A stretch of 57,985 nt of DNA from Desulfobulbus propionicus (GTDB lineage: Bacteria > Desulfobacterota > Desulfobulbia > Desulfobulbales > Desulfobulbaceae): positions 1 through 57,985 of the forward strand of contig PDTC01000021.1 in NCBI GenBank assembly GCA_002748735.1. The letters are read 5' to 3'. Positions 1 to 57,985 of this stretch are shown one piece after another (within the stretch, counting starts at the first letter, position 1; every line of letters begins with the position of its first letter). The notes under the pieces are model-generated. The model was not told where the DNA came from and searched no databases. It was given only the letters and a program-made list of their open reading frames with translations. The position numbers and the translations under genes are program-made.

Positions 1-282
1 TGAAAGGCGTTCTCTTATTGATTTATTGAAGCCTCCTGACAGACAACCAACTGTTTCTCCTCAACTTTTGTTGTGGAGTCAACTATGAGACACCACTGAT
101 CTTTTTTAATTTCCAATAAATAAAAAGGGTAGGCAGCCTATCGATAATCCTGAAAATTGAACTAAACAGTATTTTTTGACATTATTGCAACTCACTCTAA
201 TTTTATTTATTTTTTAATTGCTACATCTACACTTCTTGCTGTTACGCCAGATGATATAATCCTAAATACATCTTGTCCCAAT
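1..282. other. A/T-rich stretch without a gene
   Basis: No open frame with a plausible start or recognisable product is seen on either strand. The stretch is much richer in A and T than the rest of the window and abuts the truncated end of an IS1380 remnant at 283. I see no tRNA, terminator or clear promoter in it. It is most simply old intergenic or mobile-element debris. Confidence 0.5.
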
Positions 283-796
283 TTAATAACCATGGAAAAA
301 GCAACCTTCCGGACGACCATGAACTACATCATCAATTGCATCAAAATCGAGAATCAATTCTTTAGGAGGTGTAAAAAATGACGCAATGAAACTATCGACC
401 ATAACTTCATGGATGGCGACAGCTTCTTTTCTTCCCATACTGTTTTCAAACCGGCAAAGAGTAGGTGAACGTGCCAAGGTTTGCTCCTTGTCAAAAGCTG
501 TCTGTAAGAGTAAATCCTTACGCAACCTTTGGTGGTCATTGAGATCTTCATATCCCAGACAAATCCCATAAACCCGCTGGCGGAGTAACCAGAGGTAGTC
601 GTGTTGTATTCGAGTCCTTTTTCTCGTATCAGAAAACCGGCTGGAAAGAGCTTCAGTCAACCCTGAACGATGATCCATATCTCTGAACAGGAGTACTCCT
701 CCGTCACTGGTTATAGCTCCACCGGTAAAATCGGCTTGAAATGTGACGCCGTTTACAGCTTGTAAAATTGATTCTATGCGTGTTACCTTTTGTCAT
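283..796 (-). pseudogene. IS1380-family transposase remnant (5' frameshift, 3' truncation)
   Basis: The minus-strand reading gives the N-terminal third of an IS1380-type (DDE, Tnp_1 group) transposase. It includes FTGGAITSDGGVLL, the LRQRVYGICLGYEDLNDH block and the first catalytic Asp region LDFDAIDD, and it stops right after GCFFHGY at a TAA where the family continues. The natural start is the ATG at 796-794, but the run AAAA directly after it has one base too many. Removing one A restores M-T-K-V-T-R-I-E-S in frame with the rest. The only open start within the intact frame is at 678. A full family member is about 430-460 residues, so this is a dead fragment of roughly 170 codons. Family assignment is from conserved motifs recognised by eye. 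Confidence 0.85.
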
Positions 797-1007
797 GGTG
801 AGATCTTCCTTTGTTTTCTTTTTATCTCACTGAATTGTAAAGGATTTTATAAGGTTTCGCCGTCCTTTTTGTAAGATATTCGGGCTAGTCCTCCCTTGCG
901 TGAGGTGATGAGGGAATCCCGGAGCCACTGCCCTTGCCATCTGTGCCATGATAAAATTTCAGACAACTGCCTTAAGTTCTGTCAAAAAAAACACACTAAG
1001 ATAAAAA

Positions 1008-1154
1008 CATGGCAAAATGGCCAAAGCAGCTGGAGATACTCTTTGGGGGCGATTACAACAAGACGAAACAGTGGGTTTACTCTTTACCCAAGGGGGGCAT
1101 GTCCCATTTACCAATAACAGCACGGAGAGGGATCTCCGTATGGCCAGTGAGTAG
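1008..1154 (+). pseudogene. IS66-family transposase C-terminal fragment
   Basis: The frame ending at the TAG at 1152 reads GRLQQDETVGLLFTQGGHVP followed by FTNNSTERDLRMASE. This matches the region around the last catalytic Glu of IS66 (TnpC) transposases, PFTNNxAERDLRMAK. Homology breaks off immediately after that motif, where the family continues with VKQKxSGCFR, and upstream of about 1008 the frame meets a stop. It is a roughly 48-codon relic lying 25 bases before hemH. Together with the IS1380 relic it marks this flank as a repeated insertion site. Confidence 0.75.
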
Positions 1155-1178
1155 TTACCTTTTCGGTACAGTATCATC

Positions 1179-2171
1179 ATGAACAAACATACCTCGCAAA
1201 AAATCGGTGTCCTGCTCCTTAATCTCGGGGGGCCGGAATGCCCGGAAGACGTGGAGCCTTTTCTGCGAAATCTGTTCTCGGACAGACACATCATTCGCCT
1301 GGGGCCCCGGCTCCTGCAAAAGCCCATCGCCTGGATGATCGCCCGCAAAAGGGCACCGAAAAGCATGGAAAATTACCGAAAAATCGGAGGGGGCTCACCA
1401 CTACTCAGGATTACCCGGCTGCAGGCCGACTGCCTGGCAGAGGCCCTCACCGGTGCTGGCAATTTCCTGGTTCGAGTCTGCATGCGTTACTGGCATCCCA
1501 TGGCTGCTGAGGTCCTCGATGAGCTCCAGGAAGCCGGAGTCGAACGCCTCGTCATCCTGCCGCTCTACCCGCAGTACTCCATTGCCACCACTGGTTCGAG
1601 TTTTTTTGACCTGGAAGAGACCCTGAAGAAAAAAGGCTGGTCCGTGCCGGTAACCTGGATCCACGACTGGCCCGATGAACCGGGGTATATTCAGGCACTG
1701 GCCCAACGTGTCGAGGAAGGGCTGGCTGATTTTTCACAGCCACCGGCACTACTCTACAGCGCCCACAGTCTGCCAGTACGTTTCATTGATGAAGGTGACC
1801 CCTATGTGGAACATCTCCAGCGGACCATCACCGCTCTGGAAACTGTCACGGGCCACCCTGGCCAGCTCTGCTACCAGAGCCGCAGCGGCCCGGTGGAATG
1901 GCTCGGCCCTTCCACGCCGGAGACCATACAAGCCCTCATTACCAACAACAGGCGTGGCGTGCTGGTCGTGCCACTGAGTTTTGTCTCCGATCATGTGGAA
2001 ACACTCTACGAAATCGACGTGGAATACCGGGAAATGGCTGAACAGGCGGGTCTGACCTTTGCCTGCACCAAGGGACTCAATGATCTGCCCCTGTTCATCA
2101 AGGCCCTACGCAGCTTGGTATTGCGTTATCTGAACGGAGCAGCAGGCTCTTCTCCGGGCTCCACCCCCTGA
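1179..2171 (+). CDS. hemH: ferrochelatase
   Basis: Ferrochelatase inserts Fe2+ into a porphyrin, normally as the last step of protoheme synthesis; the enzyme is cytosolic or membrane-associated. The 330 residues match the usual 310-360. The N-terminus has the family start VLLLNLGGPE, the catalytic His is at about residue 196 (YSAHSLPVRF), and the acidic iron-path motif SDHVETLYEID has its Glu at about 274. WLGPST and LPLYPQYS are also conserved. The ATG at 1179 has only a weak ribosome-binding site. No other heme gene is in the window, so it stands alone, with IS debris upstream and a convergent gene downstream. Many sulfate reducers make heme from siroheme without HemH, so its presence is informative about the heme route. 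The family call is firm; protoporphyrin versus coproporphyrin as substrate is not decided. Confidence 0.95.
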   Translation: MNKHTSQKIGVLLLNLGGPECPEDVEPFLRNLFSDRHIIRLGPRLLQKPIAWMIARKRAPKSMENYRKIGGGSPLLRITRLQADCLAEALTGAGNFLVRVCMRYWHPMAAEVLDELQEAGVERLVILPLYPQYSIATTGSSFFDLEETLKKKGWSVPVTWIHDWPDEPGYIQALAQRVEEGLADFSQPPALLYSAHSLPVRFIDEGDPYVEHLQRTITALETVTGHPGQLCYQSRSGPVEWLGPSTPETIQALITNNRRGVLVVPLSFVSDHVETLYEIDVEYREMAEQAGLTFACTKGLNDLPLFIKALRSLVLRYLNGAAGSSPGSTP

Positions 2172-2357
2172 TACACTTGCACATGGATGCCGACTGACAT
2201 CAACGAGCGGCTGAAGCTGGGGCATCAAGTTGTCCTTCAACTGACTAAGGAGGATCTGAACCCTTTGAACCTGGCAACGGTGCTGATCGAGGTGATCATA
2301 TTGGTACTACGCCCAGATAACCTGTAGTCTTCTGGCTGCGCCATTCCATTATGGGGG

Positions 2358-3557
2358 TTAGGTGAACAGGCTGGTAATGATGCGGTAGCCGCCCACCCAG
2401 GTGCCGATACTCGAGCCAAGCCCGGTCATGAGGAAGACCAGGAGGACGCGGAGCAGCTTGTTGCGCCACCAGCCACTCAGGGTACCGATATCAGTGCCGG
2501 CATCTTCGAACTCCCGTACCACAGGCGGGCAGGTCATGACCTGGACAAAAGCGCAGACATAGCCAGCGCCGATCACCGGGGTCAGGCTGGTGACAGGAGC
2601 GGCGGCAAAGGCGGAAAAGATGGTAAGCGGGTGGGCCCAGGCAATGCAGGCACCGATGGCAGAGGGAATGCCATTGGCAAGGATCCAGTAGAGCGCATTG
2701 GCACCTGCCTCATTCGCCCCCTCGCGAACACCGATAAGGATGATCGAGAGCACGATAATCAGCGGGATTGCCCAGCCAATGACTTTCCAGGCCGCAGATA
2801 CCGGCGGAATGGTGCTGATCTCGGCGAGCCGATCGCTATGATCCTCATGAATCACCCGGCAGATACCCTCGGTATGACCGGCACCGACCACCGCCACTAT
2901 CCGGGTTCCTGCCACCTCTTTAATCTTTTCTGCCATGAAGATGTCGCGTTCATCGATAAGGGCGTGCTTGGCCTCGGGCAGGGCTGCGCTCATCTCGTTC
3001 ATCATCTCGGAAAGGACGTCTTTTTTTCTGAGCTCAGCCAGTTGTTCCTCGTTCATCTCTGTTGTATCAAACAAAGAGGCAAGCAGCGTTGCCAGAAGAT
3101 AGCCTTTTTTCAACAACCCTGTGGCATGCCAGGCCCGGCGAAGGGTGACGCGGACTTCTCGGTCGCAGAGCTCAACAGGGATGTTGTTGCGGTCGGCAAT
3201 TCTCGCAGCCCGTAACAGTTCTGTTCCTGGCAGAACCCCCAGTTTACCTCCCAGTTTTTTCTGGTACGAGGCCAGCAGAAGGCTGACAAGCAGCGTTGCA
3301 AGCTGCTTGTCACGAATGATCTGCTTGAGATTCAGGTTTTCCCAGCGCTGTCGGCGGGCCAGGGCATTGTAGCGTTTTTCATCGAGTTCAATACAGACGT
3401 TATCAGGCCGTTCCTGCTCAATCACCTGCTCGACGAGATCGGCGGATTGCTCAGAGATATGGGCGGTACCAACCAGGAGGACAGTTTTCCCCGACAGGTT
3501 GATACACTGCACATCGTCTGGATAATCGCCGTGTGCAGGAAAGGGGACGTGGTTCAT
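2358..3557 (-). CDS. TraB/PrgY-family membrane protein
   Basis: This protein has a TraB/PrgY (pheromone-shutdown, TIKI-like) domain followed by a membrane region. The conserved GTAHIS motif is at residues 30-35, an IELDEKRYNAL stretch follows, and a second family motif VVGAGHTEG comes near the end of the soluble part. The last ~140 residues hold about four hydrophobic segments (for example WKVIGWAIPLIIVLSIILI). In other TraB-family proteins the domain is a metal-dependent protease-like fold; the bacterial chromosomal members have no settled substrate. I start at the ATG at 3557 (399 aa); a TTG eight codons upstream is possible but lacks a ribosome-binding site. It converges with hemH across 186 bases and lies downstream of mltD on the same strand with a 155-base gap. 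The family call is secure and the function is not known. Confidence 0.85.
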   Translation of the reverse strand: MNHVPFPAHGDYPDDVQCINLSGKTVLLVGTAHISEQSADLVEQVIEQERPDNVCIELDEKRYNALARRQRWENLNLKQIIRDKQLATLLVSLLLASYQKKLGGKLGVLPGTELLRAARIADRNNIPVELCDREVRVTLRRAWHATGLLKKGYLLATLLASLFDTTEMNEEQLAELRKKDVLSEMMNEMSAALPEAKHALIDERDIFMAEKIKEVAGTRIVAVVGAGHTEGICRVIHEDHSDRLAEISTIPPVSAAWKVIGWAIPLIIVLSIILIGVREGANEAGANALYWILANGIPSAIGACIAWAHPLTIFSAFAAAPVTSLTPVIGAGYVCAFVQVMTCPPVVREFEDAGTDIGTLSGWWRNKLLRVLLVFLMTGLGSSIGTWVGGYRIITSLFT

Positions 3558-3712
3558 AATCTCGGGTAACGTGACGGGCAATGAGGGAGAAGTGATAAGT
3601 TAACCTGAGACCATAGCCACGATCACCTGCCGCGTAAAGGGGGTGGTGGCCTTGCCCGTGCACCAGCGTTTTTACAAGGGGCAAGGAATCAGGTTTCGAC
3701 AGGGGAGAGTGC

Positions 3713-5443
3713 TTAACCTTTTTTTATCAGGAGTCTGCTTCCTGGATGGATCATGTTGGAGTTGAGATTGTTCCAGTCGCGAATCTCTTTGGTGGAGACA
3801 CGAAACTTGCGGGCAATCGTCCACAGGGAATCGCCGTTTCGCACCCGGTAGGTAACGGTTGTCTTCTCTGCTGCCGTGGTAGCCCTGATTTTTTTCTGAT
3901 CAGTAAGGAGAATCTGAGAGGCTCCATCGGCAGATACCTGCCGGGGAGGCGTCTGCCGAGCCCGGGCAAGTGCCGGCTTTCGCGCTGCGATACCGCCATC
4001 AATAAACAGGGCCAGCTGCCGCCCAGCACGGATCCGGCGGGCATCACTGATATCATTCCAGCGCATGATAACATCCACCGGCACGTTGTATTGCTTTGAG
4101 ATTTTGGAAAGGGTCTCACCCTGTTGTATCTCGTGGAGGAGCATGTTACCGCCCTTGCTCGCATAATGGCTCTGCAGGGTCTCTCCCTCCTTGAGCAGTA
4201 CGTATGTCGTCGTGCGGTAAGGGATGCGCAGCCGTTTTCCTGGTGAGAGCTTTGCACTGCGCAGGTTGTTGGCTTTGAGGAGGATGGTCTTGCTGAGACC
4301 ATATTTTTTACAGACAGCAGTGAGGGTGTCACCTTTACTGATGGTGTGGGTCTTGAATTCGGTGGAGATGACCGGGTGGAGACGTTTCATGTTATCAGCC
4401 ACCAAAGTTGCCGTCCCTGCAGGTATTTTGAGCCGGTAGTCACCGGCCTGGGCCGGTGTTTGGTTGCGGCGCAGCTCGGTATTGAGCCTTCGGAGCTCCT
4501 TGACGCTGGTCTTGGCACAGACGGCTATAGCGGCCAGATCCGTGCGAGCAGCAACAGTAATATACTCGTATTCTACAGGATCCCTGTAGTGGACATCGGC
4601 AAATCCATACTGCTCAGGCTGCTTGGCGATACGTATCGCAGCAATCAGTTTAGGGACATACCGCTTGGTTTCTGTCTGCAGGTATTTTTTATCAGCGAGC
4701 TGCCAGAAAGAGGTTACCTTGTACTTGCTGAGTCCCCGGGCGATTTTGCCTTCGCCGGCATTATAGGCAGCCACTGCCAGGTGCCAGTCATCAAATTCCT
4801 CGTGCAGATTGGAGAGATAGCGGATGGCTGCCTGCGTGGATTTCTCAAAATCACGTCGTTCATCCACCCAGGAGTTGATACGCAGACCATAGTTCCTGCC
4901 GGTGCTGGCGATGAACTGCCACATGCCTGCGGCACGAGCCCGGGAATAGGCCTTTGGGTTGAACCCTGATTCAATCATTGCCAGATACGCCAGATCACGC
5001 GGCAACCCGGCCTTTGCCAGTTCGGACCGGATATAGGGAAGATACTGACCTGAGCGTGCCAGCCAGCGGGCAAAGTACTTGTGCTGCCTGGTCTGGAAGA
5101 GGTCGATGTAGGCCTCTACCTGCCTGTTGTTCACCAGGGGGAAGTCTGAAAGGGGTTCGGGGTCAGCAGGTGCTGTTTCAGTAATGACTTCAGTTTCCTC
5201 GGGCCCTGGCACTGTGTCCCATTGCCCGGAATGGTCCAGGAGGTTCAGTTCCTCTTCAAGGGCCTCCTCGGATTCATTAGGCTCATAGACGATGTCCTGG
5301 GGGCGTGTCTGCGCCTCCTCTTCCCGGAAGAGAGCGCTTGTCGTGTCAAGGAGTGCCGCCGGGTCAAGAGAAGAGCAGCCTGAAAGGAGCAACACTGCGA
5401 GCAGATGAACAAAGAGTATCCGCAGGGATCTATATGTATTCAT
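3713..5443 (-). CDS. mltD: membrane-bound lytic murein transglycosylase with three LysM repeats
   Basis: This outer-membrane lipoprotein should cleave glycan strands of peptidoglycan. A signal peptide with lipobox LLSGC begins at the ATG at 5443 (576 aa). The SLT domain carries the catalytic Glu at about residue 158 in AMIESGFNP, followed by SRARAAGMWQFI and AVAAYNAGEGKI. Three LysM modules follow at about 365-408, 434-482 and 530-575, the last at the very C-terminus. The frame stays open upstream to 5770, but the lipoprotein signal fixes the start at 5443. It is divergent from the penicillin-binding protein gene at 5754, a natural pairing of a wall hydrolase and a wall synthase. The low-complexity acidic linker at about 30-100 is typical of MltD lipoproteins. 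Confidence 0.9.
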   Translation of the reverse strand: MNTYRSLRILFVHLLAVLLLSGCSSLDPAALLDTTSALFREEEAQTRPQDIVYEPNESEEALEEELNLLDHSGQWDTVPGPEETEVITETAPADPEPLSDFPLVNNRQVEAYIDLFQTRQHKYFARWLARSGQYLPYIRSELAKAGLPRDLAYLAMIESGFNPKAYSRARAAGMWQFIASTGRNYGLRINSWVDERRDFEKSTQAAIRYLSNLHEEFDDWHLAVAAYNAGEGKIARGLSKYKVTSFWQLADKKYLQTETKRYVPKLIAAIRIAKQPEQYGFADVHYRDPVEYEYITVAARTDLAAIAVCAKTSVKELRRLNTELRRNQTPAQAGDYRLKIPAGTATLVADNMKRLHPVISTEFKTHTISKGDTLTAVCKKYGLSKTILLKANNLRSAKLSPGKRLRIPYRTTTYVLLKEGETLQSHYASKGGNMLLHEIQQGETLSKISKQYNVPVDVIMRWNDISDARRIRAGRQLALFIDGGIAARKPALARARQTPPRQVSADGASQILLTDQKKIRATTAAEKTTVTYRVRNGDSLWTIARKFRVSTKEIRDWNNLNSNMIHPGSRLLIKKG

Positions 5444-5753
5444 GTTGAATTCCGGTATCCTGCGCCAATATATGCTGGTAATGGGTATTGTTTTTGGTGA
5501 GCGCACAAGGTACTGTGGCATTGTTGCGCAGACAATTGCGCTCCTAGATACTGCAACTGTTGTGCTTTTACAAGCAAAATCGTATTGTTGCCGCTGTAAT
5601 TGACAATATGCGATGGCTGGACAGGAAAAACGACCCCAGGAAAAAATGTCTCTGTGACCGATAGGGTGGAGACGTTGATCTCCGGGATACATTTCGTTGT
5701 GCTCAGCCCCATGTCTCAGTAGCCAAACTTGAACCGATAGCGCCTGCTCAAAA
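5444..5753. other. divergent intergenic region with an open minus frame resembling a histidine phosphatase start
   Basis: This region lies between the divergent mltD and class A PBP genes and should hold both promoters; I cannot place them with certainty. The minus frame upstream of mltD stays open to 5770 and encodes VWLLRHGAEHNE followed by QRLHPIG. That resembles the LxRHG...RxLxxxG start of SixA-type phosphohistidine phosphatases. The similarity ends there, so this is either chance or a short relic. Confidence 0.35.
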
Positions 5754-8700
5754 ATGGTACGTTTTTTCAAATATCTATTTTTTCTTTTACTAACGTTGAC
5801 CCTGCTTGCCGCCGTGGCAACAGGTGCGGGACTCTACTATCTGGTTGTTCTCCATCCCGGCGAGGAGATCAGTGAGGAGTATATTGCGTCTATCCTGGGG
5901 CGGGAAAGCCCTGTCTATTACGCTGATGGTCAACGGAAGATGGGGGTGCTGTTTCAAGATTATCACCGGCAATATATCACCTATGCACGCATTCCAAAAG
6001 ATTTCATCAACGCCATCGTTGCCGCCGAAGACGATCAGTTTTTTTCTCACATCGGCATAGACGTTATGGGCATTGCCCGGGCGATGCTTGCCAACTACAA
6101 GGCCGGACGTATCGTCCAGGGTGGCAGTACCCTGACCCAGCAGACCGCCAAGAATCTGTTCAAGCGTGAGGGGCGCAGCTACCGTGAAAAACTCAAGGAA
6201 CTGCTCTGGGCCCTGCGGCTTGAGTACCACCACTCCAAAGAGAAGATTCTTGAATTTTACTGCAATCAGTTTTTTGTCAGCGGCAATGGTCACGGCCTCG
6301 GAGTTGCGGCCCGCTATTATTTTGATAAGTCGCCGGCAGAGTTGACATTACTGGAATCGGCGTTCATTGCCGGCAGCGTCAAACGGCCAAGCTATTACAA
6401 CCCGTTCACTGCGCGCAACCGCCAGCAGCCCGAAGTCGTCAGGGAGCGGGTGGATAAGCGTTTGGGGTATGTGCTGGGAAAGATGCTCAAGGCGGGGACC
6501 ATCGGCATTACGGAGTACAACAGGGCCAGGGTGACCGAGCTGGAGTTCAGGCAAGGCAAGATGACCTTTGCCCTGACCACGATGATGGACCTGGTCAAGT
6601 CTGGTTTGCAACATCCGCTCGTTCGTGAGACCCTTGATGAACAGGGGATCTCCAATATCTCCACCTCAGGCGTGCGGATCATCACCACCATCGATTACCA
6701 CACACAGCAAACAGCCCTGTACGCCCTACGCCGTCATTGCTCATTTCTGGATACACAGCTGCGCGGGTATTCGCGAGAAGAGGTCCAGACGAAGCTGCAA
6801 GACCTGGAATATCCAGGCGACGTGGAACTACAGCCCCTGGCCTTTGTCTTTGCCACTGTCAAGGAGGTGGACCGCAAGGGTAAACAGGGAGCCCTTGTCC
6901 GCCTGGATTTCGGAGAACAGCATCCGGAAGGCCTCATTGATGCTGAGGGCCTTGAACGGTTGAGCACTGCCCTGGCCAAGTACCGCAAGAACCGCTGGGC
7001 TGAAGTGGATGACAAGGATCGTGCCGCGTTACTGAAGGCCCTGCAACCCGGCGACCGGGTCTGGGTCAGTATACGTGCAGTTGACGAGGAACAAGGCGTA
7101 CGGTGCGACCTTGAAAAGTATGGGGAGATGCAGGGAGCTGCCCTGGTTTTCCGGGAAGGCGCGATCAAGGCCATGGCCGGAGGCCTGGAGAACCGGTATT
7201 TTAACCGCGCCATTGATGCCCGCCGCCTCATGGGATCGACATTTAAGCCCTTCTTATTCAGCGCTGCCCTGCAGCTGGGCTGGAACACTGTGGATCTGCT
7301 CGACAACCGCAGGGATGTTTTTGTGTTCATGAACAAGCCCTACTATCCCCGTCCCGACCACAACAGCCCCCATGAAAAAGTGTCCATGAGCTGGGCTGGC
7401 GTCACCTCGGAAAATGTGGCAGCGGTGTGGCTGCTCTATCACCTGACCGATCAGCTTGAGGCCCCCCGGCTGCGAGAGCTGGCCGCCAAGCTCGACCTGG
7501 CACCCCGTACAGGGGATGGCCGCGAAGAAAGTTACCGGGGGTTTCGAGGCCGCATCAGAGACGGATATGGCATTGTCGTCAATCAGGAGATGTTGCGTCA
7601 GGCAGCCTATGATACCGCCGTAAAACAGCTGGAACCAGATTTTCTTTTCGATGGCAGGGAGAACGAATACGAGAAACTCAGACGCCTGCACTACGGACTG
7701 GGGTTTGCAACCTATCGGCAACAGCTGGCCAGCGAGCTGAAGGAGAAAAATCTCGAGAGCCGCGAGCGTGTTGAGCTCCAGCTGCGGGGTTCCCTATTGC
7801 AAAACTCCTTTCTTGATCTTACCGACATGATGCCAGAGGTAGAACGGATTCAGGCAGAGATGGACCAGCAGGCCGAAAAACTGTTCTCGTTTTTGGGGGT
7901 TCTTGGCCCGGCAGAGACACCGTTGATACCCGGTACTTTTGTTCTCGATGACCGGGAAAACCTGATATATACGCACCGGACAGCACTGCCCGAAACCTGG
8001 CGGCCTGTCAACCCTGGTCGGCTGCTCGAGCAGCTGGCCGCCATGGAGCCGGCGGCCCGGAACCAATTGTGGCAGAATATTCTTCTCGAGGGAAAGATCA
8101 GTCTGCGCACCTGTCGACAGGTGAGAGGCCAGATGGAGCGGGAACTGACCCGGCTTAATGAACTATCGCCGTATTCCATGGAGGTGTTACTGGAGATCAG
8201 GGATTATCGGGTTATGCTCGGACTACAGTACCTGCGCCAACTGGGAAAAGCCTGCGGCATTGAAAGCGCGCTGCAACCGGTGCTCAGCTATCCTCTCGGC
8301 GCCAATGTCGTCACCCTGGCAGAGATGGTCCGTATGTATGAGACGATGGTGAATGGCAATCTTATCGGGGTGGTACCCGAAGAGAGCAGCGGTGAGGATG
8401 CGGATCCCGGTGACAGGAACGGGCTCGCTATCATTGATCGCATTGAACTCCCCGGCGGCCACCAAGTCTACACGCGTGAGCCCCTGCGTATGCCGGTTTT
8501 TGATCGTCGTATCTCCACCGCCCTCATCAGTATTTTACAGAACACCGTCCACTATGGTACAGGGCGGCTGGCGGCAAAGACTGTCCGGTTGCATTCGGAG
8601 GACCCTCTTCGGGAAGAGGAGCTGGCCATGCTTGACCTGCCCCTGCCCCTGGGTGGCAAAACCGGTACTGCCAACCAGTTTCGCAATGCCGCCTTTGTCG

Positions 8701-9131
8701 GGTATGTCCCGGTGCTCTCCTCTGTCGATGGGGCGACCCTGACCCCGGAGGACGGCTATACCGTTGGGGTGTATACAGGCTTTGATGACAACAAGCCCAT
8801 GACCAAGGGGAGCAACCGAATCTCCGGCTCTTCAGGGGCCCTGCCCATCTGGCGTGATATCGCTCAATCATTGGTGACTGGTGAAGAGGTGGCCGAGCAT
8901 GCCGATCTGGTGGAATTGAGTTTTTCAGGAATCGGCCTCAGATACCCGGACCTGGGACAGGTTTTTGTGCCAGTGAACCCTGATGAGGGCGGCCGAATGA
9001 CTGGAGACCCCATGGATAGTACGCCGAGAATCTCCCCAGTGGCTCCTGCTGTACTGACCTTTGGCCGCCACTCTGCAAATGGGTTTTTCGACCCGGAGCG
9101 CTTTTTTCTACCGATAGATCCACCCGGATAA
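5754..9131 (+). CDS. class A penicillin-binding protein (PBP1A-type glycosyltransferase/transpeptidase), enlarged
   Basis: This bifunctional enzyme polymerises glycan strands and cross-links peptides at the inner membrane. After an N-terminal membrane anchor (about residues 7-30), the GT51 domain shows AAEDDQFFSHIGID with the catalytic Glu at about 92, and QGGSTLTQQTAKNLF. The transpeptidase motifs are S-T-F-K with Ser at about 495, S-E-N at 552-554 and K-T-G at 969-971 (GGKTGTANQF). The length of 1125 residues is well above the usual 650-850. About 415 residues separate SEN from KTG, against roughly 120-200 normally, so a large insert sits inside the transpeptidase domain. The insert is charged and appears helical (ELKEKNLESRERVELQ, ERIQAEMDQQAEKLFSFL). 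The gene stands alone and is divergent from mltD. The start has no strong ribosome-binding site, but the membrane anchor supports it. Confidence 0.92.
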   Translation: MVRFFKYLFFLLLTLTLLAAVATGAGLYYLVVLHPGEEISEEYIASILGRESPVYYADGQRKMGVLFQDYHRQYITYARIPKDFINAIVAAEDDQFFSHIGIDVMGIARAMLANYKAGRIVQGGSTLTQQTAKNLFKREGRSYREKLKELLWALRLEYHHSKEKILEFYCNQFFVSGNGHGLGVAARYYFDKSPAELTLLESAFIAGSVKRPSYYNPFTARNRQQPEVVRERVDKRLGYVLGKMLKAGTIGITEYNRARVTELEFRQGKMTFALTTMMDLVKSGLQHPLVRETLDEQGISNISTSGVRIITTIDYHTQQTALYALRRHCSFLDTQLRGYSREEVQTKLQDLEYPGDVELQPLAFVFATVKEVDRKGKQGALVRLDFGEQHPEGLIDAEGLERLSTALAKYRKNRWAEVDDKDRAALLKALQPGDRVWVSIRAVDEEQGVRCDLEKYGEMQGAALVFREGAIKAMAGGLENRYFNRAIDARRLMGSTFKPFLFSAALQLGWNTVDLLDNRRDVFVFMNKPYYPRPDHNSPHEKVSMSWAGVTSENVAAVWLLYHLTDQLEAPRLRELAAKLDLAPRTGDGREESYRGFRGRIRDGYGIVVNQEMLRQAAYDTAVKQLEPDFLFDGRENEYEKLRRLHYGLGFATYRQQLASELKEKNLESRERVELQLRGSLLQNSFLDLTDMMPEVERIQAEMDQQAEKLFSFLGVLGPAETPLIPGTFVLDDRENLIYTHRTALPETWRPVNPGRLLEQLAAMEPAARNQLWQNILLEGKISLRTCRQVRGQMERELTRLNELSPYSMEVLLEIRDYRVMLGLQYLRQLGKACGIESALQPVLSYPLGANVVTLAEMVRMYETMVNGNLIGVVPEESSGEDADPGDRNGLAIIDRIELPGGHQVYTREPLRMPVFDRRISTALISILQNTVHYGTGRLAAKTVRLHSEDPLREEELAMLDLPLPLGGKTGTANQFRNAAFVGYVPVLSSVDGATLTPEDGYTVGVYTGFDDNKPMTKGSNRISGSSGALPIWRDIAQSLVTGEEVAEHADLVELSFSGIGLRYPDLGQVFVPVNPDEGGRMTGDPMDSTPRISPVAPAVLTFGRHSANGFFDPERFFLPIDPPG

Positions 9132-9309
9132 AATGGGATGGGCCGTAGAAAGAAATTGTCGTGATGGGAGGAATTTGCTAGGATATTCCTTAGATTGTCA
9201 CTGTACAAGGCACAGGTATGTATCAGTCTATACCGATCTGCACCTTTGCAGTCGTGGCACAAAGGTACCCAGAAACGCCAACCACCACTTTTTACCATTA
9301 AAATCCGTG

Positions 9310-11079
9310 ATGACCGCCCTTCTTCTGCTCCGACGTTTCCCTATACTCTCCTGTCTGCTTGTAGGAGCATTCCTCTTTGGCTGTGCTCCTCCCAAAAAAA
9401 TCACCCCTCCTTACAAAGAGCGGTACAGCAAAGCATTGCCAGGACAACAACATGACAACAGAGCCACAGACATAAAAAAAACGCAACCGCCCCCCCCCCC
9501 GACACCTCCTGTTACTGTTGACCCAGCCCTGCTCCTCCCTGTCATGACCATGGTCGATGACCGTATCTATGCCTATGAAAAGAAGATGCAGGAGTGGGAG
9601 CGCGTTGTCAGTGAAGACAAGCTTCACCACACTGACCAGGAGCAGCGGAACCGCATTGATCGGTGCCGTCAGCAGTTGCAGGAAGTGCTGATGGAGTATA
9701 CTGCTCTGCATCGGCGGCTGTTGCAAAAGGAAAGCCTACCTGCAGCTCAGCTTCTCGCCGAGGATTCCCTGTTGCCGCTGAGCAGTGCTGACATCGCCTA
9801 TCTCGAAAGCGGCTGCAGGGAATTTCGGACCAATCTGGAAACCTCAACCCTTGCTGCTGCCTCGGCACAAGGTAACATGCTCGACCAGGAAAAGGAGATC
9901 AATGCGGCGAGTGTGCTTGGCAACTGGGGGCAGGTTATTGAGCGGTATCAGGCCCTGCCGTTGAATCCCGGAGAGAAGCCCTCGTTTGCAACGACCTATC
10001 AGTATGGCCAGGCGTTGTTACACACTGGCAGAGAAGCCGAGGCCAGGAATGTTTTCATTGGGCTGCTTGATGATATCCGCCGCAAGGATCAAGCGTTGTG
10101 GGAATTCCGGCTGTTGCAGTTGATCGGTGATCTGGAGTTTGGCCTCGAACTCTATGAGCAGGCGAAAAGGCAGTACGCTGAGCTTGACCGTTCCTACAAG
10201 GCGCTCGGCGAGACCCAGGAGTGGGCCAAACAGCAACGGCAGGCCCTAGATATAGCATATACCCAGAAAACAGAGGTCAACGATTATGCGGCATTTCTCA
10301 AGGGATATCTGGCATATGACCCCTCCAGAGACGGATACCGCGTTGTAGAAAAAGGAGAGGCATTTATCGCAAAGTATCCTTATTCACCGGTGGCTTCCAA
10401 CGCTGAACAGCTGATCAAACGAGCCAGGATTGATGCGGCCAAATGGCTGGAAGAGTCGATTGCGCAGGTCGATCTCCTCGCCGCCGAGGGGCGTTACCGC
10501 GAAGCACTTTTGCAGATCGAACAGATTCCGTTGGACATTCTCCCCAGAGAACAGCAGGAAATGCTCAGGCGTAAGACAGGTGAACTGACCACGGCTGAGG
10601 CTATTTCCATTGAGACTGAGCAACTGGCCGAGCAACAGGCCCTGGAGGGACGCTGGAACACGGCCATGGTTCACCTTGAAAACAAGGAGTATGATCTTGC
10701 CATCGAAGGTTTTACGGGGATGTCGGGTACCTCCTATGAGCAACAGGCTCAGGAGAAGATCCTTGAGGCAACAGAGCTTGCCGCCAGTGAGGATCGTCGT
10801 CGCGCCGCCGAACTCTTTGTCCGTGCCAGCCACAGTCCTGATCTGGAAACCAAGAAAAAACTGCTTTTTGCTTCGAGACAGCTGGTACAGGATATCCTTG
10901 TGAAATACCCGCAATCGGAGTTAATTGAAAAAGTTACCAGAAACCTAACCCGTATTGAAGAGGAGATCAACAGGCTGGATCCAGCCCTGCTGATGACGCC
11001 GACCACTCTTGAAGGCGTACCGGCGGCAGGCGCAACAGGTACCACCGACAGAGGGAGTGGCACACTTCAAGCCAACTGA
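9310..11079 (+). CDS. TPR-like outer-membrane lipoprotein, uncharacterised
   Basis: The ATG at 9310 opens a clear lipoprotein signal (FLFGC lipobox near residue 25), giving 589 residues; the frame is open further upstream but that part has no signal. A proline-rich linker at about 57-68 is encoded by a run of 11 C. The rest is helical and repeat-like, with YQYGQALLHTGREAEARNVF and LEFGLELYEQAKRQYAELD resembling tetratricopeptide helices, and AFIAKYPYSPVASNAEQLI resembling BamD/YbgF-style repeats. The C-terminus is Thr/Gly/Ala-rich. The next gene starts 31 bases downstream, so the two are probably co-transcribed. A scaffold for an envelope complex is the best inference; I do not recognise a named family. 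Confidence 0.75.
   Translation: MTALLLLRRFPILSCLLVGAFLFGCAPPKKITPPYKERYSKALPGQQHDNRATDIKKTQPPPPPTPPVTVDPALLLPVMTMVDDRIYAYEKKMQEWERVVSEDKLHHTDQEQRNRIDRCRQQLQEVLMEYTALHRRLLQKESLPAAQLLAEDSLLPLSSADIAYLESGCREFRTNLETSTLAAASAQGNMLDQEKEINAASVLGNWGQVIERYQALPLNPGEKPSFATTYQYGQALLHTGREAEARNVFIGLLDDIRRKDQALWEFRLLQLIGDLEFGLELYEQAKRQYAELDRSYKALGETQEWAKQQRQALDIAYTQKTEVNDYAAFLKGYLAYDPSRDGYRVVEKGEAFIAKYPYSPVASNAEQLIKRARIDAAKWLEESIAQVDLLAAEGRYREALLQIEQIPLDILPREQQEMLRRKTGELTTAEAISIETEQLAEQQALEGRWNTAMVHLENKEYDLAIEGFTGMSGTSYEQQAQEKILEATELAASEDRRRAAELFVRASHSPDLETKKKLLFASRQLVQDILVKYPQSELIEKVTRNLTRIEEEINRLDPALLMTPTTLEGVPAAGATGTTDRGSGTLQAN
9490..9500 (+). repeat. poly-C tract of 11 in coding sequence
   Basis: Eleven consecutive C residues encode part of the proline linker just after the lipoprotein signal of the gene starting at 9310. 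A homopolymer of this length early in an exported-protein gene is the classical form of a slipped-strand switch. With 11 C the frame is open; 10 or 12 would end or alter it. It may also simply encode proline or be prone to sequencing error. Confidence 0.6.
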
Positions 11080-11110
11080 ACTATTGAGAGGAGAAACAGG
11101 GAGCCCCGAA

Positions 11111-11947
11111 ATGGAGAACAAAAAAAACAAGATCATTGCTGCCTTAGCGGCCCTGCTTATCATCGGTTCGATCTGGGGGGCGACAGGACATCGTCGTGCC
11201 ACAAACATGAAGGCGGAGGTTGCAACACTGAAGACCGAGCAGGAGCAGGTCTCAGCTCAGGCTGTGCAGGCTGCGGAAACCGAGGCTCAGCTGCAAAAGT
11301 CCCTGGAAACTAAAGAGGGGCAGTTGGTAAAGGCCAAGGAAGAACTGGTTGGACTACGTAAGGCGACCAAGGGCCTGGAAGCGGCACTCTCCGAGCGTGA
11401 TGCCCGCATTCAGATGTTGGCGGAACAGATCGAGGTACTACAAGGCAAGGGACAGGTTGATGCGGACAGGGTCGCTGAACTGCAAGCAAAGCTTGATGCT
11501 ACGGCAATGGAAGAGGCGGCCACCAGGGAAGAAATGAACAACCTCGTCGAAGCCGATACTCAACTGCAGAATGCCCTTGCGGAAAATAACAAGGTTATCG
11601 ACCAGCTGGAAAAAGAGATTGCAGCAAATCTCGAGCAACTGGCATCAACCCGTGAAGAGTTTGCCCTGCTCTCCGGAAAGATGGAAGCCGCCCAGGCCCA
11701 GATTCTTGGGCTGGAAAAGATTGTCGAGGAAAAAGAAGCCCTCCTTGAAGAGACCAACGATGAGCTCGACAAGGTCAAAACCAACACGGACGTGTTGCTT
11801 GGGGAGATCACCGACCAGCAGGATGCTCTGCAGGAAATGTCTGTCGAAAATGGAGAGCTGGTGAAAAGTCTTGCTGACAAGAATGAGGAGATCGCTGCCT
11901 TACAGGAGCAGCTGATGCAGACTCCTGTGCAGCCTACCCAACAGTAA
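11111..11947 (+). CDS. single-pass membrane coiled-coil protein, uncharacterised
   Basis: The protein has 278 residues with an N-terminal membrane segment (IIAALAALLIIGSIWGA, about 7-24) followed almost entirely by heptad-like coiled coil rich in E, K, Q, A and L, ending in a short PVQPTQQ tail. The ATG at 11111 is chosen because AGGGAG lies 8-10 bases before it; the open frame begins earlier, inside the preceding gene. No catalytic motif is seen. Position and spacing (31 bases after the TPR lipoprotein) and the hairpin terminator at 11991 suggest a two-gene envelope unit. It could be an inner-membrane partner reaching toward the lipoprotein, but nothing in the sequence proves this. Confidence 0.75.
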   Translation: MENKKNKIIAALAALLIIGSIWGATGHRRATNMKAEVATLKTEQEQVSAQAVQAAETEAQLQKSLETKEGQLVKAKEELVGLRKATKGLEAALSERDARIQMLAEQIEVLQGKGQVDADRVAELQAKLDATAMEEAATREEMNNLVEADTQLQNALAENNKVIDQLEKEIAANLEQLASTREEFALLSGKMEAAQAQILGLEKIVEEKEALLEETNDELDKVKTNTDVLLGEITDQQDALQEMSVENGELVKSLADKNEEIAALQEQLMQTPVQPTQQ

Positions 11948-11990
11948 CCACCTGATACTCTTTTTGTTGAGCGTTTTGGTGACTGTCTCT

Positions 11991-12022
11991 GCCCGGCCTT
12001 GTGCCGGGCCTTTTCTTTTCTG
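11991..12022 (+). terminator. rho-independent terminator after the coiled-coil gene
   Basis: GCCCGGC and GCCGGGC form a 7-bp G/C stem around a short CTTGT loop, followed by CCTTTTCTTTT. It lies 44 bases after the stop at 11947 and before the GTG of the next gene. Confidence 0.85.
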
Positions 12023-12095
12023 CTGGGCAATGAACAGCGCTTACCTCTCCTGCTCGTGCCGGGAGTTCCCTTGCGCCAAGTGATGAGGTACTCCT

Positions 12096-12617
12096 GTGAC
12101 CGAATGGATTAACGGTGTGTGGGAGGCGACTGCCGTCAATCCCCATATCTGGGGAATGACCCTGGCGCTACCACTGCTCATTATCGGCCTGGCCGGGACA
12201 GTACTCCCTGTCCTGCCGGGAACCCTGATACTTGTCAGCGGCTTTGTGGTGTATGGCCTGGTCGCCGGCTTTGACGAGCTGGGGGTAAGATTCTGGCTGA
12301 TGCAGGCAATCCTTGTCAGCTTGAGTTATCTCCTGGATTTTCTCGCCACTGCATTCGGTGTCAAGGTTTGGGGTGGTTCCAGAGCGGCCATGTGGGGCGC
12401 CCTCCTCGGTTCACTGATGATTTTTGTCCTCGGGCCGCTGGGATTGATTGTCGGCCCCTTTGCCGGTGCTGTCCTTGGTGAACTGCTCATGGGAGCCCAG
12501 ATGCATCAAGCCTTGCGTTCGGGTTTTGGCTCTTTTGTTGGGTTTCTCGGCGGCGCCATGGCTAAGATATTAATCGGCTGTGTTATGGTCGGGCTTTTTT
12601 TGTTCCGCCTCGGGTAA
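12096..12617 (+). CDS. DUF456 family membrane protein
   Basis: This 173-residue protein is almost wholly hydrophobic, with about four to five membrane segments. It carries the DUF456 hallmark LAGTVLPVLPGTLILVSGF near residues 35-53 and the glycine-rich GPLGLIVGPFAGAVLGEL in the second half. The start is GTG at 12096, preceded by GATGAGG at about 8-13 bases. No function has been assigned to the family that I can name. It follows a terminator and so is probably transcribed on its own. The next recognisable gene is over 400 bases away. Confidence 0.88.
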   Translation: MTEWINGVWEATAVNPHIWGMTLALPLLIIGLAGTVLPVLPGTLILVSGFVVYGLVAGFDELGVRFWLMQAILVSLSYLLDFLATAFGVKVWGGSRAAMWGALLGSLMIFVLGPLGLIVGPFAGAVLGELLMGAQMHQALRSGFGSFVGFLGGAMAKILIGCVMVGLFLFRLG

Positions 12618-13058
12618 AGGAGATCTGTTTTCACCTCTCATCCTATCACAACAGCCAAGAGCCATACTGACAAGATTGGTTGCGAACTCTGGGCTTGCCA
12701 GGGCCACTCAAGATTACCCTTGAACTCTCGACGGGATTGTTCGTTTCATCCCTGGCCCTGGTGCAAAGCGATTATCTTCTCTTTGCAGACATCAAGGTTG
12801 GTCAACCAGCCGCCAACGGTGACCGCTGGCACAAAAGACTGTCCGTTGCGGTCAGCCTTTTTATTGGATCAGGCAAACTGTTGTGGTAGAGGTGAAAAAC
12901 TTGCCTTCATCTGCAGAGCAAATCGATATACGCTAGTCTTTTGCTGCTTTTTTTAATTCATTTGGACGAAAAGGCTGAAGGTCGAGCGATACAGATCACA
13001 GCGAGTTTATTCAGTGTCTCTCTGGTCAATTCCCCTGATAGTAGACAAAAAGAATCCC
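12618..13058. other. intergenic region, no gene recognised
   Basis: Two short overlapping open frames (12680-12889 and 12720-12956) have no ribosome-binding site, no recognisable motif and unnatural composition; I do not call them. A 9-bp inverted pair (CCAGGGCCA at 12698, TGGCCCTGG at 12753) is separated by 46 bases and is not terminator-like. Base composition becomes more A/T-rich toward 13058, where the islet begins. Confidence 0.5.
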
Positions 13059-13259
13059 ATGAAAAAAAATAACAACCTCAATAATGCTCCTTCACCTGAG
13101 GAAATTCTTCAACTATTCTTCGGGGATCTTTTCCCGTTATCGTCCGTAGCTATGAAGGGGCTATATTATGCGGAGATGGCCCAAGATATGGAGATAATTT
13201 CCAAAAAACATAAACAAGCCTGCAGTAGAGAGCTACCTGCCTACAGGGTAAAATTTTAA
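13059..13259 (+). CDS. small hypothetical protein (66 aa) ahead of the CapK-like ligase
   Basis: The ATG at 13059 gives a 66-residue protein beginning MKKNNNLNN and ending in PAYRVKF; an in-frame start 45 bases upstream exists but lacks a ribosome-binding site. It contains a PSPEEILQLFFGDLFP stretch that looks like an amphipathic helix, two-thirds polar residues, one Cys near the C-terminus, and no signal peptide or membrane segment. It ends 33 bases before the ligase gene, so both are probably one transcription unit. The coding sequence is A/T-rich like the ligase. I do not recognise the family. It may be a small partner or substrate of the ligase, a carrier-like protein (though no DSL phosphopantetheine site is present), or not a gene. 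Confidence 0.5.
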   Translation: MKKNNNLNNAPSPEEILQLFFGDLFPLSSVAMKGLYYAEMAQDMEIISKKHKQACSRELPAYRVKF

Positions 13260-13292
13260 CCTTTTTCAAGAACGACAACCTCAGGTTTCCTT

Positions 13293-14639
13293 ATGAAATT
13301 TGCACCGATACGGCGATCCTTGGTAGAGCCCCTCTACTCTATTTTGACGTTAAGCCCAAAAATAACTTATTGGAAAGAACTTGAACAATCGCAATTTTTT
13401 TCTACAAAACAACTTCGTACCATTCAAGTAAATCGTCTGAAAAGCCTCCTTAATTTTGTGTGGTCACAAAACAATTTTTACAAGCAGCGTATGAAAGAGG
13501 CAGGACTGACTCCTGCTGATATCGGCAGTATCGAAGATCTCCAGCTACTTCCCATACTTACCAAAGCAGAGATACAAGCGCATCCTGAAATACTGCTAAG
13601 TCAGGGATATACTGTTTCAACCTTACAGCAAGCCAAGACAGGAGGATCCACAGGTACTTCACTACAGTTGTTCTTTACAGAAGAATGCAGTGAATTGCGC
13701 AATGCCTGCGCTCGACGTCATGATTGCTGGACAGGCTGGCGCCCAGGCGAGCCAATTGCTGCCTGCTGGGGCAACCCTAAACTTCCACAGGCAATAAAAG
13801 ACAAGGTAAAAAACATCCTTCTTCAGCCATATTTTTATCTGGACACGATGCAGGTGGATGACGAGACGATAAGAGCATTTGCCAGAAAATGGCAAGAAAT
13901 CAGGCCAACGCTTCTCTATGGTCACGCTCACTCGATTTTCTTGCTCGCCCAGTATCTTAACACCCTGAAAATTACCCTACCGGCCCCCAAAGGAATTCTT
14001 TCCACATCAATGATGTTAATTCCTTCTGAACGAAAGTTAATCGAAGAGACTTTCGGGCTCCGTGTCACTGACCGCTATGGTTGCGAAGAGGTAAGTCTTA
14101 TTGGGAGTGAATGTGAAAGGCATAATGGCATGCATCTAAACGTTGAGCATCTCGTTATTGAATTTATTGATGAAAAAAACAAGCCTGTCGCCCCGGGCAC
14201 ACCCGGACGAATAATTGTCACCGATCTTCAGAATCGTGCTATGCCATTTATTCGTTACAGCGTTGAGGATGTAGGTGTACCTTCTAACAGGCAGTGTCCG
14301 TGCGGACGAGGATTACCATTAATGGAACAGGTTACCGGCCGGGTCGCTGACTTCCTCATTAAAGACGATGGTTCAAGAGTTGCCGGTGTTTCGTTGATTG
14401 AAAATACATTGACAAAGATACCAGGGATCATGCAGATGCAAATCATCCAAAATGATATTCGGCGCTTTGTACTGAAAATCGTCCCCGACGCACATTTTTC
14501 CCAAAGTACAGTTGATAAGCTGCGAAAATATTTTTCTCAATTATTTGGAACAAATGTCGAGTTTCACATCGAGCAGGTTACCAAAATTCAACCTGAAGCC
14601 AATGGAAAGTACCGTTTTTCTATTTGTCGGCTACCATAA
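13293..14639 (+). CDS. phenylacetate-CoA ligase / CapK-like adenylate-forming enzyme
   Basis: This adenylate-forming (ANL superfamily) enzyme has 448 residues, the usual size for the PaaK/CapK/F390-synthetase group. The ATP-binding loop TGGSTGTSLQ is at about residue 116; the DRYGCEEVSLIGSEC block and the Asn/Asp motif region RYSVEDVG follow, and a Cys-rich CPCGRGLP lies near the hinge. Such enzymes activate aryl or acyl acids as adenylates. CapK-like versions occur in polysaccharide or quorum-type clusters, but no sugar genes adjoin here. The gene is markedly A/T-richer than its neighbours and is followed by an IS3 relic, so acquisition by transfer is likely. The substrate cannot be told from sequence. 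The 66-aa ORF lies 33 bases upstream. Confidence 0.85.
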   Translation: MKFAPIRRSLVEPLYSILTLSPKITYWKELEQSQFFSTKQLRTIQVNRLKSLLNFVWSQNNFYKQRMKEAGLTPADIGSIEDLQLLPILTKAEIQAHPEILLSQGYTVSTLQQAKTGGSTGTSLQLFFTEECSELRNACARRHDCWTGWRPGEPIAACWGNPKLPQAIKDKVKNILLQPYFYLDTMQVDDETIRAFARKWQEIRPTLLYGHAHSIFLLAQYLNTLKITLPAPKGILSTSMMLIPSERKLIEETFGLRVTDRYGCEEVSLIGSECERHNGMHLNVEHLVIEFIDEKNKPVAPGTPGRIIVTDLQNRAMPFIRYSVEDVGVPSNRQCPCGRGLPLMEQVTGRVADFLIKDDGSRVAGVSLIENTLTKIPGIMQMQIIQNDIRRFVLKIVPDAHFSQSTVDKLRKYFSQLFGTNVEFHIEQVTKIQPEANGKYRFSICRLP

Positions 14640-14759
14640 AGTAAGTCTCTTGTAAGCAATCAACGTAACTTGCCAAGAACTCTCCAGGTGAGACGATGTT
14701 TGGCTGTAGAATTAAATTTCACCTCACCGAGAGGGCCCCTCTGAAACCCGCCTCGCGAA

Positions 14760-14914
14760 TCAGACTTGTTCAAGACCGACTAATTGAGCGGTACTCTCGT
14801 CTTTGCTAATGGCCTCGAAGGCTGGGCTGTATTTTCTGGACTTTTGCTGCATGTCAGCTCCTTTTTTACGCTGACTTATCGCCTGGTACCTTGTCCAGTT
14901 TTTCAGGACCACCA
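14760..14914 (-). pseudogene. IS3-family orfA remnant with probable terminal repeat
   Basis: On the minus strand an ATG at 14852 with AGGAG before it opens MQQKSRKYSPAF, a typical start of IS3-family OrfA. The frame then loses the expected KAKVALEA block and stops at 14760 after 30 codons. Upstream, 14889-14914 reads (minus strand) GGTCCTGAAAAACTGGACAA, which resembles an IS3-group end. No orfB or second end is present. This is a decayed left end only. Confidence 0.65.
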
Positions 14915-14979
14915 CCGATCTTTCACACGCATGGGGTGAAAGGAGGTCAAACAGGGATGTGACCGAAGACAACGGCAAC

Positions 14980-15020
14980 AAAAAAACGCCGCAACCCCTT
15001 ACAGGTTGCGGCGTTAAAAA
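14980..15020 (-). terminator. terminator of the glycolysis/secG/tRNA-Leu operon
   Basis: AACGCCGCAACC and GGTTGCGGCGTT form a 12-bp stem around a 6-base loop. On the minus strand it is followed by a run of T, 30 bases past the tRNA 3' end. It ends the leftward operon and is also stable on the plus strand. Confidence 0.9.
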
Positions 15021-15050
15021 CTTTACGAAGTCTTCTAAAAACTACAAAAA

Positions 15051-15136
15051 TGGTGCCGAAGGCGAGACTCGAACTCGCACGGCCGTGGGCCACTACCCCC
15101 TCAAGATAGCGTGTCTACCAGTTCCACCACTTCGGC
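15051..15136 (-). tRNA. leuU: tRNA-Leu (anticodon GAG)
   Basis: This 86-base tRNA has a long class II variable arm. The acceptor stem GCCGAAG pairs with CTTCGGC, the discriminator is A, and CCA is encoded. The anticodon loop TTGAGGG between CTATC and GGTAG gives GAG, reading CUC and CUU leucine codons. The T-arm reads GTTCGAGTC. It is the last gene of the leftward operon, 18 bases after secG, as in other proteobacteria where secG precedes a leucine tRNA. Confidence 0.97.
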
Positions 15137-15154
15137 ACAATACTGTTGACGTCG

Positions 15155-15517
15155 TTATTGTTTCGGTTTCGCCTCCTGGGCTGACGGTTCTGCTGCCTCA
15201 GCGGCGGGAGTAGGCGTGGTCGCCGCCGGTTCCGCCGAGTTTTCCGCTGGCTGCTCGATGACAACATCACGCATGACCGATCCTGTACTCTTATGGGCGG
15301 CAATATATGCCAGGCTGATGGAGGTCACCATAAAAACGATTGCTGAAGCCGTCGTGATCTTATTGAGCAACGGTACAGGGCCTTCGGTACCAAACAATGA
15401 CTGGCTTGAACCACCAAAGCTCGCACCAATATCAGCACCCTTGCCATGCTGCAGTAAAACAATGCCTATCAGAAACAGGCAAACCAGCACGTGAACGATA
15501 ATCAGTAAATTGGTCAT
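15155..15517 (-). CDS. secG: preprotein translocase subunit SecG
   Basis: SecG is the small inner-membrane subunit of the SecYEG channel and assists SecA-driven export. The 120 residues have two membrane segments (about 3-21 and 53-72) flanking the conserved LLQHGKGADIGASFGG and SLFGTEG loop. The C-terminal ~45 residues are a low-complexity Ala/Pro/Glu/Thr tail, commonly seen in proteobacterial SecG. Its start overlaps the end of tpiA by four bases (ATGA), so translation is probably coupled. It is followed by tRNA-Leu. Confidence 0.95.
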   Translation of the reverse strand: MTNLLIIVHVLVCLFLIGIVLLQHGKGADIGASFGGSSQSLFGTEGPVPLLNKITTASAIVFMVTSISLAYIAAHKSTGSVMRDVVIEQPAENSAEPAATTPTPAAEAAEPSAQEAKPKQ

Positions 15518-16269
15518 GAAAAATGGATAATCCGGTCAAAAGACTCAGGTTGTAACGCTGCACCGCCTACCAGGGCACCATCAATATCCGGCTGCGCCAT
15601 GAGGCTGTCAACATTATCTGGTTTAACCGAGCCACCATACAGTATTCTTATTTGCTCAGCAACACTTTTATCATAGATTCTTGCCAGCAGTTCTCTCAAG
15701 AAAACATGTACCTCCTGAGCCTGCTCCTTTGTCGCGGTCTTACCGGTCCCAATAGCCCATACAGGCTCATAGGCGACAACCATCGTACCAGCCTGTGCAG
15801 CGCTCACTTCAGAGAAACCTGCGCGTAACTGCTTTTCCAGCACAATAAAGGTGTCTCCTGTCTCCCTGTCGTCGAGCGTCTCACCGAGGCAGAAAACCGG
15901 GACAAGGCCAAACGCCAGCGCCCCTCTCACTCTCTGGTTGACCAGCTGGTCATCTTCTCCGAAGATGGACCGGCGCTCGGAGTGACCGACAATGGCCATC
16001 ACCGCTCCCGCTTCTTTGAGCATAACCGGGCTGATCTCACCGGTGAATGCGCCCTGCTCTTCCCATGCAACATTTTGCGCAGCAATTTGCACAGACGACG
16101 CCCTTACAGCCTCAGCCACAGTCGACAATGCTGTAAACGCCGGCGCGATCATAACGTCCCGGTCCGGGCAGTCAGCACTGCTGTTGGCAACGGCCCGCCC
16201 CAGTTCCACAGCCTCTGCGAGGGTCAGGTGCATCTTCCAGTTTCCCGCAATCAACGGTCTTCTTGCCAT
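15514..16269 (-). CDS. tpiA: triose-phosphate isomerase
   Basis: This enzyme interconverts dihydroxyacetone phosphate and glyceraldehyde 3-phosphate. The 251 residues match the family length. It has the N-terminal AGNWKMH with the catalytic Lys, GHSERR with the catalytic His, VAYEPVWAIGTGKTA with the catalytic Glu, and the phosphate loop LYGGSVKPDN and GALVGGAAL. It lies 54 bases after pgk and overlaps secG by four bases. All active-site residues are present, so it should be functional. Confidence 0.98.
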   Translation of the reverse strand: MARRPLIAGNWKMHLTLAEAVELGRAVANSSADCPDRDVMIAPAFTALSTVAEAVRASSVQIAAQNVAWEEQGAFTGEISPVMLKEAGAVMAIVGHSERRSIFGEDDQLVNQRVRGALAFGLVPVFCLGETLDDRETGDTFIVLEKQLRAGFSEVSAAQAGTMVVAYEPVWAIGTGKTATKEQAQEVHVFLRELLARIYDKSVAEQIRILYGGSVKPDNVDSLMAQPDIDGALVGGAALQPESFDRIIHFS

Positions 16270-16323
16270 CGTTTACTCCCTGTCAGGTATCTTGAATTCA
16301 ACAACAAACTTTTTTGGCTATCC

Positions 16324-17502
16324 TCAACGTAATGCTGTAACACCGGGCAGTTCCCTGCCTTCCATCAACATCAAAAAGGCGCCTCCACCAGTAGACATGT
16401 ACGAGATGAAATCCGCCTCACCAAATTTTTGGACGGCAGCGTTGGAATCACCGCCACCCGTAATACTCAAGGCATGACTGGTGGCTATTGCATGGGCCAT
16501 CGCCATGGTGCCACGGGCAAAGGGGTCCATTTCAAAAGCACCCATGGGCCCGTTCCAGACGATGGTACGTGCACCGGCCAAGGCCTCAGTGAAAAGCAGC
16601 GCCGAAGCCGGACCGATATCTAAAGCCAGCCAGCCGGGAGGGATATCCTGGACGGTTACCCGGCGGCAGACCGCATCGACGGAAAAACTCTCCGCAGCAA
16701 TCACGTCCACCGGCAGGTGAACCTTCACTTCCCGTTCCCGGGCAAGTTTCAGCAGGTCAGCAGCGGTTTCCAGCAGGTCATCCTCCACCAGAGATCCACC
16801 GACGTCAACCCCCTGACTCTTGAGAAAGGTATTCGCCATGGCCCCGCCGATAATAAGCCGGTCCACCCGTGCCAGCATGTTCTTCAGCGCTCCCAGCTTA
16901 CTTGAAACCTTTGCGCCGCCGACAACAGCGACCAGGGGTCGCACAGGGTGGGCAACGGAACGGTGAAACATATCCAACTCCTTTTCGAGGAGCAGCCCTG
17001 CTGCTCTTACAGGGACCAGCGCGGCCACGCCCACCACTGAGGCGTGACAACGGTGGGCAACGGCAAAAGCATCATTGACATACACATCGGCAAGTTCGGC
17101 AAGCGCTCCGGCAAACTCCGGATCATTGCTGGTCTCTTCTCCATGAAAACGAAGGTTCTCCAGCACCAGCACCTGCCCGTCCTCCAGGGCGTTCACCATG
17201 GCAAGCGTCGGCGCGCCAATACAATCCGGAGCCATCTGCACGGGTCGACCGAGTATCTCGCCAAGATATGCAGCCACTGGGGCCAGGGAAAACTTCTCCA
17301 GCCGCTGTCCCTTGGGCCGTCCCATGTGCGAACAAAGCACTACCCGGGCTTGGTGTTCCAGGAGGTACTCCAGAGTGGGAAGGGCGGTGCGGATCCGCAG
17401 GTCATCGGTGATCCGGCCAGCATCGTCCATAGGGACATTGAAATCCACTCTGACGAGCACCCGTTGTCCAGTAACTGGTATTTCACGAAGTAATTTCATC
17501 AC
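16324..17502 (-). CDS. pgk: phosphoglycerate kinase
   Basis: Pgk transfers phosphate between 1,3-bisphosphoglycerate and ADP. The 392 residues match the family. Motifs include VRVDFNVPMDD, the substrate-binding SHMGRPKG, VLVLENLRFHGEE, VVGGAKVSSKLGAL and the C-terminal nucleotide loop ITGGGDSNAAVQKFG. The start overlaps the end of rimI by four bases and has GGAGATTCGTG before it; two adjacent ATG codons make the exact start ambiguous by one codon. Confidence 0.98.
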   Translation of the reverse strand: MMKLLREIPVTGQRVLVRVDFNVPMDDAGRITDDLRIRTALPTLEYLLEHQARVVLCSHMGRPKGQRLEKFSLAPVAAYLGEILGRPVQMAPDCIGAPTLAMVNALEDGQVLVLENLRFHGEETSNDPEFAGALAELADVYVNDAFAVAHRCHASVVGVAALVPVRAAGLLLEKELDMFHRSVAHPVRPLVAVVGGAKVSSKLGALKNMLARVDRLIIGGAMANTFLKSQGVDVGGSLVEDDLLETAADLLKLAREREVKVHLPVDVIAAESFSVDAVCRRVTVQDIPPGWLALDIGPASALLFTEALAGARTIVWNGPMGAFEMDPFARGTMAMAHAIATSHALSITGGGDSNAAVQKFGEADFISYMSTGGGAFLMLMEGRELPGVTALR

Positions 17503-17945
17503 GAATCTCCTTGTTGGACGATCATACGCATGAGGACTGCATCTTCAACCGGATCCCGGTAATATGCCGGGCGTCGCGCATACTCGAAAAAACCGACCCG
17601 CCGGTAGAGTCGCAGGGCCGCCATATTACCGAGACGAACCTCCAGAAAAAGCTGTTCAACGCCGCGATCGTGCAGGTACTCGGCTGCAGTAGCCAGGAGC
17701 AGACGGCCGGCCCCCTGTCGCCGATGCTCACGCCGAACCCCGAGACGCAGCAGTTCCGCTTCCGGGCCGACGAGACGAAACAGGCCGAACCCCACCTCTA
17801 CATCGGTCATCACCAGCAGACACAGGCTGTTTTTGGTCTCCAGCTCACGGGCAATCGCAGCAGCACTCCACGGCCTGTCCATGCACGACTGTTCCAGGGC
17901 AGCCAGGGTTGCGAGATCGCTCCATTCCCCGGGCCGAACGTTCAC
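17499..17945 (-). CDS. rimI: ribosomal-protein-alanine N-acetyltransferase RimI-like GNAT
   Basis: This 148-residue GNAT acetyltransferase resembles RimI, which acetylates the N-terminal Ala of ribosomal protein S18 in other bacteria. The N-terminus ALEQSCMDRPWSAAAIARE and the acetyl-CoA loop RREHRRQGAGRLLL are typical, as is LEVRLGNMAALRLYRRVGF. It overlaps gap and pgk by four bases at each end, so it is translationally embedded in the glycolysis operon. That is not its usual place (often beside tsaB). A different protein substrate cannot be excluded. Confidence 0.88.
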   Translation of the reverse strand: MNVRPGEWSDLATLAALEQSCMDRPWSAAAIARELETKNSLCLLVMTDVEVGFGLFRLVGPEAELLRLGVRREHRRQGAGRLLLATAAEYLHDRGVEQLFLEVRLGNMAALRLYRRVGFFEYARRPAYYRDPVEDAVLMRMIVQQGDS

Positions 17946-19156
17946 AGCATCTCTTCGCCGACCTTGACTGTCAGGTCTCCCAGCATGTTGGTATAACTGC
18001 CCAGTTCATTGTCGTACCATCCGTAGATCACGGCCTGGGTCACGGGCACATCAAGCATCTTGGGCAGCCCTTCTGCGGGGATTCCGCTCAGGGCGGAAAG
18101 GTTAACCCTGATGGCCGCAGTCCGAGTATGAATCTCTGTGGACTCAATGATAGCCGCCGCCCTGGGGACCCCGATAATATCCGAACTGACATTTTGCTCT
18201 TCGGAGAACTGCAGATAAGGGGTGTCCGCCGCGAATGTACGGTAAATATCATGAATCAGTTCCCGTTTGACCGGGTTACCAAGATCATCCTGCAGATTGA
18301 GGACCAGGATAATCAGTGATCCTGTTGATGTGGGAATACGCACGGATTCGGCAATAAACCCGATACGTTTCATTTCCGGAATAACCAGAGCCAGGGCCTT
18401 GGCCGCACCTGTGGTGGTAAGGATAATGTTGTTTAAGATCGAGCGGTTCTTGCGCAGATCCTTAGCACCACCAGCGGGTAGCCGGTCCAGCACCTGCTGA
18501 CTGCCGGTGGCCGCATGAACGGTGACCATCGACGCAGAGAGCATACGATCCGCACCGAACTGGTCCATAAGGGGCTTGATCATATAACTCAAACAGGTAG
18601 TGGTGCAGCTGGCCGCAGAGATGACCGTATGTCTGCCGGGATTATAGTCATCATCATTGATGCCCATGATGGTTGTCACCGCATCTTCGGGCATCTCCAG
18701 GCCTTTGGCCTTGATCTTAAAAGGTGCTGACAGGATGACCTTGTCTGCTCCCGCCTGCAGGTGGCCCCGCAGGGCGCCACGTCCCTCTCCCGGATCCGCA
18801 GTGGGGTCAGTGAAAACGCCGGTGCTGTCGACCACCAGCCGTACACCGTGTTCCCGCCAGCGAATATCGGCAGGATTTCTCGTTTCACGCAATATGGTCA
18901 CGGGCATGCCGTTGACCTCCATGGTACCGGTGGCTTCATCGAGATTCTCAATCACCCGACCGCCGTTAAATCCATGAAGGTAACTACCGAGACGGCCATA
19001 GGTGGAATCCTTCTCGATAGATGCGGCAAGATCTTCCAGGCCCCGGCCAACTTCGCGACCGATATTAACAACAACCCCTGAAAAATGCCGACGGCCGGCA
19101 TGGTGCCACAGCGACAGCTTCCCGATCCTTCCCAGTCCGTTCAACCCCAGTTTCAT
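17942..19156 (-). CDS. gap: divergent glyceraldehyde-3-phosphate dehydrogenase
   Basis: This is the Rossmann-fold GAPDH family: LGLNGLGRIGKLSL at the N-terminus, a catalytic Cys in SAASCTTTCLSY, a conserved His in VTVHAATG, and YGWYDNELGSY at the C-terminus. At 404 residues it is longer than the usual 330-340. It also departs from the canonical SNASCTTNCLAP (Ala for Asn, Thr for Asn, SY for AP), and the segment after the second strand (VVVNIGREVG) lacks the usual NAD-specific Asp of the NDL motif, so a cofactor preference other than NAD is possible. A good GAGGAGG site precedes the ATG. It leads the operon with rimI, pgk, tpiA and secG, which supports a glycolytic or gluconeogenic role. Confidence 0.9.
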   Translation of the reverse strand: MKLGLNGLGRIGKLSLWHHAGRRHFSGVVVNIGREVGRGLEDLAASIEKDSTYGRLGSYLHGFNGGRVIENLDEATGTMEVNGMPVTILRETRNPADIRWREHGVRLVVDSTGVFTDPTADPGEGRGALRGHLQAGADKVILSAPFKIKAKGLEMPEDAVTTIMGINDDDYNPGRHTVISAASCTTTCLSYMIKPLMDQFGADRMLSASMVTVHAATGSQQVLDRLPAGGAKDLRKNRSILNNIILTTTGAAKALALVIPEMKRIGFIAESVRIPTSTGSLIILVLNLQDDLGNPVKRELIHDIYRTFAADTPYLQFSEEQNVSSDIIGVPRAAAIIESTEIHTRTAAIRVNLSALSGIPAEGLPKMLDVPVTQAVIYGWYDNELGSYTNMLGDLTVKVGEEML

Positions 19157-19235
19157 CAGTGCCCCTCCTCAATGGCTTTTCGTCATTTTTGACTAATGAT
19201 TTTATGGCCTGTTCGACCCGTTACGCCTCGCTCTC

Positions 19236-19265
19236 TTGAATTATTCGTGTAAAAGAGGGTAATAT
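19236..19265 (+). promoter_or_regulatory. candidate sigma-70 promoter for sfsA-queC
   Basis: TTGAAT (19236-19241) and TAATAT (19260-19265) are separated by 18 bases in the divergent region between gap and sfsA. The start of sfsA is about 170 bases downstream, leaving a long leader that contains the inverted repeat at 19302-19330. Confidence 0.4.
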
Positions 19266-19301
19266 GGGTTCTTTGACAAAGAAAACCGTGGGCCAGCGAT
19301 A

Positions 19302-19330
19302 CGTCTATAGCTGTATCACTACTATAGACG
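19302..19330. repeat. 9-bp perfect inverted repeat (operator or leader hairpin)
   Basis: CGTCTATAG at 19302-19310 and CTATAGACG at 19322-19330 are exact reverse complements with an 11-base spacer. It lies in the leader of sfsA, 37 bases downstream of the candidate -10 box. There is no T run after it, so it is not a terminator. The centre-to-centre distance of 20 bases (two helical turns) would suit a dimeric regulator. Confidence 0.55.
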
Positions 19331-19433
19331 AAAAGCTGTAATGCCGAAAGACGAAAGCGTAAGATACCCGGTGACATCGTCTGCCCACGGTCCCGGGCCA
19401 AAACGAGCCACCTGAGGACGCTGCTCAAACCCC

Positions 19434-20135
19434 ATGCAACTACACACACAACAACAGCAGGGTATCCTGCACAAACGCTACAAACGGTTCCTTGCCGATA
19501 TTGACCTCCCCGACGGTAAAAGACTGACCGTCCACTGCCCCAACTCAGGTTCCATGAAAGGCTGCTCTGCACCAGGCAGCCCGGTCATCATCTCGCATTC
19601 GGACAATCCAAAACGGAAATATTCGTGGACCCTGGAAATGGTACAGGCCAGCGGTGTCTGGGTGGGCGTCAACACCTCGCTCACCAACAAAATTGTCGCT
19701 GAAGCCCTGGAAAACGGCACCATCGACGAATTTGGCAAACTGGACACCATACATGCGGAAGTCAAGACGTCTCTGGGAACCCGGCTGGATTTCAGGGTAC
19801 ATGCCCAAGGACAGCCGGTGTACATTGAAGTAAAAAACTGCTCACTGGCAGAGGGGCATACTGCTCTCTTCCCGGACGCGGTTACCACGCGAGGCACCAA
19901 ACACCTCCTTGAACTCGCCCGGCTCCATGAGGCAGGTAACGCCGCAGCCGTTCTCTTCTGCGTCCAGCGTGCCGATGCCGATCGCTTCTCGCCTGCGGCC
20001 CACATTGATCCCGAGTATGCAAAAACATTATGGGCTGTTCACGATAAAGGCGTACAGGTTCTTATCTATCAGGCCAGGGTCACCCCCCAGGCCATCACCA
20101 TAACAAACAAACTGCCACTCTCGGAGAACAGTTGA
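19434..20135 (+). CDS. sfsA: SfsA-family DNA/RNA nuclease-like protein
   Basis: The 233 residues fit the SfsA family: [10 protein letters not shown]-like [12 protein letters not shown], the [10 protein letters not shown] block, [19 protein letters not shown] with the Glu/Lys of a PD-(D/E)xK-like site, [13 protein letters not shown], and [13 protein letters not shown]. SfsA was first named for sugar-fermentation stimulation and is related to nucleases; its biological role is unsettled. The stop lies one base before the queC start, so the two genes are coupled. Confidence 0.95.
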
Positions 20136-20136
20136 C

Positions 20137-20841
20137 ATGGGGTCCGAAAACAATGCTGTCATCCTCCTCAGCGGCGGACTCGACTCGACAACCGTGCTGG
20201 CCATGGCTGCGAACCAAGGCTATACCTGCAATTGCCTGAGTTTTCGCTATGGCCAGCGACAAGAGATAGAGCTGCAACGAGCCCAAAAGGTCAGCGAACA
20301 ACTGGGCGCTGCACGTCATCTGGTACTGGAGGTGGATCTCGGTGCCATAGGCGGCTCTGCCCTGACAACAACCATTGACGTCCCCAAGGACAGGGAGATC
20401 GGCGACAACGAGATCCCTGTCACCTACGTCCCGGCGAGGAACATCATCTTCCTTGCCCATGCGCTGTCATGGGCTGAGGTTGTTGGTGCCCGCGACATCT
20501 TTCTGGGGATCAACGCTGTCGATTACAGCGGCTATCCAGACTGTCGCCCCGAGTTCCTTGACGCCTTCACCCAGATGGCCAACCTGGGGACCAAGGCGGG
20601 CAGCACCGGCCAGTCCTTCCACTTCCACGCCCCACTGATGCGTATGAGCAAAAAAGAGATCATCGAGCAGGGGGTGAGGCTTGGCGTCAACTATGGACTT
20701 ACCCACAGCTGCTACGACCCGGTGGGCGAGCTTGCCTGTGGGCGCTGTGACGCCTGCCTACTCCGGCTTAAAGGGTTTGCCGAAGCAGGGCTCACTGATC
20801 CGGCACCCTACGTCAAGATCGAAAAAAGGTCGGGCTCCTGA
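20137..20841 (+). CDS. queC: 7-cyano-7-deazaguanine synthase
   Basis: QueC converts 7-carboxy-7-deazaguanine to preQ0 with ATP and ammonia, in queuosine synthesis. The 234 residues carry the ATP-pyrophosphatase loop [12 protein letters not shown] and the four zinc cysteines near the C-terminus (HSCYDP, CGRCDAC). [15 protein letters not shown] is also conserved. It sits one base after sfsA and ends 13 bases from the convergent pyrC, with no terminator in between. No other que gene is in the window. Confidence 0.97.
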
Positions 20842-20854
20842 CATCGCCTTTGAA

Positions 20855-22126
20855 TCAGAGCAGACTGTGGGTAGCCCTCCCTTCCACCAGGGTGAGAATG
20901 GCTCGCCCGGTCAGCCGCCAGTCAAGAAAGGGCGAGTTATGACTGCGGGAGACCACCTGGTCCCGGGAGTAGATAAAGGTCTGCTCCGGATCGATGACCG
21001 TGACATCGGCGGGTAGCCCCGGACTCAAGCTGCCGCCAGGAACCTGAAGGATTCGTGCCGGCGCCGTTGACAACAGCTCCATCAGCCGCAGAGGCTCAAG
21101 GGAACCATCGCGGACCAGGGCAAGTCCCAGTGGCAATGATGTTTCAAGGCCGATGATGCCATTGGCCGCAACAGCAAACTCCACCTCTTTCTCCAGCACC
21201 GAATGCGGGGCATGATCAGAGGCGATCGCGTCCAGGGTACCGTCGACCAGGGCCCGCCGCACGGCGTCCCGATCCGCCGCACCGCGCAGCGGTGGATGCA
21301 CCTTGGCCAGGGTGTCGTACTCACCCACATCCTCGTCGGTGAGTGTAAAGTAGTGGGGTGCTGTCTCAGCACTGACCTGTACACCTCTCGATTTAGCGCT
21401 GCGAATCAGCTCCAGGGCAGCAGCAGTGCTGACATGGGCGATATGTACCGGTTTTCCAGTGAACTCGGCCAGGGCAATCTCACGATAGACCATGACCGCC
21501 TCAGCAATGGTGGGGATACCCTGCAACCCCAACCGGGTCGAATGAGCACCCTCGTTCATGACGCCCCTGCTCAGGGCTGGCTCCTCGCAGTGGGCAATCA
21601 CGGTCAGTCCAAAATCACTGGCATACTCAAGTGCCCGGCGCATGAGCTGGGCGTTGACAACCGGATGACCGTCATCAGAGACAGCCCGAACACCCGCTCG
21701 ACGCAACTCGCCAAACTCGGCCAGACGCTCTCCGTTGAGCCCCCTGCTGATGGCGGCAACGGGGTATACCCGGGCACTGGCGCTGGCAGCCCGTTCATGG
21801 AGGAGAGCGGTCACCGCAGTGTTGTCATTGACCGGCCTGGTGTTGGGCATGCAGGCCACAGCGGTGAAGCCGCCTGCTGCTGCGGCCTTTGTCCCTGACT
21901 GCACATCTTCCTTATACTCCTCCCCCGGCTCACGCAAATGCACATGCATATCAATGAGGCCGGGAACCACCCAGCATCCACTGGCGTCGACCGACTGGGC
22001 ATCGTCAGCGGGAGAGGCTCCGGGTTCAAGCAGTATCCCGTTGCGGATAACCAGATCGCCGATTTCATCAATCCCCCGGAACGGATCAATGACCCTGCCG
22101 CCCTGTATATGCCAGGAGTTTATCAT
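20855..22126 (-). CDS. pyrC: dihydroorotase (class I)
   Basis: This enzyme closes carbamoyl-aspartate to dihydroorotate in pyrimidine synthesis. The start at 22126 (423 aa) follows GGGGAGA; the frame is open 29 codons further but that part overlaps pyrB and lacks family similarity. Zinc ligands are seen in DMHVHLREPG, HCEE, HIAHVST and the Asp of ASDHAPHS. The extended Lys-carbamate region KAAAAGGFTAVACMPNT is typical of the bacterial PyrC/PyrX type that partners PyrB. It follows pyrB by 34 bases. The ligands are present, so this copy appears catalytic rather than a PyrX-like pseudo-enzyme. Confidence 0.95.
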   Translation of the reverse strand: MINSWHIQGGRVIDPFRGIDEIGDLVIRNGILLEPGASPADDAQSVDASGCWVVPGLIDMHVHLREPGEEYKEDVQSGTKAAAAGGFTAVACMPNTRPVNDNTAVTALLHERAASASARVYPVAAISRGLNGERLAEFGELRRAGVRAVSDDGHPVVNAQLMRRALEYASDFGLTVIAHCEEPALSRGVMNEGAHSTRLGLQGIPTIAEAVMVYREIALAEFTGKPVHIAHVSTAAALELIRSAKSRGVQVSAETAPHYFTLTDEDVGEYDTLAKVHPPLRGAADRDAVRRALVDGTLDAIASDHAPHSVLEKEVEFAVAANGIIGLETSLPLGLALVRDGSLEPLRLMELLSTAPARILQVPGGSLSPGLPADVTVIDPEQTFIYSRDQVVSRSHNSPFLDWRLTGRAILTLVEGRATHSLL

Positions 22127-22160
22127 ACTGTCTCCCCTCTTGCCGAGCAGACAACCCGAC

Positions 22161-23093
22161 TCAGCTGTTTCCCATAACCAGATACAGCAGTGCCATGCGT
22201 ACAGCCACACCATTGGTAACCTGATCGAGGATCACCGAGCGGCTGCTGTCCGCCAACTCAGGCGGCAGCTCTACTCCTCGATTGACCGGACCGGGGTGCA
22301 TAATAATCGCATCCTCCCTGGCTACCCGTAAGACTCCTTCACCAATACCGAACTCTCTGGCATATTCCCTTAATGATGGCAGCAGCGGGTCATTTTGCCG
22401 CTCACGCTGGATACGCAGAGTCATCACCACATCGGCATCTCGTACCGCCTCTTCCAGCGAGGAACAGACCCGGGCACCCAGGTCCTCAAGCCCCTTGGGC
22501 ATGAGGGTGGACGGCCCATAAACATGGACCTCAGACCCCATGCGGGTAAAACCTTCAATGGCCGAGTGTGCCACCCGGGAGTGGGCGATATCACCGACAA
22601 GGGCAATCTTCAGATCATTGAGCCGCCCCTTGTTATCACGGACAGTCAACATGTCGAGGAGACACTGGGAGGGGTGCTGGTGCATACCGTCTCCGGCATT
22701 GATTACCGCAGCGTTCACATACCTGGTCAACATGTGTGGGGCCCCGGAAAAACCATGGCGGACAATGAGGATGTCCGGAGCCATGGCCGCTATGTTGCGG
22801 GCCGTGTCCACCAGGGTTTCGCCCTTGGTGGTGCTGCTGGTGGGTGCCGAAAAATTAAAGGTGTCGGCACTCATCCTCTTGGCAGCCACCTCGAAGGAGA
22901 GACGGGTCCGGGTAGAGGGCTCGAAAAACAGGTGGATGACGGTATGGCCACGCAGGGTGGGCACCTTCTTGATGGGACGCGCCGCTATCTCCTTGAACGA
23001 CTCCGCAGTGTTCAGGATGTGCTCAATATCTTCGGAAGAGAACTGGTCAATGCCAAGGATATGTCGATGCGGGAAAAAGTATCCTGTGGCCAT
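22161..23093 (-). CDS. pyrB: aspartate carbamoyltransferase catalytic subunit
   Basis: PyrB condenses carbamoyl phosphate and aspartate. The 310 residues show FFEPSTRTRLSFE for carbamoyl-phosphate binding, the mobile SSTTKGETLVDT loop, HPSQCLLDM, and HPGPVNRGVE for aspartate binding. No pyrI regulatory gene adjoins, and pyrC follows, as in PyrB-PyrC complexes known from other bacteria. It starts 12 bases after lepB ends. Confidence 0.97.
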   Translation of the reverse strand: MATGYFFPHRHILGIDQFSSEDIEHILNTAESFKEIAARPIKKVPTLRGHTVIHLFFEPSTRTRLSFEVAAKRMSADTFNFSAPTSSTTKGETLVDTARNIAAMAPDILIVRHGFSGAPHMLTRYVNAAVINAGDGMHQHPSQCLLDMLTVRDNKGRLNDLKIALVGDIAHSRVAHSAIEGFTRMGSEVHVYGPSTLMPKGLEDLGARVCSSLEEAVRDADVVMTLRIQRERQNDPLLPSLREYAREFGIGEGVLRVAREDAIIMHPGPVNRGVELPPELADSSRSVILDQVTNGVAVRMALLYLVMGNS

Positions 23094-23105
23094 ATCGGTT
23101 GCTCC

Positions 23106-23756
23106 CTAATGAACCAGGTCTCCCAGGCGCCCCCAACGAATCGAAGTCCATCGGTCAAGGGAAAAAAGCGGCTTCTGCACGTCCCAGGACCAGTAAATAA
23201 CCAGGGCCTTGCCCTTCACCGCTTTCAGGTCGACAAACCCCCAGAAACGACCATCAAAGGAGTTGTCACGATTATCCCCCATTACCAGGAGCTTGTTGGG
23301 TGGAACAGTCACCGGACCAAAGTTATCTCTGGGACCGGCCGAGGCTGGCAAAATACGGGTATCGGTCCAGGTACCATGAAGGTCGTTGAACGGTTTGCCG
23401 TTGACCATAACTTTTTTATCCCGGATCTCTACCACATCTCCTTCGACGCCGATGACCCGCTTGATGTAATCCAGTTCTGGATCCTGCGGATACCTGAACA
23501 CCACGATATCATTGGCTTGAGGTTGTTTAACAGGAATGAGGACTTTGCCGGAGAAAGGTACCTTCACACCATAGATAAACTTGGTGACAAGGATATGATC
23601 GCCGATCTGGAGGGTTGGCAGCATTGACCCAGAGGGGATCTTAAACGCCTGGATAACAAATGTCCGGATGATCAACGCCAAGATGACAGCAACGACGATG
23701 GCCTCCAGATTTTCACGAATTGCTGATTTTTTTTCAGTGGTCGCCGTTTGTGTCAC
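23106..23756 (-). CDS. lepB: signal peptidase I
   Basis: LepB removes signal peptides from exported proteins at the inner membrane. I choose the GTG at 23756 (VTQTATTEKK, 216 aa) because upstream residues are atypical; an upstream ATG in the same frame would add 30. There is one N-terminal membrane segment (AIVVAVILALIIRTFVIQ). The catalytic Ser is in IPSGSMLPTL and the Lys in YIKRVIGVEGD. Box E GDNRDNSFDGRFWG is intact. It heads the lepB-pyrB-pyrC unit. The envelope-rich neighbourhood would supply many substrates, but none is linked specifically. Confidence 0.95.
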   Translation of the reverse strand: MTQTATTEKKSAIRENLEAIVVAVILALIIRTFVIQAFKIPSGSMLPTLQIGDHILVTKFIYGVKVPFSGKVLIPVKQPQANDIVVFRYPQDPELDYIKRVIGVEGDVVEIRDKKVMVNGKPFNDLHGTWTDTRILPASAGPRDNFGPVTVPPNKLLVMGDNRDNSFDGRFWGFVDLKAVKGKALVIYWSWDVQKPLFSLDRWTSIRWGRLGDLVH

Positions 23757-23990
23757 GAAAGGATACTCTATGATAAAAATTACAGGATAAACAAAAAAAA
23801 ATCTCTGGACCGCCCGCAACCTACTCGAATCACCTCTAAAATTCAAGTTGATTCCACCAGCAGATCGCCACGAAATAAATATAATAATATTAAACAGTTA
23901 CACTTAGATAAATCTCATACAAAATGGTAACTGATACTCTATCCCCTCGTTATTTCAACAGGAAAAAATACAAAATTTTACACTCGCCGC

Positions 23991-24020
23991 TTGACAAAGG
24001 TTTCCTTTTATGTGCTTAAT
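23991..24020 (+). promoter_or_regulatory. candidate sigma-70 promoter for the pil operon
   Basis: A perfect TTGACA (23991-23996) is followed after 18 bases by CTTAAT (24015-24020) within TGTGCTTAAT, an extended -10-like sequence. It lies about 80 bases before the pilM ATG in an A/T-rich region divergent from lepB. No sigma-54 GG-N10-GC site was seen. Spacing and box match are suggestive only. Confidence 0.4.
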
Positions 24021-24101
24021 ACAGACAGGCAAGAATTTTCCAGTGGTTATCGACCGGTTGTACGGTTGGGTAGTATTCCACATCAACAGAGAAAAGACAT
24101 C

Positions 24102-25157
24102 ATGGCCAAGAAGGAACAACTCATCGTCGGGGTTGATGTCGGCTCCCATGCAGTCAAGGTATGCCAGCTTCAACAGACCAACAAGGGATATCGGTTGCTT
24201 GCTGTCGGCAACGCTGCTATTCCCCCTGGTGCTGTGGAAGATGGCGTTCTTAATGAACCCGACGAAGTGGGCAAGGCGATCACCTCCCTGTTGAAAAACC
24301 TCAAGATCAAGGCCACCAAAGTTGGCATCTCCATCTCCGGATACTCAGTCATCGTCAAAAAGGTCAGGATTGAATCCATGGAAGACGAAGAATTGGCAGA
24401 GTATATAGAAGCAGAAGCCGAGCAGTACATTCCATTTGATATTGATGACGTCTATCTTGACTTTCAGCGTCTTCCTTCATCAGGTTCGGGTAAGCACAAT
24501 GATCGGATGGAAGTAATGCTGGTAGCAGCAAAAAAAGAAGTGGTCGATGACTACCTTGACATGCTGCGTGAACAGAAACTGCAGCCTGTCCTGGTGGACG
24601 TCGACGGCTTTGCTTTAGAAAATATCTGGCAAACTGTTTCACCCGCCGATTCCAATGTCGCCCTCGTTGACATCGGGGCCTCGAAGATGAGTATCAACAT
24701 CATTGCCGACGGCTCCTCGGTTCTCGCCCGTGACATTGTTGTGGGCAGCGATCAGTTGACTGATCAGCTCGCTGCCGTCCTCGATATAGAATTTGAAGAG
24801 GCGGAACAAGTCAAACTTGGACGAGTAACGCTTACCGACGAACAACAAGGAGAGGTGGAAGACGTTTTCATCCGCATCTGCACCCAATGGATCCTGGAAA
24901 TTAAAAAGGTCATTGATCTTTACTCCTCTAATTATCCTGACAAACCGTTGCAGGATCTGGTACTCAGCGGTGGCGGCTCCAAGGTAAAGGGACTGGTCGA
25001 GTTTATCGAAAAAGAGATCGGCATAAACGTCGTTTGTTTTAATCCCTTTGACTCCATGATGGTTAACGAACGCAAAATCGATCGGAACTATCTCAACTCT
25101 ATAGCTCCTGAACTGGCCATCGCTACAGGGCTGGCGATTCGGCCGGCTATCATCTGA
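24102..25157 (+). CDS. pilM: type IV pilus inner-membrane platform protein PilM
   Basis: PilM is an actin-like cytoplasmic protein that binds the N-terminus of PilN. The ATG at 24102 opens MAKKEQLIVGVDVGSHAVKV (351 aa); the frame is open 37 codons further but lacks similarity. GVDVGSHAVK is the ATPase phosphate-1 loop, VALVDIGASKMSIN the second, and LVLSGGGSKVKGL the adenosine motif. EAEQYIPFDIDDVYLDF is the standard PilM segment. It is the first gene of pilMNOP, 7 bases before pilN. Confidence 0.97.
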   Translation: MAKKEQLIVGVDVGSHAVKVCQLQQTNKGYRLLAVGNAAIPPGAVEDGVLNEPDEVGKAITSLLKNLKIKATKVGISISGYSVIVKKVRIESMEDEELAEYIEAEAEQYIPFDIDDVYLDFQRLPSSGSGKHNDRMEVMLVAAKKEVVDDYLDMLREQKLQPVLVDVDGFALENIWQTVSPADSNVALVDIGASKMSINIIADGSSVLARDIVVGSDQLTDQLAAVLDIEFEEAEQVKLGRVTLTDEQQGEVEDVFIRICTQWILEIKKVIDLYSSNYPDKPLQDLVLSGGGSKVKGLVEFIEKEIGINVVCFNPFDSMMVNERKIDRNYLNSIAPELAIATGLAIRPAII

Positions 25158-25164
25158 GAAGATC

Positions 25165-25749
25165 ATGATCAAGATCAATTTACTCCCTATCCGTGAGATC
25201 AAGCGGCGCCAGAAGGCAAAGCAACAAATTGCGACCTTCTGTTTCGGCATTCTCCTTTTTCTCGTCGCTCTCGGCCTGATTGCCCTTTACCTGATGGCGC
25301 AGACGGCCAGGCTGGAAACAAAGCTTGACGGCCTTAAGAAAGAGACGGCAAAGTACACAAAAATCCTTCAAGAAATCAAGGAATTGGAGGCAGACAAGGC
25401 CGTCTTGAAAAATCAGATCATGGTGATTGATCAGCTGAAAGAGTCCTCTTCGCTGACGGTACACCTTCTCGACGATGTGGCCCGGCGTACCCCCAAAGAA
25501 CGTATCTGGCTGAACTCGCTGAGCCAGAGCGGCCAGAATCTTACGATCAACGGCATGGCTCTTGACAACCGAACTGTGGCCAAATATATGGATGATCTTC
25601 GGACCTCTCCCTATATTCATTCCGTGAGTCTGGCCACAGCCTCAATGCAAACGTATGCTGGACGTAAATTGAAGTCCTTTTCGCTCTCCTGCGCTGTTGG
25701 CTCTCCGGTTGATGACGCAACATCGGATAAACAAGAGACAAAAAAGTAA
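25165..25749 (+). CDS. pilN: type IV pilus assembly protein PilN
   Basis: The N-terminus MIKINLLPIREIKRR is the PilM-binding INLLP motif. A membrane segment (about 24-43) and a periplasmic coiled-coil then ferredoxin-like region follow, for 194 residues as usual. IWLNSLSQSGQNLTINGMA is the conserved start of the fold. It lies between pilM (7 bases) and pilO (15 bases). Confidence 0.95.
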   Translation: MIKINLLPIREIKRRQKAKQQIATFCFGILLFLVALGLIALYLMAQTARLETKLDGLKKETAKYTKILQEIKELEADKAVLKNQIMVIDQLKESSSLTVHLLDDVARRTPKERIWLNSLSQSGQNLTINGMALDNRTVAKYMDDLRTSPYIHSVSLATASMQTYAGRKLKSFSLSCAVGSPVDDATSDKQETKK

Positions 25750-25764
25750 TCCCAGGTTCCGCAT

Positions 25765-26397
25765 ATGGCTTCCCCTAAATCACCCGGCAAGTTTGATGCC
25801 TTCATCGACAATCAGTACCGCACGTTTGATAAGCGCACAAAGCTGTTGATTGTTGTATTTTCTCTCATCATACCTGCGGTGCTGTGCTACTTCCTACTGT
25901 TCAAGCCGAGCCTTGACGAGATAGACACACTCAACAAACAGATAGTCACCGAACAGAAATCCCTGAAAAATGCGCGTAAAAGGGCCCGCAACAAGCCCAA
26001 ACATGAACAGGAACTTGAAGAGGTCAAAAAGCTCTTTGCACAAAAATCTGCGATGCTCCCCAAGCAGCAGGAAATCCCTGACCTGCTCAGGAACATCTCT
26101 GATCTGGGTAAAAGCGCTGGGCTCGACTTCCTCAAGTTTGCTCCCGCTCGTGAAATCCCCAGGGACTTTTATGCGGAGATCCCGGTTAATATTTCGATTA
26201 GTGGCCCGTACCACAACCTTGGATTCTTTCTCGATCAGGTCAGCAAACTGGAACGTATTGTTACTGTCAACAATATCAGGCTGGGCTCTCCCAGAGAAGA
26301 AGAGACGGAAATGCTGCTGAATTCGGATTGCCAGCTGCTCACCTACCGGTTCACAAATAAAAAACTGCCCTCGGAAGAAAAGAAGAAAAAAAAGTAA
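25765..26397 (+). CDS. pilO: type IV pilus assembly protein PilO
   Basis: PilO is the bitopic partner of PilN. In 210 residues there is one membrane segment (LLIVVFSLIIPAVLCYFLLF, about 28-47), a coiled coil rich in K/E, then a periplasmic domain with FYAEIPVNISISGPYHNLGF, typical of PilO. The C-terminus is a Lys-rich tail. The spacing to pilP is 7 bases. Confidence 0.95.
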   Translation: MASPKSPGKFDAFIDNQYRTFDKRTKLLIVVFSLIIPAVLCYFLLFKPSLDEIDTLNKQIVTEQKSLKNARKRARNKPKHEQELEEVKKLFAQKSAMLPKQQEIPDLLRNISDLGKSAGLDFLKFAPAREIPRDFYAEIPVNISISGPYHNLGFFLDQVSKLERIVTVNNIRLGSPREEETEMLLNSDCQLLTYRFTNKKLPSEEKKKKK

Positions 26398-26404
26398 CTC
26401 TGCC

Positions 26405-26953
26405 ATGAGATACGCTATGGTCCATCGCCATTTCATACGCCAAAATTTTCTACTGGGCGCCATGACCTTTGTCCTGTCAATCGCCTTCGCCTGCATCAGT
26501 CCGTCCATGGCGGCTCCACAGGCTGAAGAAGCGGCAATGCCGATCATGATTAAGGACGAGTCATCGCAAAAGCCTCCGGGCGAATACGAATATGCCCTTG
26601 ACGATCGCCCCGATCCCTTTAAGCCGTTTATTGCCCCCCAAGAGACCTCCCAGCCCGATCCCAATGAGATCGTTGAAGAGGAGAAAGAATTACGGGGAAT
26701 GCAGTTATTTGAACCCGGTCAGCTCAGACTGGTGGCAACCGTACTCAGGGAAGAGGGCGATAACTTTGCCATGGCCGAAGATGTTACCGGCCGGGGTTAC
26801 CCTCTTGAAGAGGGTATGCTCATTGGTCGCCGGGGCCAGGTAACGTCGATTACTCCGCAAGAGGTACTGATAACTGAAACGGCCAAAACCAGGGCCGGTA
26901 AAGAACTGATAACAACCGTTGTCATGCGATTGAAAAACGAGGGAGACGAGTAG
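26405..26953 (+). CDS. pilP: type IV pilus assembly protein PilP
   Basis: PilP links the PilN/O platform to the secretin. The 182 residues begin with a signal-like N-terminus, then an acidic linker with YALDDRPDPFKPF, which resembles the PilQ/PilN contact segment. The C-terminal beta domain has LRLVATVL and GYPLEEGMLIGRRGQVTSI. The signal has a Cys within LSIAFACIS, but it is not a clean lipobox, so lipid attachment is uncertain. It ends just before the AMIN protein (2 bases). Confidence 0.92.
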   Translation: MRYAMVHRHFIRQNFLLGAMTFVLSIAFACISPSMAAPQAEEAAMPIMIKDESSQKPPGEYEYALDDRPDPFKPFIAPQETSQPDPNEIVEEEKELRGMQLFEPGQLRLVATVLREEGDNFAMAEDVTGRGYPLEEGMLIGRRGQVTSITPQEVLITETAKTRAGKELITTVVMRLKNEGDE

Positions 26954-26955
26954 AC

Positions 26956-28812
26956 ATGCTTCATTTTCCTTTCCCCCCCCTACGACACCTTGCACCAGCG
27001 CTGAAAAAGACCGTAGGCGTGCTAACTTTCCTGTTCGGGCTCACCATGCTCGTTCCTGGTAATCTGCTTGCCAGCAACGTCATCAGCGGCGTCACGACAA
27101 AGAACTCTGACGAGGGCCTTATCGTCCGCATTAGAGGCTCAGAGGAACCGGCCTTCACCGTCTACGAACTGTTCAATCCGGCGCGCATCGTTGTTGACCT
27201 TGCTGGGGCCGAACTGCAACCCGGGACAACCCTGGCGCTTCCGGCAAGCACCGGGGTGACACTTACCAACAAGCAGCTTGAGGATTCCCCGTCATCGGTT
27301 CTCCGTCTGGAATTTGCGCTGGCAGGCTCCAGACCCTTTAAGGCCAAAAAGGAGAACACCGATATCCTGCTGACCATCAGTGATACCGCGCCGACCAGTC
27401 CAGGAGCCGTTGCTCGAGAAGGCGTCGTCATTGAGACTATTGATGTCGAGCACAGCGGCAAGCAGACAACGGTACACATTGCCGCCAACGCAGCAATTAC
27501 CGACTACAGCTATGATGTTCTCGATAAAAAAGGGAGCTCTCCTCCCCGGATGTATATTGATATCAACAATGTCACCAGCGACGGCCTCATCAAGGAAAAG
27601 CTGGTCGGTACACTGCTGGACAAGATCCGAGTTGCCAAGCGAGGAACAGGTCTCCGTATCGTCATGGACAGCAGCAAGGACACTCTCTTCCCCTTCCAGA
27701 TTGCTCCGGTGAAAAACGGCCTGGACGTTGTCATCGACGAAAAGGGTTCCACTGACCAGATCGGTAGCCTGATTGAAAAGAAAGCCGGAATTGCAAGCCA
27801 GCTGCCCACCGTCAATCCCCTGGAGAAGAGACTTTCACCTCAGGCGACTGAGCAGTCCCTGCAGGATGCTTTCAGTTTCTCCGGTTACACCAAGGAACGT
27901 ATCAGTGTCGATTTTTACAAAATTGATCTCCACAATGTCTTTCGCCTAATTGGTAAGGTGAGTGGCATCAACATCATCGTTGATGAGGGGGTTGCCGGCA
28001 CGCTAACCCTCGCCCTTGACGATGTGCCGTGGGATTTCGCCCTTGATGTCATCCTCAACCTGAAAAACCTGCAAAAGGAAGAACGGTTCAACACCCTTGT
28101 TATTCTTCCCAAGGAAAAAGCCTTTGCCTGGTCCAACAAAGCCGACAACAACCTCAGTTTTGAGCCTGATATTGCCGTCACCGAGCAGGAGTCCCTGCTC
28201 ATTAAACAGCAGCAAAGCCTTTCTCCGGAAGTTTTTGCTGCCAAGGAAAAAATCGCTCAGGCACGGACCTTTGAAGAGCGCGAAGATTTCGAAACAGCGA
28301 TCCGCCTGTATGAACAGGCCCTTGAAGGCTGGACCGACAATGCCAAGCTGGCCAACCGCATTTCATCACTGTACCTGGTACAACTTCGCCAGAACGCCAA
28401 GGCTGTCTTTTACGCGAAAAAGGCCCTTGCCCTTGACAAGGACCTGAGTTCCGCAGCCCTGAACGCAGCTATTGGCTTGGCCAGCATGCAGGAGTACCAG
28501 GAAGCACAGCAGTATTTTGACCAGAGCATCAGTGGAGATAAACCCAGTAAAGAAGCACTGTTCAGCTATGCGGTGTTCAGTGAAGACCGCAAAGCCTACG
28601 ACAATGCCCTCAAGCTGCTCCAACAGCATGATGAACTGTATGGGGAAACCCTCAATTCCATGATCGCTGAAGCACGCCTCCTGGATAAAAAGGGCAGCAC
28701 AGACGCGGCCACAAAAAAATACAAGGCTATTCTGCTCTCAGGGCTCCGGGTTCCACCGGACCTTATGAAGTATATCAAGGGACGAATTGCCTTCGAAGAA
28801 AATATGAACTAA
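26956..28812 (+). CDS. AMIN-STN-TPR periplasmic protein, PilQ N-terminal module on a separate gene
   Basis: A signal peptide is followed by two AMIN-like domains (about 42-145 and 155-260), a secretin-type N domain (about 315-390, with FYKIDLHNVFRLIGKVSGIN and DDVPWDFALDVIL), and a TPR region (about 435-590). The first three are exactly what precede the pore domain in ordinary PilQ. Here the protein ends (618 aa) without any secretin core, and the pore is the next gene. The gene begins 2 bases after pilP and ends 31 bases before the secretin. The AMIN domains likely bind peptidoglycan; the TPR part may organise the complex, as pilotin/TPR proteins do elsewhere. The codons 6-8 include an 8-C run. 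The role is inferred, the domain order is read from the sequence. Confidence 0.85.
   Translation: MLHFPFPPLRHLAPALKKTVGVLTFLFGLTMLVPGNLLASNVISGVTTKNSDEGLIVRIRGSEEPAFTVYELFNPARIVVDLAGAELQPGTTLALPASTGVTLTNKQLEDSPSSVLRLEFALAGSRPFKAKKENTDILLTISDTAPTSPGAVAREGVVIETIDVEHSGKQTTVHIAANAAITDYSYDVLDKKGSSPPRMYIDINNVTSDGLIKEKLVGTLLDKIRVAKRGTGLRIVMDSSKDTLFPFQIAPVKNGLDVVIDEKGSTDQIGSLIEKKAGIASQLPTVNPLEKRLSPQATEQSLQDAFSFSGYTKERISVDFYKIDLHNVFRLIGKVSGINIIVDEGVAGTLTLALDDVPWDFALDVILNLKNLQKEERFNTLVILPKEKAFAWSNKADNNLSFEPDIAVTEQESLLIKQQQSLSPEVFAAKEKIAQARTFEEREDFETAIRLYEQALEGWTDNAKLANRISSLYLVQLRQNAKAVFYAKKALALDKDLSSAALNAAIGLASMQEYQEAQQYFDQSISGDKPSKEALFSYAVFSEDRKAYDNALKLLQQHDELYGETLNSMIAEARLLDKKGSTDAATKKYKAILLSGLRVPPDLMKYIKGRIAFEENMN
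26973..26980 (+). repeat. poly-C run of 8 in the start of the AMIN gene
   Basis: Eight C residues lie at codons 6-9 of the AMIN-STN-TPR gene, before the signal-peptide core. A change in length would shift the frame of the pilus protein. It is shorter than classical phase-variable tracts, so it may have no role. Confidence 0.5.
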
Positions 28813-28843
28813 CCAGCTTATGAGACAACAGAGGAACTTTACC

Positions 28844-30547
28844 ATGTATTGCTCAAAAAGATATCTCGCACTCTGCCTTTGTTTTCTCCTGGCTTCCTGC
28901 GTAAACTCTACTCAGCAAGCAGAAGATCCCGCTCAGGAGACGCCTCAGGAAGTCAACATGCCTGCAAAGGCGCCTGAAGCGGAACAACAACTTCCGGCAC
29001 GATTTCAGCATCCGGTCTTCATGACGGACAGCGAGGTAGCCGATGAAACGATCGACACAACAGATGAGTTCGAGCTCAAGGTAGGCGCAACAATCCGCTC
29101 TACCGGTGGCCCGCAACCCCTGTGGGACATCATGAAGCGGCTGGCCAACTTGAAAAACATGACGGTTTCCTGGTCCAGTGATGTCGATATCAATGCCCTC
29201 GTTGACGTTGATATCAATGCCGAAGATAACTTCTTTGACGCCATTGACAACCTGTTGCGCCAGGTCGACTACTTTCACGAGGTAGAAGACAAGACCATTG
29301 TTGTTCGATACAAGGACACAAAAACATACCAGATCGCCATTCCCCAGATGGCTGGCAATTATGCGACAACCGTTGGCGGTAATTTCCTCACGGACAGTGA
29401 GGCGAACAACGGTACCGAAGGTACGGTCAAAATCACCAGCAATGAAAATAAATTCGACATCTGGGAAAACATCAAACGCAACATGGACACCATTATTGAG
29501 GTATGGAGTGTCCGTCGTGAAGTTAAAACCGTCAAAAATGACGAGGCAGAGGAGAGCTCGGACGAAGCCCAAGCAGATGGCGGAGAAGGAGCAACTGAAG
29601 CTGCCCCTTCAAGTGTAGGGGTAGACCTGAAGGCAACCGCCTATTACACCATTGACGAGAGCGTCGGCCTGCTGTCAGTCACCGCCCCGCGCCCCGTCCT
29701 CGACAAGGTAGATCTGTACATTAACAACCTCAAGAAAGAACTGTACCGACAAGTCTCCATTGAGGCAAAAATTATTGAAGTCTATCTCCAGGATAACTCC
29801 AAAATTGGCTTGGACTGGTCAGCGATCCTCAAAGACTTCAGTATTTCCGGCACCACGTTTTTTGGCACAGCAGGTGCGGGTGATAACGAACAGTTTAGGG
29901 GGCAGGTCTATCCCTGGATACCGCCAGCAGGTGATGAAGACTCTATTACAACCTTTGTCAGCAAGATTACCCTTAACTCGGTCAATTTCAACGTCCTGCT
30001 AAACGCCCTGAATGAGCAGGGTGACGCCAATGTCCTCTCCAACCCCAAGCTGACAGTGCTCAACGGTCAGCCGGCGCTTATCAGTGTTGGCAGGGATATC
30101 GCCTACATCAAAACAGTCTCTAGAAACATCGACAATGCTGGCAGCCAAAACGAAACTATCACGTACACTGCAGAAGTGGACAACGTCGTCGAGGGTGTTG
30201 CCCTTGGAGTTATGCCTTCTATCGTCAATGACAGCAAAGTTGTCCTCCACCTGACCCCCATCACCACCGACTTACTTGACGATCCCATTGAATACCGCTC
30301 GTTCGGCGATCAGGGACTCGAAGTTGGCCTGCCCAGAATTGGTGTCAGAGAGATGTCGACCATGGTGGAAGTCGAAAATGGTGAGATGCTCGTCATTGGT
30401 GGCCTCATTGACAAGACCGAATCAACAAATGGCGCCTTCGCACCAGTTGTTGGCGATATCCCCATTATCAAATATCTGTTTGGTTACGAAGAAAAAATCA
30501 TGCAAAAAAGGGAACTCGTCATTCTGCTTACCCCGACGATACTCTAG
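28844..30547 (+). CDS. lipoprotein secretin of MshL/BfpB type (PilQ analogue)
   Basis: The ATG at 28844 with GAGGAAC before it opens a lipoprotein signal (CFLLASC, lipobox near residue 19), giving 567 residues; an ATG at 28820 has no ribosome-binding site. N-terminal secretin domains occupy about 75-160 (RSTGGPQPLWDIMKRLANLK, VDVDINAEDNF). The secretin core spans about 300-567, with YRQVSIEAKIIEVYLQDNS, VLSNPKLTVLNGQPALISVG, MLVIGGLIDK, and the C-terminal VPIIKYLFGYEE-like ELVILLTPTIL. Being a lipoprotein and lacking AMIN domains, it resembles MshL and BfpB rather than classical PilQ. It should form the outer-membrane pore for the pilus. Confidence 0.88.
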   Translation: MYCSKRYLALCLCFLLASCVNSTQQAEDPAQETPQEVNMPAKAPEAEQQLPARFQHPVFMTDSEVADETIDTTDEFELKVGATIRSTGGPQPLWDIMKRLANLKNMTVSWSSDVDINALVDVDINAEDNFFDAIDNLLRQVDYFHEVEDKTIVVRYKDTKTYQIAIPQMAGNYATTVGGNFLTDSEANNGTEGTVKITSNENKFDIWENIKRNMDTIIEVWSVRREVKTVKNDEAEESSDEAQADGGEGATEAAPSSVGVDLKATAYYTIDESVGLLSVTAPRPVLDKVDLYINNLKKELYRQVSIEAKIIEVYLQDNSKIGLDWSAILKDFSISGTTFFGTAGAGDNEQFRGQVYPWIPPAGDEDSITTFVSKITLNSVNFNVLLNALNEQGDANVLSNPKLTVLNGQPALISVGRDIAYIKTVSRNIDNAGSQNETITYTAEVDNVVEGVALGVMPSIVNDSKVVLHLTPITTDLLDDPIEYRSFGDQGLEVGLPRIGVREMSTMVEVENGEMLVIGGLIDKTESTNGAFAPVVGDIPIIKYLFGYEEKIMQKRELVILLTPTIL

Positions 30548-30583
30548 GAGAACTCAACCGTTATGTGGAACAGGAGAAATAAC

Positions 30584-31609
30584 ATGAAGATCGGCCGCTA
30601 TCTGCTTATCGGGTTTATGGCACTGCTTCTTGGCGGTTGTGGGACCACGATACAACAGTCGTTGAAAGTGTCACCAGCCGCTAAATCGAATGTTGGTGCT
30701 GAACGCAGAGTCGTTATTCTGCCCTTTGCTGACTACTCGTATGGCGATGATCTTGAAAGCGCATATCGCCGCAATCTTTTCGTCAACGAGAATCTCACAG
30801 ACCAACTCGTTTCGCACAGCTTCAACCTGCCGGTACAGGAGGATGTCTTCCTCTACCTAGTTGATCAGAATATTATCAACGTCGTCGCCTACGAAGAAAG
30901 CAAAACCAGCAGCCTCGAAAACGAGCTGAAAGGGGGCGAGTGGGGGCCACAGATGCAACGTCATCTGCAAAAATATATCGAGATGACCAATCAACGTGGC
31001 GTCAGTAATATGCCTGTGCTGGAAAGCCCTGGTACCCATGGCCTAACCTCCCAGGAAGTGGTCAAACTTGGGCGGCACTTCTCTGCGGACTACATCCTCA
31101 GGGGACGAATCATCCAGTACAAGGATCGTCAGGATCCTTCATGGGCACCCTGGAAACGCGGGGTCCTCGGCTTCATGACCGGGGTAACCAACAAGATTGC
31201 CTTTGGCCAGGCGGCCGCAGACAAATATGACAATCTCGGTTATCTTGTTGCAGGCGGAACCTACGGCGGACTCATAGGCGACGGGGCAAACTGGCCTTAC
31301 ACCCATGAGGCCGATCAGACTATCTTTGGTGTCTCAGGAGGAACCATTGGTAATCAGGTGGTCTGGGGCGCCATTGGCGCTGGCCTTGGCCATATGTCCA
31401 GTCAGTCAGGAAGAATTCCCCAGGCAGTGGTTCAACTGAGGGTCTGGATGCAGGATGCCTATAACGGCGATGTGGTCTGGACCAACCGAGTTGACGTAAA
31501 GGTTTCACCTGAATCGGTGCTCGCTGATTACCAGTACGATGCCCTCTTCGAGACAGCTACCGAGAAAGCCATTGCTACCCTGATCGAAAATTTCGTAACA
31601 ACCCTGTAA
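30584..31609 (+). CDS. CsgG/curli-export-like glycine-rich lipoprotein at the end of the pil operon
   Basis: The ATG at 30584 with AGGAG before it opens a lipoprotein signal (LLLGGCG), giving 341 residues. RRVVILPFADYSYG resembles the N-terminal strand of CsgG-like and LPP20/TolB-like outer-membrane factors. The ILRGRIIQYKDR and VQLRVWMQDAYNGDVVWTNR segments fit the same fold, and the C-terminus ATEKAIATLIENFV is typical. A Gly-rich central part (about 215-275, with GYLVAGGTYGGLIGDG) could be a membrane-inserting loop. It lies 36 bases after the secretin and before the terminator, so it is in the pil operon. The CsgG relation is inferred from pattern and is less sure than the lipoprotein call. 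Confidence 0.65.
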   Translation: MKIGRYLLIGFMALLLGGCGTTIQQSLKVSPAAKSNVGAERRVVILPFADYSYGDDLESAYRRNLFVNENLTDQLVSHSFNLPVQEDVFLYLVDQNIINVVAYEESKTSSLENELKGGEWGPQMQRHLQKYIEMTNQRGVSNMPVLESPGTHGLTSQEVVKLGRHFSADYILRGRIIQYKDRQDPSWAPWKRGVLGFMTGVTNKIAFGQAAADKYDNLGYLVAGGTYGGLIGDGANWPYTHEADQTIFGVSGGTIGNQVVWGAIGAGLGHMSSQSGRIPQAVVQLRVWMQDAYNGDVVWTNRVDVKVSPESVLADYQYDALFETATEKAIATLIENFVTTL

Positions 31610-31625
31610 CCTCTCTCTTTCATCA

Positions 31626-31673
31626 CCCATAAAAAAAGGAGCAGCCCGCACAGGCTTGCTCCTTTTTTTATGG
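31626..31673. terminator. bidirectional terminator between the pil operon and secB
   Basis: A stem of CCCATAAAAAAAGGAGCA with the matching TGCTCCTTTTTTTATGGG, inner GCC/GGC pair and a short loop ends plus-strand transcription of the pil cluster 16 bases after its stop. The A run on the other side gives a T run on the minus strand, so it also serves the converging secB transcript. Confidence 0.9.
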
Positions 31674-31692
31674 GTTTTCTCGTAAAAAACTC

Positions 31693-32160
31693 TCAGGCGT
31701 CAGCTTTCTCTTTTTTGGCATTCTCGTACAGGGCGACAAAGTTTATCGGCTCCATGAGAAAGGGCATAAATCCGCCATCCACGGAAACCTGACTGACAAT
31801 CTGCCGGGTAAAGGGAAACAGCATGAGGGGGCAGTCGACAGCCATGACCCGGCCCAGATGCTCCTCAGGGATGTTCTTGAGATAGAAAACCCCGGCGTGT
31901 TCTATCTCAAGTATGAACAACACATTATCTTCGGCCTTTTTATCAACCACCTTGGCGGTGATAGAGATGGCGACCTCGTAATTGTCGTTCTCTATGGCCT
32001 TATTTTTGAGCTGCAGATTAAAATCGACCTTGGGCTCAGTATTGCGGGCAACAAAAACCCCGGGGGTGTTTGGACTCTCAAAGCTGAGATCCTTAACATA
32101 CATCTTCTGCAGGCGAAAGACAGGCGCCTCGTTACTGGTTTTCTCGTTCTGTTCTGCCAT
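31693..32160 (-). CDS. secB: preprotein chaperone SecB
   Basis: SecB keeps exported preproteins unfolded and hands them to SecA. I start at the ATG at 32160 (155 aa) after AGGAAGA; the frame extends 20 codons further without similarity. FRLQKMYVKDLSFESPN and LEIEHAGVFYLKNIPEEHLG, then CPLMLFPFTRQIVSQVSVDGGF, are the SecB signatures. It is the last gene of a unit with uvrA and the CoA-binding protein, with an 87-base gap from uvrA. Confidence 0.97.
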   Translation of the reverse strand: MAEQNEKTSNEAPVFRLQKMYVKDLSFESPNTPGVFVARNTEPKVDFNLQLKNKAIENDNYEVAISITAKVVDKKAEDNVLFILEIEHAGVFYLKNIPEEHLGRVMAVDCPLMLFPFTRQIVSQVSVDGGFMPFLMEPINFVALYENAKKEKADA

Positions 32161-32247
32161 GATTCTTCCTGGGTAAGGGTTAACTCTCTCGGCAGGCACT
32201 CTGCTGCCGCTCTTCATCACGCTACTAAAAAAAACTGCATCGGTATA

Positions 32248-35085
32248 TCAGCCGGTATTGCCGTTTAAGATCTGTTGCAAAAATTTTCCAGTATAGGACC
32301 CGGAGATTTTACAGAGCTCCTCAGGAGAACCACAGCCGACCAGCCTACCGCCGCCATCACCTCCTTCCGGCCCAATGTCAATGATATAATCAGCGGTTTT
32401 GATCACATCAAGATTATGTTCAATGACGACTACAGTATTACCGGTACTGACCAGCCGGTCAAGCACATCCAGCAAATGCCTGATATCGGCCGGATGCAGT
32501 CCGGTCGTCGGTTCATCAAGGATGTACAGGGTCTTGCCCGTGGATCTTCGGCTCAGCTCCTTGGCAAGCTTCACCCGCTGGGCCTCACCACCGGAGAGGG
32601 TTACCGAGGACTGTCCTAAGGTGATATACCCGAGCCCCACGTCAAAGACCGTCTGCAGGCGATTCTTGATGGGAGGGATATTTTCAAAAAATCCCAGTGC
32701 CTCCTCTACGGTCATGGCGAGAATATCCGCAATGGTTTTACCGCGATACCGGATATCGAGGGTTTCCCGGTTATATCGTTTCCCCTGGCAGCTTTCACAG
32801 GTCACGTAGATATCGGGGAGAAAGTGCATGGCAATACGGAGCACGCCATCACCTTCACAGGTTTCACACCGTCCTCCCTTGATATTAAAGCTGAACCGTC
32901 CGGGCTTATAGCCCCTGGCCCGTGATTCTGGCAATCGAGCCAGCAGTTCCCGGACCGGCGTCAGGACACCGGTATAGGTTGCAGGATTGGAACGAGGTGT
33001 TCTACCGATGGGACTCTGGTCGATATCAATAACCTTGTCAATCTGCTCCATTCCCCGCAGTACTCCAGCCGTCTGTACCTGACCACGCTCACGGAAATAC
33101 TGCTGGGCGCCCTTTAGCAGCGTTTCAATGACCAGCGAACTCTTGCCGGAACCGGAAACGCCGGTGACACAGGTCATGACCCCCAGGGGAATGTCCACGT
33201 CAAGATGTTGAAGATTGTTGACGCAGGCACCCTTCACCACGATCTTGCGGCCGCCTTTTCCAGGGACTTTTCTCCGTTTTTTCGGTACCGGAATCTCCAT
33301 GCGCCCGGAAAGATACCCGCCGGTCAATGACGCCTCGCAGTCAAGCAGACCCGCCACAGGCCCGGCGTACACAATATCGCCGCCATGGACACCTGCTCCC
33401 GGGCCAATATCAAGAACAAAGTCTGCAGTGGCGATGGTGTCAGTATCATGCTCGACAACGATAACCGTATTGCCCAGATCACGCAATTCGGCAAGCGTCT
33501 TAATAAGTTTATTGTTATCACGCTGATGCAGACCAATACTTGGCTCATCAAGGATATAGAGGACCCCAGCTAACCGGGAACCAATCTGGGAGGCAAGACG
33601 AATTCGCTGTGCCTCACCCCCAGAAAGGGTTCCAGCCTTTCGCTCAAGAGACAGATACCCCAGCCCAACCCCCTGAAGAAAACTGAGCCTTCCTTTAATC
33701 TCCTTGAGGAGAGGCCCGGCAATCATGGCCCGCCTGGTGTCAAACTCAAGGGTCTCCAGTACACACAGGAGCTGCTCGATGGAGTATCCTGTCATATCCC
33801 GAATGCTAAGATCACCCACCAGGACCGCCAACGCCTCTGGTTTAAGCCGTGCACCCTTGCAGTCGGAACAGGGCTGTTCCGTAATAAAGCGGGAGATCTC
33901 TTCCCGTACCCGTCCTGAGGAGGTCTCGCGAAACAGGCGATTCAGGCGCGGGATAATCCCTTCAAAGGGGATAGTTGCAATCATGTTTCGCCGACCACGG
34001 TGGGTAAAGGCTACCTTTTCCCGACCTGAACCGTACAACAACACCTCTTTTGCCCGTTTGGGCAGTGAACGAAAAGGTGCATCCAGGCTAAAGTTGTAAT
34101 GGCTGGCCAGCGCCTCCATCCACTGTGCTGCATAAGTGGAAAGCTTACGTTGCCGCCACGGCCTGATTGCCCCCTCGTTGAGGCTCAACCCCTCATCGGG
34201 AATGATCAGTGCCTCGTCAATGACCTGGTCGGTGCCGAGGCCCCCGCATTTCGGGCAGGCGCCCTGGGGGTTATTGAAAGAAAACAACTGGGTGGAAAGC
34301 TCAGGTATGGATCTGCTGCACTGATGGCAGGCGGCAGATTCACTGAACAACACCTCCTCAGCGGTTTCCGGAAAAACAGCAATCATCAGGCCCTCACTCA
34401 AGGTGATTGCCGTACTCACCGACTCGTCAAGCCGACGGCGGATTGACGCTTTAAGCACAAGCCGGTCAATCACCGCCTCAATGGTATGATGTCGATTTTT
34501 GTCCAGGTCCACCGGATCTGCCAGCTGCAGAATCTTGCCGTCAATGCGAACCCGGACAAAGCCCTCCCGCCGTAATCGCTGCAGCACCTGTTCATGACGA
34601 CCCTTTTTCCTGGTAACCAGCGGGGCCAGCAGTATCACCTTCTCTCCCTCGGGTCGCGCCAACAGCTGGTTGACCATATCTTCTATGGACTGCGCAGCAA
34701 TGACCTGGCCACATTCTGGACAGTGAGGCTGACCGGTACGGGCAAACAACAGGCGAAGGTGATCGTAGACTTCAGTGACCGTTCCCACAGTGGAACGAGG
34801 GTTCTTGCTCGTGGTCTTCTGCTCTATGGAAACCGCAGGTGACAGGCCATCAAGCAGATCGACATCGGGTTTGTCCATCTGCCCGAGAAACTGGCGGGCA
34901 TAGGTACTTAACGACTCAACATAGCGGCGCTGTCCTTCAGCATACAGGGTGTCAAAAGCCAGCGTTGATTTTCCCGACCCTGAAAGACCGGTAAACACCA
35001 CCAGCTTGTTGCGGGGGAGATCCACCGAAATATTTTTAAGATTATGCATCCGCGCCCCGCGAATGCAGAGATACTGTGGCTCCAT
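32248..35085 (-). CDS. uvrA: excinuclease ABC subunit A
   Basis: UvrA is the damage-recognition ATPase of nucleotide excision repair. The 945 residues fit the family. Walker A loops are [16 protein letters not shown] and [13 protein letters not shown] signatures are [18 protein letters not shown] and [13 protein letters not shown]. The zinc modules show CPECG, CHQC with CPKCGGLG, and CETCEGDG with CESCQGKRY. It starts 5 bases after the CoA-binding gene ends, so they are co-transcribed. Confidence 0.98.
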
Positions 35086-35090
35086 AAATA

Positions 35091-35513
35091 TTATTTAGCG
35101 GGGTTAAGGTAGTTTTGATGCTCGATTTTCAGGCATCGGTCCATAATCACCTGCAGACCAGCACCTTCTGCCAACTGTGCAGCCACTTCGTCGACAATCC
35201 CCAGCTGCATCCACACGGCCTTGGCCTTGATGGCCACAGCCGCCTTCACCACCGGACCGATACGCTCCGGTCGCAGGAAAATATTGACGATATCGACAGC
35301 AACGGGAATGGCATACAGGTCAGGGTAGCATGGCCTGCCCAGGATCGTCTCGTGACCAGGGTTAACCGGTATGACCGTATACCCTTGCTCCAGAAGATAA
35401 ACGGCGACCTGGTTACTCGGTCGCTCCGGCTTAGGTGATAAACCTACCACGGCAATTGTCGTTGTCGTCGTCAGCAGGTCGGCAACGTGGTGGGTGAAGC
35501 GTCTTGATGGCAT
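35091..35513 (-). CDS. CoA-binding domain protein (YccU family)
   Basis: This small Rossmann protein belongs to the CoA-binding (YccU/YneT) family. I start at the ATG at 35513 (140 aa), the family length, although the frame is open to 35627. The N-terminus shows [18 protein letters not shown] and the second part [17 protein letters not shown], with [11 protein letters not shown] further on. The biochemical role of these proteins is not established beyond CoA binding. It is divergent from glyQ with a 119-base gap and leads the uvrA-secB unit. Confidence 0.9.
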
Positions 35514-35632
35514 AAGGCTTTTCTCGTTACAGCGTTCAGGACAAACCTGTTTACCTCCCAGCGGGAGCATGGTAGATTGTATGTTTACTGTATCCATCTC
35601 TTCACGGCAATCAATACTGACGCTCATCTGCC

Positions 35633-36502
35633 ATGTACTTTCAAGATATCATTGCCACCCTCAACAGTTACTGGGCTTCTGCCGGATGTGTGGTTCTGCA
35701 GCCCTACGACATGGAGGTCGGCGCCGGTACCTTTCACCCGGCAACCCTTTTGCGCTCACTGGGCCCTGAACCCTGGAAAGCTGCCTATGTGCAACCGTCC
35801 CGTCGTCCCACTGACGGACGCTATGGCGAAAACCCCAACCGCCTCCAGCACTACTATCAGTATCAGGTGGTGATCAAACCCTCACCTCCGAATATCCAGG
35901 AGATGTATCTGGAAAGCTTACGCCGTTTTGGCCTGAACCTGCTTGAGCATGATATTCGCTTTGTTGAAGATGACTGGGAATCTCCGACCCTGGGTGCCTG
36001 GGGTCTCGGCTGGGAGGTCTGGCTTGATGGCATGGAAATCACCCAGTTTACCTATTTCCAGCAGGCCGGCTCCATTGACCTCAGCCCCATCACCGTGGAG
36101 ATTACCTATGGCCTGGAGCGTATCGCCATGTACCTGCAAAAAGTGGACTCGGTATATGAGATTGCCTGGAACAGGCAAATTCGCTACGGTCAAATTTTCC
36201 ATCAGGCAGAAAAGGAGTTTTCTGCGTTCAACTTCGAAGAGGCAAATGTCGCCGATCTTGTCGAATTTTTTGACAAATATGAGCGTGAAGCACACAAGCT
36301 CCTGGAAAAAGAGCTCATTCTGCCGGCCTATGACTACTGCCTCAAATGCTCCCACACCTTCAACCTGCTGGACGCCCGCAAGGCTATCAGTATCGCCGAG
36401 CGTACCCGCTATATCGGCCGCATCCGTGCGATTGCCCGCAATGTCGCCCAGCATTACGTCCAGCAACGCCAGGCCATGGATCACCCTCTACTCGGAGAGT
36501 AA
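35633..36502 (+). CDS. glyQ: glycyl-tRNA synthetase alpha chain
   Basis: GlyQ is the catalytic alpha subunit of the tetrameric bacterial (alpha2beta2) enzyme. The 289 residues have [47 protein letters not shown] and [19 protein letters not shown], all typical of the class II fold. The usual neighbour glyS (beta subunit, about 690 residues) is not next to it: a terminator and an unrelated oxidase follow. The start has only a weak ribosome-binding site. Confidence 0.97.
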
Positions 36503-36585
36503 CCCCTATCAGCGCCACCTAGTAGCAGCCGACATTCTCGCCTCCCGGGCACCCTGCCGGGCTCAAGGCCCTTCCTGACGCTCCC

Positions 36586-36633
36586 GGCAAGGGTACCGGC
36601 TTACCCCTTGCCAGAGCACGGCCCCTTTTTTTT
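36586..36633 (+). terminator. terminator after glyQ
   Basis: GGCAAGGG (36586-36593) pairs with CCCCTTGCC (36604-36612) around a 10-base loop, followed after 11 bases by a run of 9 T. It separates glyQ from the glcD pair. The gap between the stem and the T run is a little long for a perfect rho-independent site. Confidence 0.65.
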
Positions 36634-36707
36634 TCGGAAAAAAGTCATACAGTATAACCGCCGTAGGTACATCATCCACCAGTAACCCCAACCTCTCTCT
36701 GTTCATC

Positions 36708-38105
36708 ATGTTCAACGAGACCCACCTCAACCATCTTCAAAAAATCGTCGGTTCGAAACATGTTTCAGCTCGACAGACCGACAGGCTTACCCACTCCTAC
36801 GATTCCACTCAGAAGCAGTATCTTCCTGATGCTGTCGTCTATGCGGATAACACTGATCAGGTACGGCGGATCGTCGCCTTCGCGTATAAAGAGCGGATTC
36901 CCATCCTGCCTCGTGGTGCCGGCAGTGGTTCGACCGGCGGCTCCCTGCCGATCAAAGGGGGCATTGTCCTGGTGCTCACCCGGATGAACCGCATCCTTGA
37001 TATCGACGAAGACAACCTGATTGCCGAGGTGGAGCCCGGGGTCATCACCGCACACCTGCAGCGTGAGGTGGAGAAGCGCGGCCTGTTTTATCCACCTGAT
37101 CCCGCCTCCAAGGACTTCTGCACCCTGGGAGGAAACGTCGCTGAATGCGCTGGTGGACCACGCTGCGTCAAGTACGGTGTCACCAAGGATTATATCCTCG
37201 GGCTGGAAGTCGTGACGCCAACAGGTGAGGTCATCCGTACAGGAGGACGCACCATGAAAAATGTGGCAGGCTACGACCTTACCAAGCTTTTTGTAGGTTC
37301 CGAGGGAACGCTGGGTATTGTCACCGGGATCATCGTTAAGCTCCTCCCCAAACCTGCTGCGAGAAAAACTATGCTCGCCCAGTTTGCCTCCATTGATGGC
37401 GCCGCCCGGGCTGTTTCCGAAATTATCCGGGCCCGCATCATCCCCTCCTCTCTGGAGTTTCTTGATGCCACTACGATCAACTGTGTCCGCGAAGGCACGG
37501 CCCTGGATATTCCCCAGGCCTGCCGGGCAGTGCTGCTTATCGAAGTGGACGGAGAAGCAGATATCCTGGAGGATCAGGCCAAGCGTATTCGGGAAATCAT
37601 CGACCCGCTGGATGTCATCACCGTACAGACCGCGGCGACACCTGCAGAGGCTGAAGAGCTCTGGCAGGTCCGCCGCAGTATCAGTCCCAGCCTGCGCAAG
37701 GTTAATCCCAACAAGTTTAATGAGGATATTGTCGTACCACGCTCCAAGGTGCCGGACATGATCCGAACCCTGGAACGCCTCTCCGCCGAATTTGGCGTCC
37801 CGATCGTCAACTTCGGCCATGCCGGCGACGGCAATATTCATGTCAATGTCATGGTCGATCTCGCCGAAGCGGGCATGCAGGAAACCGTGGACAGGGTTCT
37901 CGACCGTATCTTCACCGCCACCATCGACCTGGGCGGCTCCGTGAGCGGTGAACACGGCATCGGTACAGCCAAGGCTCGCTACCTGACCAAGGAAATCAAC
38001 CAGGCCACCATTACCTGCATGCAGGCCATTAAAAGCGCTCTTGACCCACACAACATCATGAATCCCGGAAAAATATTCCTGGAACCAGACCTGGCACGCC
38101 CCTGA
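36708..38105 (+). CDS. glcD: FAD-linked oxidase GlcD-type (glycolate or D-lactate dehydrogenase subunit)
   Basis: This FAD-binding oxidoreductase of the PCMH type has 465 residues. The FAD site shows ILPRGAGSGSTGGSLP and GGNVAECAGGPRC, then TGGRTMKNVAGYDLTKLFVG. The C-terminal FAD-oxidase domain shows NFGHAGDGNIHVNVM and SGEHGIGTAKA. The substrate is a 2-hydroxyacid; D-lactate and glycolate are both known for the family and cannot be separated by eye. It ends 4 bases before the Fe-S subunit gene, so the two form a membrane-associated enzyme that would pass electrons to the quinone pool or a hydrogenase system. Confidence 0.92.
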   Translation: MFNETHLNHLQKIVGSKHVSARQTDRLTHSYDSTQKQYLPDAVVYADNTDQVRRIVAFAYKERIPILPRGAGSGSTGGSLPIKGGIVLVLTRMNRILDIDEDNLIAEVEPGVITAHLQREVEKRGLFYPPDPASKDFCTLGGNVAECAGGPRCVKYGVTKDYILGLEVVTPTGEVIRTGGRTMKNVAGYDLTKLFVGSEGTLGIVTGIIVKLLPKPAARKTMLAQFASIDGAARAVSEIIRARIIPSSLEFLDATTINCVREGTALDIPQACRAVLLIEVDGEADILEDQAKRIREIIDPLDVITVQTAATPAEAEELWQVRRSISPSLRKVNPNKFNEDIVVPRSKVPDMIRTLERLSAEFGVPIVNFGHAGDGNIHVNVMVDLAEAGMQETVDRVLDRIFTATIDLGGSVSGEHGIGTAKARYLTKEINQATITCMQAIKSALDPHNIMNPGKIFLEPDLARP

Positions 38106-38109
38106 TCCC

Positions 38110-39384
38110 ATGAGCAGCAGCACCCTCAAATCGCTGGACGAGTACCGCGACATCATCGAGAAATGCGTCAAATGCGGGGCCTGCCAGGCCCACTGTCCGG
38201 TTTATCTCCAGGAGCGTAAAGAAGGCGCTGTGGCCAGGGGCAAGATAGCGCTGGCTCAGGCGATCCTTGACGGTGACTCGGAGCTGGAAGAGCGGCTGCA
38301 GGAGGACATCAGCCTCTGTCTGATGTGCGGCTCCTGCGTGGCCAAGTGCCCCAACAGGGTGCCCACAGACGAGATCGTTGGCGCTGTCCGGCGACAGATC
38401 ACCAATGAGCAGGGACTGAGCATGGTGGGGAGGGCCGTGCACGCGGTCACCGGCTCCAGGCCACTCATGCGCACCCTGGCAAGAACCGGTTCACGGCTGC
38501 AGCCTGCGCTTTTTAAACAAGTCCCGGGAGCCAGTGGTCTGCGGCTACGCTTTCCCTCACCGGTCATGCCCGGCCGCAGTGTTCCTCAGGTTGCCCGCCG
38601 CAGCCTGTTTAACCGAGTGGGCGAGTTTGTCCAGGGTTCACCGGAACAGCCGACGATCGGTTTTTTCAGCGGTTGTTCGATCACCTATATCTATCCGGAA
38701 ATCGGTGAAGTTGTCGTGGGCCTGCTGCAGCGTCTGGGTTTCTCTGTTGCCCTGCCCAGAGATCAGGGATGCTGTGGTATTCCAGCCCTTTCCTCAGGTG
38801 ATGGTCAACTACTGCGCAAGGTCGCCAAGGCCAATGACCACGCCTTTGCCGGACTTGAGGTGGAACACGTCGTCACCGCCTGTGCGTCCTGCCTGGGCGG
38901 CATCGGCCACCACTACGCTACCATGAATGACGGTCCCCAAAAGCTGAGTAGCAAGGCCAAAGATATCCTTGTATTTCTCTGCGAGCAGGGCCTCGACAGG
39001 ACCCTCGAGGCCCTGCCCAGATGGCAAAACCGCCGACGGGTCACCTATCATGACCCCTGTCATCTGCGGGCCCAGGGTATAACCCGTGAACCCAGGGCAC
39101 TGCTAGAGGCCCTGCCCAATATCGATTTTGTCGAGATGGAGAACGCTGCCAGCTGCTGCGGCCTGGGCGGAACCTTTTCTGTCTACCATTATCCCTTAAG
39201 CAAAGCCATTGGAGAGGGCAAGATGAGTGGACTGGCGACAAGCCAGGCCCAGACCATAGCAACAGCCTGTCCTGGATGCATGATACAGCTACAGGACTCC
39301 ATCAACCACGCCGCACTCAATGTTCAGGTTGTCCATGTGCTCGATCTCGTCTACCAGGCCCTTAAGGGACCGGAAAAGATCTAA
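38110..39384 (+). CDS. glcF: Fe-S subunit GlcF-type (CCG domain protein)
   Basis: This 424-residue iron-sulfur protein partners the upstream FAD subunit. Two ferredoxin-like clusters are at the N-terminus (CVKCGACQAHCPVY and CLMCGSCVAKCPN), followed by two Cys-rich CCG domains, with GCCGIPAL and ASCCGLGGTFSVYHY as the closing motifs. YHDPCHLRAQGITREPR is also conserved. It ends 55 bases before the TDT transporter start, which lies in the same direction. Confidence 0.93.
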   Translation: MSSSTLKSLDEYRDIIEKCVKCGACQAHCPVYLQERKEGAVARGKIALAQAILDGDSELEERLQEDISLCLMCGSCVAKCPNRVPTDEIVGAVRRQITNEQGLSMVGRAVHAVTGSRPLMRTLARTGSRLQPALFKQVPGASGLRLRFPSPVMPGRSVPQVARRSLFNRVGEFVQGSPEQPTIGFFSGCSITYIYPEIGEVVVGLLQRLGFSVALPRDQGCCGIPALSSGDGQLLRKVAKANDHAFAGLEVEHVVTACASCLGGIGHHYATMNDGPQKLSSKAKDILVFLCEQGLDRTLEALPRWQNRRRVTYHDPCHLRAQGITREPRALLEALPNIDFVEMENAASCCGLGGTFSVYHYPLSKAIGEGKMSGLATSQAQTIATACPGCMIQLQDSINHAALNVQVVHVLDLVYQALKGPEKI

Positions 39385-39439
39385 TTATCCTGCGCTAAAA
39401 AAGAACAGGATTCAACGCGACACAACCAAGGATAACCGG

Positions 39440-40651
39440 ATGCAGCACCCTGAAAAAGAGAGAAAAAATCCGACCTCCAAGGGATTTTGGTGGAAACGGT
39501 TTTTTTATACGGTCACCGGAGCCGACCACGACTACCAGCTTGGTCCAAACTGGTTCGCCTCGGTAATGGGAACTGGAATTATAGCCAATGCCTCGGTAGC
39601 TCTCCCGCTTTTTTCGCCATATCTGCAGAGCGTTGCCCTGGTGGTCTGGCAGCTCGCCCTGTTCATGCTACTTGGTTTACTCACGGCCACGGCCCTGTTG
39701 TTGTGGAAACGCCAGAACATCTGGAAACGCCATTTTAATGATCCGATGATGGCTCAGTTTTACGGGGCACCTCCCATGGCCCTGCTTACCGTGGCTGGTG
39801 GGACACTGCTGCTCGGCCCCCTCATGCTCGGCGAGAAGCTGGCACTGCAGCTCAGCTGGCTACTCTGGTTTCTTGGAACCGCAGGTGGTCTTGGCTCGGC
39901 TGTCATTATTCCCTATCGGTTGTTTACGAAGTTCAGAGTCAGACCAGATTCAGCCTTTGGCGGCTGGCTGATGCCTGTTGTCCCTCCCATGGTTTCAGCG
40001 GCTATTGGTGCAATGCTCGTACCCCACACCCCTTCGGGAGTATTACGGGAGACCATGTTTTATAGTTGCTACGCCATGTTCGGCCTCAGTCTCTTTGCGG
40101 CCGTGATCATTATATCGATGATTTGGAGCCGGCTTGCCCATCATGGAACATCAGGGACCTCGCGGGTCCCGACGCTGTGGATCGTTCTCGGCCCCCTGGG
40201 CCAGTCAATGACAGCAGCAGGAGTGCTTGCCACAGTTGCAGACAGCGCTGTATCAGCTGAAATAGCAAGGGGATTCCTTCTTTTTGCAGTGCTTTACAGC
40301 GTGCCTGTCTTTGGTTTTGTCCTGCTGTGGACCGCGTTGGCAACGCTACTTACCTTGCGAGCCAGGCGCAGGCAGATGAAATTTGCTCTTACTTACTGGG
40401 CCTTCACCTTTCCGGTGGGCACCTGCGTGACCGGCACAGCACAGCTCGCCCATCATACCGGTGTGCCATTGTTCACATGGGCCAGCATCGTTTACTTTGT
40501 GCTCCTGCTGCTTGCCTGGTCAGTTGCAGCTTTTGGGACGACAAAGGGTATGGTCACCGGCCATCTCTTTCGTCTGCCCCCTGCAGCACAGCCAATCGTC
40601 TCGATCAAGGAGTCCGGATTCACCGGGGATATCCTCGACGAAGATGATTGA
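39440..40651 (+). CDS. TDT/SLAC1-family anion or dicarboxylate transporter (TehA-like)
   Basis: This protein has about ten membrane segments, 403 residues from the ATG at 39440 (AGGATAACCGG before it; the open frame begins earlier inside glcF). GPNWFASVMGTGIIANASVA resembles the first helix of TDT (tellurite-resistance/dicarboxylate) transporters, and the whole topology fits SLAC1/TehA/Ssu1 channels. Substrates known for the family include C4-dicarboxylates, sulfite and small anions. Position after GlcD/GlcF suggests export or uptake of the acid used by that enzyme, or sulfite export, but neither is shown by the sequence. It ends 11 bases from a convergent MFS gene. Confidence 0.85.
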   Translation: MQHPEKERKNPTSKGFWWKRFFYTVTGADHDYQLGPNWFASVMGTGIIANASVALPLFSPYLQSVALVVWQLALFMLLGLLTATALLLWKRQNIWKRHFNDPMMAQFYGAPPMALLTVAGGTLLLGPLMLGEKLALQLSWLLWFLGTAGGLGSAVIIPYRLFTKFRVRPDSAFGGWLMPVVPPMVSAAIGAMLVPHTPSGVLRETMFYSCYAMFGLSLFAAVIIISMIWSRLAHHGTSGTSRVPTLWIVLGPLGQSMTAAGVLATVADSAVSAEIARGFLLFAVLYSVPVFGFVLLWTALATLLTLRARRRQMKFALTYWAFTFPVGTCVTGTAQLAHHTGVPLFTWASIVYFVLLLLAWSVAAFGTTKGMVTGHLFRLPPAAQPIVSIKESGFTGDILDEDD

Positions 40652-40662
40652 CACGCGGCTGG

Positions 40663-42006
40663 TTACTTAGCCGAATGGCGAAACCGTGGAAGGGTCAGCA
40701 ATGCGGTCAGCAAAAGACCCACGACCAGATAGCCGGGAAACCAGGTGATGGACTGACGAAAGGCCAGATCTTCGATCAGGTCAGCGCTTACCCCTGTGTG
40801 TTGTGCAGCACGCAACTTCGCCACCAGCAGTGCGTAGAGGATACCAATGCTGCCGTATGCGGCATTGAAGGCCAGGCCCTTAAAACTGAGAATCGTGGCT
40901 CGCTGCCTGGAGTCAGCGAGTTGGTTAAGGTAATGGCTGGTGAAAAACGAGGTCATCATCATGATCGAAAAGACCAGCATCATGGGCAGGACCCCAAAAT
41001 AGGGGATAAACAGGGTCAGTCCCAGCAACGTCAAGATTGACAGTACGCAAAGCCAGAGAAGGTTACGTGCCGGAGAATATCGCTCCACCATCCACCTTGC
41101 CAGGCGAGGGACAAAGACGCCTAGCAGGGCAATGGCAGAACCGATAATGCCAAAGCTTGCCTCAGGCAGGCCGATAACACGATAATACTGACTGGCCAGC
41201 GTCACCAGCATTCGCAAAACATGATCAAAGACCATGGCAAAGCCGATGACGGCCAGGGCAAAAGGTGTTTGCCATATCCATCGGCCTGCGTTCAGGGTAA
41301 GGGAGAAAACCTCCCGTGTTGATGCTGTATTGAGTTCACTCGCCTCTTCATCAGGCCGTAAATCCTGCATCCGCAGCACTGTGACAAGGGCCAGGACAGC
41401 CAGGCCAAGCGTCAGGAACACCGGGAAACGCATGGTTATCTCCTGGGTCACCACACGGGAAGAACCCAGCAGGTCCAGGAGCCGGTTAACCATCGAGGGA
41501 TCGTAGAGCAGCGCTCCCAGGGTCATGGCCACCACATGAACCAGGCTTCGCAGCCGCATCTCCATTTCAAGAACCTGCGGCCAGGTATCCTCAAGCCCTT
41601 CACGGACAAGTGTATCGTAGGCCATGGCCTCATCAGCTCCGGATGCCATGGCCTCGGCCAGACCGGAAAGGACCCGGTTTAGGAGAAATACGCTAAAGAC
41701 GAGGCTGTGGTTTCCCAAGGGGACAAAGGCCAGCAACAGCATCTCCCACAACATGCAAAAGGCAGTGGTGAGCAGCAGGCGTTTACGGCCAATCAAGTCG
41801 GCCAGTGCCCCGGAAGGCACCTCTGCCAGGACAATGGTGAAGGCCCACACCGTATTTAGCAGGGCAAACTCTTCAATACTCAACCCATAGTCAAGGAAAA
41901 GAACAGTAAAAACGGGGTAATAAAACCGAGCATTAAAAAAAATGCGGAAGGCGAGAAACAGCCGGACATTGGTGAGGGCAAAGGGTGAAGAGTGCGAGGC
42001 AGCCAT
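40663..42006 (-). CDS. MFS transporter
   Basis: This 447-residue protein has about twelve hydrophobic segments. Early motifs LAEVPSGALADLIGRKRLL match the MFS loop 2-3 signature (G-x-x-x-D-x-x-G-R-K), so it is a major facilitator. ASGADEAMAYDTLVREG is typical of the group whose members are annotated only as MFS. The substrate is unknown. It is divergent from letA, with about 125 bases between the starts. Confidence 0.88.
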   Translation of the reverse strand: MAASHSSPFALTNVRLFLAFRIFFNARFYYPVFTVLFLDYGLSIEEFALLNTVWAFTIVLAEVPSGALADLIGRKRLLLTTAFCMLWEMLLLAFVPLGNHSLVFSVFLLNRVLSGLAEAMASGADEAMAYDTLVREGLEDTWPQVLEMEMRLRSLVHVVAMTLGALLYDPSMVNRLLDLLGSSRVVTQEITMRFPVFLTLGLAVLALVTVLRMQDLRPDEEASELNTASTREVFSLTLNAGRWIWQTPFALAVIGFAMVFDHVLRMLVTLASQYYRVIGLPEASFGIIGSAIALLGVFVPRLARWMVERYSPARNLLWLCVLSILTLLGLTLFIPYFGVLPMMLVFSIMMMTSFFTSHYLNQLADSRQRATILSFKGLAFNAAYGSIGILYALLVAKLRAAQHTGVSADLIEDLAFRQSITWFPGYLVVGLLLTALLTLPRFRHSAK

Positions 42007-42131
42007 CCGTACACCATGGGATCGAATGACAGGGATGTCAAGGCCTTGTCGTCGACAAGAAATGATTCTTGCCCTCTCTGCATTCCCTGTTAAGATGAGA
42101 CGATACTGGTAAAAACCCCTTGGGAGGACAC

Positions 42132-43421
42132 GTGGATCATCCTGCTACCCCGCCCTGTACAGCCTGCCCGGCCTGTGATCTTCTTCTGCGCCAACCCCCT
42201 GATGATTCGGGTGTCACGTTTTTCTGCCCGCGCTGCGGCAAAACACTGCACAAGACCATCCCACAGAGTGTCGAAAAGGTACTGGCGTTCAGCCTTGCCG
42301 GCCTGTTGCTGTTCATCCCGGCGAACTTCATGCCGCTTGTGACCATGAGTATCCTTGGCCTGGAAAAGCACTCTTCGATTTTTGATTCTGTGCTGGCCCT
42401 CTACGATCAGGGGCTTTTTCTCGTGGGGTCAACCGTGCTGTCCATGGCCCTGCTCTTTCCCCTTGTCACCCTGGGGCTGTTATGTATTGTCTCCCTGGGC
42501 ATAGCCACTGGCCGTCGTTCTCTCCTGCTCCTCCTGCTGTTCCGGGGGTACCACTATCTCACCGAATGGGCGATGATGGACGTCTACCTCATCGGCATCT
42601 TCGTCACCATCATTAAACTGAGCGGCATGGCCAAGGTCCATTTCGACTTCGGCCTGTTCTGCTTTATCGGTATGGTTATCACTGCCATTGCCGCGCAAAG
42701 CTGCCTCAGCTACCAGGAGTTCTGGCAGCGATTGGACCCTGAGCATCGTCAACCTCCCCAGGCACCATACCCAGCCCGTACTGCCCGTGAAGCGGGCTTG
42801 GTACTGTGCCATACCTGCCAACTGCTCACCGCGGACCACCCGGGTGGCGGTCAGGAATGCCGACGATGTCGCAGCCCCCTGCATATGCGCAAGCATGACA
42901 GCCTCACCCGCACCTGGGCAATGATCATCTGTGCCGTTATCCTCCTTCTACCAGCGAACCTGATGCCCATCATGGAAGTGGAACACTTCGGCCTCCCCGA
43001 CCATTCCACCATTCTCGACGGTATTGTCTACTTCTTTCACAGCGGCTCTTATGCCATTGGCCTCATCATCTTCACCGCCTCTGTCGTCGTTCCCCTGTTC
43101 AAGATCGTCGGCATCGTTCTGATCCTGATCTCCATTCACTTCAAGCTTCACTCCTGGCTGCGGCACAAGGCCCTTATGTTTCGTTTCATAGCGTTCATCG
43201 GCCGCTGGTCCATGCTTGATATTTTTGTGATTGCCCTGCTCTCGGCCCTCGTGCAATTCGGGGTGCTTTCGACTATACAGGCAGCACCTGCTGCGTTCTA
43301 TTTCACCGGGGTGGTGTTAAGCACGATGCTTGCCGCTATTACCTTTGATTCTCGAGTGCTCTGGGACATTGATATTTCAACGACCGAGGAAACTCTTCAT
43401 GGAAAAACCAGTCGTTCATAA
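42132..43421 (+). CDS. letA: LetA/PqiA-type membrane protein
   Basis: LetA is the inner-membrane partner of an MCE-domain lipid transport tunnel. I use the GTG at 42132 (429 aa) after GGGAGGA; a TTG twelve bases upstream overlaps that ribosome-binding site. The protein has two PqiA domains, each with a zinc ribbon: CTACPACDLL with FFCPRCGK, and LCHTCQLLTA with CRRCRSPL. Eight hydrophobic segments follow the expected layout, including LLFIPANFMPLVTMS and ILLLPANLMPIMEV. The length is close to E. coli LetA (YebS, 427). Its end overlaps letB by 23 bases. Confidence 0.92.
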   Translation: MDHPATPPCTACPACDLLLRQPPDDSGVTFFCPRCGKTLHKTIPQSVEKVLAFSLAGLLLFIPANFMPLVTMSILGLEKHSSIFDSVLALYDQGLFLVGSTVLSMALLFPLVTLGLLCIVSLGIATGRRSLLLLLLFRGYHYLTEWAMMDVYLIGIFVTIIKLSGMAKVHFDFGLFCFIGMVITAIAAQSCLSYQEFWQRLDPEHRQPPQAPYPARTAREAGLVLCHTCQLLTADHPGGGQECRRCRSPLHMRKHDSLTRTWAMIICAVILLLPANLMPIMEVEHFGLPDHSTILDGIVYFFHSGSYAIGLIIFTASVVVPLFKIVGIVLILISIHFKLHSWLRHKALMFRFIAFIGRWSMLDIFVIALLSALVQFGVLSTIQAAPAAFYFTGVVLSTMLAAITFDSRVLWDIDISTTEETLHGKTSRS

Positions 43422-46140
43422 ACGGCGTTCCCTCTCTCCTGTCTGGTTCCTGCCACTGCTGGCCCTGGGGCTTGGCTGTTGGCTTCTCTACACGAGCTAC
43501 CGTGACGCCGGCATCACCATCTCCGTCCATTTTCCTGATGCGGTCGGCATTACCACTGGCAAAACACGGGTCATCTACCGGGGTGTTCCCGTCGGTACCG
43601 TGAAGCAAATCCTCGTCGATGAGGACCTGGGCGGCGTCAAGCTCGTTGTTGACATGACCAAGGAGTCAAAGCAGGGGCTCAAGGAGGACACCAAGTTCTG
43701 GATTGTCAAACCGGAAATTTCCGCGGGTCGGATCAGTGGGCTCGACACCATCCTCACCGGCAGCTACATAGCGGTGGAACCGGGAGTTTCAGAGATCTAT
43801 GCCACCAGTTTTGAGGGGCTGACCATGGCGCCGCCAGCCAGCGCTGATGCCCCTGGATTGCGTATTACGCTCATTGCCGATACCCTGTACTCACTGCAGC
43901 GAGGCTCCAATATCTATATGAAAAACCTGCGGATCGGTCAGGTCATGAGTTTTCAGCTGAGCGATAACGGCAAGATTCACCTGCAGGCCTATATTGAGCC
44001 GGAATTCAGTCAGCTGATCCGTAACGGTACCCGGTTCTGGAATGCCTCGGGCCTCTCTATCAGTGGTGACCTGCAACGGGGATACAGTATTAACATGGCA
44101 TCCCTGGCCTCTCTTGTTTACGGAGGTATCATCTGCTCCACCCCGGCAACGCTGGCTGATACCCCACCTGCAGAGCAACAGGCCAGCTTTCCCCTGTACA
44201 GCGACTTTGCCGCAGCCGAATACGGCATCGAAGCGTCCCTGCTGGTCGCCGATGGCAGCGCTATGGTCCCGGGGAAGACCCGGGTGATGTTCCGTGGCAT
44301 CAAGGTGGGAGTGGTCAAGAAGCTCGAGGTCAATGATGATCCTCTCTACACCGTCACTGCCACACTTCAACTGGACCCGATTGTCGAGGATCTCCTCAGA
44401 GAGGAGACCAAATTCTACATTCAGCAACCCGAGGTGGGTATCACCGGTGTCAAACACCTGGAGGCCATTCTGACCGGTCCCTATATCACCCTTGAACCCG
44501 GTGAAGGCGCTCCTCGCAGGGACTTTGTCGCTGAAATTGGCACCAACCCTAAACCCTCCCTACGCACCGGCAGCCATTATCGGTTAAAGGCAGAGGAAAA
44601 GGGCTCGCTGAATGCTGGAGATCCTGTCCTTTTCAAGGGGGTCGCTGTCGGAGAGATTACCACGGTCAGCCTGTCGCCCACCGACGATGAGATCCTCATG
44701 GACATCATGATTTTCAACGACTATCGCCATCTGGTCAAACCGGCAACGGTCTTCTGGAATACCAGTGGCGTACAGATTGATGCCAGCCTCTCGCAATTCA
44801 ATGTAAATCTGGGATCCCTGCAAAGCGCACTGGCAGGAGGAATCGCCTTTACGACCCCTGTCATGGATCAGCAATCAGCCAAGACAGCCCCCCAACACAC
44901 CCTCTTTACCCTGTATAACTCCTATACCGAAGCGGAACAGGCGGTTCCAGCCCTCCATCCCAAGGGGCTGCGTATCCGGTTGACCGCGAAAACCATGCCA
45001 CCGCTCAAGCCTGGCGCCTCGATCTATTACAACAACATTGTGGTCGGCAAGGTTCTGGATTTCCGTCTTGGTAAAAATTCCCGGGACGTGGAGCTCCTCG
45101 CCCTCATTCACCAGCAGTACCAGGATCTGGTCACCACCACCTCGCGGTTCTACAACCGTTCAGGCATATCGGTTAACGCCGGCCTTGACGGAATATCTCT
45201 GCAGACGGGCCCCCTCGAGGCCATTCTTGCCGGTGGCATCGGCTTTTTTACCCTGGAAAAGGGGACGGCAGTCAACGAGGGGCACACCTTCTCCTTATAC
45301 CGAAAATTTACCGATGCCCAGCAGGCCTCAAGCGTTAAGCTTCAGCTGCGGCTGTCATCCACCAAGGGCCTGCGGGAAAACAGCCCGCTACGATATCAGG
45401 GAATCGACGTGGGCCGGATCGGACAACTGGCACTGCGCGGTGATGGCGCCGGTGTCACGGCCACAGCGTTTGTCGATAACGAGGCGGCACACCTCTTCCG
45501 GGAACACTCCCTTATCTGGATCATGTCACCTGAAATCGGCCTGGAGGGCGTCAAAAACCCAGAGACCTTCATCCGGGGCAGCTACCTCGTGGTGCAGCCG
45601 GGAGAAGGCCGGTACCGTACCTCCTTCACCGTACTGGACGAGCCTCCTGACAACCTCGTCACCGACAGCCTCAATATCGTCCTTGAGGCAGCCACCCGGG
45701 GGTCGATCAAGCCTGGCAGCCCTCTCTATTATCGACAGGTGCAGGTGGGCAAGGTCACCGGTTACACCCTCTCTCCCTCTGCGCAGAAGGTCTGGATTAA
45801 GGTGAATATCTCCCCGGAATACCGCCACCTGGTGCGCTCCACCACCCTCTTCTGGAAAGCCAGCGGCCTGTCCGTCACAGGGGGAATACTCAGCGGGATC
45901 GACGTTCGCACCGAATCCATGCAGGCCCTCCTCACCGGTGGCATTGCCATGGCCACACCAGATGATGGCGAGCCAGGCATGCCGGCAATGGACGGCGACC
46001 ACTTTCCCCTGGCCCGTGCTCCTGTAACCGGCTGGGAGGACTGGGCCCCACACCTCTCTGATGATCTGGCAAAGAGACCTGGGGGGGTTAACGGGAGCTC
46101 AGGCAAGGATTCCCCAACTGACACGATGTCGCAGCCTTGA
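43399..46140 (+). CDS. letB: LetB-type MCE protein with seven MCE domains
   Basis: This protein should form a periplasm-spanning tunnel for lipid transfer between membranes. After an N-terminal membrane anchor (VWFLPLLALGLGCWLLY) come seven MCE domains, each about 100-115 residues, spaced at roughly 45, 160, 280, 400, 520, 640 and 755 (913 aa). Domains alternate between VFRG/YRG-VPVG type cores, for example VIYRGVPVGTVKQI and VMFRGIKVGVVKKL. PqiB has three MCE domains; LetB has seven, so this is LetB-like. I start at the ATG at 43399 after GAGGAAAC, which overlaps letA. The C-terminus is a Gly/Ser-rich tail. Confidence 0.9.
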   Translation: MEKPVVHKRRSLSPVWFLPLLALGLGCWLLYTSYRDAGITISVHFPDAVGITTGKTRVIYRGVPVGTVKQILVDEDLGGVKLVVDMTKESKQGLKEDTKFWIVKPEISAGRISGLDTILTGSYIAVEPGVSEIYATSFEGLTMAPPASADAPGLRITLIADTLYSLQRGSNIYMKNLRIGQVMSFQLSDNGKIHLQAYIEPEFSQLIRNGTRFWNASGLSISGDLQRGYSINMASLASLVYGGIICSTPATLADTPPAEQQASFPLYSDFAAAEYGIEASLLVADGSAMVPGKTRVMFRGIKVGVVKKLEVNDDPLYTVTATLQLDPIVEDLLREETKFYIQQPEVGITGVKHLEAILTGPYITLEPGEGAPRRDFVAEIGTNPKPSLRTGSHYRLKAEEKGSLNAGDPVLFKGVAVGEITTVSLSPTDDEILMDIMIFNDYRHLVKPATVFWNTSGVQIDASLSQFNVNLGSLQSALAGGIAFTTPVMDQQSAKTAPQHTLFTLYNSYTEAEQAVPALHPKGLRIRLTAKTMPPLKPGASIYYNNIVVGKVLDFRLGKNSRDVELLALIHQQYQDLVTTTSRFYNRSGISVNAGLDGISLQTGPLEAILAGGIGFFTLEKGTAVNEGHTFSLYRKFTDAQQASSVKLQLRLSSTKGLRENSPLRYQGIDVGRIGQLALRGDGAGVTATAFVDNEAAHLFREHSLIWIMSPEIGLEGVKNPETFIRGSYLVVQPGEGRYRTSFTVLDEPPDNLVTDSLNIVLEAATRGSIKPGSPLYYRQVQVGKVTGYTLSPSAQKVWIKVNISPEYRHLVRSTTLFWKASGLSVTGGILSGIDVRTESMQALLTGGIAMATPDDGEPGMPAMDGDHFPLARAPVTGWEDWAPHLSDDLAKRPGGVNGSSGKDSPTDTMSQP

Positions 46141-47117
46141 ATCTTTCCCCGCAGGCATCGTCCGGCAGCCACCTGCGACACGCAGACAGCAGCAAGCGGC
46201 TCCGGCTCTACGGCTGGCTGGCAGTTTTTGGCTCGGCATTCTTCTTTTACCTGGCCACTGCCATAATCCATTGGGCTAACCAGATAGTAGAGATTGATAC
46301 GGCGTTGTACGTCTTCTCCCGCTTGGCGCTCGGCTTTATCCTGGTGTCGCTGACCATGCTCTGGCAACGCCAGCGGCCCCGTCCTCGACGCTATCACCTG
46401 CTCTTTGGTAGAACCATCTTCAACGTGATCGCGACCTTCTGTTTTTACCAGGCCGTGACAGTGACATCAGTGGCTGAGGCAAATATCCTCAATATGACCT
46501 ACCCGCTGTTTATTGCAGTCATTGCCTGGTTTCTCCTGCGAGAACAGCGCGATCTCGTGGCCCTGCCCGTCGTGCTCGTTGCCTTTGTCGGCATCTGGTT
46601 GATCCTGGCGCCCGGTGATCTGGGCTTCAGCCGTAATAATCTCTGGGGGCTGGCCTCAGGGGTAATCGCTGCCGTTGCTATGCTGTATCTCAATCTGAGC
46701 CGCAGGTATCACGATTCCCAGACAATTCTCTTTTTCATGTTCGGCCCCGGATCACTGCTCATCCTTCTACTCTTCCCCGAGGCATTCTTTTTCCCCAACC
46801 TCCTTGAGGTTTCTTTGCTGCTGGTCTGTTCGGCCTGCGGTGTGCTGGCCCAGTACCTGCTCACCTTTGGTTTTCGGTATGTCACCGCTGTCGAAGGGTC
46901 GGTTATCAGCTCCACTCGCATTCTGCTGGCAGCCCTGTTAGGGCCACTCCTCTTGAACGACCCGCCACTTACCTCCTCAGGATGGCTTGGAGCAGTCCTG
47001 GTGTTTACCGCCAACATCATCCTTGCTGTCCGCCGCTCCAATACGACCGATGCCGTTACCCACCAATTGCGGGAAACCAATCAGCGTACCTCGAAACAGA
47101 TCAGGACAAAGCCGTAG
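46137..47117 (+). CDS. EamA/DMT-family transporter
   Basis: This protein has ten membrane segments in two EamA repeats, 326 residues from a TTG at 46137 that overlaps the letB stop. VTSVAEANILNMTYPLFIAV and YVTAVEGSVISSTRILLAAL are the repeat cores. Family members export metabolites or amino acids; this one's substrate is unknown. It is probably translated by coupling to letB, though a direct role in lipid transport is not indicated. No better start is visible before the first membrane segment. Confidence 0.85.
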   Translation: MNLSPQASSGSHLRHADSSKRLRLYGWLAVFGSAFFFYLATAIIHWANQIVEIDTALYVFSRLALGFILVSLTMLWQRQRPRPRRYHLLFGRTIFNVIATFCFYQAVTVTSVAEANILNMTYPLFIAVIAWFLLREQRDLVALPVVLVAFVGIWLILAPGDLGFSRNNLWGLASGVIAAVAMLYLNLSRRYHDSQTILFFMFGPGSLLILLLFPEAFFFPNLLEVSLLLVCSACGVLAQYLLTFGFRYVTAVEGSVISSTRILLAALLGPLLLNDPPLTSSGWLGAVLVFTANIILAVRRSNTTDAVTHQLRETNQRTSKQIRTKP

Positions 47118-47213
47118 GCACCCACTGTGGCTTTTCCAGATGAAGTCCGAACGTAAAAAACCTGCTGTCCCCTGCCGGTGGCAACTCACTGCCCCGATAA
47201 ACGAGGGGAGGAC

Positions 47214-47879
47214 CTATGGGAGAAAAGGGGTGATGTCACTGGCATAGGCAGATTTCACCTTGAAGCCACCCGCTTCGAGAGTCGCTACTGCCTGGTCCTT
47301 TTCCTGCATTGGCACCCGCATCACCAACTGCTGGATACCGGGATGCTCCTTTTCCGGCCAGGAGATAATACTCATGATATTGATATTCTCCCGACCGAGC
47401 AGGTCGGTTATCTTGGCGAGTACCCCGCACGAATCATGGACAAACACGCTTAACCGGGAGCCATCCTCAGAGATACCGATAGCATCGAGCAGCACCCCTA
47501 TGACATCGGTACTGGTGATAATACCCACCAGTCGCTCATTCTCGACAACGGGCAGGGCGTTGATATCATTTTCTGTCATGGTATACGCGGCACGCTCAAT
47601 GGTGGTATCTGGAGATACCGTGACCACTGTCTTGACCATGACCATCTTCATCACCACCTTGTTGAGCAGATAGGTCAGCTCGTGCTGACTCAGGGAAGTG
47701 GCCGGAGAAGCCCAGTACTGCTTGAGATCACGGTCTGAGAGAATCCCCACCAGCCTCTCTCCCTCCACCACCAGCAGATGATCGATACCTTTCTCCTCGA
47801 CCAGTTTACGTGCTTCTACCAGTGAGGTCTCAGGGGAAACCGTGATCAGGCTCGTGTTCATGATCCTTCCGATATACAT
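47214..47879 (-). CDS. CBS-ACT domain protein (AcuB-like)
   Basis: This 221-residue regulatory protein has two CBS domains (about 1-60 and 75-135) and a C-terminal ACT domain (about 140-215). VRDIM-like YIGRIMNTSLITVSPETSL and HLLVVEGERLVGILSDRDL, then NALPVVENERLVGIITSTDV, are the CBS strands. The ACT domain begins SRLSVFVHDSCGVLAKITDL. CBS pairs bind adenosine nucleotides and ACT domains bind amino acids, so it is a likely sensor, but its target is unknown. It converges on the EamA gene. Confidence 0.9.
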   Translation of the reverse strand: MYIGRIMNTSLITVSPETSLVEARKLVEEKGIDHLLVVEGERLVGILSDRDLKQYWASPATSLSQHELTYLLNKVVMKMVMVKTVVTVSPDTTIERAAYTMTENDINALPVVENERLVGIITSTDVIGVLLDAIGISEDGSRLSVFVHDSCGVLAKITDLLGRENINIMSIISWPEKEHPGIQQLVMRVPMQEKDQAVATLEAGGFKVKSAYASDITPFLP

Positions 47880-48017
47880 GCTGTGTTCCTCTGTTGTAAA
47901 AAAATTGGAGAATATCCTGCTGTCTTTTGCTGACAGTCCAGAACGCTATCTTGTTAGGACAACCAAAATCTCACAGCCAGTATAGCAACTTCGTCGGGCT
48001 GGTGGCAATTGCTATCT

Positions 48018-49112
48018 TCACGGAGATGCAAGCCCGGCCAGGTACGAAGAATAGGTCTGTTGCAGGCCCTCCTTCAATGAATACCGGGGCTGCCAGCCGA
48101 GGCTGTTGATGCGACTGCAGTCCAGGAGTTTTCTCGGGGTACCATCGGGCCGTGTTGTATCGAAAAGGACCTCACCATCAAATCCGGTGATCTCGCGGAG
48201 TATTTCAGCTGTTTCACGGATGGTAAGATCATGGCCAGCGCCAATGTTGACAAAGCTCACCAGCTCCGAACCAGCCACCCTGGCGGTAAACTCCTTGCCA
48301 AGTCCCATGACCAGCAGGCAGGCCTCGGCCATGTCTTCCACATGAAGGAACTCTCTGCGGGCCTCACCCGTCCCCCAAAGCACCACCTGTGGTGAATGGC
48401 CTGGCTTTATCCCGTCGCGCCCAAGGCCGAGTCCCACTCGAATCTCCTCGGGAATCGGGCCGTAAACCTGTTCATCCCGGTGGATCATTTCTAGATTCCC
48501 CTCGGCTGCCAAGCGCGCCAGATGAAATTTACGTAGCATGGCCGGGATAACGTGGCTGTTTTCCAGGTGATAATTATCGCCCGGTCCGAAAAGGTTGGTG
48601 GGCATAACTGAATGATAGTGGGTGCCATACTGGCGGTTGTAGGCCTCACACATCTTGATCCCGGCAATTTTCGCCACTGCATAGGGTTCATTGGTGGATT
48701 CTAGGGCACCGGTAAGCAGGTACTCCTCGCGCATGGGTTGAGGCGAATATTTTGGATAGATACAGGAGCTGCCAAGAAAAAGCAGGTGGGCGATACCGGC
48801 CCGCCATGCTTCGTGAAGAACGTTGGTCTGGATCATCAGGTTCGAGTAGATAAACTCAGCGGGGTAGACGCTGTTGGCATGGATGCCCCCGACTTTAGCG
48901 GCAGAAAGCACCACATGCTCAATACGCTCATCGCGAAACAAGGCACGAACAGCCTGTTGATCACAGAGGTCCAGTTCGGTATGGGTTCTGGTAACAAGGT
49001 GGTCAACTCCGTGTTGTTTCAGCCGTCGGACAATGGCAGATCCCACCATTCCCCGATGCCCTGCAATGAACACTCGTGTTGCCGGAGACAATTGAGCCGT
49101 TACCACATTCAT
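48018..49112 (-). CDS. fcl: GDP-L-fucose synthase with an internal insert
   Basis: Fcl converts GDP-4-keto-6-deoxymannose to GDP-L-fucose. The SDR-type fold shows [17 protein letters not shown] near residue 15 and the catalytic S115-Y144-K148 set ([19 protein letters not shown]). At 364 residues it is longer than the usual 310-325; about 35 residues at 206-241 ([19 protein letters not shown] and neighbours) interrupt the substrate region just before [16 protein letters not shown]. All catalytic residues are kept. The usual partner gmd is not adjacent. It could supply fucose for surface polysaccharide, but no polysaccharide cluster is in view. Confidence 0.9.
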
Positions 49113-49457
49113 ACGCCCTCAACTACGTCAGAGAAAAAAGAGTTAGTACCGCCGGGCTGTCTCGACAGCAGCGACGTCGGCAACGCACGCAGAAAAATTA
49201 TTCACCGTGTACCGATCTAACCATATTCCAAGAGGGATATTCAACAATCAGCAGAAAGGAAAGAAAAATATTTACCCGAGCAAGGGGACAAGTCCTCTTC
49301 CAGTCTGCGGAATCACCTTTCCACTCCCCCTGCTGGCCGTGCTTTGTCTGGCTTTTAAGTAAGTACTGGCCTTTACGGGCCGGGCATGGTATGTGCTCAA
49401 AGCGCTATTACCGGATACCGTACCCCCGTACTCCTTAGCCCGGAGAAGAACCCGCAC
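49113..49457. other. divergent intergenic region between fcl and an MFS gene
   Basis: Both flanking genes start here, so two promoters are expected. I see an A/T-rich centre but no convincing -35/-10 pair, no conserved RNA and no long inverted repeat. Short open frames here have no ribosome-binding site. Confidence 0.45.
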
Positions 49458-50639
49458 ATGCCCCTCCCGCTTCTTTCGGACCTGAACAGGGAACAGCGAA
49501 CCATGTTCCATTTCCTGGCGGTTCTCAACATTGCCGCAGTGATCGGCCTCCAGAGCTGGATGATCCTGTTCAATAACTTCGCCGTTGAACAGGCCGGCCT
49601 CCATGGTGCCCAAGTCGGAACCATCCAGTCGGTTCGTGAAATTCCCGGGTTTCTGGCCATGCTGGCCATCTTTGTGATGATGGTCCTGCGTGAGCATCGC
49701 CTCGCCGCGATGTCGATCCTGCTCCTCGGCGTCGGCGTTATGCTCACCGGTTGTTTCCCCTCGTTCTCTGGCCTTTTGGTGACAACCCTGGTGATGAGCT
49801 TCGGGTTTCACTACTATGAAACGGTAAACCAGTCATTGACCCTGCAGTACTTCGACCGCGCGACCTCGCCCCTGGTGTTTGGTCGGATGCGCAGCCTGAG
49901 TGCAGCCGCAGCCCTTGTCACCGGGGCAGTGGTCTTCCTGCTTGGGCTGGTTGCCACCTATCGGTCAACCTATCTCCTCCTCGGTGCTGTTGTCGGCCTC
50001 ACAGGGCTCTGGGCGTTCACCCGCGATCCCAGCCGGGCGGACCTGCCGCCACAGAAAAAAAGGATGGTTCTCAAACGGCGTTACAGCCTCTTCTACTTCC
50101 TCACTTTCATGGCAGGAGCCCGCCGCCAGATCTTCATCGCCTTTTCCGTCTTCCTGATGGTCAAGGTCTTTCACTTCTCGATCCAGGAGGTCACGTTGCT
50201 CTTCCTGGTGAACAACGGGGTGAACTACTTCCTGAATCCGATTATTGGCACGGCCATTGTCCGATTCGGCGAACGCCGGATCCTGAGTATTGAGTATGCA
50301 GGGCTGATCATGGTCTTCCTCACCTATGCCTTTACCGGCTCCAAGTGGATGGTGGCCATCATGTACATCATCGACCATATCCTCTTCAATTTTTCTATGG
50401 CCATCAAGACCTACTTCCAGAAAATTGCCGATCCCGAGGATATTGCCCCCAGTATGGCAGTGGGGTTCACCATCAACCATATCGCTGCCGTGGTCATCCC
50501 GGTGCTTGGTGGCCTGATCTGGATGCTGGATTACCGGATTCCCTTTATTGCCGGGGCCTTCATGAGTGCCGTCTCCCTGATGGCAGTCCAGCTGATTCCC
50601 TCCCCTGATCCGACACCTCCCCAGGTACCTTCCGTATAA
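49458..50639 (+). CDS. MFS transporter
   Basis: This protein has 393 residues from the ATG at 49458, which follows GGAGAAG; the open frame begins 24 codons earlier but that part is not membrane-like. Twelve hydrophobic segments are visible, with LVFGRMRSLSAAAALVTGAV and ALMVFLTYAFTGSKWMVAIM-like segments. It appears to lack the tight loop 2-3 signature, so it is called from topology. The substrate is unknown. The exonuclease gene starts 8 bases after its stop. Confidence 0.78.
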   Translation: MPLPLLSDLNREQRTMFHFLAVLNIAAVIGLQSWMILFNNFAVEQAGLHGAQVGTIQSVREIPGFLAMLAIFVMMVLREHRLAAMSILLLGVGVMLTGCFPSFSGLLVTTLVMSFGFHYYETVNQSLTLQYFDRATSPLVFGRMRSLSAAAALVTGAVVFLLGLVATYRSTYLLLGAVVGLTGLWAFTRDPSRADLPPQKKRMVLKRRYSLFYFLTFMAGARRQIFIAFSVFLMVKVFHFSIQEVTLLFLVNNGVNYFLNPIIGTAIVRFGERRILSIEYAGLIMVFLTYAFTGSKWMVAIMYIIDHILFNFSMAIKTYFQKIADPEDIAPSMAVGFTINHIAAVVIPVLGGLIWMLDYRIPFIAGAFMSAVSLMAVQLIPSPDPTPPQVPSV

Positions 50640-50647
50640 AGACGCCG

Positions 50648-51259
50648 ATGCAGCCAGCCAACCAGCCAGACCGCCTCGACAAGGAGGCCATCAATGCCCT
50701 GCCGTTACGTGCCTATGAAGGACCGATTCGGCTGATCTGCGACAGCAGGGAGTGTCAGGAAGCCATGGCAGAGCTCTCCACAGAGACGGCCCTCGGGTTT
50801 GACACGGAAACACAGCCAGCCTTCAAGAGAGGGCGGCATTACCCGCCAGCCTTGCTGCAGCTTGCCGGCACCGACACGGTGTACCTCTTTCAACTAAGCC
50901 GCATTGGCCTACTGCCTGAGCTGTGCAGCCTGCTGGCCCGTGCTGATATCCTCAAGGCCGGTGTCGGGGTCCAGCAGGATCTTGCAGAGCTGCGCCAGGT
51001 GCGGGAATTTACCCCGCAAGGGTTTGTCAATCTTGCCCGGATTGCCAGCAAGGCTGGGCTCAAAAACCAGGGGCTCCGGGGACTGACAGCGCTGCTGCTC
51101 GGATTTCGTATCTCCAAGGGCGCGCGCACCAGTAACTGGGGCAGGCAGGAGTTGAGCCTCAAGCAGCTGACCTATGCCGCCACTGACGCCTGGGTGGGCA
51201 GAGAGATCTTTTTTGCGTTGCGCCGGCGATACCCCCACCTCTTTACCGGCCTTCGGTGA
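50648..51259 (+). CDS. DEDDy-type 3'-5' exonuclease (RNase D-like)
   Basis: This 203-residue protein carries the three exonuclease motifs: GFDTETQPAF (Exo I, D and E), AGVGVQQDLAEL (Exo II, D), and YAATDAWVGREIF (Exo III, Y-x3-D). Only the exonuclease domain is present, without HRDC, so it is a short single-domain member. RNA or DNA as substrate cannot be told. It is coupled to the MFS gene (8 bases). Confidence 0.88.
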   Translation: MQPANQPDRLDKEAINALPLRAYEGPIRLICDSRECQEAMAELSTETALGFDTETQPAFKRGRHYPPALLQLAGTDTVYLFQLSRIGLLPELCSLLARADILKAGVGVQQDLAELRQVREFTPQGFVNLARIASKAGLKNQGLRGLTALLLGFRISKGARTSNWGRQELSLKQLTYAATDAWVGREIFFALRRRYPHLFTGLR

Positions 51260-51381
51260 CAGCGGCGGCATCACCTCGCAGGCGTTCACAAAACCCGTTG
51301 ACCAAGACAGAACTACCCGCTACATTGAAAAGTTAAGCAATATACCTCTACAGTTCATGGCAATCACAGGAGTAACGTCTC

Positions 51382-51693
51382 ATGAGTGAACGAAAAGCAC
51401 CGCCCAAACATTATCAACTGCTGCTCAAAAATTTTCCCGAGGTAATGAACGCTGTCGAGAACCTCGGCAGTACGATCCGTGAGTCTGGGCCCCTGGATAA
51501 CAAGACTGTTGAGCTTATCCAGTTGGCGGTCGCGGCGGCAGCCGGCTCCACCGGGTCTGTCCGTTCACACGCCCGGCGGGCCCTGGCGGCAGGGGCCACC
51601 CAGGAGGAGATTCACCATACCCTGGTGGCGCTGATCTCCACCATTGGCTTCCCCACGGTGGCAGCGGCGCTGGCCTGGGTCCAGGACGACTGA
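51382..51693 (+). CDS. carboxymuconolactone-decarboxylase-family protein without the redox cysteines
   Basis: This 103-residue protein has the helical AhpD/CMD fold: TVELIQLAVAAAAGS, VRSHARRALAAGATQEEIHH, and LISTIGFPTVAAAL. Family members with disulfide or peroxidase activity have a CxxC near the His. Here the equivalent stretch GSTGSVRSH has no Cys at all, so it should not be a peroxidase of that kind. The conserved His remains. A ribosome-binding site (AGGAG) precedes the ATG. Confidence 0.88.
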   Translation: MSERKAPPKHYQLLLKNFPEVMNAVENLGSTIRESGPLDNKTVELIQLAVAAAAGSTGSVRSHARRALAAGATQEEIHHTLVALISTIGFPTVAAALAWVQDD

Positions 51694-51741
51694 GCGACCG
51701 TTGATGGCCGGGGCCAGGCGCGACGATAATGGTGCGTCAGC

Positions 51742-52716
51742 TTATCCTGACATCTTGTCTATTCGCATCAGCTGATCGGCAAGGTCAGCGAGCTCCTGCT
51801 GCCAGTACCTGCGGCTGCCAAAATCCGGGGCCACTTGCGTGCGGCCATCTTCTAGCACCTGATGTGTGCACCAGGCGATGTAGTGAATAAAACGCATGGC
51901 CCGCAGGGGTTCGATCAGCAGCATTGAGCTGTGGTCAAACGGCTGGAAGGTTACATACCCTTCCAGTAACAATGCCAGTTCCCTGGCGCAGTCTTCGGGA
52001 GGCCCCGGCAGAAGCATCCATATATCCTGGATGGGAGGCCCGGTGGCCATGTCGTCGAAATCTATCAGCACAAATCCTTCACCGGGCCGATAAATGATAT
52101 TGCCAAAATGGCAGTCACCATGAATCCGCTGGAGGCGCGCCCCCGTAAAAAGAGGAGCGATCCGGTTGATCAGGTTGTCGCACAATCGCGCAAACTCGAC
52201 GGCAATATCTTTGGGGAGGAGCCCTGAGGCACAGACCATTGCCACCTGCTTTGCGGTGAGAAGATCCGGACGCATGACCGGCCGATGTGGTGCCCGGCCA
52301 CAAGCACCAAGGAGATGCGTCCTCCCGAGCAGATGCCCCAGCTGCACCCACTGCTCTTCACTGAACTCGTCGAGGAAGCGCCCGCCCTTTTTGGGAAAAA
52401 GGGCAAAGTAATAGCCAGCCAGCTCGCCCAGGGTCCCTTGATCTGCCAACGGTAACGGCGCGATCACCGGTACCTCTTCCTCGGCCAGCTCCAGCAGAAA
52501 CCGGTGTTCCTCAAGGAGCGCCTCCCTGGTCCAGCGTCCCGGTCGATAAAATTTTACCATAAAACCGCTGCCCTCGGTATCGGCGAGCTCGTACACCCTG
52601 TTGATGTAGCTGTTCATTGGCCGGCACAGGTTACTCAGGGGTCTGTCTAGCATCTTTTCTACCCCATCAAGAATGTGCTCGGGAGTGAGTTCGCGAAAAC
52701 CGGTTGTGGCAAGCAT
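51742..52716 (-). CDS. srkA: SrkA/RdoA-type stress response kinase
   Basis: SrkA (YihE) is a Ser/Thr kinase of the APH fold that in E. coli counters stress-induced death. The kinase motifs are IHGDCHFGNIIYR (catalytic loop, about residue 200) and VLIDFDDMATGPPIQDIWML. The N-terminal lobe has LCRPMNSYINRVYELAD and FMVKFYRPGRWT with the Lys. I use the ATG at 52716 (324 aa), with AAGGA 7 bases upstream; starts at 52722 and at a GTG at 52734 are alternatives. The length matches E. coli (328). It is divergent from the DJ-1 gene. Confidence 0.93.
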   Translation of the reverse strand: MLATTGFRELTPEHILDGVEKMLDRPLSNLCRPMNSYINRVYELADTEGSGFMVKFYRPGRWTREALLEEHRFLLELAEEEVPVIAPLPLADQGTLGELAGYYFALFPKKGGRFLDEFSEEQWVQLGHLLGRTHLLGACGRAPHRPVMRPDLLTAKQVAMVCASGLLPKDIAVEFARLCDNLINRIAPLFTGARLQRIHGDCHFGNIIYRPGEGFVLIDFDDMATGPPIQDIWMLLPGPPEDCARELALLLEGYVTFQPFDHSSMLLIEPLRAMRFIHYIAWCTHQVLEDGRTQVAPDFGSRRYWQQELADLADQLMRIDKMSG

Positions 52717-52939
52717 GTCCATATCCTTGTTCACTCAGGGGTAAGGGGCTGTGTGCTGCGATGCTGCTTACCCAGTATACCACCCGCAGGAATACCGCAC
52801 CAGCGGAGAAGGGGGAGTGTAACATCTCGAAACCAGATGTGCGAGCGTCCTGAGGGCACCCCTGATTTGTGGACCTTTTGCAGAAATGGTGCTACAGTGG
52901 TAACAGTATGTTCCATGACCAGCAGCTGGGGAAATCGCC

Positions 52940-53494
52940 ATGAGAAAGACTGTCCTCGTACCTGTGGCCGATGGCATTGAAGAGCTTGAGGCTGTTGCTA
53001 TCATCGATATTTTGCGTCGTGCCGGGGCAGAGGTCACTGTCGCGGCGGTGACCCAACGTCTCGACATTGTCTGCTCCCGGGGCGTCAAGCTGACTGCCGA
53101 CACCTTTCTTGGTGATTGCAAAGAGAGCGACTATGACCTGGTGGCGCTTCCCGGCGGACTTCCAGGAGCAGAACATCTCCGGGACTCCCGGGAACTGACA
53201 GCCATCCTCGAGCGACAGCGCCAGAAAAACGCCCTGTATGCGGCGATCTGCGCGAGCCCGGTGGTCGTCCTTGAACATCACGGGCTCCTTGCGGGACGAC
53301 AGGCTACCTGTCACCCCGGGTTCAGCGAGCATCTCGTTGACCGGCAACAGGCAGCATCCCGGGTGGTGGTTGACGGCAACTGCATCACCAGTCAGGGGCC
53401 GGGAACAGCGGTGGAGTTTGCCCTGACCCTGGTGGAACAGCTGTTCGGTACGGACAGGCGAACTACCGTGGCAACCCCCATGGTCACCACGTAA
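52940..53494 (+). CDS. DJ-1/PfpI-family protein (YajL-like)
   Basis: This 184-residue protein has the DJ-1 fold with the reactive Cys in YAAICASPVVVLEHHGLL and the Glu in ADGIEELEAVAIIDIL. DLVALPGGLPGAEHL is also typical. It is most like YajL/ThiJ. Chaperone, deglycase or redox-sensing roles have been proposed for the family and remain debated. It is divergent from srkA, a stress kinase. Confidence 0.92.
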   Translation: MRKTVLVPVADGIEELEAVAIIDILRRAGAEVTVAAVTQRLDIVCSRGVKLTADTFLGDCKESDYDLVALPGGLPGAEHLRDSRELTAILERQRQKNALYAAICASPVVVLEHHGLLAGRQATCHPGFSEHLVDRQQAASRVVVDGNCITSQGPGTAVEFALTLVEQLFGTDRRTTVATPMVTT

Positions 53495-53569
53495 CCAGGC
53501 CGCCACCAAGAACTTCGTACTGAGCGCACACGGAGACCGTACAGGTTGCCGTTGACAACAAGCTGCCTC

Positions 53570-54859
53570 CTATCTCATCCCCCCACTCCCGAGAAGCAGT
53601 AACAGCAGGCCGGGATTGTACCGATATCTGCCATCGGTTGTATGCGGTCCGGTTGGTGGTGGCGGTGGCGGGGTTTCGCAAGCGTAGTAGTAGGCTGCTG
53701 CATCGCGGTCATCCGCGGTCAATGCTGCCCCGCGGCCGTCTCCATGGGCAGAACTAAACATCAGGGCATTGGGATCACTGGAGTGATCAAACCCGAGGGT
53801 ATGCCCCAGTTCATGAGCAAAGACCTCAGCACCGTTGTTGCCGTTGTTCCCTTGTAAGTAACAGCTGGCACCATCCTGTACCACCACATCGCCCTCGACA
53901 ATGGTATTTACCTCTTTACCTGCAAAGGTATGCACCCCCTGGGATCGCCAACCGCCAAGGGCGAGTATGCCGCCACTCGAGCAGTTGTATGCCCCACCAA
54001 TAAGATCATTGGGATCATTGAAAAGGATGGTGTTCCAGCCATCTGAAGCCCCCAATCCCGTATCAAGACTGGTTGTACCACTGTACTGGTAGTGAATGTC
54101 AGACCCTGGATCGTTGGTCCAGCACGCAAGAGCCTCCTGAAATTCGCTATACCCGCCTCCAGCAAGCCCCTGCTGACCGACCTGGTGAGCATACCAGGTT
54201 GCAGTCTGGCCATTGTCGAACATCTTCCAGCGGGCATTGAACAGCGCATATTTGGCCTGACCGGTTTTGTCTCGAGCAGTAGAGGCGGCGGGCAGAGCAA
54301 TCCAGTAATTTTCAGTATCAGGAGCTCCGCCCTGGCGCAGCCACTGGAAAAACTCCTGGGCACGGCGAACAGCCCTCCCCTGCCCCTCCTCCCTCTCCTT
54401 CTTGCCTAGAACATCCTTACCAGGGAGTTCAACTGTACCTTGCAGGTCACGGCGAACAATATGGCCAGCAGCGGTCTCTTCGAGATAAAAGGCCCCCAAA
54501 AAAAGCTGGGTTAACTGATACCGTCCATCCTCCCTCAACCGGAGAAACAGGAGCACCTGCGCACCATTGTCAAATTGGGGGGCACCGGCGATATGGAGTA
54601 CCATGCCGGCATGATTACGGCCGCCAGGAACGGCAACTTCCAGTTCCGTGGCGCACTCTCCCTTAAAGATTTCTTCCACTGCCAGTCGATACCAGGTCTC
54701 AGCCTCGCCGGTCTCGGCCATTTGCCGGGATTGAACTGTACCGCGGACAACAACCTCTGCATCGAGGTAAAGGTCGCTGTCGAGCATCGGCGTATACACG
54801 GTTGCCAACCCCGGTGTGACGGTCAGCAGCAACAAAAAAAGAGAAAAGAACAGGTGCAT
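53570..54859 (-). CDS. secreted metzincin-type metalloprotease with hydrophobic C-terminal tail
   Basis: The protein has a signal peptide (MHLFFSLFLLLLTVTPGLA) and a zinc site HELGHTLGFDH near residue 375, with the H-E-x-x-H-x-x-G-x-x-H consensus of metzincins (M10/M12-like). The N-terminal half has a beta-rich domain starting LDAEVVVRGTVQS. I start at the ATG at 54859 (429 aa), with GAGGGG just before it. After the catalytic domain comes a Pro-rich linker (CETPPPPPPTGP) and a short end YNPGLLLLLLGSGGMR, resembling a shortened sorting or anchor tail. Substrate unknown. It may act outside the cell or at the surface. Confidence 0.82.
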   Translation of the reverse strand: MHLFFSLFLLLLTVTPGLATVYTPMLDSDLYLDAEVVVRGTVQSRQMAETGEAETWYRLAVEEIFKGECATELEVAVPGGRNHAGMVLHIAGAPQFDNGAQVLLFLRLREDGRYQLTQLFLGAFYLEETAAGHIVRRDLQGTVELPGKDVLGKKEREEGQGRAVRRAQEFFQWLRQGGAPDTENYWIALPAASTARDKTGQAKYALFNARWKMFDNGQTATWYAHQVGQQGLAGGGYSEFQEALACWTNDPGSDIHYQYSGTTSLDTGLGASDGWNTILFNDPNDLIGGAYNCSSGGILALGGWRSQGVHTFAGKEVNTIVEGDVVVQDGASCYLQGNNGNNGAEVFAHELGHTLGFDHSSDPNALMFSSAHGDGRGAALTADDRDAAAYYYACETPPPPPPTGPHTTDGRYRYNPGLLLLLLGSGGMR

Positions 54860-55100
54860 GTTACCCCTCATGAAACCACGGTGAACGTATCCCCGGCTAT
54901 GCCCGTACAAAACCAGGCCCTCTTCAAAGAGATCTGCGAAAAAAACATACTTTTTTATATGCGCAAACAACGACACACGTCAAATAATTGCGGCAAGTTT
55001 CCGGGATAAACACAGTCCTTGGGGAGAAGGAGGTCACCCCTGGCAGTACACCTGGAAAGGGCTCCAGCCGAAAAGGTCTTCGAGAGGGAGGTACGCTTTT

Positions 55101-56135
55101 TTACGCCTGCAAGGTGTGAAACCCGCTGGTCAGATACTGCCCGAGGTCCTTATCGATAAACAGGGCCTCACATCCCTCCATGGTGTCGAGGATAGCGGTT
55201 GCCCGTTCGTGACCGAGCACCATGGCGGCGGTGGCCAGGCCATCAGCGATCATCACTTCAGGGGCGATGACACTGGCACTGGCCAGCTCTGGCGGTGAAA
55301 AACCGTTTTTGGGGTCAACGATATGGTGAAACCTGCGATCCGGAGTAAAGGCCTGCATGTAATCACCAGAGGTGGCAATGGCCTGGTCTTTCAGGACAAT
55401 GGTGATCATTTCCCGGGGGTGTTCCGGCCTGGGATTGGCCACACCGATACGCCAGGGCTCACCGTCCGCCTTGGTGCCGCTAACCATCAGGTCTCCACCA
55501 GCCTCGACATAGACATCGGTGAAGCCGATCTCGGCCAGTGCCAGTACCGCCTGATCGACAGCATAGCCCTTCCCGATACCGTCCAGCGTTACCCCCATAC
55601 CAGGTATGGCATAGCTGATCGCCTCTCCTTCAATACGGACATTGGCATAGCCAACCAGGGTGAGCGCCGCCTCGACTTCAGCAGGGGCCGGAGCCTGCCA
55701 CTGATCGCCCTGCTTTTTGTAGAGCCCCAAAAGGGGGAGCACCGTGGGGTCAAAGGCACCCTCAGTTTTTTCACTGAGCATAAGGGCCTCCTGCATGACC
55801 TTGAGCAGATCCGCAGAGGCCGTTGGCAACCGCCCTTCCCGGTTCAGCCTGGCAAGCTCACTGCCCTGATTATGGCGACTGAGGATCAGCTCCAGCGCAT
55901 CCATGCGCGCAAAGGCACGGCGGGCTGCACGTTCACAACTGTCGTCATCTGGACCATAGAGGATAAGGTTCACCTCAGTACCCATACGCATGGCTGAACG
56001 CCGCAGCATCGTACCGCCATGGCGCAGGCCGGACAAACCAGCGATCAGTAGCACCCCGGTGCCAAAAGCGGCAAGGCCAAACTGACGCCTGGTGAAACGA
56101 TGCCCGGGTTGTCGGCTCTCGCACAGATCGTTCAT
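55101..56135 (-). CDS. apbE: FAD:protein FMN transferase with Tat-type signal
   Basis: ApbE attaches FMN to Thr of target proteins such as NqrC or RnfG. I start at the ATG at 56135 (344 aa) after GGGAGTG. The N-terminus has FTRRQFGLAAFGTGVLLIAG, a twin-arginine signal, where the E. coli enzyme is a lipoprotein. The FAD-binding domain has AMRMGTEVNLILYG and LILSRHNQGSELARLN, then GAFDPTVLPLLGLY, GVTLDGIGKGYAVD and DVYVEAGGDLMVSG, with the metal-site Asp in MIADGLATAAMVLG. No Nqr, Rnf or other flavoprotein target is in the window. Confidence 0.92.
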   Translation of the reverse strand: MNDLCESRQPGHRFTRRQFGLAAFGTGVLLIAGLSGLRHGGTMLRRSAMRMGTEVNLILYGPDDDSCERAARRAFARMDALELILSRHNQGSELARLNREGRLPTASADLLKVMQEALMLSEKTEGAFDPTVLPLLGLYKKQGDQWQAPAPAEVEAALTLVGYANVRIEGEAISYAIPGMGVTLDGIGKGYAVDQAVLALAEIGFTDVYVEAGGDLMVSGTKADGEPWRIGVANPRPEHPREMITIVLKDQAIATSGDYMQAFTPDRRFHHIVDPKNGFSPPELASASVIAPEVMIADGLATAAMVLGHERATAILDTMEGCEALFIDKDLGQYLTSGFHTLQA

Positions 56136-56505
56136 TACTTCACTCCCATAAAAAGAGACAAAGAGTAACCACGCAACCGGCTCAAAGACAAGCTTTGGCC
56201 ATTGCCAGTTGTCTCTCATACTAGCAAGTCCTCAGGATATTGCCAAGCCTGACCGCTGGTTCCCGGCAAAGGCAGAGCCAGCAAAAAAGGGTATGAAAAA
56301 ACAGGAGAGAGTGGGTACCCCTCAGGCATAACGAGTACCGGAGAGTATGGCAGCGGCTGCAGGAAAGGGGAACCTCGAGGTGGGCCTTGGTGTTGGCAAA
56401 TCTCGGGTGCCGCTCGCAACTATCTGGACCTCCTGGCAGGTCCCCGGAAAAGGCGCACCGTCACCGAAGAAGCCGCAAAGATCACGGCGCCAATCCTGCC
56501 GGCAG
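56136..56505. other. intergenic region upstream of apbE, no gene recognised
   Basis: The stretch is 370 bases. The frames on both strands are short and have no ribosome-binding site or recognisable domain. I looked for a riboswitch-like core or tRNA and found none I could support. It should contain the apbE promoter. Confidence 0.45.
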
Positions 56506-57102
56506 TTAGTACTCGTACTTAATGGAGCAGCTATGGAGACGAATCCCAGGGGGCAAGTGAACCATTAGGAAATAGGCGAAAAAGTTTGTGTCCACAGTCT
56601 CTGGGGTGGTAAAAGTCTGTCTTTTTCGATAAATCGTTGTTACCTCGAGTGGTGGTATGAAGTACATATAATCGCCAACCACGGAAACTCGCCCAACAGG
56701 AGGATTAATCCCATACCCAAAGATTCTCTTTTTGTATAACAGTACAGAAACATTTTCATCAACAGGAGATCCGGCTTCTCTGCTGAGTACCACCTCGAGG
56801 CCTGTGATAAGCGCGCCGTGGGGAAGATGAGCATCAGCGGCAAACGGCCTCCTAACATTCGAACCAAGGTGCCTGACAAAAAAATTCAAATAAGGATCAT
56901 AAGAATTATTCCTGTCCACCACATAATCATTTGTTCCCATGGGAATAAACCCTGCGTTTGTCACCGTGTACTTCTGTTTGACTGGTTTGGCCTTGGTCAG
57001 CAGGGGGATAACCACGGTTTTCTTGTCAGCTGCTGCGGCAGCTCCGCAGAACAACAGCGCTGTACAACAAAGGACTACACCAACAATGCTTTTTCGTGTC
57101 AT
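56506..57102 (-). CDS. exported protein of unknown function, intact paralogue
   Basis: The ATG at 57102, with GGGAGAGG before it, opens a signal peptide (VGVVLCCTALLFCGAAAAA) and a 198-residue secreted protein. The mature part begins ADKKTVVIPLLTKA and is beta-like, ending HLPPGIRLHSCSIKYEY. I do not recognise the family. The upstream neighbour (57155-57702) is a broken copy with the same start and a matching end, so the pair arose by duplication. The role is unknown; there is no membrane segment after the signal. Confidence 0.75.
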   Translation of the reverse strand: MTRKSIVGVVLCCTALLFCGAAAAADKKTVVIPLLTKAKPVKQKYTVTNAGFIPMGTNDYVVDRNNSYDPYLNFFVRHLGSNVRRPFAADAHLPHGALITGLEVVLSREAGSPVDENVSVLLYKKRIFGYGINPPVGRVSVVGDYMYFIPPLEVTTIYRKRQTFTTPETVDTNFFAYFLMVHLPPGIRLHSCSIKYEY

Positions 57103-57154
57103 TTTTCCTCTCCCTGGTCGATGTTGTGCAGTACAGCAGATTTTCCTGCAACAC

Positions 57155-57702
57155 GATGTGGTAACCAACACTCGCCCCGTGAAACTTAGCGCCAGGTCGC
57201 AAATGAAGTCGTAGGAAGTAGCCGGCATGTGGCGAAACCTTCAGGTAGGGTGGTGACCGGTGAAAAAAAGCTCTCCTGATATTGTCAGAGGCGTCAGGTG
57301 CGAGTTCCACTTCACCTAACTCCACTATTTTTCCCCACTCAAAAGGAGGAAATATGCTCTTACTGAGCTTCCTTCTATGTAAACTTAGTGTTATAGGCTT
57401 GGTGCCGGTAGCAGCAGTGCTTCCCCATAGATAGAGGGATCGATAAGGGCCTCGTCGGGAAGGTGAACACCGGCATAAAAATACTGTGTAACGCTTCCGG
57501 TATTCTGCAGATAATGAGTACGATAAGGCGAATCTCCAAAAACCATTAACCAGTGATTAGAAGTGGCTCCGTAAGGAGTAAACTCTTCAGGTTGCACGGT
57601 GTACGCCGAGTCCACTGGTCCGGCCTTGGTCATCAGGGGGATAACCACGGCTTTCTTGTCAGCTGCTGCGGCAGCCCCGCAGAACAACAACGCTGTACAA
57701 CG
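57155..57702 (-). pseudogene. decayed paralogue of the exported protein (truncated signal, one frameshift)
   Basis: Read on the minus strand, LLFCGAAAAADKKAVVIPLM matches the signal end and mature start of the next gene, but the first half of the signal peptide is missing and a TGA lies directly upstream. The frame ends early at 57391 after PAPSL. A shift of one base near 57445 restores SLYLWGSTAATGTKPITLSL and later YFLRLHLRPGAKFHGASVGY. That aligns with AYFLMVHLPPGIRLHSCSIKY of the intact copy. So the reading is broken by a lost base (or a two-base gain). No stop equivalent to the paralogue's is kept; the frame runs on into the next gene. Confidence 0.75.
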
Positions 57703-57754
57703 CTGAGTTCACCGGCGAGTGAAACGACTTGCTGGAAAAAGTTTTTGCAACAAG

Positions 57755-57985
57755 CTAAAGCAATAAATTTTCGCTGTTATTTGGGAATTCAACCTTTATT
57801 CGTAACTTGCCTCCTAAAGCTTCAACGTAACGTTGCATCGCGCGAACTGTAATATTTGGTCTCCGCTCTAACTCGGACAATGCAGCTTGGGATACTCCCA
57901 TAGCTTGAGCCATTTCTTTCTGTGTTTTTTGTTGAGCTTTACGAATTTGTTGCAAGCGAATTGTTGCAATTTTTTCTTCAGCTTT
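57755..57985 (-). CDS. XRE-family HTH antitoxin-like regulator (5' end beyond the window)
   Basis: The frame is open to the window edge and ends at 57755. It carries an HTH of the HigA/XRE type: QQKTQKEMAQAMGVSQAALS, then ELERRPNITVRAMQRYVEAL and GGKLRIKVEFP. That arrangement (HTH directly followed by a YVEALGGxLxI strand) is typical of short antitoxins of RelE/HigB-type pairs. A toxin would be expected upstream, outside the window. The composition is A/T-rich, unlike most genes here, which suggests mobility. The start is not visible; an internal ATG is absent before 57955. Confidence 0.8.
   Translation of the reverse strand, partial: KAEEKIATIRLQQIRKAQQKTQKEMAQAMGVSQAALSELERRPNITVRAMQRYVEALGGKLRIKVEFPNNSENLLL

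Follow-up and report, generated by a model that had tools for sequence, protein, structure and literature searches.

The genes studied here likely form a variant of the type IVa pilus operon, with an MshL-type lipoprotein secretin substituted for the PilQ pore and a PilQ-derived adaptor that would couple this secretin to PilP. The window (the whole stretch of DNA that was analysed, from contig PDTC01000021.1) has 57,985 nucleotides, and the region under study (24102..31609) holds seven genes, all on the + strand and with small intergenic gaps: pilM, pilN, pilO, pilP, a gene for a 618-aa protein with a PilQ-type N0 domain (here called the N-protein), a secretin gene and a lipoprotein gene (Table). 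An earlier note had read this region as PilQ divided over two genes. Its gene coordinates and order (pilMNOP, an AMIN-AMIN-STN-TPR protein, a separate lipoprotein secretin) were confirmed by Pfam, NCBIfam, a structure model and the lipobox; docking modules (peptidoglycan-binding in the note) and pore modules do lie on two different proteins (Pfam), and the N-protein does carry a TPR (TPR_16, 5e-8). The division itself did not hold: the core of PilQ is absent and its position is taken by a secretin from a different family (the MshL model was passed and the PilQ model failed, and the tree agrees). The arrangement is real and conserved; 'divided PilQ' describes it less well than a replaced pore accompanied by a PilQ-derived adaptor. 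All parts come from known families; it is their arrangement that is surprising to specialists, and the binding steps are predicted.

Table. Genes and domains of the pilus operon, in positions of the window.
Feature	Position	Strand	Basis
pilM	24102..25157	+	PilM_2 1.2e-73; TIGR01175 270.8 bits, cut-off 133
pilN	25165..25749	+	PF05137 1.9e-21
pilO	25765..26397	+	PF04350 1.3e-40
pilP	26405..26953	+	PF04351 6.3e-7, 29.9 bits, cut-off 25.6
N-protein (618 aa): signal peptide, AMIN1, AMIN2, N0/STN, TPR	26956..28812	+	no secretin core, no lipobox
AMIN1, aa 41-141 of N-protein	27076..27378	+	PF11741 8e-9 at aa 49-128; model strands 41-141, block pLDDT 67-85
AMIN2-like sandwich, aa 159-261	27430..27738	+	model strands 159-261 (block pLDDT 47-81) and alignment to PilQ chain
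PilQ-type N0 (STN), aa 314-395	27895..28140	+	TIGR02515 positions 2-82; PilQ entry 4ar0 3e-16
TPR region, aa 422-617	28219..28806	+	TPR_16, TPR_7; TPR_14 in 52/54 rows at E ≤ 0.01
MshL-type lipoprotein secretin (567 aa)	28844..30547	+	TIGR02519 272.8 bits, cut-off 250.2; lipobox LASC; upstream GAGGAA
weak N0-like stretch of secretin	29117..29269	+	PF10671 TcpQ 0.007 at aa 92-142
secretin core	30005..30544	+	PF00263 3.4e-35
lipoprotein (348 aa), possibly CsgG/LpoB-like fold	30563..31609	+	lipobox LGGC

A type IVa platform was recognised by PilM, PilN, PilO and PilP lying together in one operon (Pfam), and the genome of the window encodes PilB (TIGR02538, 756.8, cut-off 675.65) and PilT (TIGR01420, 460.8, cut-off 319.1). 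Two Secretin matches were obtained in this genome (86% complete), the pore of the operon and the GspD of a type II system; because GspD was the only other match, no ordinary single-chain PilQ was found among them, and the operon was therefore named 'variant' type IVa. Pfam identified neither an ATPase gene nor a platform gene of an MSHA system in the seven genes, and none of the proteins matched a flagellar family over a cut-off (Pfam, NCBIfam). MshE, MshG and MshM were absent from the scanned neighbours of the MshL-type gene, which were pilMNOP, the N-protein and the lipoprotein.

In the N-protein, Pfam matched AMIN (8e-9), STN (2e-6), TPR_16 (5e-8) and TPR_7 but not Secretin (PF00263, E ≤ 0.1), so that AMIN and N0 of PilQ type are present on a chain without a secretin core. 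Its start resembles a signal peptide (judged by eye) without a lipobox. The Pfam AMIN match covers one stretch only; the second AMIN has no separate Pfam match and was assigned from the structure model and from the alignment of residues 51-387 to residues 213-553 of the PilQ chain 3jc8_Qa (M. xanthus). The seven best PDB matches of the N-protein were PilQs; residues 309-395 aligned with 4ar0, the Neisseria N0 domain, and the TPR part matched designed TPRs and, weakly, PilF (2ho1, 2e-4). The structure model, calculated from two rows with a mean pLDDT of 50 and used for AMIN1, AMIN2 and one fold search only, contained two beta-sandwiches (41-141 and 159-261) and was mostly of low confidence elsewhere; over residues 264-533, comprising N0 and a large part of the TPR, pLDDT stayed below 50. 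A Foldseek search with this model returned 3jc8_Qa first (E 1e-8) and chain 9hmf_K of the Campylobacter flagellar scaffold second (E 5e-4); chain K would be PflA. Against the PilW/PilF model TIGR02521 the TPR region reached 1e-6 and 28.5 bits, under the cut-off of 154. In a profile search the best outside TPR matches lay in loci of other MshL secretins (77.6, 65.6 and 59.5 bits), which had first suggested that the TPR arrived with the MshL pore as an MshN-like protein; a TPR gene near pilQ in three genomes of family f63 was the other candidate source. However, a TPR protein at another locus of the genome under study (L210) scored 62.8, so the profile does not discriminate in favour of either source. 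A plasmid search with the N-protein gave eight records with short matches around N0 (10-17% of the query) and no whole-protein relative.

In the secretin (575 or 567 aa, depending on the start), Pfam matched Secretin (4e-35) and no AMIN. Start 28844 was considered better than 28820 because of the GAGGAA just upstream and the signal peptide ending in LASC. The earlier note had likened the pore to MshL/BfpB; the likeness to MshL stood (TIGR02519, 272.8 over 250.2 bits) and that to BfpB did not, the pore staying under the cut-off of the type IVB secretin model (PilN/BfpB, TIGR02520, 92.5 vs 287.65 bits), as it did with PilQ (TIGR02515, 116.9 vs 284.35 bits) and GspD (151.4 vs 351.35 bits). The related claim of a hybrid between a IVa platform and a IVb-like secretin was accordingly kept for the platform and given up for the secretin; MSH itself has been derived from the T4aP branch (Denise et al. 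2019, PMC6668835). Among the 54 split pores, 31 matched MshL and none matched PilQ at E ≤ 2e-74, a threshold that approximates the MshL cut-off, and 23 fell short of that cut-off; no AMIN was listed in any of these 54 secretins at E ≤ 0.01. A lipobox was found in 49/54 by a relaxed and in 35/54 by a strict pattern; it does not separate the kinds of secretin, as 16 of 30 single-chain PilQs carry one too (relaxed pattern). In the window the secretin stops with its core, and three residues or fewer follow the core in 48 of 53 split pores. The weak N0-like stretch (TcpQ) recurred at E ≤ 0.01 in 17/54 split pores, so the pore keeps a stretch of its own and is not merely the missing half of PilQ; this stretch might dock by itself, which is a point against an adaptor. 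A structure model of the pore alone (pLDDT 31) was left unused.

Of the 146 genomes sampled from the order, 138 gave a match to the N-protein (five of them weak, best E above 1e-17), and in 133 the best row extended at least to residue 545, within the TPR region (counted by hand). Across the phylum, 242/297 sampled genomes matched, mostly via N0 with or without AMIN; among the matches listed, at least 25/297 reached into the TPR region, 11 inside the order and 14 outside. One relative, an uncultured Desulfobulbaceae contig, was 51% identical, and the sampled order is therefore probably Desulfobulbales. Loci were fetched for 40 cases from the order and 13 of the 14 outside it, and in all 53 the gene for the N-protein shared its strand with a distinct secretin ORF and with pilO and pilP. 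The gap between the first two did not exceed 162 bases, L075 (476) being the exception; two loci of the order are truncated by a contig end, L075 before pilM and L062 before pilM and pilN, the secretin ORF of L088 is short (444 aa), and L003 was used in the N-protein profile but is outside the 54 split loci. At E ≤ 0.01, STN was found in 54/54, TPR_14 in 52/54 and AMIN in 41/54 split N-proteins; short N-proteins (355-435 aa) in L098-L105 and L108 start shortly before N0.

For comparison, 30 single-chain loci from other families of the phylum were taken (27 with matches stopping before the TPR, and three from f63 found by PilO matches). In all 30, a single ORF that combines an N0 part with a secretin core lies downstream of pilP (at a distance of about 1.7 kb in L197) and reaches E ≤ 2e-84 with the PilQ model, a threshold close to its cut-off. 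Early profiles that included full-length PilQs gave spurious cross-matches and were replaced by profiles of split loci only. The resulting N-protein profile matched 30/30 single-chain PilQs inside AMIN-N0 and none past position 377 of 560; the split-pore profile gave 175-365 bits on 20 MshL-family secretins of other loci (18 of them over the MshL cut-off by our own reading) and 62-113 bits on the 30 PilQs. In those 20 loci the N0 part is covered by none of the matches listed for the N-protein profile, the match in L165 overlapping the N0 end. With the early profile, weak matches to the N0 part had been obtained for the MshL secretins of L149, L156 and L164, consistent with an N0-like stretch in these secretins themselves; the split-only profile gave none. 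L161, the one of the 20 that was inspected closely, has MshEN-T2SSE, T2SSF and AAA_22 genes beside its MshL, and L154 and L155 have weak PilM/PilN/PilO-like neighbours. Matches over the PilQ cut-off were found in 29/146 genomes of the order, and none in the window's genome at E ≤ 1e-60. Eight loci with PilQ-model matches were fetched, seven of them over the cut-off (that of G035 was below); they encode compact secretins (ORFs of 466-593 aa) with weak PilM/PilN/PilO-like matches adjoining in most and MshEN-T2SSE plus AAA_22 in the two scanned with Pfam, and are clusters other than the pilMNOP-split operon.

In the mechanism we propose, the N-protein would be the periplasmic front of PilQ (AMIN-AMIN-N0) with a TPR solenoid in place of N1 and the pore. 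Its N0 would dock on PilP like the N0 of PilQ, its AMIN would hold the cell wall, and its TPR would grip or stabilise a foreign pore that itself lacks a PilQ-type N0. In Neisseria, the C-domain of PilP is reported to bind N0 of PilQ and not N1 (PMC3441751). Since no PilQ-type N0 match was seen in the 20 other MshL loci, pores of this kind seem to come without such a domain; where one serves a PilMNOP platform, something should therefore supply an N0 surface, and the N-protein carries one. This reading thus predicts an adaptor for PilP, and the counts for STN and TPR_14 set against those for AMIN make the bridge the constant part. That the TPR is a handle for the pore, or alternatively for another partner, is a guess; as the RcpA-like tail is missing from nearly all split pores, a contact between TPR and pore would be of another kind or absent. 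A different division of labour, in which the N-protein is mainly a pilotin-like assembly factor acting through its TPR, N0 is a leftover and docking on PilP falls to the N0-like stretch of the pore, would suit the resemblance of the TPR region to PilW/PilF (TIGR02521 and 2ho1), the precedent of the TPR pilotins PilF and TadD (PMC10499894) and the weak TcpQ match of the pore (0.007). We consider it unlikely, because N0 holds 9 of the 15 invariant N-protein columns (at 320-372, 54 rows) and its STN match is never missing, and because the N-protein, unlike the lipidated TPR pilotins (PilF/PilW/Tgl/TadD), has no lipobox in 51/54 split loci (with in 3/54). With its own lipobox in 49/54, the pore hardly needs a lipoprotein pilot.

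The history of the pore was followed in a tree of secretin cores (105 rows, 295 columns, quick search; L198, G323's second locus, was included under 'other' and not among the 30). The 54 split pores formed one clade (SH-aLRT 100) placed with other MshL pores, and the 30 PilQs stood apart (support 100). A topology that joins split and PilQ pores to the exclusion of MshL was worse by 54.6 log units and moderately rejected (p-AU 0.03), and a single clade of f63 pores was rejected (p-AU 4e-4), both topologies having been chosen for testing after the tree was seen. In the N0 tree (84 rows, 100 columns) the 54 split rows lay on one side and the 30 PilQs on the other, at 100/99 with the bootstrap not settled. 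A true fission of an old PilQ, with both halves from one gene and the pore drifted to MshL likeness, would account for the place of the pair downstream of pilP, where all 30 comparators have their PilQ, for the N0 half being that of PilQ (TIGR02515 positions 2-82) and for the 23 pores below the MshL cut-off; it is nevertheless very unlikely, since the pore of the window exceeds the MshL cut-off and stays below that of PilQ, none of the 54 matches PilQ at the threshold given, and split pores join the other MshL-family pores in the tree, with p-AU 0.03 for the alternative.

Replacement of the pore, as we prefer to read it, is joined by a conflict with the platform. In the PilMNOP tree (84 rows, 897 columns, quick search) the split loci L106 and L109 of f63 grouped with the single-PilQ loci L195-L197 of the same family (support 100) and not with other split loci, whereas their N0 and pore lie with those of the other split loci. 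One PilMNOP clade of all split rows was rejected (p-AU 6e-45) in a test on 57 of the 84 rows, which left out L184, L186, L112, L169, L062 and 22 thinned rows; when L106 and L109 were taken away, the remaining 29 split rows were separated from all other rows by a branch with a support of 94 (not starred). Long branches were noted for L106 in the pore tree and for L107 and L109 in the PilMNOP tree, and the position of L107 (f105) is unsure. Adaptor and pore therefore have a common history, distinct from the history of the platform, and as the f63 pair sits on the platform of single-chain-PilQ relatives, the pair seems, from these trees, to move as a cassette. Extended to the whole order, probably Desulfobulbales, we lean slightly towards a type IVa pilus that would pass through an MshL-type pore bound to PilP by a detachable PilQ-derived N0-TPR adaptor, the pair being a transferable cassette that replaced pilQ on other pilMNOP sets, with AMIN optional and N0 plus TPR as the minimal bridge.

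Several known systems share parts of this arrangement. The N-protein has AMIN and N0 in common with PilQ, the T4aP secretin, and the same position downstream of pilP, but its chain carries a TPR instead of a secretin core and the pore is on a protein of another family. The pore resembles MshL, the MSHA pilus secretin (TIGR02519), in exceeding the curated cut-off and in its lipobox; unlike MshL it adjoins pilMNOP and a partner with PilQ-type N0, with no ATPase or platform gene among the seven scanned. A TPR protein is paired with a secretin also in TadD/RcpA, where the TadD TPR is reported to bind the RcpA tail (PMC10499894), and in MshN/MshL, MshN being described as a TadD homologue (PMC6668835); here, however, the TPR is fused behind a PilQ AMIN-N0, has no lipobox and faces a nearly tailless pore. 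In Legionella DotD, an N0 fold detached from the pore is found on a separate lipoprotein (PMC2951367), a likeness of fold only, as DotD belongs to a type IVB secretion system and not to a pilus, and the available part of that source mentions neither AMIN nor TPR for it. Campylobacter PflA carries PilQ-like AMIN and TPR on one chain away from the secretin (PMC11870540), but is a flagellar scaffold, and N0 is not reported on it in the part of that source available. PflA and the second-best structural match, 9hmf_K (E 5e-4), could point to a non-pilus machine, an exapted envelope scaffold or secretion conduit comparable to PilMNOPQF in the Campylobacterota flagellar motor. Such a role is highly improbable: the secretin is kept, PilB and PilT are present, no flagellar family was matched over a cut-off in the seven proteins, and the structural match comes from a low-confidence model. 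A sequencing or assembly break of a normal pilQ is refuted, with nothing found in its favour, as two separate ORFs occur in 53/53 other loci, the pore is of another family, and single-gene relatives belong to other families with a PilQ-type core.

No description of the split arrangement was found in the literature searched, which included few subscription papers. Denise et al. (2019, PMC6668835) recover Tad, T2SS and T4aP clades in the secretin tree, from which they deduce little secretin transfer between these systems, though they also describe co-option of secretins as very common and cite T3SS and filamentous phages for it; replacement of the pore, as proposed here, looks like an order-wide secretin exchange inside the pilus family. 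The split is a natural cut through PilQ, in which docking (AMIN-N0) and pore are separable for study. The sampled order is probably that of the cable bacteria, which are said to encode a type IVa system with highly expressed PilA of unclear role (PMC10580974).

The lipoprotein after the secretin has a lipobox (LGGC) that is fitted by an internal ATG at 30584, so the lipoprotein part of the 'CsgG-like lipoprotein' of the earlier note stood; the CsgG-like part is weak, no family being matched over a cut-off (LpoB 0.044; no CsgG, PF03783, at E ≤ 0.1). In 20 of the 35 such proteins found, LpoB was matched in 14 rows and CsgG in 5 at E ≤ 0.1, and the fold may be LpoB/CsgG-like. The gene was found in 31/54 split loci (within the fetched stretches) and also after single-chain pilQ in 4/30 comparators, all of family f48 (L110, L113, L169, L172). 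It is therefore an accessory of the pilus operon and not, as had been supposed, an extra member of the split.

A separate TPR gene was located directly after single-chain pilQ in three genomes of family f63, and this gene is a candidate source of the TPR fused to the N-protein. Compact PilQ-family secretins over the cut-off were also present in 29 of the 146 genomes sampled from the order. Eight loci of such secretins (L216-L223; seven over the cut-off) were found in pilus-like clusters other than the studied operon; if these are of an MSHA-like kind, the exchange of secretin types has gone in both directions.

Among the split loci, N-proteins of nine (L098-L105 and L108) were 355-435 aa long with a start shortly ahead of N0, and AMIN appears to be absent from them. 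At L106:10121-11308 (genome G273) the lipoprotein gene was placed between pilP and the N-protein gene instead of behind the secretin gene. The short secretin ORF of split locus L088 may represent either a broken gene or an assembly error.

Coordinates of secretin, motor and TPR features outside the window
Feature	Position	Source	Remark
Secretin ORF (444 aa)	L088:7634-8965		matches first part of pore profile only
GspD, type II secretin (760 aa)	L211:6632-8911	G000 (window's genome), contig 16	
PilB (740 aa)	L212:4299-6518	G000, contig 16	match in window's genome
Separate TPR gene behind pilQ	L195:1017-1784	f63	
Separate TPR gene behind pilQ	L196:11753-12499	f63	
Separate TPR gene behind pilQ	L197:12781-13542	f63	

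On a resistance plasmid from E. coli (L215:6669-8186), N0 gave a short match that overlapped an annotated AMIN-domain protein surrounded by mobile elements; this was rejected as a relative of the split pair.

In GspD of the window's genome, TPR-family matches were located behind the pore (at about aa 663-730), and a fused TPR is therefore involved in both secretin systems of this genome. PilB of the same genome was matched by the CRP model behind the ATPase (aa 600-726; 2.8e-11, under the model's cut-off), and this pilus extension motor may carry a cyclic-nucleotide-binding-like domain.
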